The notes under the pieces are model-generated. The model was not told the DNA's origin. It saw only the letters and a list, made by a program, of their open reading frames with translations, and did not search any database. Shown here one piece after another: positions 1-40,942 of a stretch of DNA of 40,942 bases (positions are counted from its first letter, which is position 1; the number at the start of each line of letters is the position of its first letter). The stretch covers positions 1 to 40,942 of the forward strand of contig JANWJX010000039.1 of NCBI GenBank assembly GCA_025451725.1, in the 5' to 3' direction. A program made the translations under genes and the position numbers. This DNA is from Allostellaceae bacterium (GTDB lineage: Bacteria > Pseudomonadota > Alphaproteobacteria > ATCC43930 > CGMCC-115725).

Positions 1-662
1 CCGCGTCGATCTGGGTTCTTCCCGTCGTCATCGCCATCACCTTTCACGAGGCGGCGCACGGCTTCGTCGCCCACCGTCTCGGCGACGACACCGCGTGGCG
101 CATGGGCCGCGTCACCTTCAACCCGCTGAAGCATGTCGATCTCTTCGGCACCATCCTCATGCCGGCCTTTCTCCTGTTGATCCGCGCGACGTTTCTCTTC
201 GGCTATGCCAAGCCGGTGCCGGTCGATTTTCGCGCCCTCCGCCAGCCGCGCCGCGACATGGTCTGGGTCGCCGCGGCGGGTCCGGTGATGAACATCGCGC
301 TCGCCCTCGCCGCCGGGCTGGTCTTTCACGCCGTCGACTACCTGCCGCCGAGGGTCGACCAATGGGTCGGGCTGAACCTCGAGAACGCCATCGTCATCAA
401 TGTCGTCCTCGCGGTCTTCAACATGATCCCGCTGCCGCCGCTCGATGGCGGCCGAGTCGCGGTCGGGCTTCTGCCGCGATTTCTGGCCTTGCCGCTGGCC
501 CGACTCGAACGCTATGGGATTCTGATCGTGATCGGGGTGCTCTTTTTGCTGCCGTGGCTGGGCCGCGGGATCGGAGTCGACCTCGACATTGTCTACGTAA
601 TCATTTATTGGCCGAGCAATATGATCGTGCAAGGTATCGGTTGGTTGACCGGCGTATCATGA
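1..662 (+). CDS. Site-2 protease family (M50) metalloprotease, 5' truncated
   Basis: Membrane zinc protease of the site-2 family, which cleaves substrates inside or next to the bilayer. The reading frame runs in from the left edge (first full codon at base 3), so the true start lies outside the window. About 219 residues are visible. The zinc motif HEAAH is at fragment residues 15-19. The second conserved motif, NMIPLPPLDGG with the third metal ligand Asp, is near residues 140-150. Several hydrophobic segments surround them. There is no PDZ domain in the visible part, as expected for the short S2P branch rather than RseP. The stop overlaps the scpA start (ATGA), so the two are probably translationally coupled. 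Pairing of an S2P gene with scpAB is seen in many bacteria. Substrate unknown. Confidence 0.85.
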   Translation, partial: ASIWVLPVVIAITFHEAAHGFVAHRLGDDTAWRMGRVTFNPLKHVDLFGTILMPAFLLLIRATFLFGYAKPVPVDFRALRQPRRDMVWVAAAGPVMNIALALAAGLVFHAVDYLPPRVDQWVGLNLENAIVINVVLAVFNMIPLPPLDGGRVAVGLLPRFLALPLARLERYGILIVIGVLFLLPWLGRGIGVDLDIVYVIIYWPSNMIVQGIGWLTGVS

Positions 663-1441
663 GCGACGCCGCATTCGAGGAAGACGGGCGCGAGGCCGCG
701 CGGGAGGGTGACGAATTGGTCGTCGATCTCGAAGGCTATGAAGGGCCGATCGACGTTCTGTTGACCCTGGCGCGCGAGCAAAAAGTCGACCTCACCAAGA
801 TTTCGATCCTCGCGCTCGCCGACCAATATCTCGCTTTCATCGCGCGGGCGCGCCATCTGAAGCTGGAGATCGCCGCCGACTATCTCGTGATGGCGGCGTG
901 GCTCGCCTATCTCAAATCGCGGCTGTTGTTACCGGCGCCGCCCGATCCCGACGAGCCGAGCGGCGAGGAACTGGCGGCGCTGCTGACGCATCAATTGCTG
1001 CGGCTTGAGGCGATGCGCGAAGCCGGCGCGCGGCTCATGGCGCTGCCCCGGCTCGACCGCGATGTGTTTGGGCGCGGCGCGCCTGAAGGATTGCCGCGTA
1101 GGCTCATCCCGAAATACGACGCAACGCTGCTCGATCTGCTGCGCGCTTACGGACAACAGCGCCAGCGCAAGGAAAACGCCGTCCTGCGCATCGTGCCGGC
1201 GGAACTTTATTCGATGGACGACGCGCTGGAGCGGCTGCGCCGGGTGCTTGGGCGCATGCCGGAATGGCGCAACCTCGTCACCTTTCTGCCGCCTGGTCTC
1301 AGCCATGGCTTGGTCGAGCGGTCGGCGATCGCCGCGACCTTCGCGGCCACCCTGGAGTTGGCGCGCACCGGCAAGATCGAGCTGCGTCAGGATCGCGCCT
1401 TCGGACCCATCATGCTGCGCAGCGCGCCGGGAGTGATATGA
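659..1441 (+). CDS. scpA: Segregation and condensation protein A (kleisin)
   Basis: Kleisin subunit of the SMC-ScpAB condensin that compacts and segregates the nucleoid. It is 260 aa, normal for the family. The start is the ATG overlapping the protease stop; an open frame extends upstream but only as the shadow of that gene. The N-terminal SMC-neck-binding region is clear from about residue 18 (LEGYEGPIDVLLTLAREQKVDL), followed by helices with DYLVMAAWLAYLKSRLLLP. The C-terminal winged helix, which contacts the SMC head, covers roughly the last 80 residues. Its end overlaps scpB by four bases (ATGA), consistent with fixed-ratio synthesis of the two partners. No smc gene is in the window. Confidence 0.95.
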   Translation: MSDAAFEEDGREAAREGDELVVDLEGYEGPIDVLLTLAREQKVDLTKISILALADQYLAFIARARHLKLEIAADYLVMAAWLAYLKSRLLLPAPPDPDEPSGEELAALLTHQLLRLEAMREAGARLMALPRLDRDVFGRGAPEGLPRRLIPKYDATLLDLLRAYGQQRQRKENAVLRIVPAELYSMDDALERLRRVLGRMPEWRNLVTFLPPGLSHGLVERSAIAATFAATLELARTGKIELRQDRAFGPIMLRSAPGVI

Positions 1442-2118
1442 GTCAGGTTGAAACGATGGACGACACCGAACTGGACCGCGCGCAACATTTGCGCCTGATC
1501 GAAGCGCTGCTGTTTGCCTCGGCGGCGCCGCTCGACAACGAGCAGATCGCCGAGCGTTTGCCCAAGGGAACCGACGTCGCCGCGTTGCTCACGGATCTCG
1601 AAGCGGAGTATCGCGGGCGCGGCGTCAATCTCATCTATGTCGCGGGCGGCTGGACGTTCCGCACCGCTTCCGATCTGGCTGATAAACTGCGCCTCGAAAA
1701 AGTCGTGCCGCGTAAATTGTCGCGCGCGGGCATCGAGACGTTGGCGATCATCGCCTATCACCAGCCGGTTACGCGCGCCGAGATCGAAGACATACGGGGC
1801 GTCGCGGTCAGTTCCGGTACGCTCGACGTGTTGATGGAGATTGGCTGGATCGCACCCGTCGGGCGCCGCGAAACGCCGGGCCGGCCGGTAACGTGGGGCA
1901 CGACCGACGACTTCCTGTTGCATTTCGGCCTGGCGGACCGGCGCGACTTGCCCGGCCTCGAGGAACTTAAGGCCACCGGCCTGATCGGCGCCCGCCCGGT
2001 GACGTTGTCCGAGACGGCGAAAACGCTACCCTTCTCGCCGCCTGATGAGTTGCCGCGGCGCGACGAGCCGGACGAGACGGACGACGCGGAACCCGCCGAC
2101 GATAGCGACGGCGAGTAG
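1438..2118 (+). CDS. scpB: Segregation and condensation protein B
   Basis: ScpB dimer partner of ScpA in the condensin complex. It is 226 aa starting at the ATG that overlaps the scpA stop. Two winged-helix domains can be followed: residues about 10-85 (LRLIEALLFASAAPLDNEQIAERLP) and about 90-170, with the family signature LAIIAYHQPVTRAEIEDIRGV and the end of the second domain at RPVTWGTTDDFLLHFGL. The last 25 or so residues form a Pro/Asp/Glu-rich acidic tail, probably disordered, as often found in alphaproteobacterial ScpB. A gap of about 100 bases separates it from tatB. Confidence 0.95.
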   Translation: MSQVETMDDTELDRAQHLRLIEALLFASAAPLDNEQIAERLPKGTDVAALLTDLEAEYRGRGVNLIYVAGGWTFRTASDLADKLRLEKVVPRKLSRAGIETLAIIAYHQPVTRAEIEDIRGVAVSSGTLDVLMEIGWIAPVGRRETPGRPVTWGTTDDFLLHFGLADRRDLPGLEELKATGLIGARPVTLSETAKTLPFSPPDELPRRDEPDETDDAEPADDSDGE

Positions 2119-2179
2119 CAAAACCCCTTTCATTTTCGCTCGATTGCGGGGACTCCGGGGTTCTGCCATTATCCGCCGC

Positions 2180-2222
2180 GCTTCGATCCTGGTATCGAAG
2201 CAGGTTGGAATTGGGCTTCGAT
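2180..2222 (+). promoter_or_regulatory. tatB leader with three mutually complementary 8-mers
   Basis: Three segments are visible: GCTTCGAT (2180-2187), ATCGAAGC (2194-2201) and GCTTCGAT again (2215-2222). The middle one is the exact complement of both others. It can form an 8-bp hairpin with a 6-base loop with the first copy, or an 8-bp hairpin with a 13-base loop with the third copy, which contains the A and U of the tatB AUG. The two structures exclude each other. A function as a start-codon switch is inference. No U-run follows, so it does not read as an intrinsic terminator. Confidence 0.45.
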
Positions 2223-2724
2223 GTTCGATTTTTCCTGGTCGGAAATTCTGCTGATAGGCGTCGTCGCGTTGGTGGTCATCGGCCCCAAGGATCTGCCGCG
2301 CGTGCTGCGGACGGTGGGGCAGTGGACCGGCCGCGCCCGCGCCATCGCGCGCGAATTTCAGTTCCAGCTCGACGAGATGGTGCGCAACAGTGAGCTTGAG
2401 GAAGTGCGCAAGACGATGAACGCCGCCGCGAGCGGCGACATCGACAAGACGATCCGCGACATGGTCGATCCGAGCGGCGAAATCGAGAAGAGCGTGTCGA
2501 CGCCAGAAATGCTCGGCGAGACCCCGACCGCGCCCCCGGCGGAGACGGCACCAACGGCGGAACCCGCACCGCCGGCCATGCCGACGATCGAAGCGCCGGT
2601 GCCGCCGGTGTTGCAGACCGTGCTCGGCTCGCGCGCGCCTGAACTGGCACCGCTCGAACCAGAACCCGAGCCGCCTGCGGAAGCCCCGCCCCCGCGCGAA
2701 GCCAAATCCGGGACGCACGGTTGA
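2221..2724 (+). CDS. tatB: Sec-independent (twin-arginine) translocase subunit TatB
   Basis: TatB forms the receptor with TatC that binds twin-arginine signal peptides of folded export substrates at the inner membrane. It is 167 aa. The N-terminal membrane helix (residues about 5-21, SWSEILLIGVVALVVIGPKDLP) with the conserved Gly-Pro hinge is followed by an amphipathic helix (RVLRTVGQWTGRARAIAREFQFQLDEM). The remainder is charged, then strongly Pro/Ala/Glu-rich and probably disordered. The Glu-free membrane start and the LPRVLRTVGQ segment fit TatB better than TatA. tatC begins 3 bases after the stop. No tatA gene lies between scpB and tatB or elsewhere in the window. The start codon sits inside a possible alternative RNA hairpin. 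Confidence 0.92.
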   Translation: MFDFSWSEILLIGVVALVVIGPKDLPRVLRTVGQWTGRARAIAREFQFQLDEMVRNSELEEVRKTMNAAASGDIDKTIRDMVDPSGEIEKSVSTPEMLGETPTAPPAETAPTAEPAPPAMPTIEAPVPPVLQTVLGSRAPELAPLEPEPEPPAEAPPPREAKSGTHG

Positions 2725-2727
2725 CCC

Positions 2728-3561
2728 GTGGCTGAAGCCGTGTCCGACAACAAGGACGACGATCTCGAGGGCGGCAAGATGCCGCTGCTCGAGCATCTCA
2801 TCGAGCTGCGCAAGCGGTTGATGTGGTCGATCCTGTCGTTTTTGATTCTGTTCGGCCCGTCCTGGTATTTCAGCAAGACGATCTACGGCTTTCTTGCCGA
2901 ACCGTTGGCCAAGATTCTGACCGAGCAATCCAACGGTCATTTCATCTACACCGATCTGACCGAAGCGTTCTTCACCGACCTGCGCGTCGCGTTCTGGACC
3001 GCGATCTGCCTGTCGTTTCCCGTGATCGCGAGCCAGCTATGGATGTTCGTCGCGCCCGGCCTCTACAAGAAGGAACGTATGGCGTTCCTGCCGTATCTGT
3101 TCGCTACCCCGGTTCTATTCATCATGGGCGGTGCGCTCGCCCGTTTCGTGATCTTCCCGCTCGCGTTCAAATTCTTCGCCAGCTTCCAGGATCCGGGCGG
3201 CGCCGGCACGGTGGCGGTCACGCTTGAACCTAAAATCAGCGAATACCTGACGCTGGTGATGCGCCTGATCTTCGCATTCGGCTTCGCGTTCCAGATGCCG
3301 GTGTTGCTGACGCTAATGGCGCGGGTCGGTCTGGTGACGGTCGCGGGCCTCAGGAAAAACCGCCGCTACGCCATCGTCGGAATTTTTATCGCCGCGGCGG
3401 TGTTGACGCCGCCGGACATTTTCAGCCAGTGCTCGCTGGCGATTCCGCTGCTTGCGCTTTACGAAATCTCGATCATCTCGTGCCGCTTCGTCGAGCGTGC
3501 CCGCGCGCGGCGCGAGGCCGAACTCGACGCCGAGATAAACGGCGACAAGCCCAGCGCCTAG
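2728..3561 (+). CDS. tatC: Sec-independent (twin-arginine) translocase subunit TatC
   Basis: Polytopic core of the Tat translocase that recognises the RR motif of substrates. It is 277 aa from a GTG start three bases after tatB. The cytoplasmic N-terminal motif MPLLEHLIELRKRLMW (residues about 18-33) is characteristic, and six hydrophobic helices follow. The conserved first periplasmic loop (DLTEAFFTDLRVAFW) and the LTPPDIFSQCSLAIPLLALYEISI segment near the end are intact. An extended charged N-terminus and a charged C-terminus flank the core. The stop codon overlaps the stop of the convergent RAM-domain gene by two bases, leaving no room for a separate intrinsic terminator. Confidence 0.96.
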   Translation: MAEAVSDNKDDDLEGGKMPLLEHLIELRKRLMWSILSFLILFGPSWYFSKTIYGFLAEPLAKILTEQSNGHFIYTDLTEAFFTDLRVAFWTAICLSFPVIASQLWMFVAPGLYKKERMAFLPYLFATPVLFIMGGALARFVIFPLAFKFFASFQDPGGAGTVAVTLEPKISEYLTLVMRLIFAFGFAFQMPVLLTLMARVGLVTVAGLRKNRRYAIVGIFIAAAVLTPPDIFSQCSLAIPLLALYEISIISCRFVERARARREAELDAEINGDKPSA

Positions 3562-3800
3562 CTGAACGCCTTATAGGCGGTGATGGTGTAGGTGTCCTTG
3601 ATCCCCGGCAGTTTTTGCAGCCGCTCGACGATAAAATGCCCAACATCCATGTCGTCGGGCAGATAGCACTTGATCAAGAGATCGTATTGGCCGGAAACCG
3701 AGTGGACTTCGGACACTTGCTCGATGGTCTCGACCGCTTCCTCGGCCACTTTATAGGACCGGCCGAGGTCGCATTTGACCATGACGAACAGGGTCTTCAT
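3558..3800 (-). CDS. Stand-alone RAM (Lrp/AsnC ligand-binding) domain protein
   Basis: 80-aa protein that consists only of the RAM/ACT-like effector domain found at the C-terminus of Lrp/AsnC transcription regulators. The sequence shows the beta-alpha-beta pattern: MKTLFVMVKCDL at the start, VETIEQVSEVHSVSGQYDLLIKCYLPD in the middle, then LPGIKDTYTITAYKAF. There is no helix-turn-helix, so it is not a DNA-binding regulator alone. Single RAM-domain proteins are known as small amino-acid-binding oligomers that may modulate full-length Lrp proteins; whether this one does is unknown. It lies directly downstream of the RhlE gene in the same direction (stop at 3800 against start at 3800), so co-transcription is likely. 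Confidence 0.85.
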   Translation of the reverse strand: MKTLFVMVKCDLGRSYKVAEEAVETIEQVSEVHSVSGQYDLLIKCYLPDDMDVGHFIVERLQKLPGIKDTYTITAYKAFS

Positions 3801-5281
3801 CAGGCCAGTTTAGCACGCGGCCGCGAAAGAAAGGCAGGCGGGTGATCGCCGAACCCGACCACTTTGCGGTCGTCATCGGCATAGGCGGGTTCAGGCCGGC
3901 GCGCGGGAAGCGGCGCGACCGAGCCATTCGCGGCCAGCGGGAAGCTTTCCATGCTGACCGGCGCCTGGCGTGGCGATTGTGGGCGCTCGTTGCGCGGCGT
4001 GGGTTCGCGATGCTCGCGCCGCGTCTGTTGCTCGCGCGGCGGTTTGGCGTCCCGCGGTTGCGGCGCCGCATCCTTACGCTCGGTCTTGCCGCGCCCCCCG
4101 CGGCCGCCACGGCGGCCCCGCGAGCGGCGATCCGAGGCTTCGTTGTCAAGTGCGGCCGGTTCCATGCCGTCCAGTTTGAAGGGCGGAATTTCGGCGCCGA
4201 TCAGCGACACAATATTGGCGACGAAATGCCCGTCCTCGGGGGTCGCCAGCATGAAGGCTTTGCCGCCGCGTCCCGCGCGGCCGGTGCGGCCGATGCGGTG
4301 GACATAATCCTCGGCGTGGATCGGCACGTCGAAATTAAAGACATGCGACAGGCCCTCGATGTCGAGACCGCGTGCCGCGACGTCGCTTGCCACCAGCAAC
4401 TGCACCGCGCCTTCCTTGAATCGGTTCAGTGTCTCGGTGCGCAGCGATTGCGTCATGTCACCGTGGAGCGCGGCGGCATTGAAGCCGTGCTTCACCAGCG
4501 AGCGATAGAGAATGTCGACGTCGCGCTTGCGGTTGCAGAAAATTAGCGCGTTCTTGACGTCCTCGGCGCGCAGCAGACGGCGCAGCGCTTCGCGCTTGTC
4601 GAAAGGCTGCAGCATAATCAGGTTCTGCTCGACATTCTTGGCGGGCGAGGCGGGTGGCGCGACGGTGACTTCCTTCGGATTGCTGAGGAAGGCGTCGGCA
4701 AGCCGGCGAATTTCCGGCGGCATGGTGGCGGAGAAGAACAGCGTCTGCCGGATGCGCGGCAACAACGAGACGATGCGCTCAACATCGGGAATGAAGCCCA
4801 TGTCGAGCATGCGATCAGCCTCGTCGATCACCAGGATTTTAGTGTCCGACAGGATGATCTTGCCACGCTCATAGAGATCGAGCAGACGGCCCGGCGTCGC
4901 GATCAACACGTCGACCCCGCGATCGAGCTTGCGTTCCTGGTCGGAGAAGCTCTCGCCACCAATCAGCAACGCCTGACTGAGCTTGTGGTGCTTGCCGTAC
5001 GTGTCGAACGCGGCAGCGACCTGAGCTGCAAGTTCGCGCGTTGGTTCGATGATCAGCGAACGCGGCATGCGCGCACGGGCGCGTCCTGATGCCAGCATGT
5101 CGATCATAGGAAGGGTGAAGCCGGCCGTCTTGCCTGTGCCGGTCTGGGCGCAACCGAGCACATCGCGCCCGGTCAATACATGAGGAATGGCCTGTTCCTG
5201 GATGGGGGTCGGGGTTGTGTAACCCGCGTCTGCGACCGCCTGAAGGACCTCATTTGAGAGGCCGAGGTCGGAAAACTTCAT
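3800..5281 (-). CDS. rhlE: DEAD-box ATP-dependent RNA helicase, RhlE type
   Basis: ATP-dependent RNA helicase that remodels rRNA and mRNA structures. It has 493 aa from the ATG giving MKFSDLGLSNEVLQAV, which is the usual RhlE N-terminus. An in-frame TTG/ATG about 20 codons upstream also exists, but the residues it would add look non-native. Motifs in order: Q motif (TPTPIQEQAIP), motif I AQTGTGKT, Ia PTRELAAQ, II DEAD, III SAT, V/VI (SDVAARGLDIEGLSHV, then HRIGRTGRAGRGG). After about residue 375 comes a basic tail with RRGGRGGRG and many Arg/Pro residues, typical of RhlE RNA-binding extensions. The upstream gap (5282-5449) is visibly richer in A/T than the genes and may hold a long leader. 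Confidence 0.94.
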   Translation of the reverse strand: MKFSDLGLSNEVLQAVADAGYTTPTPIQEQAIPHVLTGRDVLGCAQTGTGKTAGFTLPMIDMLASGRARARMPRSLIIEPTRELAAQVAAAFDTYGKHHKLSQALLIGGESFSDQERKLDRGVDVLIATPGRLLDLYERGKIILSDTKILVIDEADRMLDMGFIPDVERIVSLLPRIRQTLFFSATMPPEIRRLADAFLSNPKEVTVAPPASPAKNVEQNLIMLQPFDKREALRRLLRAEDVKNALIFCNRKRDVDILYRSLVKHGFNAAALHGDMTQSLRTETLNRFKEGAVQLLVASDVAARGLDIEGLSHVFNFDVPIHAEDYVHRIGRTGRAGRGGKAFMLATPEDGHFVANIVSLIGAEIPPFKLDGMEPAALDNEASDRRSRGRRGGRGGRGKTERKDAAPQPRDAKPPREQQTRREHREPTPRNERPQSPRQAPVSMESFPLAANGSVAPLPARRPEPAYADDDRKVVGFGDHPPAFLSRPRAKLA

Positions 5282-5449
5282 TGAAAAGGGTATTTCGCTT
5301 CTTTCAGTTTTGTGAACGAGATGAGTGTGGAGATACACATTGGGCATCAAAAATCATTTTGGTGCACCGTAGAATAGGTGGGCGCGCGCCGCGCCAAAGT
5401 CAAATTATTTCTCGAACCTCTCGCCTCCGTGCCCGACAATCGGCCGCCA

Positions 5450-6151
5450 ATGGCCGACAAAATTCCCTTGCTGCTGCTGCCCGGATTGCTCTGCAATCGC
5501 CAACTCTGGGCGCCGCAGATCGACGCACTCTCGGACATTGCGGTGCCGCTCGTGGCCGATCTGACGCGCGATGATTCATTTCCCGCGATGGCGCGGCGCC
5601 TGTTGGCCGATGCTCCGGCGCAATTTGCGCTCGCCGGCCTGTCAATGGGCGGCTACGTCGCGCAAGAGGTCATCCGCCAAGCGCCCGAGCGCGTGCTCAA
5701 ATTGGCGCTGCTCGATACCTCCGCGCGGGCCGACACGCCGGAGCAAAGCCAGCGCCGCCGCGACCTGATCGCGCTGAGCGAGCGTGGGCAATTTCACGGC
5801 GTGACGACGCGCCTGTTGCCGAACCTGATTAACCCCGACCGGCTTGGCGATGCGCCGCTGGTGAAGACGATCGTGGACATGGCGGCGTCGGTCGGGCGCG
5901 ACGGTTTCCTACGCCAGGAAACCGCGATCCTGGCACGCCCCGATGGCCGCGCCGATCTTGCGCGCATCGCCGTGCCGACGCTGGTGCTGTGCGGCCGCGA
6001 GGATCTGCTGACGCCGCTGGCGCTCCATGAAGAAATGGCGGCGCTGATTCCCGGCGCGACGCTCCAAGTCATCGAGCGGTGCGGCCATATGACGACGCTC
6101 GAGCAGCCTGACGCGGTCAACGTCGCGATGCGGGTATGGTTGGTCCGCTAG
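5450..6151 (+). CDS. Alpha/beta-fold hydrolase
   Basis: Soluble alpha/beta hydrolase of 233 aa. The chosen ATG gives MADKIPLLLLPGLLCNRQLW; a GTG 24 codons upstream is open but adds nothing family-like. Catalytic residues can be seen: the nucleophile elbow GLSMGG (Ser), the acid in LVLCGREDLLTP, and the His in ERCGHMTTLEQPD. The LPGLLCN segment supplies the oxyanion region. The substrate cannot be deduced; relatives are annotated as esterases or hydrolases of small acyl compounds. The acetyltransferase gene starts 16 bases before the end of this one, so the two are probably one transcript. No signal peptide, so probably cytoplasmic. Confidence 0.85.
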   Translation: MADKIPLLLLPGLLCNRQLWAPQIDALSDIAVPLVADLTRDDSFPAMARRLLADAPAQFALAGLSMGGYVAQEVIRQAPERVLKLALLDTSARADTPEQSQRRRDLIALSERGQFHGVTTRLLPNLINPDRLGDAPLVKTIVDMAASVGRDGFLRQETAILARPDGRADLARIAVPTLVLCGREDLLTPLALHEEMAALIPGATLQVIERCGHMTTLEQPDAVNVAMRVWLVR

Positions 6152-6630
6152 CCATCGAAACCGCGCGGTTGATCCTGCCGCCGCTGACGGAAGCGGATGC
6201 GGAGGAACTCCGGCGCATCACCGACGACCCCACGATCATCGAGGCGATCTCGTTTCTGCGCGCGCCCTTCACCATCGCCGACGCGCGGATGCTGATCGGG
6301 CAAAACGCGAACGGGCGCGATCTGTTCCGCGGCATCCGGCACCGCGCCGATAATTTGTTGGTCGGCTTGGTGGGTTCGCATGATCGGGGAACTGGGACCG
6401 TCGAGATCGGTTATTGGATAGGCACGGCGTTCCAGCGCCGGGGATATGCGCCCGAAGCGGTGCGCGGGGTGATCGGATGGCTCGGGGCGCAAACCCCGCC
6501 GCCGCGAATCGTTGCGGAGTGCCGGCCGGAGAATCGCGCTTCCTGGCGCGTGTTGGAGCTGCTGGGCTTTCGGCCGACGGGCGCGGCCGGCACACGGTTG
6601 GGCCGAATCGAGTTGGAATTGCCGAGATGA
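6136..6630 (+). CDS. GNAT family N-acetyltransferase (RimJ/RimL type)
   Basis: 164-aa acetyl-CoA-dependent N-acyltransferase. The RimJ/RimL-like start IETARLILPPLTEADAEELRRITDDP and the acetyl-CoA-binding region (EIGYWIGTAFQRRGYAPEAVRGVIGW, with the Q-R-R-G-Y loop) are clear. It ends with the conserved ENRASWRVLELLGFRPTG. The acceptor could be a protein N-terminus or a small molecule; the sequence does not say which. It overlaps the hydrolase upstream by 16 bases, and the DUF1328 peptide follows 10 bases downstream. Confidence 0.88.
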   Translation: MVGPLAIETARLILPPLTEADAEELRRITDDPTIIEAISFLRAPFTIADARMLIGQNANGRDLFRGIRHRADNLLVGLVGSHDRGTGTVEIGYWIGTAFQRRGYAPEAVRGVIGWLGAQTPPPRIVAECRPENRASWRVLELLGFRPTGAAGTRLGRIELELPR

Positions 6631-6640
6631 TGGAGGGACC

Positions 6641-6808
6641 ATGCTGCACTGGATCGTGATCTTCATCGGCATCGCGCTGATAGCGGGATTGCTGGGATTT
6701 CGCGGCATCGCGGCGACCTCGCTGGGCATCGCCGAGGTACTGATCTTCATTCTGGTGATTCTGATCGTGGTGGGCGTGGTCGCGGTGCTGGCGACGGGCG
6801 TCGTATAG
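6641..6808 (+). CDS. DUF1328 small membrane protein (YtjA-like)
   Basis: 55-aa hydrophobic protein with two membrane segments. It begins MLHWIVIFIGIALIAGLLGFRGIAATSLGIAEVLIFI, the hallmark of the DUF1328/YtjA family, whose role is unknown. A clear ribosome binding site GGAGGG sits at 6632-6637, four bases before the ATG, and fixes the start. The frame is open well upstream, but only as a shadow of the acetyltransferase. It probably belongs to the same transcript as the two preceding genes. Confidence 0.88.
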   Translation: MLHWIVIFIGIALIAGLLGFRGIAATSLGIAEVLIFILVILIVVGVVAVLATGVV

Positions 6809-6851
6809 CTACAGTTGCAGGTCGGCATGGCCGCTGCCATAGTCCGCGGCC

Positions 6852-7232
6852 ATGACCTTGGGCACCCGTCTTTTCACTTGGTTTAGAGGCGAACTTGTCG
6901 GCACCGACCAGTTCGGCAATCGCTATTACCGCGAGAAGGGCAAGCGGCAGTTCGAGCGCGGCGGCGGCCGGCAAAGCCGTGAAAAGCGCTGGGTGATGTA
7001 TAACGGCGTCGCCGAGGCCAGCAAGGTACCGGCGATGTGGCACGCCTGGCTGCACCACACGATCGACACCGTTCCGGCGGACGCCGGCAAGAAGCGCTAT
7101 GCCTGGGAAAAGGACCATCTGCCGAATCTGACCGGGACGCCGCTGGCTTATCGGCCGCGCGGCTCGGTGCTCCGCGGCAGCCACCGCGCTCCGACGACCG
7201 GCGATTACGAACCCTGGCAGCCGCCGTCATGA
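6852..7232 (+). CDS. NDUFA12-family complex I accessory subunit
   Basis: Homologue of the mitochondrial complex I subunit NDUFA12 (B17.2), found in alphaproteobacteria but not in most other bacteria. It is 126 aa, with the family core LVGTDQFGNRYYREK near residues 15-29, RWVMYNG and the conserved WHAWLHHTIDTVP. The C-terminal part PTTGDYEPWQPPS is typical. It probably associates peripherally with NADH:quinone oxidoreductase; the nuo genes are not in the window. Its end overlaps the mlaD start by four bases (ATGA). This arrangement next to mlaD and a DUF2155 gene is common in the class and is one of the main taxonomic clues here. Confidence 0.93.
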   Translation: MTLGTRLFTWFRGELVGTDQFGNRYYREKGKRQFERGGGRQSREKRWVMYNGVAEASKVPAMWHAWLHHTIDTVPADAGKKRYAWEKDHLPNLTGTPLAYRPRGSVLRGSHRAPTTGDYEPWQPPS

Positions 7233-7726
7233 TGAAACGCAATGCGGTCGAGACCATCATGGGTGCGGTCGTGCTCGTGGTCGCGGCTCTGTTCCTGTTT
7301 TTCGCCTACACCACGACGGCGATCCGCGCCGTCTCGGGCTATGAGCTGACGGCGCGATTCGACAGGGTTGGCGGCTTGAAGAACGGCGCCGACGTCAAGA
7401 TCAGCGGCATCAAGGTCGGCACCGTCGTCAACCAGTCGCTCGACCCCAAGACATTCGAGGCCGTGGTGCGATTGAGCGTTGAGAGCGACATCAAACTGCC
7501 GGTCGATACCGTGGCGGCGGTGTCGTCATCGGGTTTGCTGGGGACGGATTTCCTGTCGCTGACGCCGGGCAACGAGGACGAGATCATCAAGCCGGGCGGC
7601 ACGATCGGCCACACCCAGCCGCCGATGGACCTGCAATCGCTGATCGGGCAATTCATCTTCAGCCAGGGTGGCGGGGCGAAGAAACCGTCACCAGCTAATC
7701 CGCCATCGACGCCGCAAAAGCCTTGA
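7229..7726 (+). CDS. mlaD: MlaD-type lipid transport protein (MCE domain)
   Basis: Inner-membrane anchored periplasmic MCE-domain protein of phospholipid trafficking between the two membranes. It is 165 aa. Residues about 7-30 (VETIMGAVVLVVAALFLFFAYT) are the membrane anchor. The MCE domain follows: YELTARFDRVGGLKNGADVKISGIKVGTV, ending with the LGTDFLSLTPGN segment. The C-terminus is Pro-rich. The partner genes mlaE and mlaF are not nearby, which is usual for alphaproteobacteria where mlaD sits in this cluster. The start overlaps the preceding NDUFA12 stop, and the next small gene begins three bases after its stop. Confidence 0.92.
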   Translation: MMKRNAVETIMGAVVLVVAALFLFFAYTTTAIRAVSGYELTARFDRVGGLKNGADVKISGIKVGTVVNQSLDPKTFEAVVRLSVESDIKLPVDTVAAVSSSGLLGTDFLSLTPGNEDEIIKPGGTIGHTQPPMDLQSLIGQFIFSQGGGAKKPSPANPPSTPQKP

Positions 7727-7729
7727 ACG

Positions 7730-7963
7730 ATGGCAAACAAGAATCAGCTTTCTTTGCCGATCTGGCTGACACCTGAAGGTGAGAAGGTAAGTTGCGTCGA
7801 TAAGATCAAGGTTTTGAACGAAAATCTTGATGAAATTCGCGCCATGGCCCAGGAGGCATTTGAGGATGCGGTGCTGATGGGATGCGATGAATCCCAATTC
7901 AAGAAAGTCATAAAGGATCTGTCTGAAGCCCTTGTTAATCCATATAAAAAGGCAAAGAGTTGA
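7730..7963 (+). CDS. Small protein of unknown function, AT-rich gene
   Basis: 77-aa protein that I do not recognise as a named family. It is soluble and helical in appearance, with two cysteines (VSCVDKIK and LMGCDESQ), many Lys/Glu/Asp, and a basic C-terminus (NPYKKAKS). By hand count the gene has 103 G+C in 234 bases, about 44%, clearly lower than its neighbours, and it uses codons such as AAA, ATA, GTA and AAT that are rare around it. No strong ribosome binding site precedes the ATG. It starts 3 bases after mlaD, and its stop overlaps the TTG start of the DUF2155 gene, so it appears integrated in the operon. Possible recent acquisition. Confidence 0.7.
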   Translation: MANKNQLSLPIWLTPEGEKVSCVDKIKVLNENLDEIRAMAQEAFEDAVLMGCDESQFKKVIKDLSEALVNPYKKAKS

Positions 7964-8397
7964 AGTGGTTTCTTAGGGTCGGTTCGGGGCTTTCGATTGT
8001 GGCCCTGATGGCGGCAGCGGCACCCGCCGAAGCAGGTACGGTGGCGGTGCTGCAGGGACTGGACAAGACCACCGCGCGAGTCGCGACCATCGACGCGCCG
8101 GTCGGGCAGCAAGTGCGCTACGGCAATCTGCTCATCACGGCGCGGGCCTGCGTCAAGCATCCGCCGACCGAGACGCCGGAAAGCGCCGCCTTCCTGGTGA
8201 TCGACGAATTTCCTCCCGATGCCCGCTCCGAGACGCGCCCGGAGCGTATTTTCAGCGGCTGGATGTTCGCCTCGTCGCCGGCCTTGTCGGCGTTGGAAAA
8301 TCCCGTCTACGACGTCAGCGTGCTCGATTGTAAGGAAGACGCGGCGCCGGCGCCGGCCGTAACCCCGGGTTCTGGCCTGCGCAAGTCAGCCAAGTAG
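7960..8397 (+). CDS. DUF2155 periplasmic protein
   Basis: 145-aa exported protein with a signal peptide (MKWFLRVGSGLSIVALMAAAAPAEAG, cleavage likely after Ala25). The mature part matches the DUF2155 pattern: VAVLQGLDKTTARVATIDAPVGQQVRYGNLLITARACVKHPPTETPESAAFLVI, then FSGWMFASSPALSALENPVYDVSVLDC. Two conserved cysteines may form a disulfide. Function unknown; the family is largely alphaproteobacterial. The start is a TTG that overlaps the previous stop (TTGA), the only start consistent with the signal peptide. Its last 12 bases overlap the end of the convergent aat gene. Confidence 0.88.
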   Translation: MKWFLRVGSGLSIVALMAAAAPAEAGTVAVLQGLDKTTARVATIDAPVGQQVRYGNLLITARACVKHPPTETPESAAFLVIDEFPPDARSETRPERIFSGWMFASSPALSALENPVYDVSVLDCKEDAAPAPAVTPGSGLRKSAK

Positions 8398-9027
8398 CGC
8401 TACGACCGCGTCGGCCCCGCTCAGTTCCCCTGCCGGCCAGTCGGCCGGAGCATCGAGACTCGCTGCGAGCAGACGGCGATAGCGGGCACGAGAGATCGCC
8501 ACCGCGCCGAAGCTCTGGAGGTGTGGCGTGACGAACTGCACGTCGAGCAGGGTGAAACCGCCGAGTCGGAGCCGCGCCACAAGATGCGCCAGTGCCACCT
8601 TGCTGGCGTCCCTGACACGGCTGAACATGCTTTCCCCGAAGAATGCTGCGCCCAGCGTCACGCCGTAAAGCCCGCCGGCCAGCTCGCCCTCGAACCAGGC
8701 CTCCACGCTGTGAGCGTGGCCGCGTCGATGTAGTTCGGTGTAGGCGTCCACGATTTCCTCGTTAATCCAGGTCTTCGGCCTGTCCGTCGTGGCTTCCGCG
8801 CACGCTCGGATAGTCCCGGCGAAGTCCCTGTCGCACCGGATCTCGAACAATTCGTCCCGCACCGATTTTTTCAGGCTGCGCGACAAGTGGAAACCGTCGA
8901 GCGGGATGATGCCGCGTTCCTCGGGGTCGACCCAAAATACCTCGTCGGCGTCAGCGGAATCGGCCATCGGGAAAATGCCAGCGGCATAGGCGCGCAATAG
9001 CAGATCGGCATCGAGCCGCAGGTTCAC
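8386..9027 (-). CDS. aat: Leucyl/phenylalanyl-tRNA-protein transferase
   Basis: L/F-transferase adds Leu or Phe from aminoacyl-tRNA to proteins with N-terminal Arg or Lys, marking them for ClpAP (N-degron pathway). It is 213 aa starting at the GTG that overlaps the accC stop (GTGA). The frame is open further upstream only as an accC shadow. Diagnostic stretches: LLLRAYAAGIFPMAD, FWVDPEERGIIPLDGFHLSRSL, GHAHSVEAWFEGELAGGLYGVTLGAAFFGESMFSR, and LLDVQFVTPHLQSFGAVAISR. Full length and apparently intact. It is the last gene of the aroQ-accB-accC-aat run. Confidence 0.95.
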   Translation of the reverse strand: MNLRLDADLLLRAYAAGIFPMADSADADEVFWVDPEERGIIPLDGFHLSRSLKKSVRDELFEIRCDRDFAGTIRACAEATTDRPKTWINEEIVDAYTELHRRGHAHSVEAWFEGELAGGLYGVTLGAAFFGESMFSRVRDASKVALAHLVARLRLGGFTLLDVQFVTPHLQSFGAVAISRARYRRLLAASLDAPADWPAGELSGADAVVALLG

Positions 9028-10370
9028 GGGTGGGTCCGCGCCACGAACCGCTCGAGCCAGTGGACGTCGTAATTCCCGTCGATGAAATCGGGCTCGGCGG
9101 CGAGCCGCTGGTGCAGCGGAATCGTTGTGTCGATGCCGGCGATGACATATTCCTCGAGCGCGCGGCGCATCCGCATGATGCATTCGTTCCGTGCCGTGCC
9201 GTGCAGGATCAATTTCGCCACCAGCGAGTCGTAATGCGGCGGCACGACATAGCCCTCGTAGAGCGCGCTATCGACCCGCACGCCGAGGCCGCCGGGCGCG
9301 AGATAGGTCGTGATCGTGCCGGGGGACGGCCGGAAATTGACGGAGTTCTCGGCGTTGATGCGGCATTCGATGGCATGGCCGGTGAATTTGATATCGGCTT
9401 GGGTCATCGACAGCGGCAAGCCGGCCGCAACGCGCAACTGCTCGCGTACCACGTCGATGCCGCTGACCATTTCCGAGATCGGATGCTCGACCTGGAGCCG
9501 CGTGTTCATTTCGATGAAGAAAAATGCGCCGTCCTGATAGAGAAACTCGAACGTGCCCGCGCCGCGATAACCCAGCTTCGCGGTCGCGTCGGTCGCGAGC
9601 TTCGTGACCGCGTGGCGCTCGGCTTGGTTCAGGGCGGGCGAGGGCGTCTCCTCCAGCAGCTTCTGGTGCTTGCGCTGAAGCGAGCAGTCGCGCTCGCCGA
9701 GATGCACCACGCCACCCTGGCCGTCGGCCAGGACCTGGACCTCGATGTGGCGCGGCTTGCCGAGATAACGTTCGAGATAGACTTGCGGATTGCCGAACGC
9801 GGCGCGTGCCTCGGCGGTGGCCGCGGCGAAGGCCTCGCCCAGGACCGCGGCGTTCTCCGCGACGCGCATGCCGCGTCCGCCGCCGCCGCCCGCCGCCTTG
9901 ACCAAGATCGGATAGCCGATGCCGTCGGCGAGCCGTTGTGCTTCGTCGGCGTCGGCCACCGCGCCGTCGGAGCCGGGGACGGTCGGAATGCCGAAATCGC
10001 GTGCCGTCTGTTTGGCCGTGACCTTGTCGCCCATCAGACGAATATGGTCGGAGGTCGGGCCGATAAAGACAAAGCCGTGCTCCGTTACCATGTCGGCGAA
10101 ACGCGCATTCTCGGACAGGAAGCCGACGCCGGGATGGATCGCCTCGGCGCCGGTGATCGCGGCGGCCGACAGGATGGCGGGAATGTTGAGGTAGGAATCG
10201 CGCGCCGGCGGTGGGCCGATGCACACGCTCTCGTCGGCGAGGCGCACATGCATGGCGTTGGCGTCGGCAGTGGAATGAACCGCGACGGTGCGGATGCCCA
10301 TTTCGCGGCAGGCGCGGTGAATGCGCAGCGCGATCTCGCCGCGATTGGCGATGAGCACTTTCTCGAACAT
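9024..10370 (-). CDS. accC: Acetyl-CoA carboxylase biotin carboxylase subunit
   Basis: Biotin carboxylase: ATP-dependent carboxylation of the biotin on AccB, the first half-reaction of malonyl-CoA synthesis. It is 448 aa, normal length. The N-terminal biotin carboxylase domain starts MFEKVLIANRGEIALRIHRACREMGI. The ATP-grasp glycine loop KAAGGGGGRGMRVA is near residues 159-172. Also visible are RDCSLQRKHQKLLEETPSP, the active-site EMNTRLQVEHPISEMVSGID, and the C-terminal HAIECRINAEN. The start overlaps the accB stop by one base (TAATG), giving tight coupling with its partner. Confidence 0.97.
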   Translation of the reverse strand: MFEKVLIANRGEIALRIHRACREMGIRTVAVHSTADANAMHVRLADESVCIGPPPARDSYLNIPAILSAAAITGAEAIHPGVGFLSENARFADMVTEHGFVFIGPTSDHIRLMGDKVTAKQTARDFGIPTVPGSDGAVADADEAQRLADGIGYPILVKAAGGGGGRGMRVAENAAVLGEAFAAATAEARAAFGNPQVYLERYLGKPRHIEVQVLADGQGGVVHLGERDCSLQRKHQKLLEETPSPALNQAERHAVTKLATDATAKLGYRGAGTFEFLYQDGAFFFIEMNTRLQVEHPISEMVSGIDVVREQLRVAAGLPLSMTQADIKFTGHAIECRINAENSVNFRPSPGTITTYLAPGGLGVRVDSALYEGYVVPPHYDSLVAKLILHGTARNECIMRMRRALEEYVIAGIDTTIPLHQRLAAEPDFIDGNYDVHWLERFVARTHP

Positions 10371-10819
10371 TATTCGAGGACGAGGAGAGGCTGATCGAAT
10401 TCGACCGGCATGCCGTCCGCGACGAGAATGGCCGTGACGCGGCCAGAACGCGGCGCGGCGATGTGGTTCATCACCTTCATCGCCTCGACGATCAGTAACG
10501 TCTGGCCCTCGCGCACCGGGTCGCCGATCTTGATATAGGGCGCGGCGTCGGGGCTCGCTGACAGATAGACCGTGCCGACCATCGGCGCTTTCAGCGTGCC
10601 GGCCGGCTCCGCGGCGATGGGGTTGTGTGCCTGCGGGGCCGCTGCGACCGGCGGCGCCGCGACTGTCACCGACGTCGCCGTGCCGGTGCGCGCCACACGG
10701 ACGCGCCGCGCGCCTTCGGCATATTCGATTTCGTTGAGATTGACCTCGTCGAGCAACGCGGCCAGCGCGCGAACAAGGTCGGCAATCGCGGGGTCGAGCA
10801 CCTTACCGTCGTCTGTCAT
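10370..10819 (-). CDS. accB: Biotin carboxyl carrier protein of acetyl-CoA carboxylase
   Basis: Carrier that shuttles carboxybiotin between AccC and the carboxyltransferase. It is 149 aa starting at the ATG that overlaps the aroQ stop (TAATG). The first 45 residues are helical and acidic. A Pro/Ala-rich linker follows (AAPPVAAAPQAHNPIAAEPAG). The biotinyl domain begins at KAPMVGTVYL and carries the biotinylation motif EAMKVMNHI with the target Lys115, followed by SGRVTAILVADGMPVEFDQPLLVLE. The carboxyltransferase genes accA and accD are not in the window. Confidence 0.96.
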   Translation of the reverse strand: MTDDGKVLDPAIADLVRALAALLDEVNLNEIEYAEGARRVRVARTGTATSVTVAAPPVAAAPQAHNPIAAEPAGTLKAPMVGTVYLSASPDAAPYIKIGDPVREGQTLLIVEAMKVMNHIAAPRSGRVTAILVADGMPVEFDQPLLVLE

Positions 10820-11280
10820 TACGCCTCGTCGTCCTCGTCGCCGTGCAACAAACGCCACAACGCGTCAAGCGCGAGCAGGTAGCCTTGCGGCCCGAGCCCG
10901 CAGATCACGCCGTCCGCGGCCATGCTGACATAAGAAGTATGGCGGAACGGCTCGCGCTTGAAGATGTTGGACAGATGAACTTCAATTACGGGCAATTCGG
11001 CGAATTTCAACGCATCGAGGATCGCGATCGAGGTATGCGACAGGGACGCGGCGTTGATGACTATTCCGGCCGCGCTGCCGCGCGCATCCTGAATCCACGT
11101 CACCATCTCGCCTTCGTGATTGGATTGGCGGAAGTCGAGTTTCAGTTCCAACTCGGCGCAGCGTTCGAGACATGACTCTTCGATCTCGGCCAGAGTCTCG
11201 GTGCCGTAGATTTCCGGCTCGCGGACGCCCAGCAGATTGAGGTTGGGCCCGTTGAGCACAAGTATGGTTTCGCCGGGCAT
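10819..11280 (-). CDS. aroQ: Type II 3-dehydroquinate dehydratase
   Basis: Third step of the shikimate pathway: 3-dehydroquinate to 3-dehydroshikimate. It is 153 aa, standard for the type II dodecameric enzyme. The start ATG ([18 protein letters not shown]) has GGAGG at a suitable distance upstream; the open frame continues 16 codons further but lacks family similarity. Key stretches: [17 protein letters not shown] with the catalytic Tyr, [34 protein letters not shown] with the catalytic His, and [18 protein letters not shown]. First gene of the aroQ-accB-accC-aat operon. Linking aromatic and fatty-acid genes in this way is common in proteobacteria. Confidence 0.96.
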
Positions 11281-11307
11281 GCCGGTGCCTCCGTTGGGTT
11301 GCCGCGC

Positions 11308-11335
11308 CTTATAACATGGCGTGGGCATCGCTCAA
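11308..11335 (-). promoter_or_regulatory. Putative promoter of aroQ-accB-accC-aat
   Basis: On the minus strand TTGAGC (11330-11335) and TATAAG (11308-11313) are separated by 16 bases, and the aroQ start follows about 28 bases downstream. Four of six and five of six positions match the sigma-70 consensus. The core TTATAA is itself symmetrical, so the opposite strand reads TATAAC and may serve the divergent DUF6434 gene. Judged by eye only. Confidence 0.45.
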
Positions 11336-11351
11336 ACGCGTTGCGTCGGTT

Positions 11352-11624
11352 ATGGTTGTGCGCGACAGAGGGGGTCCATTGGACAGGAGCACGCCGACCT
11401 GGTTCGACTGGCATGCCGCGCCGCTGACGCGGGCGACGCCAATCACGAAACATTACCGCAACACGCAGAATGTCCGCCGGTTCCTGCGCGCGCAATGCGG
11501 TCCGGACTTCAAGTTCGATCGGCGCTTTATCGCCTGGATCAAGGACGGGCGGGCCAAGACGATGGGCGACGTCGCGGATGAATGGCTGCGTCGCAAGCGC
11601 GCTGCCGCGACGGCCCGAGCTTGA
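11352..11624 (+). CDS. DUF6434 domain protein
   Basis: 90-aa basic protein. From about residue 16 it matches the DUF6434 pattern: TPTWFDWHAAPLTRATPITKHYRNTQNVRRFLRAQCGPDFKFDRRFIAWIKDGRAKTMGDVADEWLRR. This domain often accompanies SAP-type DNA-binding domains, but no SAP domain is present here. Function unknown. An alternative ATG at 11316 would add 12 residues; I prefer 11352 because the earlier one abuts the apparent TATAAC -10 element. Neither has a clear ribosome binding site. It is divergent from aroQ, and the maiA gene starts about 30 bases after its stop. Confidence 0.75.
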   Translation: MVVRDRGGPLDRSTPTWFDWHAAPLTRATPITKHYRNTQNVRRFLRAQCGPDFKFDRRFIAWIKDGRAKTMGDVADEWLRRKRAAATARA

Positions 11625-11654
11625 CAGCAATCCCGGCCCAGTCAGACTGCAGCC

Positions 11655-12296
11655 ATGAAGCTCTACGGTTTCTTTCGCTCGTCGGCGGCATTCCGCACGC
11701 GTATCGCGCTCAACCTCAAAGGGCTGAGCTACGACCAGGCCCCGATCAATCTGCGGGCCAACGAACAGCGCGGCGGGGACTATCTCAAGGTCAATGCGAT
11801 GGGCATTGTGCCGACACTGATCGATGGCGAGGTCGCGATCGGGCAGTCGCTCGCCATCGTCGAATATCTCGACGAGACGCATCCGCAGCCGCCGCTATTG
11901 CCGAAGCTGCCGGCGGATCGCGCCCGCGTACGCGCGATCGCGATGGACATCGCCTGCGAAATCCATCCGGTGAACAACTTGCGCATCAGACGCTATCTCC
12001 TGCATGAGCTGGGACAGGACGAAAGGGCGCTTGAGCTTTGGATGAATCATTGGACCAAGCTCGGCTTCGACGGGATCGAGCCGATGCTGGCGGACGACAA
12101 GCGTACCGGCGATTTCTGCCACGGCGATACGCCTTCCATCGCCGATATCTGTCTGGTACCGGGCGTGTTCAACGCGCGGATCTATCCGAGCTTCGACATG
12201 ACGCCCTATCCGAACATCCGGCGCATCTTCGACAATTGCATGAAGCTCGATGCGTTTCAGCGCGCGCTCCCGGAGCGCCAGCCCGACGCGGTCTGA
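11655..12296 (+). CDS. maiA: Maleylacetoacetate isomerase (zeta-class GST)
   Basis: Glutathione-dependent cis-trans isomerase of the tyrosine/homogentisate pathway, converting maleylacetoacetate to fumarylacetoacetate. It is 213 aa. The thioredoxin-like N-domain contains MKLYGFFRSSAAFRTRIALNLKGL, where the catalytic SS(C/A) motif is present as Ser-Ser-Ala. NAMGIVPTLIDGEVAIGQSLAIVEYLDE covers glutathione binding. The helical C-domain has the zeta-class CEIHPVNNLRIRRYL and GDTPSIADICLVPGVFNA. The other pathway genes (hmgA, fahA) are not in the window, so a more general GST role cannot be excluded. Confidence 0.9.
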   Translation: MKLYGFFRSSAAFRTRIALNLKGLSYDQAPINLRANEQRGGDYLKVNAMGIVPTLIDGEVAIGQSLAIVEYLDETHPQPPLLPKLPADRARVRAIAMDIACEIHPVNNLRIRRYLLHELGQDERALELWMNHWTKLGFDGIEPMLADDKRTGDFCHGDTPSIADICLVPGVFNARIYPSFDMTPYPNIRRIFDNCMKLDAFQRALPERQPDAV

Positions 12297-12298
12297 GC

Positions 12299-13756
12299 GT
12301 GCGCTTCATCCCTCTCGCGCTGACGGCCCTGCTGTGCCTTGGCGTTTCGCCCGGCTGGACGCAGGACGTGGACAAGACGACGTCCAATCCGATGTTGCTG
12401 CCGAAAACCATTCTCGCGCAGCGCGGCGAGGAGCGCGACCGTACGCAGTTCAAACTAGTGTTCGACCGGACCCGCAACGGCGAGCCAGCGGCCAAGCTGA
12501 GCGTGCTAGTTGGGTTCGACTATTTCGCGGTGATAGAAGGTGACCGACTCACCATCAGCGATCTGCGCCTGTTGCGGCGTTTCGTGATCGATCGTGCCGC
12601 CGGGACTCTGGTCAATCTCTCGCTTTACAGCGACGTCATGTTCCGGCGCGTCGAGTTGATTCGGCGCATGGAGATCGCCAGCGCGCTCCAGCACGAGAAA
12701 GACCATCCCGTGCTGCCGGACAGTCTCGACCAGTTCTGGATCGAAAGCGAGCTCGGCATCGCCGGCCCCGGCAAGCTACCGGCGCCACTGGCGCCGCGCC
12801 AGGACGGCAACACGACGCAATTCTATTACGGCGAACAGAAAGTTGCGACCGTGACGCCTGGCGACGCCGAGGTGCCGCAACAGGTCCGTCACGCCTATGG
12901 GGCGTTCCTCCGGCGGACATTGCCGGTGCATCCTAATATCACGCATTGGCTTGGCGAGGCCGGCACGGCGCCGAAACGGCTCGACTATCTGAGCGAGGCG
13001 ACCGGCAAAGAAGAGAAGATTTCGCTGACGCTGGTCAGTGCGACGGCGGAATCCGACGATTTCCCGATGCCGGAGCATTTGACGCTGGTATTGCTGCCGC
13101 AAGGCTCCAAAGACCCTGACGTCACTCTGATGCGCGAGGTGTTGCCGCGCATGACCGAGGCGGTGTCGGCGAAGCCGGCCGACCGGCAGGCTCAGATCGC
13201 CGAATTTCGCGCGGCGATCGACCGCGACTTCAAGGAAAAACATCCCTTCGCCGCGGCCCTTCGATTGACCGAGCTGGCATTGCGCTGGGGCCGATCGGCG
13301 ACGCAGTGCGAAGAGGTGAAGGATGCCGGCCCATGCTGGACCAAAGAAGAGATCGATAAGAAACTGCGTGACGACCCGCGATCGATGACAATGTTCAAGG
13401 CCACCGCGCTGCAGGATCGAAAACCCGCCGAGGCGCTTAAACTATGGAACGGCCTCGACCGCAGCGACGTTCCGAACGGCTACGTCATCGACATTTTCCT
13501 GGGTCGACTGCTGAGCGAACGCGGCCAGCGGGCCGAAGCGGCCAAGTCCTTCGAGGCCGCCTTCGCGGGCGATCCCACGGTGGTCGCGCTTTATCGCGAG
13601 CTCGGCGATCATTTCGCGCGGGCATCGCGGCTCGACCTGGCGTGGCTGTGCTACGATCTGGGGCGGGCGCTACCCAATCGCTCGCCGCCTGACGCGCTGA
13701 CCGGCATCGACACGATCGAGCAGGAACTGGTGAAGACTTATCCGGATATGTTCTGA
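12299..13756 (+). CDS. Exported protein of unknown function with TPR-like C-terminus
   Basis: 485-aa protein that I do not recognise. The GTG start two bases after the maiA stop gives a signal peptide (RFIPLALTALLCLGVSPGWTQ), which the longer open frame would bury; the signal therefore decides the start. The middle part is mixed alpha/beta without a motif I know. The last 110 residues (FKATALQDRKPAEALKLWNGLDR, IDIFLGRLLSERGQRAEAAKSFEAAFAGDPTVVALYRELGDHFARASRLDLAWLCYDLGRALP) look like two or three tetratricopeptide-type repeats. Two Cys (QCEEVKDAGPCW) may form a disulfide in the periplasm. Probably co-transcribed with maiA. Confidence 0.72.
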   Translation: MRFIPLALTALLCLGVSPGWTQDVDKTTSNPMLLPKTILAQRGEERDRTQFKLVFDRTRNGEPAAKLSVLVGFDYFAVIEGDRLTISDLRLLRRFVIDRAAGTLVNLSLYSDVMFRRVELIRRMEIASALQHEKDHPVLPDSLDQFWIESELGIAGPGKLPAPLAPRQDGNTTQFYYGEQKVATVTPGDAEVPQQVRHAYGAFLRRTLPVHPNITHWLGEAGTAPKRLDYLSEATGKEEKISLTLVSATAESDDFPMPEHLTLVLLPQGSKDPDVTLMREVLPRMTEAVSAKPADRQAQIAEFRAAIDRDFKEKHPFAAALRLTELALRWGRSATQCEEVKDAGPCWTKEEIDKKLRDDPRSMTMFKATALQDRKPAEALKLWNGLDRSDVPNGYVIDIFLGRLLSERGQRAEAAKSFEAAFAGDPTVVALYRELGDHFARASRLDLAWLCYDLGRALPNRSPPDALTGIDTIEQELVKTYPDMF

Positions 13757-13773
13757 CGGGATCGGCGGGGGAA

Positions 13774-13848
13774 TGGTGGGCGCGGCAAGGATTGAACTTG
13801 CGACCCCCGCGGTGTGAACACGGTGCTCTCCCACTGAGCTACGCGCCC
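13774..13848 (-). tRNA. tRNA-Val (anticodon CAC)
   Basis: 75-nt cloverleaf read on the minus strand. The acceptor stem GGGCGCG pairs perfectly with CGCGCCC. The D-arm contains GCTCAGTGGGAGAGC. The anticodon stem is CCGTG/CGCGG with loop TTCACAC, giving anticodon CAC (Val, codon GTG). The T-arm is GCAAG TTCAATC CTTGC. The 3' ACCA is encoded (13774-13777). All canonical bases are in place, including T33 and the TTC of the T loop. Confidence 0.97.
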
Positions 13849-13858
13849 CAGGGCGGCG

Positions 13859-13887
13859 ATTAAGGGTCGGGTGGCGTGCCGTGTCAA
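13859..13887 (-). promoter_or_regulatory. Putative tRNA-Val promoter
   Basis: Minus strand shows a perfect -35 TTGACA (13882-13887) and a weaker -10 CTTAAT (13859-13864) with a 17-base spacer. The mature tRNA 5' end lies 10 bases beyond the -10 box, so transcription would start just before the tRNA. The position makes assignment to the tRNA convincing even though the -10 is only a partial match. Confidence 0.55.
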
Positions 13888-13893
13888 GGAAAT

Positions 13894-13925
13894 GGCGCGG
13901 TTTTTTAGGTTTCTGAAACCGCGCC
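13894..13925. repeat. 10-bp inverted repeat between tRNA-Val and glmU
   Basis: GGCGCGGTTT (13894-13903) and AAACCGCGCC (13916-13925) are exact complements with a 12-base loop. It lies just upstream of the tRNA -35 box and about 45-60 bases before glmU. No run of T follows on either strand, so it is not a typical intrinsic terminator. A second small inverted repeat, CGTAAT/ATTACG (13941-13946 and 13952-13957), follows. Either could be an operator or a leader hairpin. Confidence 0.5.
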
Positions 13926-13988
13926 GCGTTAATATCGATTCGTAATTCTTTATTACGGCTTCGGTCCGTCATGATTATGATTCCGGCG

Positions 13989-15332
13989 ATGGCCACCCCT
14001 TCCTTTGCCGCGGTTGTCCTGGCCGCCGGCCAGGGCAAACGGATGAAATCGGCCCTGCCGAAAGTGCTTCATCCGATCGCCCGGATTCCAATGATCCAGC
14101 ATGTGCTGGCGGCGCTGAAACCGCTCGCGCCCGCACGCGCGGTCGTGGTGGTCTCGCCCGGCATGGCAGAGCGAATGCTGGCGGTGAAGGGCGTCGATTA
14201 TGCGGTGCAGCGCGAGCCGCGCGGTACCGGCGACGCAGTTACGGCGGCGAAGGTGGCGCTCAAGAATTTCTCCGGCGATGTGCTGGTGCTGTATGGCGAC
14301 ACGCCGCTGATCACGACGGGAACCATCAAGACGCTGCTGAAAGCGCGATCTTCGGCCGATCTCGTCGTGGCAGGGACGCGACCAGACGATCCGTCGCCCT
14401 ACGGCCGGCTGGTCGTCGGCAAAGACGGATCGCTCGAGGCTATCGTCGAGGCGCGGGATTGCGACGCGGCGCAGCGCGCGATCAGCTTCGTCAATGCCGG
14501 CCCGATGGTCATCGCCGCGAGCAAGCTGTTCGACTTGCTGAGCGCGATCGACCGAAACAATGCGCAGAATGAATACTACCTTACCGATATCGTCGCGCTG
14601 GCGCGGCAACGCGGCATGAGGGTGCGCGCGGTCGAGGTACCGGCCGAGGACATGGCGGGAGTCAACGACCGCGTCGAGCTGGCGGCGATCGAGGCGGCGA
14701 TGCAGCGGCGGCTGCGCCTCAAGCTGATGCGGGAAGGCGTCACGATGCTGGCGCCGGAGACAGTGTTCCTCGCCGCGGACACGCGGATCGGCCAGGACAG
14801 CACGATCGGACCCAACGTGACGTTCGGGCCGGGCGTGACGGTCGGGAAGAATGTCGAAATTCTCGGCTTTTCCCATCTTGAGGGCGCGACGGTCGGCGAG
14901 GGCGCCCGCATCGGCCCATTCGCACGGCTGCGGCCCGGCGCCGATCTCGGCAATGACGTTCATATCGGCAATTTCGTGGAAGTGAAGAACTCGCGGCTCG
15001 ATGCCGGGGTGAAGGCCAACCACCTCGCCTATATCGGCGATGCGTCCGTCGGCGCGCGCACCAACGTCGGCGCCGGCGCCGTGACCTGCAACTATGACGG
15101 CGTCGACAAACACCGCACCGAGATCGGCGCCGACGTGTTCGTCGGCACCAACGCATCGCTGGTCGCGCCGATCAAGATCGCAGACGGCGCCATCGTCGCG
15201 GCGGGCAGCACCATCACCGACAACGTGCCGGCCGATGCGCTGGCGCTCGGCCGCGCGCGGCAGGTGACGAAGCCGGGCGGGGCCTCAGCCTGGCGCAAGA
15301 AGCATCCGAAGAAGAAGCTGGCGAAGCGCTGA
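13989..15332 (+). CDS. glmU: Bifunctional UDP-GlcNAc pyrophosphorylase / GlcN-1-P acetyltransferase
   Basis: Makes UDP-GlcNAc for peptidoglycan and lipid A: acetylates glucosamine-1-P, then uridylylates it. It is 447 aa from the chosen ATG (MATPSFAAVVLAAGQGKRMKS); an ATG at 13971 would add six residues, and neither has a clear ribosome binding site. The N-domain has AAGQGKRMKSALPKVLHPI and LYGDTPLI. The C-domain is a left-handed beta helix of hexapeptide repeats (IGQDSTIGPNVTFGPGVTVG) with the acetyltransferase residues in KANHLAYIGDASVG and NYDGVDKHRTEIG. Its stop shares one base with the glmS start (TGATG), joining consecutive steps of one pathway. Confidence 0.96.
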   Translation: MATPSFAAVVLAAGQGKRMKSALPKVLHPIARIPMIQHVLAALKPLAPARAVVVVSPGMAERMLAVKGVDYAVQREPRGTGDAVTAAKVALKNFSGDVLVLYGDTPLITTGTIKTLLKARSSADLVVAGTRPDDPSPYGRLVVGKDGSLEAIVEARDCDAAQRAISFVNAGPMVIAASKLFDLLSAIDRNNAQNEYYLTDIVALARQRGMRVRAVEVPAEDMAGVNDRVELAAIEAAMQRRLRLKLMREGVTMLAPETVFLAADTRIGQDSTIGPNVTFGPGVTVGKNVEILGFSHLEGATVGEGARIGPFARLRPGADLGNDVHIGNFVEVKNSRLDAGVKANHLAYIGDASVGARTNVGAGAVTCNYDGVDKHRTEIGADVFVGTNASLVAPIKIADGAIVAAGSTITDNVPADALALGRARQVTKPGGASAWRKKHPKKKLAKR

Positions 15333-17155
15333 TGTGCGGGATCATCGGCATTGTCGGACGAAACGAGGTCGCGCCGCTGCTCGTCGAAGGGCTGCGGCGG
15401 CTAGAATATCGCGGCTATGATTCTGCGGGCGTCGCCACGCTGGTCGGCGGCAAGATCGAGCGCCGCCGCGCCGAGGGCAAGCTCGACCGGCTGGAAGCGC
15501 GGCTGGCGCAATCGCCGCTGCCGGGCCGAATCGGCATTGCCCATACGCGCTGGGCGACGCATGGCGTCCCGTCGGAGAACAACGCCCATCCCATCGCCAG
15601 CGACCGCGTCGCGGTGGTGCATAACGGCATCATCGAGAATTTTCAGGCACTGAAAGACGAGTTGATCGCAAAAGGTCATCGCTTTGAGACCGATACCGAC
15701 ACCGAAGCGGTGGTGGGGCTCGTCACGCAATATCTGCGTGAGGGGTTGGGGCCCGTCGAGGCGGTGGCCAGCACGCTGCCGCGGCTCGAAGGCGCGTTCG
15801 CGCTGCTGATCCTGTTCGCGGGCGCCGACGATCTGCTGATCGGCGCGCGGCGCAATTCGCCGCTCGCGGTCGGGTTCGGCGACGGCGAGATGTACTTGGG
15901 CTCCGACGCGCTCGCGCTGGCGCCGTTGACCCGCCGTATCCTCTATCTCGAAGAAGGCGACTGGGCCGAGGTGCGGCGCGACGGCGTCACGGTGCGCGAT
16001 GTTGCCAACCACATCGTAGATCGGCCGGTGCGGGAGACCGCGCTGTCGGGCGCGGCGATCGGGAAGGGCGGCCACGCCCATTACATGAAGAAGGAGATTT
16101 TCGAGCAGCCCGCCGTGATCGGCGACACGCTCAACGCCTTCATCAATCCCGCAACCCATCGGATCGTGCTGCCAGACCTGCCGTTCGATCTCGCGGCGGC
16201 GCCGAAAATCACCATCCTCGCCTGCGGCACGGCGTATCACGCCGGCCTCGTCGCCAAATATTGGATCGAGCAGGTCGCGCGGCTCTCGGTCGAGGTCGAT
16301 GTCGCGTCGGAGTTCCGCTATCGCGAGGCGGCGCTGCCGGAGGGCGGCGTGACCATTCTCGTGTCGCAATCGGGCGAAACCGCGGACACGCTGGCGAGTC
16401 TGCGCTATGCCCGGAATCAGGGCCAGCACATTATCGGCGTCGTCAACCAGCCCGAAAGCACCATCGCGCGCGAAAGCGACGTCGTGCTCGGCACCAAGGC
16501 GGGGCCGGAGATCGGCGTCGCCTCGACCAAGGCCTTCACGACGCAGCTTGCCGTGCTGGCCTGTTTTTCCATCGCGCTGGCGCGCGCGCGCAACGCCATC
16601 GGGCGCGACCGCGAGGCGGCACTGTCGGCCGCGCTGGCCGAGGTGCCGGGGCGCGCCGGGATGCTGCTCAACCATGACGGGGCCATCGCCGCGCTCGCCG
16701 CGCGGGTCGCCGAGGCGCGCGACGTGCTCTATCTCGGGCGCGGCACCTCGTATCCGCTGGCGCTCGAAGGCGCGCTGAAGCTCAAGGAGATTTCCTACAT
16801 CCATGCCGAGGGTTATGCCGCCGGCGAGATGAAGCACGGGCCGATCGCGCTGATCGACGAGGCGGTGCCGGTGATCGTGATCGCGCCGATGGACGCACTG
16901 TTCGAAAAGACCGCATCGAATATCCAGGAGACCATCGCGCGTGGCGGCAAGGTGGTGATGATCTCGGAGCGCGCCGGGCTCGACCGATTCACGGGCAAGC
17001 TGCTCGCCGGAATCGAAATGCCGCGCTGCGATCCGTTCGTCGCGCCGATCCTCTATGCTATCCCGATCCAGCTCCTCGCCTATCACGCGGCGGTGCTTAA
17101 AGGCACCGACGTCGATCAGCCCCGCAACCTCGCCAAGAGCGTCACCGTCGAGTAG
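15332..17155 (+). CDS. glmS: Glutamine-fructose-6-phosphate aminotransferase (isomerizing)
   Basis: Makes glucosamine-6-phosphate from fructose-6-phosphate and glutamine, the entry to amino-sugar synthesis. It is 607 aa. The N-terminal glutaminase begins MCGIIGIVGR, with Cys as the N-terminal nucleophile after Met removal, then YRGYDSAGVAT and HTRWATHG. Two SIS domains follow (ILACGTAYHAGLVAKYW, VSQSGETADTLASLR, then LYLGRGTSYPLALEGALKLKEISYIHAEGY). The C-terminal ends with the conserved DQPRNLAKSVTVE. It directly follows glmU. No glmS ribozyme is seen, as expected outside Gram-positives. Confidence 0.97.
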   Translation: MCGIIGIVGRNEVAPLLVEGLRRLEYRGYDSAGVATLVGGKIERRRAEGKLDRLEARLAQSPLPGRIGIAHTRWATHGVPSENNAHPIASDRVAVVHNGIIENFQALKDELIAKGHRFETDTDTEAVVGLVTQYLREGLGPVEAVASTLPRLEGAFALLILFAGADDLLIGARRNSPLAVGFGDGEMYLGSDALALAPLTRRILYLEEGDWAEVRRDGVTVRDVANHIVDRPVRETALSGAAIGKGGHAHYMKKEIFEQPAVIGDTLNAFINPATHRIVLPDLPFDLAAAPKITILACGTAYHAGLVAKYWIEQVARLSVEVDVASEFRYREAALPEGGVTILVSQSGETADTLASLRYARNQGQHIIGVVNQPESTIARESDVVLGTKAGPEIGVASTKAFTTQLAVLACFSIALARARNAIGRDREAALSAALAEVPGRAGMLLNHDGAIAALAARVAEARDVLYLGRGTSYPLALEGALKLKEISYIHAEGYAAGEMKHGPIALIDEAVPVIVIAPMDALFEKTASNIQETIARGGKVVMISERAGLDRFTGKLLAGIEMPRCDPFVAPILYAIPIQLLAYHAAVLKGTDVDQPRNLAKSVTVE

Positions 17156-17186
17156 GCTTTCCCCGTCGTCAACCTAGGGGGAAGTC

Positions 17187-17462
17187 ATGGCTCAAGACGA
17201 AGCGAAAATGCTGGCCGGCGTCATTTTCGGTGCGACCATGCTGTTAGTCTGGATTCCCATTATCATCGGGTTCGCGGTCGGCATCGGATTCATCGCCGCG
17301 CGGCTCAAAAAGAACGTGGCGCTTTGGGTTATTCTGACTCTGATTCCGGGCTACAATATCTTCTTTATTTACTATGTATGGTTCTATGTCGTGTGCCGCA
17401 TGCTGAATCGCCTCGACCAGATCGCCGATAAGGTGGGAGTCGCTCCGGAACCCGCTACGTAA
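17187..17462 (+). CDS. Small two-helix membrane protein, unknown
   Basis: 91-aa protein with two strong hydrophobic segments (residues about 9-36 and 44-70) separated by a short basic stretch (AARLKKN), then a polar tail. A good ribosome binding site, GGGGGAAG, lies just before the ATG. I do not recognise the family. It sits between glmS (31 bases upstream) and the glutathione reductase gene (24 bases downstream), in the same direction. Low complexity is not a concern; it reads as a real gene with normal codon use. Confidence 0.75.
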   Translation: MAQDEAKMLAGVIFGATMLLVWIPIIIGFAVGIGFIAARLKKNVALWVILTLIPGYNIFFIYYVWFYVVCRMLNRLDQIADKVGVAPEPAT

Positions 17463-17486
17463 CTGTCCTGTTTTTTGGAAGTCGCC

Positions 17487-18863
17487 ATGGAAAAATTCGA
17501 TTTCGACATGATTACCATCGGAGCCGGTTCGGGCGGCGTCGCTTCGTCGCGTCGCGCCGGCTCCTATGGCGCGCGCATCGCGATCTGCGAGGATTGGCGC
17601 GTGGGCGGCACGTGCGTGATGCGTGGCTGCGTGCCGAAAAAGTTTCTGGTCTATGCCGCGGAATATTCGGGCGAGTTCGAGGACGCAGCGGGTTACGGCT
17701 GGCACGTGCCGGCGCCGCGCTTCGACTGGACCAAGCTCATTGCCAACAAGAACAAGGAACTCGACCGGCTCGAAGGCATTTACCGCACCCTGCTCAAGAA
17801 TTCGCACGTCACGCTGTTCGAGGGTAGAGCCAAGATCGTCGATGCGCATACCGTCGAGGTGCTCGGCAAGCGCCACACCGCCGCGAACATCCTGATCGCG
17901 ACCGGCGCGCGCCCGACCATGCCGCGCATCCCCGGCATCGAGCATGCCATCACCTCGAACGAGGCGCTGGACCTGCCGCATCTGCCGAAGAGCATCGTCA
18001 TTGTCGGCGGCGCCTACATCGCATGCGAGTTCGCCGGCATCTTCAACGGGCTCGGCGCCGAGGTCACGATGGTGATCCGCGGCGACAAGCTGCTGCGCGG
18101 CTTCGACGAGGACATTCGGGATTCGCTGACCGAAGCGATGACCGCGCGAGGCGTCAAGATCCGCAACCACACCGAGATCGCTGAGATCGACGGGGCAGGG
18201 CGTGGCTTCTGCGCGACTACGACGCGCGGCGAGCGCATCACCGCCGACCTCATCATGTACGCGACCGGCCGTTCGCCCAATGTCGCGAATATCGGTCTCG
18301 AAGAGGCTGGCGTGAAAACAAAACCGAACGGCGCCATCATGGTCGATAGTTGGTCGCGCACCTCGGTGCCGAGCATCTACGCCATCGGCGACGTGACCGA
18401 CCGACTCAACCTGACGCCGGTCGCGATTGCCGAGGGGCGGGCGCTGGCCGAGACGCTGTTCCACAACAACCCGATCGAGATGGATCACGCCAACGTGCCG
18501 AGCGCGGTGTTCAGCATTCCCTCGGTAGCGACAGTGGGTCTGTCGGAGGTCGATGCGCGGCGCGAGTACGGCACGCTCGATGTCTATCGCGCCCGCTTCA
18601 ACCCGATGAAGAACACGCTGTCCGGCCGCGTCGAACGTACGATGATGAAACTGGTGGTCGACCGGAAGACCGATCGGGTGGTCGGCGTTCACATGGTCGG
18701 GCCAGACGCGCCGGAATTGATTCAGGGCCTGGCGGTCGCGGTCAAATGCGGCGCGACCAAGAAGCAGTTCGACCAGACCGTTGGTATCCATCCGACCGCG
18801 GGCGAGGAATTCGTCACCATGCGTGACAAGGTGCCGGAGCCGAAAGCCCAGGCGGCGGAATAG
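17487..18863 (+). CDS. gor: Glutathione-disulfide reductase
   Basis: FAD enzyme that reduces oxidised glutathione with NADPH. It is 458 aa. The ATG start (MEKFDFDMITIGAGSGG) has GGAAG upstream; a TTG four codons earlier is less likely. FAD-binding GAGSGG is at residues 12-17. The redox pair is Cys43/Cys48 (GGTCVMRGCVPKK). The NADPH fold is VGGAYIACEFAGIFNGLGAEVTMVIR with the following basic residues. The second FAD motif is YAIGDVTDRLNLTPVAI. The dimer-interface catalytic His is in GIHPTAGEEF. All key residues are intact. Its stop abuts the stop of the convergent isomerase gene with no gap. Confidence 0.95.
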   Translation: MEKFDFDMITIGAGSGGVASSRRAGSYGARIAICEDWRVGGTCVMRGCVPKKFLVYAAEYSGEFEDAAGYGWHVPAPRFDWTKLIANKNKELDRLEGIYRTLLKNSHVTLFEGRAKIVDAHTVEVLGKRHTAANILIATGARPTMPRIPGIEHAITSNEALDLPHLPKSIVIVGGAYIACEFAGIFNGLGAEVTMVIRGDKLLRGFDEDIRDSLTEAMTARGVKIRNHTEIAEIDGAGRGFCATTTRGERITADLIMYATGRSPNVANIGLEEAGVKTKPNGAIMVDSWSRTSVPSIYAIGDVTDRLNLTPVAIAEGRALAETLFHNNPIEMDHANVPSAVFSIPSVATVGLSEVDARREYGTLDVYRARFNPMKNTLSGRVERTMMKLVVDRKTDRVVGVHMVGPDAPELIQGLAVAVKCGATKKQFDQTVGIHPTAGEEFVTMRDKVPEPKAQAAE

Positions 18864-19466
18864 CTATTTCGTAGCAACGATCGCGTCCTCGACGTCGCGC
18901 AGGCGGTCCTTGCCGAAATAGATTTCGTTCCCGACGAAGAACGTGGGCGCGCCGAACGTGCCGCGGGCGACCGCGTTTTCGGTATTGGCGAGGAGCCGGT
19001 CTTTCACCGCCTGATCCTGGGTTTTCGCGAGAATGGCCGCGCCATCGAGCCCGGCATCTTTCAGCGTCTCGGCGATGATCGAGGGATCGTCCAGCTTAAG
19101 ACTGTCTTCCCACATGCCGCGGAACATCGTCTCGATATAAGGCGCGGCGACGCCCATTTCGTCGGCGGCCACTGCGCCGCGCATGATGGTCAGCGTGTTA
19201 ACCGGAAAATTCGTGTTCCAGTGAAACCTGGTCAAATTGTGTTTCTTGATGAAGCGGTTGATTTCGAGGCGCTCGTATTCGAGTTTGTTCTTGATGCCGG
19301 CGAACTGCACGACCGGCGACTTGTTGTTGGTCGCCTTGAACACGCCGCCGAGCAACATCGGGACATAGCGGAATTTGACGCCGGTGCGCGCTTCGATCTG
19401 CGGAATTGCGCGATGGGCGAAATAGGCGTTCGGGCTGCCGAAATCGAACAGGAATTCGACGTTCAT
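18864..19466 (-). CDS. 2-hydroxychromene-2-carboxylate isomerase family (DsbA-like)
   Basis: 200-aa thioredoxin-fold protein of the kappa-GST/HCCA isomerase family. The active-site start FLFDFGSPNAYFAHRAIPQIEARTG has the conserved Ser that replaces Cys and binds glutathione. A helical insert is followed by the cis-Pro region GTFGAPTFFVGNEIYFGKDRL. Members act in aromatic degradation or as general glutathione transferases; here no naphthalene-type pathway genes are present, so the substrate is open. A GGAG ribosome binding site precedes the ATG. Last gene of a five-gene minus-strand run, 9 bases after the SDR gene, and back to back with glutathione reductase. Confidence 0.88.
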   Translation of the reverse strand: MNVEFLFDFGSPNAYFAHRAIPQIEARTGVKFRYVPMLLGGVFKATNNKSPVVQFAGIKNKLEYERLEINRFIKKHNLTRFHWNTNFPVNTLTIMRGAVAADEMGVAAPYIETMFRGMWEDSLKLDDPSIIAETLKDAGLDGAAILAKTQDQAVKDRLLANTENAVARGTFGAPTFFVGNEIYFGKDRLRDVEDAIVATK

Positions 19467-19475
19467 GCGCGTCTC

Positions 19476-20204
19476 CTACCAGGCTTCGAGCCAGGGCCGA
19501 AGGTCAAGCTCGTGCGTCCAGGCGTCGCGCGGCTGGACATGAAGCCGCCAGTAATTCTCGGCGATGTGTTCGGGATTGAGGATGCCGTCCTGGTCCTTAA
19601 GGGCGTAGCGGTCGGGCGCGACGGTGCGGATGAACTCGGTGTCGATGGCGCCGTCGATCACGATATGGCCGACGTGAATGCCCTGTGGCGCCAGTTCGCG
19701 GGTCATGCTCTGGGCGAGGGCGCGCAGCGCATGTTTGGCGCCCGCGAAAGCGGCGAAGCCGTCGCGGCCGCGCAAACTTGCCGTCGCGCCGGTGAACAGG
19801 ATCGTGCCGCGGCCGCGCGGCACCATGACGCGCGCCGCCTCGCGTCCCATGAGGAAGCCGGAGAACGCGGCCATCTCCCAAACCTTGAAATAGACGCGGC
19901 TCGTCGTCTCGCGGATCGGGAAGCGGACATTGGCGCCGATATTGTGGACCGCGACCTCGATCGGGCCGATGTCGCGCTCGATCTCGTCGACCAGCGCAAT
20001 CATTGCCTCTTCCTTGCGCGCGTCCGAGCCGAAGGCGCGCGCCTTGCCGCCGTCGGCCTCGATCTGCTTTACCAGCGGTTCGAGTTTGTCGGCATGGCGG
20101 CGCGTGACGCAGGCGGTGAAGCCTTCGTGCGCGAAACGGCGGGCGATGGCCCCGCCCGTCGCGTCGCCGGCGCCGATCACCAGCGCAACCTTCGCGTCCG
20201 GCAT
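19476..20204 (-). CDS. SDR family oxidoreductase with Phe in place of catalytic Tyr
   Basis: 242-aa Rossmann-fold short-chain dehydrogenase/reductase relative. The nucleotide-binding loop is atypical: GAGDATGGA (residues 11-19) instead of TGxxxGxG. The helix-4 NAG equivalent is HNIGANV. The active-site position that should read YxxxK is FAGAK, with Phe153 and Lys157; the codon is TTC, so the change is real in this sequence. The upstream Ser also seems replaced (ALFTGATAS-like region, Ala140/Thr141). The C-terminal IHVGHIVIDGAIDTEF matches a subgroup of SDR proteins with this variant. It may bind NAD(P) without normal dehydrogenase chemistry. Two bases after the esterase gene. Confidence 0.85.
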   Translation of the reverse strand: MPDAKVALVIGAGDATGGAIARRFAHEGFTACVTRRHADKLEPLVKQIEADGGKARAFGSDARKEEAMIALVDEIERDIGPIEVAVHNIGANVRFPIRETTSRVYFKVWEMAAFSGFLMGREAARVMVPRGRGTILFTGATASLRGRDGFAAFAGAKHALRALAQSMTRELAPQGIHVGHIVIDGAIDTEFIRTVAPDRYALKDQDGILNPEHIAENYWRLHVQPRDAWTHELDLRPWLEAW

Positions 20205-20206
20205 GG

Positions 20207-21316
20207 CTATTTCCCGAGATGCTTGTCGAAGAAATTGGCGATATCGGTCATCGCCTCTTTCGTCTCCGGCGCGTCGGGATCGACGTAATACTCGGCGTGC
20301 GATTGGCCCTCATAGACGTTAAGGTCGGCTTCGACCCCGGCGCGGCGCAGCTTGCGATGCGTCCGAACCGTGTTGCTGAGGAAGAGGTCGCGCGTCCCGG
20401 TCGTCAGGATTGCGGGCGGGAAGCCATGGAAATCGCCGTAGATCGGCGACAGATACGGCTCCTTCAGATCGTGCCGCCCGGCATAGAGCTTGGCGGCGTC
20501 GCCGAGCCAGCCGTTCCAGGTAACGAGGATGTTGTCGACCCACTCATTGGTCTTATAGCTGTCGCCGGTGTCGGTCAGGTCCGACCACGGCGTGCCGGGC
20601 GCGATCGCCGCGGGCAGCGGCAGATGCTCGTCCTTGGCGCGCAGCACCATCGCCAGAGTCATGCCGCCGCCAGTCGAGGTGCCGAAGATTGCCATGTTCT
20701 TCGGGTCGGCCATCGTAACCGCGATCTTCCACACTGCCATCGCATCGTCCATCGCTGCCGGGTAGGGAAAATCGGGCGGCATGCGGTAATCGATCGAGAT
20801 GATCTTGAAGCCGCCGAATCCGGCAAGAAGGATCGCCTCGCGCGTCGCCGACAAGCCTGGCCCGAGCACATAGCCGCCGCCATGGACATGAACCAGCAGG
20901 CGATTGCGGTTCCTCGCCGGCATGTCCTTAGGTTCGACGATGTAGCATTTGACTCCGGCGATCACGGTCGGCGTCACTGTGACGTGAAGTTTCTCGGCGA
21001 GCGCCGGAATCTGTTTGGCGCCCATGTCAGCGAGCCGGGCGACCAGCTCTTTCCATTCGCCCGGATTTTTCGGATGCGCGTTGAAGAACGGAAAATAGGG
21101 CCGGGCAATGATCGCCTGTTCCTGCGGGCTCACGTCTCCGGTCGGCGTGGCGATATCGCGCGCGGGCGCATGGCGGTCGCCGGGCTTACTGTTGGCGGCC
21201 GCTTGCGCCTTGGCGGTCGCGTCATAGTCGGCGGTCTGCGCCGACAGCGATGGCGGCAAAGCGAGAGCGCCAGCGATGGCGACGAACGCGACGGAAACAC
21301 CCCTGAACCCGATCAT
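20207..21316 (-). CDS. Exported alpha/beta hydrolase (HSL-type esterase)
   Basis: 369-aa secreted esterase of the hormone-sensitive-lipase group. A signal peptide covers about residues 1-26 (MIGFRGVSVAFVAIAGALALPPSLSAQ). The oxyanion motif HGGGYVLGPG, nucleophile motif GTSTGGG (Ser), acid in TGTRDLFLSN and base in YEGQSHAEYY are all present. A 90-residue N-terminal region precedes the catalytic fold. Substrate unknown; probably acyl esters in the periplasm. It lies 61 bases downstream of the adenosine deaminase-like lipoprotein gene and 2 bases before the SDR gene. Confidence 0.88.
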   Translation of the reverse strand: MIGFRGVSVAFVAIAGALALPPSLSAQTADYDATAKAQAAANSKPGDRHAPARDIATPTGDVSPQEQAIIARPYFPFFNAHPKNPGEWKELVARLADMGAKQIPALAEKLHVTVTPTVIAGVKCYIVEPKDMPARNRNRLLVHVHGGGYVLGPGLSATREAILLAGFGGFKIISIDYRMPPDFPYPAAMDDAMAVWKIAVTMADPKNMAIFGTSTGGGMTLAMVLRAKDEHLPLPAAIAPGTPWSDLTDTGDSYKTNEWVDNILVTWNGWLGDAAKLYAGRHDLKEPYLSPIYGDFHGFPPAILTTGTRDLFLSNTVRTHRKLRRAGVEADLNVYEGQSHAEYYVDPDAPETKEAMTDIANFFDKHLGK

Positions 21317-21377
21317 GGTCCCTCCCGTGTGACGCGGTCGGGTTCACTCTATCGGGTCGGACGGCTGCGGGACAGGG

Positions 21378-22967
21378 CTAGGGCGCTGCGGCGGCTTCGA
21401 ACTTGGCGAGTTCCGCCTCAAGCCGCCATTGCAGGCGCGCCTTTTCGCTGGAGGCTAGGAAATTGCCGCACTCTGTGCCGGGATGGCCGTCGCCGATCTC
21501 GTCATTGGCGCATGCCTTTACGGGAGCGAAGCGTTTCATATCCGCCCACAGATTGGCGCCCGGGATGAACCCATAAGCGAGGGCGTTGCGCGACAGCGTC
21601 ACGAGCTGTTGAAAGCTCAGATGATATTCCTGCACCGCGCGGACATATTCATGCGTCAAGTCGATCCGTTCGACGCCCTCGTCGTCGGTCGAGAGCGCGA
21701 CCGGAACCCCTGCGTCCCAATAGGACATGAAGGGGTGGGCGTCGCCGCTAATGTCGAGGATCTGCGCGTTACTGGTGAGGTTGATCTCAACCAGCACATG
21801 ACGTGCCGCCATTTCGGCCATCAATTGTTTCCAGTCGTCCTCGCGCATGATGTCGACGCCGTGGCCGATGCGCCGGGCGCCGGCGGTGTCGATCGCCTCA
21901 CGGATGTGGAAACGCAGGTCCTCGGGCTTGACGCGCCGCAGCCCGCCGCGTTTGCCCTCGATCAGCTCACCCGCATGGAGCGACAACGCGACCGCGGGAT
22001 CGAGCCCGTGGAGGTAGGAGAACATCCGCATGTGCAGCGAGTAATCGCGCAGGCTGATCGGATCGTCTTCCGGTCCGACGATGTTGATCCCGACGAAACG
22101 CGGATCGGCCTTGACGAGGCGGAACGCGAAGACGTCCTGCGCAAACACCTGGACCGGGGGGAACACGCGGATCACCTGCGCGAGATAGCGCACCGTCACG
22201 TCGCAGCCGGGTTGACGCTGCGCCGGTTCGGCACAATGCAGGATGTCGTGTGCGCGGGCCTCGCGCAGGTTCATGTTCTCCTTCACTTCGGCGACGATCT
22301 TGTCGATGCCGGCCGCCATGAGTTTTTTGTAAAGCCGCGCGAAATCGCGGTCCCAGCCGACTTTCTTGCCGAGCTTCCGCGCCTCGGGCATGCCCGGAGA
22401 CCACATCAGTTCGAGATAGACGACATGGTCGCTGGCCGCTCGCTGTAACGCTTCGGCCAGCATGTCGCCTTCGCGCGCGGCCTCGGCGGGGGCAAATTTG
22501 TCGAACGTCGCGAAGAAATGGTCGTGGCCGGTCTCGTCGTCCGGGAGGAAATCATGCATCGAGAACGCGGTGACAAGCGCGTCGTAGAGGTTGCGGTCGT
22601 CCAGCGCCGTCGTCGCCGGCACCATCTCGTTGCGGCACGGCGGCTCGGTCAAAGCGAGGTGCCTACGGTCGATGCACAGACCGTCGGCCGCCGCCCATTT
22701 AAGAAAGCTCTCGGCATAGATCGCGCCGGACAAATGGTTGTGCAGGTCGGCGCCCTTGGGGAAGGGCCGCAGGAAGGCTTCGAGCTTAACCTTGTCGGTA
22801 CGGACCGCGTCGAGACGGTGCCCTATCTCCTCGGCGTCGCGCGTCGGCGCACATCCGGCGACCGCGCCGAGCGCGAGCAATCCGAGCAGCGGGAGAAATT
22901 TCAGGAACCCGCGCTGCGTCGCGCCGGAACCACCCCAACCCCGCCTGTTGGCGCGTCGCTGCGCCAT
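21378..22967 (-). CDS. Adenosine deaminase-like lipoprotein
   Basis: 529-aa metallo-dependent amidohydrolase of the adenosine deaminase superfamily, with an apparent lipoprotein signal ending in the lipobox AVAGC (Cys39). The metal and catalytic residues are visible: DLHNHLSGA (His-x-His), LSLHAGE (His, Glu), RIGHGVDI (His) and ALSTDDEG (Asp-Asp). Length and secretion recall the extracellular ADGF/CECR1 branch more than the cytoplasmic Add enzyme. The start ATG at 22967 has GGAG nearby but overlaps the end of msrQ by 67 bases. A CTG at 22904 would give a shorter, more typical lipoprotein signal (LKFLPLLGLLALGAVAGC). Likely periplasmic purine-nucleoside salvage; substrate not proven. Confidence 0.87.
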   Translation of the reverse strand: MAQRRANRRGWGGSGATQRGFLKFLPLLGLLALGAVAGCAPTRDAEEIGHRLDAVRTDKVKLEAFLRPFPKGADLHNHLSGAIYAESFLKWAAADGLCIDRRHLALTEPPCRNEMVPATTALDDRNLYDALVTAFSMHDFLPDDETGHDHFFATFDKFAPAEAAREGDMLAEALQRAASDHVVYLELMWSPGMPEARKLGKKVGWDRDFARLYKKLMAAGIDKIVAEVKENMNLREARAHDILHCAEPAQRQPGCDVTVRYLAQVIRVFPPVQVFAQDVFAFRLVKADPRFVGINIVGPEDDPISLRDYSLHMRMFSYLHGLDPAVALSLHAGELIEGKRGGLRRVKPEDLRFHIREAIDTAGARRIGHGVDIMREDDWKQLMAEMAARHVLVEINLTSNAQILDISGDAHPFMSYWDAGVPVALSTDDEGVERIDLTHEYVRAVQEYHLSFQQLVTLSRNALAYGFIPGANLWADMKRFAPVKACANDEIGDGHPGTECGNFLASSEKARLQWRLEAELAKFEAAAAP

Positions 22968-23812
22968 TTCTCCACCACCCTCCATAGCGTCGCCAGGATT
23001 GTAACGGTGATTCCGAACGCCATGACAATCCAGCCGGGCCTCAGCCCCGCCCGCAGCATGAAATTGGCTTGCCACACCCGTTCTGCGCGCACACCGGTAA
23101 AAATTGCGTAATAGCCATACTCGCCCAACGCGGTCAGGATTCCGACTCCGATGGAGAGCAGGGCCAGCGCCCAGATCGAACTTGTGCGTTGCACGCCAAA
23201 CCAATGGGCCAGCAGGCGATAGATCAAAAGCCAGCCAATGATTCCGGCGAACCAAGTGGGCTCATAAACGTTAAGCTTAACCTGAATGAAATAGTGCACC
23301 GTGCCGACGATCGCGGCGAGGTACACGAGGCGATGGAGCGTCTGCCAGCGCCGGCGTAGGCGGCGCATCATGCCGTCGGTCGAGGTGACGGCGAGCGATA
23401 ACAGCACCAGTAACGTGGCGAAACCGATGGTAAGGTAGAACCGCCGCGCGATCTCCGACGCCACCGTGCCGACGGCGTATTTCTGGTCGGCGACGTAGAA
23501 GCAGAAATGGATCACGAGGTAGGTGAAGGCGGCGACGCCGATCATGCGCCGCAGCAGCACGATACGCGGTTGCGCGAAAATCTGGCGGAACGGAGTGATC
23601 GCCAGTGCTAAGGCGAGCAGGCGGATGCCCCACAGACCGGTTTCGTGGTTCGCTTCGATGAGCGGGCGTGCACCGAGCCGATCGGCTTCGAACCAATAGA
23701 GTGTGACCATTCCCGGTACGAACAAGGCGGCGAATACCGGCGCCTTCAGTGCCGAAAATCGGCCCGAATAGTCGAGCCATGGAAGCCGGCAATGGAGCGG
23801 AAGGGAGGTCAC
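22901..23812 (-). CDS. msrQ: Heme-binding membrane subunit MsrQ-like (YedZ)
   Basis: 303-aa polytopic protein of the ferric reductase-like family. MsrQ passes electrons to the periplasmic methionine sulfoxide reductase MsrP. Typical elements: LDYSGRFSALKAPVFAALFVP at the start, LWGIRLLALALAITPFRQ, then likely heme ligands in YLVIHFCFYVAD, WQTLHRLVYLAA and GTVHYFIQVK. Five or six membrane helices are visible, with two further helices after the core, so it is longer than the E. coli protein (about 210 aa). The GTG start overlaps a 13-base palindrome. No msrP gene is adjacent or elsewhere in the window, so its electron acceptor is uncertain. Confidence 0.88.
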   Translation of the reverse strand: MTSLPLHCRLPWLDYSGRFSALKAPVFAALFVPGMVTLYWFEADRLGARPLIEANHETGLWGIRLLALALAITPFRQIFAQPRIVLLRRMIGVAAFTYLVIHFCFYVADQKYAVGTVASEIARRFYLTIGFATLLVLLSLAVTSTDGMMRRLRRRWQTLHRLVYLAAIVGTVHYFIQVKLNVYEPTWFAGIIGWLLIYRLLAHWFGVQRTSSIWALALLSIGVGILTALGEYGYYAIFTGVRAERVWQANFMLRAGLRPGWIVMAFGITVTILATLWRVVEKWRSDAPTGGVGVVPARRSAGS

Positions 23813-23823
23813 GGTTCAACCGT
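23811..23823. repeat. Palindrome at the msrQ start
   Basis: ACGGTTCAACCGT: two 6-base arms around one base. It overlaps the first two bases of the GTG start codon of msrQ as read on the minus strand. The position would suit a small operator or a local hairpin over the start. It may be chance, since no second copy is seen in the intergenic region to 23949. Confidence 0.3.
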
Positions 23824-23949
23824 AAAACGAGTTCGTCCTAAGCATGGGGCGCTTTGGCGCGAGGCGCAACCGGCGGCCCGTTCACATACTGGCGACCGCG
23901 TCGTGAGGCGGCTAGGATCGGTATAACGAACAACATTCGGGAGGGTGAC

Positions 23950-25488
23950 ATGGGACGGATTCTGACGCTGTGTGCGGCGGCTTTTCTGGTCTTGGCCGGC
24001 GCGATGCCGTCCCGGGCGGCCGACGATCAGTCGCGGCTGGTGATCGCCACGGGCGCCGAACCGGACTCCATCGACATCACTGCCGGGTTCTTCCCGCCGA
24101 TCAACTACGTCATCCTGCGCAATATCGACGAGGCGCTGTGGGACTACAACCAGGACGGCACCATCCGGCAGACTGTCGCGACCTGGGACTACAGCAAGGA
24201 CAAGATGACGCTGGTGTTCCATTTGAAGCACGGCGTGAAGTTCCACTCAGGCGATGAATTCACGGCCGAGGACGTGGTGTTCGGCTTCCAGCGCCTGATG
24301 GCAAAGACCCGGCCGTTCGCGCGGCACGGCAAGCACGTCAAGAAAATCACAGCCGTTGACAAATACACGGTGCGGCTCGATTTCGCCGAGCCTGACGTCA
24401 ATTTCTTCGACGGCACCAGTCTGTTCCCCGCGTCGAAGGCTTATTACGACCGGGTCGGCGAAAAGGAATTCGCGACCCATCCCAACGGCATCGGGCCTTA
24501 TGCATTCGTCGGCTACAAACCGGCGGCGTATTTCGATTTGAAGGCGTTTCCCGGCTATTACGGCAAACAGGCGCACTTCAAGAATGTTCGGTTCGAATTC
24601 GTGAAGGACGCCGAGACGCGCGTAGCCAAGCTACGCGCGGGCGAGGCGGACATGATCATGGACACGCCGTTTCCGCAGGTCGCGGCGCTGGCGAAGGAGG
24701 GCTTCCGCATCGTTAAGCTGCCGGCAAACCCCACCGTCAGCATTGAGTTCGATCTGCTCAACACCAAGGCGCCGTGGGCCGACAAGCGGGTGCGCGAAGC
24801 GGTCGCGCACGCGGTCGACGGCGACGCCATCGTTAAGGGTCTGTTCCACGGCGTGCCGGAGCGGCATCCGCGCCTCGCGCCGGGGGAATTCGGCTTCGAT
24901 CCGAGCCTCAAGAACTACAAATACGATCCGATGTTGGCGAAAAAGCTGTTGGCCGAGGCGGGTTATCCCAACGGCTTCGTCATGCCGATCTATTCCGCCG
25001 GCGGAAATTTCTACGGCTTTCCGGAAACCACGGAAGCGGTGATCCTCTATCTCAAAGCCGTTGGTATTAACGCGCAACTGAAGACCATCGAAGGCGCCAA
25101 CGGCTTTGAGTTCATCCGCAAGGTGCAGAACGACCCGAGCATCGAGTTCGTCTCGATCTCGGGTATGCCCGTCGCCAATTCGGGCTTGCCGTCGCTCGAC
25201 GCGCTGACCTTGTCCTATTTTTCGAAGTCGCCCTATGTCCTCTACAAATATCCCGAGATCGACAATGGCGTGCCGGCGGCGCTGGCCGAACTCGATGACG
25301 GCAAGCGCAAGCTGATGATCCAGAAAATGGAGAAATTCCTCTACGACGAGGTCGCGTCGATTTCGCTGTGGGACGGCATGTCGGTGTTCGCGATGAAAAA
25401 GAACATCGACTATCGGCCGATCGAGCACCGCATGCCCTTCGTGACCTTGCACAACATGAATCCGGCGAATGTCAGCGCCGGAAAGTAG
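23950..25488 (+). CDS. ABC transporter substrate-binding protein, family 5 (peptide type)
   Basis: 512-aa periplasmic solute-binding protein. The signal peptide is MGRILTLCAAAFLVLAGAMPSRA. The family 5 pattern is clear: IRQTVATWDYSKDKMTLVFHLKHGVKFHSGDEFTAEDVVFGFQRL near residues 75-120, FATHPNGIGPYAF, and the later VREAVAHAVDGDAIVKGLFHGVPE. A strong GGAGGG ribosome binding site precedes the ATG. These proteins bind oligopeptides, opines, nickel or sugars for ABC import; the ligand is not evident. No permease or ATPase gene for it is nearby, so it is an orphan, possibly sharing a distant transporter. Convergent with the CNNM gene with a 3-base gap. Confidence 0.92.
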   Translation: MGRILTLCAAAFLVLAGAMPSRAADDQSRLVIATGAEPDSIDITAGFFPPINYVILRNIDEALWDYNQDGTIRQTVATWDYSKDKMTLVFHLKHGVKFHSGDEFTAEDVVFGFQRLMAKTRPFARHGKHVKKITAVDKYTVRLDFAEPDVNFFDGTSLFPASKAYYDRVGEKEFATHPNGIGPYAFVGYKPAAYFDLKAFPGYYGKQAHFKNVRFEFVKDAETRVAKLRAGEADMIMDTPFPQVAALAKEGFRIVKLPANPTVSIEFDLLNTKAPWADKRVREAVAHAVDGDAIVKGLFHGVPERHPRLAPGEFGFDPSLKNYKYDPMLAKKLLAEAGYPNGFVMPIYSAGGNFYGFPETTEAVILYLKAVGINAQLKTIEGANGFEFIRKVQNDPSIEFVSISGMPVANSGLPSLDALTLSYFSKSPYVLYKYPEIDNGVPAALAELDDGKRKLMIQKMEKFLYDEVASISLWDGMSVFAMKKNIDYRPIEHRMPFVTLHNMNPANVSAGK

Positions 25489-25491
25489 ACG

Positions 25492-26808
25492 CTAGCGTTT
25501 CGCGGCGCGTTTGGGTTTGGGCGGGACGATCAGGACGCGGTCGACCCGCCGCCCGTCCATAACTACGACCTCGAAGCGGTAACCGCCGACCGCCGTCTTG
25601 TCCCCAACCTTGGGGATGCGGTTGATGCGCGCCATGATGAAGCCGCCGAGCGTGTGAAAATCACCCTGGCCCTCGCCGGGAAGATTGGCGAGGCCGATCG
25701 TGTCCTTGACCGAGTCGATCGGCACCATGCCGTCCACCAACCATGAGCCGTCGTCGCGCTTCACCACGGATGGGCTGCCGGGCTCTTCCGGAGAGGCGAT
25801 GTCGCCCACCAGCGACGTCATGATGTCATGCAGGGTGAGGATGCCTTCGAACTCGCCGAATTCGTCGACGACCAGCGCCATCGGCTCGCCCGAGGCCTTG
25901 AAAATTTCGAGCGCGCGCAGCGCGGTGACGCTGGCGGGAACATAAAGCGGCGGCCGCACCACCGCGCGCAGATCGAACGGTTGACCCTTGAGTGCCGCAG
26001 CCAGCAGCTTTTTGCCCTCGACGATGCCGTGGACTTGCGGCGGCGAGCCCTCGACCGCGGGAAAACGCGAATAGGCGCTGTCGGCGATCTTGCGACGGTT
26101 CTCGACGTCGCTGTCGCCGAGATCGAGAAACTCGACTTGGGTGCGCGGCGTCATCACCGCGTTGACCGGCCGGTCGTCCAGCCGTAACGCCATCTGTACG
26201 ATCGCGGTTTCGGTACGCTCAAAATGTCCAAGCGCCGCGCCTTCACGCAACATGATGGCGATTTCCTCGCCGGTGACGGCCTGCGTCTCGTCGGCGCGCA
26301 ACGGGATCAGCTTCAGCACCAGCGAGCTCGATCGTTCCAAGACCCATTCTGCCGGCCGCGTGCCGAGCGACGCGACCCGTATAATGCGGGACAGAGCGCT
26401 GGCGATGGCTTCGGGGCGGCTCAGCGCGATGCGCTTCGGCACCAGCTCCCCGAAAATGAGGGTCAGGTACGAAATTACCAGCACCACGACGACAAAGCTG
26501 ATCGCGGTTGCGTTGCGCGCCGGCCAGCCGCCTTCGTAAACCAGCCAGTGGTCGATCGTTTCAGCCAGCGTCGCGCCGCCGAGCACGCTGGCGAGCACGT
26601 TAATGGCGGTGATGCCGATCTGCACCGTCGAGAGGAAGCGCCCGGCATCCTGCTTCAGCTCCAGCGCGACGCGGGCGCCCTCGCGCCCGGCATCCGCCGC
26701 CTGTTGCAGCCGCGCCTTGCGCGCCGACACAATCGCCATCTCGGCCAACGAGAAGAACCCGTTGACCAGGATCAAACACAGGATGATGACGATCTTGACC
26801 CAGGGCAT
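25492..26808 (-). CDS. CNNM/CorC-type membrane protein (hemolysin family)
   Basis: 438-aa membrane protein with the CNNM (DUF21) transmembrane domain at residues 1-190, then a CBS-domain pair and a C-terminal CorC_HlyC domain. It begins with the conserved LVNGFFSLAEMAIVSARKARLQQ; TLIFGELVPKRIALSRPEAIA marks the end of DUF21. The CBS part starts near VNAVMTPRTQVEFLDL and continues to LVVDEFGEFEGILTLHDIMTSLVGDI. The C-terminal domain has GSWLVDGMVPIDSVK and GDFHTLGGFIMARINRIPKVGD. Relatives are Mg2+ or Co2+ efflux proteins; older names call them hemolysins. It lies 26 bases downstream of rpsD on the same strand. Confidence 0.92.
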   Translation of the reverse strand: MPWVKIVIILCLILVNGFFSLAEMAIVSARKARLQQAADAGREGARVALELKQDAGRFLSTVQIGITAINVLASVLGGATLAETIDHWLVYEGGWPARNATAISFVVVVLVISYLTLIFGELVPKRIALSRPEAIASALSRIIRVASLGTRPAEWVLERSSSLVLKLIPLRADETQAVTGEEIAIMLREGAALGHFERTETAIVQMALRLDDRPVNAVMTPRTQVEFLDLGDSDVENRRKIADSAYSRFPAVEGSPPQVHGIVEGKKLLAAALKGQPFDLRAVVRPPLYVPASVTALRALEIFKASGEPMALVVDEFGEFEGILTLHDIMTSLVGDIASPEEPGSPSVVKRDDGSWLVDGMVPIDSVKDTIGLANLPGEGQGDFHTLGGFIMARINRIPKVGDKTAVGGYRFEVVVMDGRRVDRVLIVPPKPKRAAKR

Positions 26809-26834
26809 GGGTCACCCGTCAGTCAGTGCAGGGG

Positions 26835-27449
26835 TTAGCGCGAGTAAAATTCGATGACCAGGTTCGGCTCCATCCGCACCGGATAGGGCACGTCCGCCAG
26901 TTTCGGCGCGCGCACGAAGCCGCCCTTCATCTGGTCGTGATTGGCCTGGAGATAGTCGGGCACGTCGCGCTCGGCCGATTTCGACGCCTCGAGGATCAGG
27001 GGCATCTGCTTGCTCTTGGACCGGACCTCGACTGTGTCGCCGTCCTTCAAGAGATACGAGCCGATATTGACGCGCTTGCCGTTGACCTGGATGTGGCCGT
27101 GATTGACAAGTTGCCGCGCCGAAAACACCGTCGGCGCGAATTTGAGCCGGTACACCACGGTCTCGAGCCGGCGCTCCAGCAGTTCGATCAGGTTCTCGCC
27201 GTTGTCGCCGCGGCGCCGCATCGCTTCGTCGTAGAAGCGGCGGAACTGGCGTTCGCCGATATTGCCGTAATAACCTTTGAGCTTCTGCTTCGCCATGAGC
27301 TGCGTGCCGAAGTCCGAAGGCTTCTTGCGCCGCTGGCCATGCTGGCCGGGACCGTATTCCCGCTTGTTGAGAGGGCTTTTGCCGCGGCCCCAGAGATTGA
27401 CGCCGAGGCGCCGATTTATCTTGTACTTCGATTCCGCACGCTTGCTCAT
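26835..27449 (-). CDS. rpsD: 30S ribosomal protein S4 (uS4)
   Basis: Primary 16S rRNA-binding protein that nucleates assembly of the 30S body. It is 204 aa, standard. The N-terminus is [48 protein letters not shown] without zinc cysteines. The S4 RNA-binding domain is [45 protein letters not shown]. The end is the conserved [10 protein letters not shown]. It stands apart from the alpha operon, as usual in alphaproteobacteria. It has its own near-consensus promoter overlapping the trmJ end and a leader of about 90 bases with two short hairpins, which could be the site of S4 autocontrol. Confidence 0.98.
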
Positions 27450-27493
27450 TCGGACCCTTGCCGGATTGCGTTTTATTGACCCGATAGTTCACA

Positions 27494-27540
27494 CCCGTCA
27501 GGGGGACGGGGCATTTCTGCCCACTTTCTCGGGAATGGGC
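27494..27540 (-). promoter_or_regulatory. rpsD leader with two short hairpins
   Basis: Between the promoter and the rpsD start the minus-strand leader shows two inverted repeats: GCCCA/TGGGC (arms 27536-27540 and 27519-27523) and CCCGT/ACGGG (arms 27506-27510 and 27494-27498). S4 is a known translational autoregulator in other bacteria, so a self-binding site here is plausible but unproven. The stems are only 5 bp each. Confidence 0.3.
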
Positions 27541-27544
27541 GGCG

Positions 27545-27572
27545 ACTATAGCGGCCAAAACCCCGATGTCAA
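27545..27572 (-). promoter_or_regulatory. rpsD promoter
   Basis: Minus strand TTGACA (27567-27572) and TATAGT (27545-27550) separated by 16 bases: six of six and five of six consensus matches. The -35 box overlaps the trmJ stop codon. The start of transcription would be near 27538, about 90 bases before the rpsD ATG. Confidence 0.7.
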
Positions 27573-28345
27573 CGCGGCCCCCGGGCTTTTTCCCGCACCC
27601 CGACAAAGGCCGTGATAACCCCGTGAAGGGTGCGCAATTCCTGCTCGGTGCATTCGGCCCGCTGGAACAGGTTGCGCAGGTTGCGCACCATGCCGGGCCG
27701 CTTGTCTTCGGTGCGCAGGAAGCCGCTCTGGTCCAGCGCCTCCTCGAAATGATCGAAAAACCGTAGGAGATCGGCCTTGGAGGCCGGTTTGGAATGACCC
27801 GTCACAAGTTCGGTGGGCGGCGTCTCGTCGCCGGCCTGGAACCATTCATAGCCGATCAGCAGCACCGCCTGCGCCAGGTTGAGTGACGAGAAGGCCGGAT
27901 TGAGCGGCACGCGGATCACCCGGTCGCCGAGTGAAATCGCGTCGTTAACCAGGCCGGTGCGCTCCGGCCCGAACAGAACGCCGCAGGCTTTGCCCTCGGC
28001 GATGGACTGGCGCATTTCCGTGGCGGCGGCGCGCGGGGTCAGGATGCGCTTCACCATGTAACGGTCGCGCGCGGTCGTGACATAGACGTGATGTAGGTCG
28101 GCGATCGCGTCCTCGGCCGTGCGATAGAGTCGTGCTTTGTCGAGCACGAGGTCGGCGCCGCTCGCCGCCGCCACGGCTTTTTCGTTGGGCCAGCCGTCGC
28201 GCGGTGCGACGAGGCGCAGATCGGTCAGGCCGCAATTGAACATAGCGCGCGCGGCAGTGCCGATATTCTCGCCGAGCTGCGGCTCGACCAGAACGATGGC
28301 GGGGCCGCCGCTTGCTGCTTCGCGGCTTTGATTGGTGCCGGCCAC
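27569..28345 (-). CDS. trmJ: RNA 2'-O-ribose methyltransferase, TrmJ family (SPOUT)
   Basis: SAM-dependent methyltransferase with the trefoil-knot (SPOUT) fold. TrmJ methylates ribose 32 in the anticodon loop of several tRNAs. It is 258 aa from a GTG two bases after the cimA stop; an upstream GTG at 28372 would overlap cimA. Motif 1 is AIVLVEPQLGENIGTAARAMFNCGLTDLRLVAPRDGWPNEKA. The knot region is GVLFGPERTGLVNDAISLGDRVIRVPLNPAFSSLNLAQAVLLIGYEW. A helical C-terminal extension (EEALDQSGFLRTEDKRPGMVRNLRNLFQRAECTEQELRTLHGVITAF) is typical of TrmJ. The end overlaps the rpsD -35 box. Confidence 0.92.
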   Translation of the reverse strand: MAGTNQSREAASGGPAIVLVEPQLGENIGTAARAMFNCGLTDLRLVAPRDGWPNEKAVAAASGADLVLDKARLYRTAEDAIADLHHVYVTTARDRYMVKRILTPRAAATEMRQSIAEGKACGVLFGPERTGLVNDAISLGDRVIRVPLNPAFSSLNLAQAVLLIGYEWFQAGDETPPTELVTGHSKPASKADLLRFFDHFEEALDQSGFLRTEDKRPGMVRNLRNLFQRAECTEQELRTLHGVITAFVGVREKARGPR

Positions 28346-28347
28346 GG

Positions 28348-29955
28348 TTAGCCCCGGCGGCCCGAGCGCCACAGTTTGTACGTGATGCTGTCGTGCAGGG
28401 CGTTGTAGGAGGCGTTGATGATGTCGGGCGAGACGCCGACCGTCGACCAGCTCTCGCGTTTGTCGCTGGTCTCGATCATCACGCGCGTCACCGCCTTGGT
28501 GCCGGCCTGCGGCGACAGGATACGCACCTTGTAGTCGGTGAGCTTGATTTCCTCGAGCTCGGGATAGGTCGCGGTCAGTGCCTTGCGTAGCGCGGTGTTG
28601 AGGGCGTCGACCGGTCCGTCATGGCTTTCGGCGACTTCAAGGAAAGTCTGGTTGTTCACCGTGCCGTTGACCGTGGCTTCCGACACGGTGACGAGATCGC
28701 CCTTGGCGTTCCAGCGCCGTTCGTCCATCACGCGGTAACGCTGCACCCTGAAATATTCGGGCACGCTTTCGATCATCCGCCGGGCCAAGAGTTCGAAGCT
28801 CGCTTCGGCGCCGTCATAGGCATAGCCGTTGAACTCGCGCTCCTTCACCTCATCGAGCAACGCGCCCAGCTTCGGGTGCTTGGCGTCGATGTCGAAGCCG
28901 GCGTCGCGCAGCCGCGACAGGATGTTCGAGCGCCCGGCCTGATCCGACACCAGGATATGACGCTGGTTGCCGACTTTCTCGGGCGGCACATGCTCATAAG
29001 TGCGCGGGTCTTTCTCAACTGCCGAAACGTGAAGCCCGCCTTTATGGGCGAAGGCGGCGTCGCCGACATAGGCGGCGTGCCGGTTGGGCGCGCGATTGAG
29101 CAGCTCGTCGAGGAGGCGCGAGACATGGGTGATTTTGTGCAGTGCGTCGGGCGCGATGCCGGTCTCGAACCGCGACGCGTAGTCCTCCTTCAACATCAGC
29201 GTTGGGATCAACGAGACCAGATTGGCGTTGCCGCAACGCTCGCCGAGTCCGTTCAGCGTGCCTTGGATCTGCCGCACGCCGGCGCGGATCGCGGCCAGCG
29301 TGTTGGCGACGGCGTTCTCCGTGTCGTTATGCGCGTGAATGCCAAGCCGGTCGCCCGGAATCTGCTTCGCAACTTCGCCGACGATGCGCTCCACCTCGTG
29401 GGGCAGGGTGCCGCCGTTGGTGTCGCACAGCACCATCCAGCGCGCGCCGGCGTCGAGCGCCGCCTTGAGGCAGGCGAGGGCGTAGTCGGACTTGGCTTTG
29501 TAGCCGTCGAAGAAGTGCTCGGCGTCGAGCATCGCTTCGCCCTGTTTGACCGCGGCCGCGACGGACTCCTTGATGAGCGCGAGATTTTCGTCGAGCGAAA
29601 TGCCGAGCGCGACATCGACATGGAAATCCCAGCTTTTGCCGACGAGGCACGTCGCCGGCGCCTTCGCGCCGAGCACGGCGGCGAGGCCGGGATCGTTCGA
29701 TGAACTGCGGCCCGGGCGCTTGGTCATGCCGAACGCGACCAGCTTCGCGTGCTTCAATGCTGGCGGCTCGGCGAAGAACGCCGTATCGGTCGGATTGGCG
29801 CTAGGCCAGCCGCCTTCGATGTAATCGAGGCCGATGCCGTCGAGCGCGGTCGCGATCTGGCGCTTGTCGTGGACGGAAAAATCGACGCCCTGGGTCTGCG
29901 CGCCGTCGCGCAGCGTGGTGTCGAAAAGATAGAGACGTTCGCGGGCCATGGTCAT
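28348..29955 (-). CDS. cimA: (R)-citramalate synthase
   Basis: Condenses pyruvate and acetyl-CoA to citramalate, the threonine-independent route to 2-oxobutyrate and isoleucine. It is 535 aa. The HMGL-like catalytic domain has LFDTTLRDGAQTQGVDFSVHDKRQIATALDGIGLDYIEGGWP, LGIHAHNDTENAVANTLAAIRAGVRQIQGTLNGLGERCGNANL and FAHKGGLHVSAVEK. The C-terminal LeuA-type allosteric domain starts near RYRVMDERRWNAKGDLVTVSEATVNGTVNNQ. The pattern DGAQTQG and length separate it from LeuA. AGGAAG lies four bases before the ATG. The leader carries an unusual promoter, small ORF and hairpins. Confidence 0.93.
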   Translation of the reverse strand: MTMARERLYLFDTTLRDGAQTQGVDFSVHDKRQIATALDGIGLDYIEGGWPSANPTDTAFFAEPPALKHAKLVAFGMTKRPGRSSSNDPGLAAVLGAKAPATCLVGKSWDFHVDVALGISLDENLALIKESVAAAVKQGEAMLDAEHFFDGYKAKSDYALACLKAALDAGARWMVLCDTNGGTLPHEVERIVGEVAKQIPGDRLGIHAHNDTENAVANTLAAIRAGVRQIQGTLNGLGERCGNANLVSLIPTLMLKEDYASRFETGIAPDALHKITHVSRLLDELLNRAPNRHAAYVGDAAFAHKGGLHVSAVEKDPRTYEHVPPEKVGNQRHILVSDQAGRSNILSRLRDAGFDIDAKHPKLGALLDEVKEREFNGYAYDGAEASFELLARRMIESVPEYFRVQRYRVMDERRWNAKGDLVTVSEATVNGTVNNQTFLEVAESHDGPVDALNTALRKALTATYPELEEIKLTDYKVRILSPQAGTKAVTRVMIETSDKRESWSTVGVSPDIINASYNALHDSITYKLWRSGRRG

Positions 29956-29978
29956 TCTGCTTCCTGTGCCGCCCGATC

Positions 29979-30064
29979 GCGGCCCGGGATGGTTTGGCCG
30001 CTGCTACCGGACGTTGGTACGGTGCTCCCAACGCGATGCACTCCCGGCCTCCGCAGAGACCGGG
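29979..30064 (-). promoter_or_regulatory. Structured cimA leader RNA (three hairpins)
   Basis: Read on the minus strand: hairpin 1 has arms CCCGGTCTC (30056-30064) and GAGGCCGGG (30043-30051), 9 pairs with one G-U, capped by TGCG, a UNCG-class tetraloop. Hairpin 2 has arms GTTGG (30028-30032) and CCAAC (30013-30017). Hairpin 3 has arms GCGGCC (29996-30001) and GGCCGC (29979-29984). The 3' arm of hairpin 1 can also pair, with one bulge, with the CCCGGGCC inside hairpin 3, giving an alternative fold. I do not match it to a known riboswitch. No poly-U tract follows. Confidence 0.5.
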
Positions 30065-30099
30065 TGGCAAATTCGCAGAATCAACGGCTTAGACGTCAT
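30004..30099 (-). CDS. Putative leaderless leader peptide of cimA (31 codons)
   Basis: ATG at 30099 to TAG at 30004, 31 codons; the peptide starts MTSKPLILRICHPV and ends EHRTNVR. The ATG lies about 7 bases after the -10 box of the promoter upstream, so the mRNA would begin at or next to the AUG with no ribosome binding site. Codons 13-19 form hairpin 1 of the leader. Residues 6-10 (Leu-Ile-Leu-Arg-Ile) are rich in branched-chain amino acids, which would fit attenuation of an isoleucine gene. It might instead be chance: no classical run of regulatory codons and no terminator are seen. Confidence 0.4.
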   Translation of the reverse strand: MTSKPLILRICHPVSAEAGSASRWEHRTNVR

Positions 30100-30105
30100 G
30101 CCGGC

Positions 30106-30134
30106 AGAGTAAGTTCCGGCCGGAATCCTGTCAA
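30106..30134 (-). promoter_or_regulatory. cimA promoter with spacer palindrome
   Basis: Minus strand TTGACA (30129-30134) and TACTCT (30106-30111) with a 17-base spacer. Six of six and four of six positions match consensus. Within the spacer lies the perfect 12-base palindrome TTCCGGCCGGAA (30114-30125). A protein bound there would block polymerase, so this reads as a repressor operator. It lies in the gap after cysS and gives cimA transcription independent of the upstream genes. Confidence 0.6.
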
Positions 30135-30153
30135 CTTTGGTGGCCCGCGTTAA

Positions 30154-31524
30154 CTACACCGCGCGGCGCCATTCAGTTTTGCCGCCCGGCTTGTCCTCGA
30201 GAACGATACCGCGGATCGCCAACTCGGTACGAATGCGGTCGGCCTCGGCGAAATTCTTTGCTTTGCGGGCATCGAGCCGCTGCACGATCAGCGCCTCGAT
30301 CTCGGCGGCCTCGTCGGTCGGGCCCTTGAGCCACGCGTTCGGGTCCCGCTGCAACAGGCCGAGGATCGCGGCGCTGGCGCGCAGTTCGCCGGCAAGCCGC
30401 GCCTTGTCGGCGTCGGTCGTTGCCTTGTTCAGTTCGTTGAGCAGTTCGTGGAGCGCGGCCAGCGCCAGCGGCGTGTTGAGATCGTCGTCGAGCGCCGCTT
30501 CGAATTCTGGCGACATCCCGCCGCCGGCGGATGCCGGCGCATCGCGCAGCGCGAGATAGAACCGGTCGAGCGTATGCTTGGCCTGCTCGAGCCGCTCGCC
30601 GGTCCAGTCGAGGGGATCGCGATAGTGGCTCATCAGCATGGCGTAGCGTGCCGCCTCGCCAGGCGCGTCGTTCAGCACGTCGCGGATGGTGCGGAAATTC
30701 CCAGCCGACTTCGCCATCTTCTCGCCGTCGACCGTGACGAAGCCGTTATGCAGCCAGTAGTGCGCAAATTGCTTGCCGCCATGCGCGCAGGTGCTTTGCG
30801 CGATTTCGTTCTCATGATGTGGAAAAATGAGATCGAGCCCGCCACCGTGAATGTCGAACGTCTCGCCGAGATGCGCCTCGCTCATCGCCGAGCACTCGAT
30901 ATGCCAACCGGGGCGGCCGCGGCCCCACGGCGACTCCCAGCCGGGCAGGTCGGGCGGCGACGGCTTCCACAGCACGAAATCGCCGGGATCCTTCTTGTAG
31001 GGCGCGACTTCGACCCGGGCGCCGGCGATCATTTCGTCCCGAGAGCGGCCGGAGAATTTGCCGTACTCGGGATCGCTCGCGACGCTGAACAGGACATGGC
31101 CTTCGGCGCGATAGGCGTGTTCCGACGCGATCAGCGTCTCGATCATTTTGATGATCGGGCCGATATGCTCGGTGGCGCGCGGCTCGACCGTCGGCGGCAG
31201 GCAGCCGAGCGCGGCGACGTCCTCGTGAAACGCCTTGGCGGTTCGCTCCGTCAGGGTGCGGATGTCTTCGCCATTGGCCTTGGCCGCGGCGTTGATCTTG
31301 TCGTCGATGTCGGTGATGTTGCGGACATAGCGCACATGCGCGTCGCCGTAACGTCGGCGCAGCAGCCGGAACAGCACGTCGAACACGATGACCGGCCGCG
31401 CGTTGCCGATATGGGCGAAATCGTAGACCGTCGGGCCGCAGACATACATGCGGACATTCGCGGGATCGATCGGCTCGAACGCTTCCTTGCGGCGGCCCGA
31501 TGTGTTGTAGAGCTGCAACGCCAT
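30154..31524 (-). CDS. cysS: Cysteinyl-tRNA synthetase
   Basis: Charges tRNA-Cys; class I synthetase of 456 aa. The ATG gives [51 protein letters not shown], with the zinc Cys in YVCGPT and the HIGH-like HIGN. Further zinc ligands are in [10 protein letters not shown] and [11 protein letters not shown]. The KMSKS motif appears as [10 protein letters not shown]. The DALR anticodon-binding helices and C-terminal domain are present to the end. It follows the osmC gene by one base. The gap to cimA holds the cimA promoter. Confidence 0.97.
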
Positions 31525-31525
31525 G

Positions 31526-31978
31526 TTAAGCCGCAATCGTCGCTTCGTGACGCACCGGAAAATTCACCGAATTGGCAATGAAGCATTCGTCATGCGCCTG
31601 CGCGTGCGCCGCCTCGGCTTTCGTGCGGTCGGCACCGGGCGCGAGCGTCACGCGGGGATGCAGCACCACGTCGGTGAAGCGCATCCGCTTGTCCTTGATT
31701 GCCATCGTGGCTTCGGCATGGTCTTCGTAGGCGATGACCACGATGCCGGCGCGGGCACACACGGCGAGATAGCTCAGCATGTGGCAGGTCGAGAGCGAGA
31801 TCAGCAGCAGGTCTTCGGGATTGTGCAGTTTCGGATCGCCACCGAACGCGGCGTCCGCCGACGCCTTGTAGGTCGGCTTGCCCGGCACCGCGACGCTGTA
31901 CTCGCGCGAGTAACTCTTGTAATCGCGCGTCTCGCCGCGCCAGGAAATCGTCGCCTGGTATGAATGGGTGTGGGCCAT
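31526..31978 (-). CDS. OsmC-family peroxiredoxin-like protein
   Basis: 150-aa thiol peroxidase of the OsmC/Ohr fold, which reduces organic hydroperoxides. The two reactive cysteines are in [13 protein letters not shown] and [15 protein letters not shown]. The N-terminal beta domain [24 protein letters not shown] and the substrate-loop [15 protein letters not shown] pattern identify the YhfA/OsmC-like branch. The ATG ([13 protein letters not shown]) is chosen because the open frame upstream is a shadow of glnS. It lies 10 bases after the glnS stop and 1 base before cysS. Confidence 0.9.
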
Positions 31979-31988
31979 GAGCGAGAGG

Positions 31989-33653
31989 CTATGCCTTGGC
32001 GTAAGAGTCGCGCAAGCCGACGGTACGGTTGAACACGGGCTTGCCGGGTGCGGAGTCCGGATCGCGGCAGAAATAGCCCTGGCGTTCGAACTGGATCGCT
32101 TGCTCATCGTTGGCTTGCGCCAGCGCCGGCTCGATCCGCGCGTCGGCAAGGATTTCGAGCGAATTCGGGTTGATGTCGGCGAACACGTCGCCGCCCGCGC
32201 CGGGATCGGGCCGGGTGAAGAGCTGGTTGTAAAGCCGGATCTCGGCGGGCAGCGACTTGGTGGCCGAGACCCAGTGGATCGTCGCCTTGACCTTGCGGCC
32301 GTCGGGCGCGTTGCCGCCGCGCGTGGCCGGGTCGTAGGTGCAGCGCAATTCGACGATCTCGCCCGCCGCGTCCTTCACCACCTCGCGGCAAGTGACGAAA
32401 TAGGCGTAGCGCAGCCGCACCTCGGTTCCGGGCGACAAGCGGAAGAATTTCTTCGGCGGGATCTCCATGAAATCGTCGCGCTCAATATAGATCTCGCGTC
32501 CGAACGGAATTTTGCGCGAACCCTGCGACGGATCGTCGGGGTGGTTGACCGCGTCGAGCTCCTCGCCCGGCCCATCGTAATTCTCGATGACGACCTTTAG
32601 CGGCCGCAGCACCGCCATGCGGCGCGGCGCGGTCTTGTTGAGGTGCTCGCGCACGGCGAAATCGAACATCGCGAAATCGACGACCGAGTTGGCGCGCGCG
32701 ACGCCGACCCGCCGGATGAAATCGCGGATCGCCTCCGGCGGCACGCCGCGCCGCCGTAGCCCGGCGAGGGTCGGCATGCGTGGATCGTCCCAGCCCGACA
32801 CATACCTGTCGCGCACCAGTGTCGTGAGCACACGCTTCGACAGCACCGTGTACCCGATATTGAGTCGCGCGAATTCATATTGGCGCGGCCGCGACGGCAC
32901 CGGCAGATGCTCGATCAGCCAGTCGTACAGCGGCTTGTGATCCTCGAATTCGAGCGTGCATAGCGAATGGCTTACGCCCTCGATTGCGTCGGACTGGCCA
33001 TGCGCGAAATCGTAGGTCGGATAGATCGACCACGTCTTACCCGTGCGCGGATGCTCGGCGTGGATGATGCGGTACAGCACCGGGTCGCGCAGATTGATAT
33101 TGCCTGACGCCATGTCGATCTTGGCGCGCAGGGTTCGCGCGCCATTCGGGAACTCGCCCGCGCGCATGCGTTTGAATAAATCAAGATTCTCGTCGACCGT
33201 TCTGCCGCGGAACGGGCTGTCGCGGCCCGCCTCCTTCAACGTGCCGCGCGTTTCACGGATCTGGTCGGCGGTCTGGTCGTCGACATAGGCGAGGCCGCGT
33301 TCGATGAGATGCTCGGCCCATTTGTAGAGCTGCTCGAAATAATCCGACGCATGATGGAGGTGCGTGCCCCAGTTGTAACCGAGCCAGCGCACGTCGCGCA
33401 TGATGGCGTCGATATATTCCTGCTCTTCCTTGGCCGGATTGGTGTCGTCGAAGCGCAGCGCGCAATGCCCGCCATATTCCTGGGCGACGCCGAAATTGAG
33501 GCAAATCGACTTGGCGTGGCCGATATGGAGATAGCCGTTGGGCTCGGGCGGGAAGCGCGTGACGATGGTGCCGACGCGGCCCGCGGCGCGGTCGGCGTCG
33601 ATAATGTCGCGGACGAAATCGCGCCCGGCTTCGGCGACGGTGGCGTCGGTCAT
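31989..33653 (-). CDS. glnS: Glutaminyl-tRNA synthetase
   Basis: Attaches glutamine directly to tRNA-Gln. It is 554 aa. The class I signature is [23 protein letters not shown] (HIGH at residues 43-46). GlnRS-specific [52 protein letters not shown] and the KMSKS-like YTVLSKRVL follow. The two beta-barrel anticodon domains reach the end; there is no YqeY fusion and no N-terminal extension. Most alphaproteobacteria lack this enzyme and use misacylated Glu-tRNA-Gln with GatCAB; GlnRS in bacteria traces to eukaryotic transfer. It follows nadE by one base. Confidence 0.95.
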
Positions 33654-33654
33654 G

Positions 33655-35373
33655 TCAGGTCGCGACCGGGGTCGGCGCGCGCGGGGTTTCGCCTGGCTCG
33701 GCGGTCGGCAGCCCCTTGGCGTCGGTGAAGCCGTTCGTGATTGGATAGCGCCGGTCGCGGCCGAAGGCGCGGCGCGTGATCTTTACGCCCGGCGGGGCCT
33801 GGCGGCGCTTGTATTCGGCGCGGTCAAGCATGCGCCATACGCGCCGCACCGTGGCTTCGTCATGGCCGCGCGCCACGATCTCGTTCACCGGCATTTCGTG
33901 CTCGACAAGACATTCGAGAATGTCGTCGAGCTTGTCATAAGGCGGCAGCGTGTCCTGATCGGTCTGGTTCGCCTTGAGCTCGGCGGTCGGCGGCTTGGTG
34001 ATGACGCGGCCGGGCATGATCCGGCCCTTAGGGCCCAGCAGACCGTCGGGCCGGCTCTCGTTGCGCCAGCGCGACAGCGCGAACACCGTCATCTTGTAAA
34101 CGTCCTTCAGCACCGCAAAGCCGCCGCACATATCGCCATAGAGCGTTGCGTAGCCGACCGACATTTCCGACTTGTTGCCAGTCGACAGCACCATCCAGCC
34201 GAACTTGTTCGAGAGCGCCATCAACGTGATGCCGCGCGCACGGCTTTGCAGATTTTCCTCGGTGATGTCGTTGTCGCGTCCGGCGAAAGACGGCGCCAGC
34301 ATGCCGCCGAACGCCTTCACCGCCGGCTCGATGTCGATGGTGCGCAGATCGATGCCGAGGAATTTCGCCACGGCCTCCGCGTCTTCGAGACTGTCGCGCG
34401 AGGTGTAGCGCGACGGCATCATGACGCAATGCACTTTGTCGGCGCCGAGCGCGTCGACGGCGATCGCCGCGCACAGCGCGGAATCGATGCCGCCCGACAG
34501 GCCGAGCACCACGCCAGGAAACTTGTTCTTGCGGACATAGTCGCCGAGGCCGAGCACCATGGCGCGATAGATCGAGGCGAGTTCGTCAGTCGGCGGCACC
34601 ATCGCGCCCTTGTCGGGGTGCCACGACCCGTCCGCTCCGCGCCGCCATTCGGTCTTGACCAGCGTTTCGCGCCAGTCCGCCGCCTGCACCTTGAGCACGC
34701 CGTCGGAATCCAACACGAACGAGCCGCCGTCGAACACCAGTTCGTCCTGGCCGCATACTTGATTGACGTAGGCGAGGGGCAGACCGGTTTCGGTGACACG
34801 CGTCACCGCGAGCGATACGCGCTCGTCGCGCTTGTCGCGCTCATAAGGTGAGCCGTTGATGACGAGCAGCATTTGGGCGCCGCTTTCGGCCAGGCCCTCG
34901 CAGGCGTCGACAGTCCACATGTCCTCGCAGATCAACAGGCCGATCCGCACGCCCCTGACGACCAGCGGGCCGGGCACGGGACCGGACGCGAAGACGCGCT
35001 TCTCGTCGAAAACACCGTAATTCGGAAGTTCGTGCTTGAAGCGCAGCGCGACGACCTTGCCATCGTCGATGAGGGCGGCGGCGTTATAGAGCTTGCCGTC
35101 TTGCCGCCAGGGCGTACCGACGATAGCGGCCGGGCCGGGTCCCATCTCGCGCGCGAATTGCTTGACCGCCGCCTCGCAGTCGGCGGCGAAGGCCGGTTTC
35201 AGCACCAAGTCTTCGGGCGGATAGCCGGCGACGAACAATTCGGTCGAAACGACGAGGTCGGCGCCCATCGCGGCCGCTTCGTCGCGCGCCTTCTTGAACT
35301 TGGCAAGGTTGCCCGCGATGTCGCCCACGGTCGGGTCGAGCTGCGCGAGCGCGATGATGAGGCGGTCGGTCAT
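33655..35373 (-). CDS. nadE: Glutamine-dependent NAD+ synthetase
   Basis: Last step of NAD synthesis: amidates NAAD using glutamine. It is 572 aa, two-domain form. The N-terminal nitrilase/glutaminase domain has the Glu45-Lys113-Cys149 triad ([31 protein letters not shown]). The synthetase domain has the PP-loop [10 protein letters not shown] (SGGIDS at 293-298), the [28 protein letters not shown] stretch and the [26 protein letters not shown] segment. The C-terminus ends in a Pro-rich tail. Its start overlaps the pncB stop (ATGA), so two NAD salvage enzymes are coupled. Confidence 0.97.
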
Positions 35374-36497
35374 GGCATTGCCCGCCCGCGCTTGTCGAAA
35401 AGAAATTCGCGGCCCAGTTTCACCATCGGTTTGTCGTCATACGCCACGATGTCCGCCGTCGCATACGTTTCGGTCCAGTTTTCCGGCAGGTAGGAGCCGG
35501 TGCCGACCACGTCGATCGGGGCATTTGCCATGGCCATCATATGGCATTTCGCCGGCGAAAAACCCGAGCTTGCGACGATTTTTACCGTTGGAAAACCGGC
35601 AGCGTCGAGCGACTGGCGCAGATGCCAGATCGCGGCGGCGCTGACCCCGGTGCCGACCAGATAGCGCAGATCGCCTTCCGAGCGGTAGCCGCGGATCGAT
35701 TGCGGCGCGGCACGCGCCAGCACTTCGTAAGAGCGGTTGAGGTCGAGCCCTTCGATATAGCGGCCGCCATGGGTGTCGATGCGCAGCGACAACTGTCCAG
35801 CGGCGGCGAGGTCGGGAAATCCCCGCGCGACTTCCAGCGCGTCCGAGATTTCCCTGCCGAAATAGTCGATCAGCACGGTCAGTGGCTCGTCCGGGAAGGT
35901 CTCGCGGAACATCTGCGCCGCGCGCAGCGTCGAGCCGGCATAGCCGATCAGCGCGTGGGGCATGGTGCCGCGCCCCTTGTCGTTGCCGAACCAGTGCGCC
36001 GTCGCGTCCGTGGCGTTGGCGACAAAGCCCATGGCGCCGGTCTCGCGCTTCGCCGCTGCCGAGCCGACCGAGGCGGCATAGGCCATCTGCTCGGCCATTT
36101 CGGCGCCCGCGCAATGTCGCGCGTCCATCGCCAAGAATGCCGTCTTGGGCAGATCGACGCACATCGCATAGGCGTTGTAAGCGGCGACACAGGCCGGACC
36201 GAGCTTTTGCAGATAAAGCGTTTCGAGATCGACAAGCTGCTCGAACGAGCCTGAGACATAGAACATCGGCTCGCCGGCGCCGACCCAATCGCCCTCCTTG
36301 TAGAGCAGCTCGATATTGAATTTCGTGCCGCGTGCATTGGCTGTGGCGTCGAGAAACTCGAGCGCGAAGCGCGGCGCCGCGATCACCGGCCGGCGCATGA
36401 ACACGGCATAGGTCGCGCGCCGGTCGCCGAACTTGCCGACAATTGCCTTGGTACGCAGGAAATAACTGTCGGTGAGGCGGGCGATGTCGTCCGTCAA
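35370..36497 (-). CDS. pncB: Nicotinate phosphoribosyltransferase
   Basis: Converts nicotinate and PRPP to nicotinate mononucleotide (Preiss-Handler salvage). It is 375 aa from a TTG start giving MTDDIARLTDSYFLRTKAIVG, chosen because GAGGA lies five bases upstream and because the longer frame is a shadow of aroG. Visible family parts: YNAYAMCVDLPKTAFLAMDARHCAG, GFVANATDATAHWFGNDKGRGTMPHALIGYAGST, the PRPP-binding IDYFGREISDALEVARGF and SLRIDTHGG, and SSGFSPAKCHMMAMANAPIDVVGTGSYLP. No ATP-dependent PncB tail. Directly before nadE; NMN adenylyltransferase (nadD) is not in the window. Confidence 0.9.
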   Translation of the reverse strand: MTDDIARLTDSYFLRTKAIVGKFGDRRATYAVFMRRPVIAAPRFALEFLDATANARGTKFNIELLYKEGDWVGAGEPMFYVSGSFEQLVDLETLYLQKLGPACVAAYNAYAMCVDLPKTAFLAMDARHCAGAEMAEQMAYAASVGSAAAKRETGAMGFVANATDATAHWFGNDKGRGTMPHALIGYAGSTLRAAQMFRETFPDEPLTVLIDYFGREISDALEVARGFPDLAAAGQLSLRIDTHGGRYIEGLDLNRSYEVLARAAPQSIRGYRSEGDLRYLVGTGVSAAAIWHLRQSLDAAGFPTVKIVASSGFSPAKCHMMAMANAPIDVVGTGSYLPENWTETYATADIVAYDDKPMVKLGREFLFDKRGRAMP

Positions 36498-36505
36498 CGC
36501 AATCC

Positions 36506-37891
36506 TCAAAACGCCGCGACGGCGCGGCGGCTGACTTCGCCGACGCGCTTTTTCTTCAGCGCCTCGGCGATCAGGAAGGCCAGCTCCAGCGCCTGGCTGG
36601 CGTTGAGCCGCGGATCGCAGTGGGTATGATAGCGGTCGGCGAGGCCGGTCTCGGTGATCGCCTGGGCGCCGCCGATGCACTCGGTTACGTCCTGCCCGGT
36701 CATCTCGAAATGCACGCCGCCGGCATAGGAGCCTTCCGCTTCATGCACCGCGAAAAAACCGCGCACTTCGGTCAGCACTTTCGCAACCTGACGCGTCTTG
36801 TAGCCGGTCGAGGAGGTGATGGTGTTGCCGTGCATCGGGTCGCAACACCACACCACTTTGCGGCCCTCTTTTGCCACGGCGCGGATAAGGCCCGGCAGCT
36901 TGGCTTCGACCTTGTCGGCGCCCATGCGCGCGATCAGGGTCAGCCGGCCCGGCTCGTTCTCCGGATTGAGAATGTCGATCAGCTTCAGGAGATCGCTGGT
37001 GTCGAGGCTCGGGCCGCATTTGAGACCGAGCGGATTCTTTACGCCGCGCAGGAACTCGACATGGGCGCCATCGGGCTGCCGCGTACGGTCGCCGATCCAC
37101 AACATGTGCGCCGAGCAGTCGTACCATTGCTCGGTGGTTGAATCGACGCGAGTCAGCGCCTGCTCGTAAGGCAGGAGCAGCGCCTCGTGCGAGGTGTAGA
37201 GGTCGGTCTCGCGGATCTGCGGCGTCGTCTCCGAGGTCAGGCCGCACGCCGCCATGAAATCGAGCGTCTCCGACAGCCGATCGGCCATTTCACGGTAACG
37301 CTCTCCGGCCGGGCTCTTTTCGACGAAGCCCTGGTTCCAGCTATGGACGCGATGCAGATCGGCGTAGCCGCCTTGCGCGAAGGCGCGCAGCAAGTTGAGA
37401 GTCGCCGCCGCCTGGCTGTAGGCGCGCATCATGCGCTGTGGATCGGGTACGCGCGACGCGGTGTTAAAATCCATGCCGTTGATGATGTCGCCGCGATAGG
37501 AGGGCAGGGTCACGGCGCCCTGGGTCTCGGTATCGCCGGAGCGTGGCTTGGCGAACTGACCGGCCATGCGGCTGACCTTCACGACCGGGCAGGCCGCGCC
37601 ATAGGTCAGCACCACCGCCATCTGCAACAGGACGCGGAACGTGTCGCGGATATTGTTGGGGTGGAACTCGGCGAAGCTCTCCGCGCAATCGCCGCCCTGA
37701 AGCAGAAAAGCCTTGCCCTCGGCGACGTCTTTCAACGCCGATTTGAGCCGCCGCGCCTCCCCCGCGAATACCAGCGGCGGAAAGTTGCGCAGCGTCTCCT
37801 CGACCGACGCCAGCGCCTTGGGGTCGGGGTATTCCGGTACCTGTTTGATCGGCATGCCCCGCCAACTGTCGGGGCGCCATTTCCCAGCCAT
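36506..37891 (-). CDS. aroG: Class II 3-deoxy-7-phosphoheptulonate synthase
   Basis: First step of aromatic synthesis: PEP plus erythrose-4-P to DAHP. It is 461 aa and belongs to the class II (plant-like, AroAII) type. The start ATG ([23 protein letters not shown]) has AAGGAG upstream; an earlier open frame does not match. Motifs: [15 protein letters not shown] (catalytic Cys), [72 protein letters not shown], and [18 protein letters not shown]. With aroQ in the same window, two shikimate genes sit on different transcripts. The pncB start follows nine bases after its stop. Confidence 0.94.
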
Positions 37892-37913
37892 AACCGCTCT
37901 CCTTGGGGGCAAG

Positions 37914-37942
37914 CTAATAGCGGATTTCGCGGTGCGTAACAA
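37914..37942 (-). promoter_or_regulatory. Putative aroG promoter
   Basis: Minus strand TTGTTA (37937-37942) and TATTAG (37914-37919), 17-base spacer, four of six matches each. The aroG ATG lies about 23 bases beyond the -10 box. The first gene of the long minus-strand run aroG-pncB-nadE-glnS-osmC-cysS would start here. Moderate by-eye match only. Confidence 0.4.
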
Positions 37943-38007
37943 TTCTTGCGCCTAGCGAACGGGCGAGTGAAACTAGCCTCCACAACAAGATAGGTGGGGC
38001 AATTACC

Positions 38008-39204
38008 ATGAAGTTTTATTCCTCGCTCGCGGTTGCCGCGCTGGCGTTGAGCTTGGCCGTGCCCGCGCTCGCGCAGAACGACAAGCCGGTCAAGGTCGCG
38101 GTCATTCAGGACTCAACCGGGCCGCTGAAACCCTATGCCGACCAGATGATCACCGGCTTCAAGCTCGGACTGGAATACGGCACGCACGGGACGAACACCG
38201 TAGCGGGTCGCAAAATCGAGGTGATTTACAAGGACAGTCAGACCAAGCCCGATGTCGGCCGCTCGGTGCTGGCCGAGGCCTATAACGACGACCATGCCGA
38301 CCTCGCGGTCGGCGGCACGTTCTCGGCGGTGGCGCTCGCCATGCTGCCGGTGGCGCAGGAGAACAAGAAAATCCTGATCGTTGAGCCCGCCGTCGCGGAC
38401 TCGATCACCGGCGACAAGTGGAACCGCTACGTCTTCCGCACCGGCCGCAACTCGTCGCAGGACGCGATCTCCAACGCCATCGCCATCGGCAAGCCCGGCA
38501 CCGTGATCGCGACATTGGCGCAGGATTATGCCTTCGGGCGCGACGGCGTCGCCGCCTTCAAGAAGGCGCTGGCGAAGACCGGAGCCAAGGTAGTGTACGA
38601 GGAATACGCGCCGCCGATGACGACGGATTTCACCGCGCCCTATCAGCGCATCTTCAACGCGCTCGACAAGGAGAAGGGCCACAAGCTGATCTGGATCGTG
38701 TGGGCCGGCGCGTCGAACCCGCTGACGCCGCTCAAGTCGCTCAATCCCGGCGCGCACGGCATCGGCATCGCGACCGGTGGCAACATCCTGCCGGCGCTGG
38801 TGGCGTACAAGGACTTCCCCGGCCTCGAAGGCGCGGAATACTACTATTACGATTCCATCAAGAACCCGGTGAACAACTGGCTGGTGACGGAGCATGAAAA
38901 GCGCTTCAAGTCGCCGCCGGATTTTTTCACCTGCGGCGGCTTCGCGGCGGCGATGTCGGTGATCGCGGCGCTCGAGGCGACGCATGGCAGCACCGACACC
39001 GAGAAACTGATCGCGGCGATGGAAGGGCTCAAATTCCAGACGCCGAAAGGCGAGATGATCTTCCGCAAGGAAGACCACCAGGCGCTTCAGGACATGTTCG
39101 CCTTCAAGATCAAGGTCGATCCGAATGTCAAATGGGCGGTGCCCGAACTGACCAAGGTGATCAAGATCAGCGACATGGACGTGCCGATCATGAACAAGCG
39201 GTGA
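38008..39204 (+). CDS. Branched-chain amino-acid type ABC substrate-binding protein
   Basis: 398-aa periplasmic binding protein of the LivJ/family 1 type. The signal peptide is MKFYSSLAVAALALSLAVPALAQ. The first lobe has VKVAVIQDSTGPLKPYADQMITGFKLGLEY, then KIEVIYKDSQTKPDVGRSVLAEAYNDDHADLAVGGTFSAVALAMLPVAQEN. The second lobe has IATLAQDYAFGRDGVAAFKKALAKTGAKVV. Family members bind Leu/Ile/Val but also amides, urea or aromatic acids, so the ligand is open. First gene of the transporter operon; its stop overlaps the ATPase gene start (GTGA). AGGTGGGG precedes the ATG. Confidence 0.93.
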   Translation: MKFYSSLAVAALALSLAVPALAQNDKPVKVAVIQDSTGPLKPYADQMITGFKLGLEYGTHGTNTVAGRKIEVIYKDSQTKPDVGRSVLAEAYNDDHADLAVGGTFSAVALAMLPVAQENKKILIVEPAVADSITGDKWNRYVFRTGRNSSQDAISNAIAIGKPGTVIATLAQDYAFGRDGVAAFKKALAKTGAKVVYEEYAPPMTTDFTAPYQRIFNALDKEKGHKLIWIVWAGASNPLTPLKSLNPGAHGIGIATGGNILPALVAYKDFPGLEGAEYYYYDSIKNPVNNWLVTEHEKRFKSPPDFFTCGGFAAAMSVIAALEATHGSTDTEKLIAAMEGLKFQTPKGEMIFRKEDHQALQDMFAFKIKVDPNVKWAVPELTKVIKISDMDVPIMNKR

Positions 39205-39953
39205 CGGTACTCGAAACACGCGGCCTGACCATCCGGTTCGGAGGACATGTCGCGGTCGACGGCGTCGGTTGCGCCTTCGACCGCGGCACCCTGACCGCGA
39301 TCGTCGGGCCGAACGGCGCCGGCAAAACCACCTATTTCAACCTGATCTCGGGCCAATTGCGCGCCAGCGCGGGCGCGGTGCTGCTCGAGGGCGGCGACAT
39401 AACGGGCCTGTCCGCGCCGTTGCGCGCCCAGCGCGGCATCGGCCGGGCGTTTCAGCTCACCAACCTGTTCCCCAATTTGTCCGTGCTGGAAAACGTCCGG
39501 CTGGCATTTCAGGCACGGCTCGGCCCCTCATTCGATTTTCTCAGCATGGCATCGAGCCATCGCGATCTGCGCGACCGGGCGATGGCGTGTCTCGAGCGGG
39601 TGAAGCTGACGGCGCGCGCGGCGGCGCCGGCGGCGTCGCTGCCGCACGGCGACCAGCGCAAGCTCGAAGTCGCGATCCTGCTCGCCCTCGAACCCAAGGT
39701 CTTCATGTTCGACGAGCCGACCGCGGGCCTGTCGGTCGACGAGGAGCCGGTGATTCTCGATCTGATCGAGGAAATCCGCGAACAGCGCGACAAGACGATC
39801 CTCCTGGTCGAGCACAAGATGGAAGTGGTGCGCCGTCTCGCCGACCGGGTGATCGTGCTCCATAACGGGCGGCTGGTTGCCGACGGCATGCCGGCCGAGG
39901 TGGTGGCGTCGCCGATCGTGCAGGAAGCCTATCTCGGGGTCGCGCGTGTCTGA
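39201..39953 (+). CDS. livG: ABC transporter ATP-binding protein, LivG type
   Basis: 250-aa ATPase of the HAAT transporter family. The GTG start overlapping the preceding stop gives VTVLETRGLTIRFGG. Walker A is GPNGAGKTT (residues 36-44). The Q-loop region is GIGRAFQLTNLFPNLSVLENV. The signature is SLPHGDQRKLEVA, a variant of LSYGEQ. Walker B is VFMFDEPTAGL, with the H-loop in LLVEHKMEVV. The C-terminal ends MPAEVVASPIVQEAYLG, typical of LivG. It overlaps the livF gene by eight bases. Confidence 0.94.
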   Translation: MTVLETRGLTIRFGGHVAVDGVGCAFDRGTLTAIVGPNGAGKTTYFNLISGQLRASAGAVLLEGGDITGLSAPLRAQRGIGRAFQLTNLFPNLSVLENVRLAFQARLGPSFDFLSMASSHRDLRDRAMACLERVKLTARAAAPAASLPHGDQRKLEVAILLALEPKVFMFDEPTAGLSVDEEPVILDLIEEIREQRDKTILLVEHKMEVVRRLADRVIVLHNGRLVADGMPAEVVASPIVQEAYLGVARV

Positions 39954-40671
39954 CGCGCTGTTGACGCTGCGTGGTGTCGAGACGCGCATCGGCCGCTATC
40001 ACATTCTCCACGGCGTCGATTTCGCGGCGCGGCGCGGGCGCGTGACCATGCTGCTGGGACGCAACGGCGCGGGCAAGACCACGACGCTGCGCACGGTCAT
40101 GGGGTTGTGGCGGGCGAGCGCGGGCAGCATCGAATTCGACGGACGGCGCATCGAAACGCTCGACACGCCCGACATTGCGCGGCTCGGCATCGCTTATGTG
40201 CCGGAGACAATGGGCATCTTCTCGCAACTCACGGTGCGCGAAAACCTGCTGCTGGCGACCTGGCGTGACGGCCTGACCGACGAACGGCTCGACCATCTGT
40301 TCGCGTTATTCCCGGCGTTGAAGGAACGGTTCGCGGTGCCGGCAGGCGTGCTATCGGGCGGACAAAAACAAATGTTGGCGATCGGCCGCGCCATTGTTGA
40401 GCCGCGCCGCCTGCTGGTGGTGGACGAGCCGACGAAAGGTCTCGCGCCGGCGGTAATCCAGCAATTGATCGATGCGTTCCAACGCCTCAAGGAAAGCGAG
40501 ACCACGATCCTGCTGGTCGAGCAGAATTTCCACATGGCCGCGTCGGTCGGCGACGACGTCGCGGTGATGGATGACGGGCGCATCGTCCATACCGGCGCGA
40601 TGGCGGACCTGGTCGCGGATGACGCGCTCCAGCATCGCCTGCTCGGCCTCAGCCTGGCGCTGCACCAATGA
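39946..40671 (+). CDS. livF: ABC transporter ATP-binding protein, LivF type
   Basis: Second ATPase, 241 aa, from a GTG eight bases inside the end of livG (VSDALLTLRGVETRIGRYHILHGVDF). Walker A is GRNGAGKTT. The Q-loop region is GIAYVPETMGIFSQLTVRENL. The signature is LSGGQKQMLAIGRA, Walker B is LLVVDEPTKGLAP, and the H-loop region is ILLVEQNFHMA. The short form and the PDIARLGIAYVPE pattern separate LivF from LivG. It overlaps the permease gene by four bases (ATGA). Confidence 0.94.
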   Translation: MSDALLTLRGVETRIGRYHILHGVDFAARRGRVTMLLGRNGAGKTTTLRTVMGLWRASAGSIEFDGRRIETLDTPDIARLGIAYVPETMGIFSQLTVRENLLLATWRDGLTDERLDHLFALFPALKERFAVPAGVLSGGQKQMLAIGRAIVEPRRLLVVDEPTKGLAPAVIQQLIDAFQRLKESETTILLVEQNFHMAASVGDDVAVMDDGRIVHTGAMADLVADDALQHRLLGLSLALHQ

Positions 40672-40942
40672 AGCGCGACTGGGCGCCCCATGCGGTATTG
40701 CCGGTGCTGATACTGATCGCGCTGCCGGCGATGGGCGTCACCAACTGGCTGGTGCTGACCATAGCGGGCCTGGCGATGGGCGCGATGCTGTTCCTGATGG
40801 CGGCGGGCTTGACGCTGATCTTCGGACTGATGGATGTATTGAATTTCGCGCACGGCGCGTTCATCACTCTCGGCGCCTATGTCGCGGTCAGCGTCGCGGC
40901 GCCGCTCCTCGGCTGGAGCACGGCTGATTCATGGAGCCTGAA
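40668..40942 (+). CDS. livH: ABC transporter permease, LivH type, 3' truncated
   Basis: First 91 codons of an integral membrane permease, cut by the window edge. After MKRDWAPHAVLPVLILIALPAMGVTNWLVLTIAGLAMGAMLFLMAAGL comes the diagnostic LivH segment TLIFGLMDVLNFAHGAFITLGAYVAVSVA. With the binding protein and two ATPases upstream this makes a HAAT transporter; a LivM-type permease would be expected next. Confidence 0.9.
   Translation, partial: MKRDWAPHAVLPVLILIALPAMGVTNWLVLTIAGLAMGAMLFLMAAGLTLIFGLMDVLNFAHGAFITLGAYVAVSVAAPLLGWSTADSWSL

Follow-up and report, generated by a model that had tools for sequence, protein, structure and literature searches.

A putative isoleucine-sensing leader before cimA belongs to a leader-peptide family found beside isoleucine-related genes in alphaproteobacteria

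In Sinorhizobium meliloti, trpL/rnTrpL is a leaderless ORF at the first AUG of its transcript (PMC10117765, PMC7298713). The window analyzed here, a 40,942-nucleotide stretch from an Allostellaceae bacterium, carries a leader before the citramalate synthase gene cimA that likewise has a leaderless leader ORF and, as proposed below, ribosome-mediated control of an amino acid gene. trpL senses tryptophan at the trpE leader, whereas the cimA leader has one invariant isoleucine codon and no U-tract terminator; the likeness to trpL drawn in an earlier note on this DNA holds for architecture and goes no further. Classical ilv attenuators, of the Caulobacter ilv leader and Escherichia coli types, share with the cimA leader a leader peptide, an isoleucine codon and alternative hairpins. 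Such attenuators (Caulobacter ilv leader: PMC4117421) have tandem codons and a Rho-independent terminator, whereas the cimA leader has neither a run of regulatory codons nor an intrinsic U-tract terminator. Both the 2:3 and the 3:4 pairings are predicted for it.

Other described leaders resemble it in part. The leader CDS of Caulobacter crescentus ileS, CCNA_03934, is translated and was mapped by ribosome profiling (PMC4117421). Like many of the putative leaders described below, it is a small CDS before ileS in an alphaproteobacterium; the text consulted calls it a leader CDS and mentions no family and no cimA. By analogy, CCNA_03934 is likely to be the ileS branch of the Arg-Ile-x-x-Pro family reported here. 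In the actinobacterial LEU element, leucine codons pair with the Shine-Dalgarno (SD) sequence of leuA (PMC1262725). It resembles the cimA leader in that codons of an upstream ORF (uORF) can pair with the downstream SD or start region and no terminator is obvious. The LEU element, however, has a leucine codon run and a pseudoknot, no sequence relation between the two is evident, and long-range pairing at cimA is predicted only in the window's genome and one relative. The uORF of the ilvB-II motif in Corynebacterium is described as likewise conserved and as controlling a branched-chain amino acid operon, but phylum, gene and sequence differ (PMC10272879).

In the window, a 198-bp gap on the minus strand leads from cysS to cimA and contains a promoter, a 31-codon ORF, three hairpins and a ribosome binding site (RBS). 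The window's genome (G000) was compared with three other genomes of its genus (G001, G002 and G003), and alignment A4 holds 18 sequences of the wider family. Coordinates are those of the whole stretch, and the features are as follows.

30154–31536, minus strand: cysS (TIGR00435, 504 bits against a cut-off of 340), the gene upstream, which ends before the leader promoter
30129–30134, minus strand: −35 box TTGACA, identical in G003 and G002
30114–30125, minus strand: palindrome TTCCGGCCGGAA, 12 bp, within the promoter spacer and considered incidental
30106–30111, minus strand: −10 box TACTCT, which is TACTCT in G003 and TAGTCT in G002
30004–30099, minus strand: putative leaderless leader-peptide ORF MTSKPLILRICHPVSAEAGSASRWEHRTNVR, 31 codons, start ATG at 30097–30099, stop TAG, frame kept in G003 and G002
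30070–30075, minus strand: CGA AUU, the Arg-Ile codons, conserved in 18 of 18 sequences of A4; AUU is the proposed sensing codon
30043–30064, minus strand: hairpin P2 (hairpin 1, segments 1:2), CCCGGTCTC-TGCG-GAGGCCGGG, 9 bp with loop TGCG
30033–30036, minus strand: TCGC, possible partner of GCGA at 30073–30076 in a weak stem, P1, predicted to fold around P2
30012–30033, minus strand: hairpin CGTTGG...CCAACG, pairing kept in G003 and last pair G-U in G002
29971–30012, minus strand: long hairpin (segments 3:4), GTCCGGT:ATCGGGC plus GCGGCC:GGCCGC
29996–30000, minus strand: segment 3, CGGCC, predicted in G000 and G003 to be able to pair with segment 2, GGCCG (30045–30049), if P2 is blocked
29944–29965, minus strand: cimA SD sequence AGGA (29962–29965) and start codon(s), with ATG at 29953–29955, identical in three species
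28348–29955, minus strand: cimA, citramalate synthase (TIGR00977, 662 bits against a cut-off of 450)

The promoter boxes are 17 nt apart. TACTCT matches TATAAT at three of six positions, which accounts for the silence of a consensus promoter scan on it. The leader ATG stands 6 nt past the −10 box, at the expected +1, and TTGACA starts 35 nt before it; the arrangement TTGACn-17-TAnnnT-4..9-ATG occurs once in the whole window. The promoter, ATG, 31-codon ORF, 9-pair hairpin, two further hairpins and RBS listed by the earlier note are all present as it gave them. With the gap 88–89% identical to that of G003 and the arrangement unique in the window, promoter, ORF, hairpin and RBS exceed chance. 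No terminator-like site was found within 29700–30500 by a terminator scan. An RNA-family library search matched the gap and the leader RNA to no Rfam family, so a riboswitch or other Rfam family was rejected; this is consistent with the suggestion of the earlier note that the RNA may be undescribed. No further copy of the gap was found in the window's genome (assembly about 61% complete), and a dispersed repeat or mobile element was rejected on this basis.

Of the four species sampled from the genus, three have the leader. The gap is retained in full in G003. G002 keeps the promoter, the hairpins, the RBS and the ORF with its start and frame, one codon shorter, and the first 26 nt of its leader barely align. 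In G001 the leader is absent and cysS abuts cimA. An opposite-strand RidA-family gene (Pfam PF01042; L010:2190-2618) lies between cysS and the cimA leader in G002. Upstream of ilvI, the genus shows no such leader. Between G000 and G003, identity at fourfold sites of cimA and cysS is 57–58%. The identity of the gap is higher, which argues for constraint on the leader, yet gaps are conserved generally here (72–85% identity in other comparable gaps of the window).

Pairing is conserved within the leader. The earlier note had called for compensatory changes in the stems, and in hairpin 1 every stem position pairs in all three species that have the leader, one double compensatory change included. 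The long hairpin carries the ORF stop codon in its 5′ arm and ends 5 nt before the SD; pairing in its outer stem survives three one-sided changes, and one inner pair is lost in G002. In the 58 family members whose P2 stem reaches 6 bp or more, inner positions are paired in 93% of cases, compared with 77 ± 1.4% once the 3′ arms are swapped, the observed value being somewhat inflated by choice of the best 3′ end. P1 (GCGAAUU with downstream sequence) shows modest enrichment family-wide. When the RNA is folded past a ribosome stalled at AUU, GGCCG from P2 joins CGGCC in the long hairpin in G000 and G003, a pairing that is not clear in G002; the SD was not consistently opened in these three folds.

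Within the ORF, isoleucine and leucine codons stand near the start of the predicted peptide (LILRI), in agreement with the Leu-Ile-Leu-Arg-Ile of the earlier note, which overlooked the decisive CGA-AUU pair upstream of hairpin 1. GCGAAUU and CCCGG are nearly invariant in A4 (18 sequences). Third codon positions show no excess of the changes between G000 and G003 inside the ORF, so that selection beyond Arg-Ile may act on the nucleotide sequence and not on the peptide. Sequestration of the start site by the first ORF codons (ATTCTGC:GCAGAAT) was also modeled. The pairing is strong in G000 and G003 and different in G002, and 16–19% of shuffled 5′ parts fold as low, which is not significant; it is kept as a bare possibility.

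A covariance model (R1) was built from the G000, G003 and G002 leaders. Over the family-level group of the window, R1 found these three as the only genuine matches. Other weak matches there, where inspected, were read as chance, and full-length matches in G003 and others (L130 and similar) were rejected on inspection; L130 overlaps an opposite-strand 493-aa ORF that by eye resembles a lysyl-tRNA synthetase. Over 385 genomes of the class, R1 matched three species of one genus from another family, in which a 35-nt core recurs with two mismatches inside an in-frame ORF, SIARISRPVSAEAG (RISRPVSAEAG). This leader precedes a gene for a protein with a class I tRNA ligase (IleRS-type) anticodon-binding domain. 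The core DNA pattern occurs at about 50 places in 42 genomes, compared with about ten for a reversed control, and at the places inspected, short ORFs with RISRPV(x) at their end stand immediately before ileS or precede a small gene.

A second model (R2), built from 18 sequences and run over the 385 class genomes, matched 66 genomes at E ≤ 0.02; ten or eleven matches with E up to 0.02 were non-leaders on inspection. After removal of duplicates and non-leaders, the family has 67 distinct members in 32 family-level groups, with non-leader removal, group count and neighbor tally done by hand. Its hallmark is a leaderless ORF with Arg-Ile-x-x-Pro (CGA AUU), followed by a CCCGG...CCGGG hairpin. There is one invariant isoleucine codon and no codon run; Arg-Ile and the later Pro are the most constant residues, and residues 3 and 4 vary. 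In 49 of 52 non-training members an in-frame ATG occurs within 25 codons before Arg-Ile; the other two frames give 5 and 4. Of 50 non-training members, 27 have TTGAC 24–44 nt upstream of the leader ATG, compared with 1.3% of random positions, a figure favored by choosing the ATG partly by −35 score, which does not favor the in-frame count; in both tests shared ancestry limits the independence of the members. Where TTGAC is present, training members included, it most often lies 35–37 nt from the ATG, so the family leaders are leaderless or nearly so. The window leader has E 2.8e-9 under R2 as a training sequence. It has the in-frame leaderless ATG, TTGAC 35 nt upstream (within the 35–37 class), a CCCGG...CCGGG hairpin 8 nt downstream of the first AUU base, and an isoleucine-related neighbor, cimA (TIGR00977). 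The earlier note had recognized the leader and missed its membership of this wide family, found mainly before ileS and an ACT-like gene.

Downstream of the 67 members are ileS directly (28), an ACT-like gene alone (28), ACT-like gene and ileS (2), ACT-like gene and cimA (2), cimA (1), an IleRS-like gene (1) and ileS further away (1); four are unresolved (L284, L285, L315 and L335 have no assigned downstream gene). The small gene is labeled ACT-like because its matches to ACT domains are weak (E 0.03–0.05, below cut-off). In G004 and G014, which belong to another genus of the window's family and were absent from model training, the order is leader, ACT-like gene, cimA (L290, L291), and the ACT-like protein may be a partner in the regulation of citramalate synthase. 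A second family member, MVTVRGFARRISGPVLA (L289; G000:C14:12077-12137), stands before ileS in the window's genome and is followed by a pyrimidine-rich stretch. G075 has tandem model matches before its ACT-like gene (L320:1462-1524 and 1662-1722). In one genus (L184, L185, L186), the gene 3′ of the leader encodes a protein of 387 aa that has an anticodon-binding domain of the class I tRNA ligase kind and no catalytic-domain match in Pfam. In other members the ORF often stops inside the P2 loop, whereas the cimA leader ORF continues past P2 and ends in the long hairpin; the branches may therefore differ in output.

A parallel was found for leucine. The pattern YTGCGACTTAGCNNCCC occurs at seven places in the 385 genomes, six of them directly before leuA. 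In G001 the leuA leader has LRLSIP and in G009 it has LRLSRP; R2 also returns two leuA leaders. Leaders L197, L198 and L234–L239, from several alphaproteobacteria, share CTG CGA CTT AGC (Leu-Arg-Leu-Ser) before leuA. The comparison suggests Arg-Leu-Ser for leucine beside Arg-Ile-x for isoleucine. A general alphaproteobacterial leader code is conceivable and is put forward tentatively: one sensor codon after a fixed CGA (AUU at ileS, the ACT-like gene and cimA; CUU at leuA), with a hairpin a fixed 8 nt later that a stalled ribosome would mask. It would be a single-codon, terminator-free class of attenuator spread among genes of one pathway.

The cysS-cimA gap is probably a ribosome-mediated isoleucine attenuator. 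By sequence comparison, its promoter, ORF frame, Arg-Ile codons and P2 are conserved, and it belongs to a family found beside isoleucine genes. Transcription would begin at or beside the leader ATG, and the leader would therefore be translated without an SD site. When charged tRNA-Ile is scarce, the ribosome would stall with the AUU of Arg-Ile in its A site. CCCGG, the 5′ arm of P2, starts 8 nt downstream of the first AUU base, and a ribosome of the usual footprint with AUU in its A site would cover it. With the leading edge of the ribosome over the first bases of this arm, P2 could not form, and the freed 3′ arm (GGCCG) would pair with CGGCC of the long hairpin, weakening the hairpin beside the cimA SD and allowing cimA expression. 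With enough isoleucine, the ribosome would pass, P2 and the long hairpin would form, and cimA would be damped. Stalling and its dependence on isoleucine are inferred; as there is no U-tract terminator, so is the output step, which may be translation or Rho-dependent termination.

The attenuator reading is favored by the leader frame and hairpins kept in G000, G003 and G002, by the isoleucine-related neighbors of the family, by its in-frame ATGs and covarying P2, by the second member before ileS in the window's genome and by the profiled C. crescentus ileS leader CDS (PMC4117421). Against it count the single invariant isoleucine codon, the lack of an intrinsic terminator, the absence of a third-position bias in the ORF changes between G000 and G003, the missing leader in G001, the unclear 2:3 pairing in G002 and the SD that does not open consistently in folds. 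Stalling could instead be caused by a nascent Arg-Ile-x-x-Pro arrest peptide, perhaps sensing another signal, rather than by tRNA-Ile charging. Proline is known in arrest motifs in general, and the constancy of Arg-Ile and the following Pro beside variable residues 3 and 4 would suit such a peptide. This is unlikely, as the neighbors are isoleucine-related and leuA leaders have leucine at the same place (CGA CTT AGC), as a tRNA sensor predicts. Nucleotide-level conservation of the core, with GCGAAUU and CCCGG nearly invariant, would also fit a conserved RNA (CGAAUU and P2) bound by a protein, tRNA or small molecule, the ORF being secondary. The excess of in-frame ATGs (49 of 52 outside the training set; 5 and 4 in other frames), the promoter at fixed spacing and the absence of an Rfam match make this quite improbable.

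Two further readings dispense with the leader peptide. The earlier note proposed two-level control of cimA, by translation of a leaderless leader peptide, which the comparative evidence supports, and by a repressor at the perfect 12-base palindrome inside the promoter spacer. The palindrome is present (30114–30125). Perfect 12-bp palindromes number 21 across the window, this one included. Neither relative that keeps the leader preserves the palindrome, which is interrupted in G003 and missing from G002, so it does not rise above chance. Of the features whose conservation in relatives that note had made decisive, the stems and ORF frame are conserved and the spacer palindrome is not. A repressor acting there, with the remainder an ordinary 5′ UTR, would draw on the position of the palindrome between −35 and −10 and is highly improbable given how common and poorly conserved it is. 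Equally remote is a conserved promoter and 5′ UTR that regulate nothing, with the ORF a by-product of leaderless transcription. The leader is missing in G001 and other window gaps are also conserved (72–85%), as this would allow, but the same ORF and hairpin recur before isoleucine genes in 32 family-level groups.

A literature search, with most subscription papers outside its scope, found no description of the leader family or of a cimA leader, and the novelty of the family is provisional. One RNA/peptide element would link isoleucine synthesis (cimA) with tRNA charging (ileS) across a bacterial class. The system is small and can be found by sequence search, which suits it to tests of how one starved codon may switch a gene without a terminator. 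It also offers a first clue to the role of the small ACT-like protein, whose gene comes after many of these leaders and in two species separates leader from cimA.
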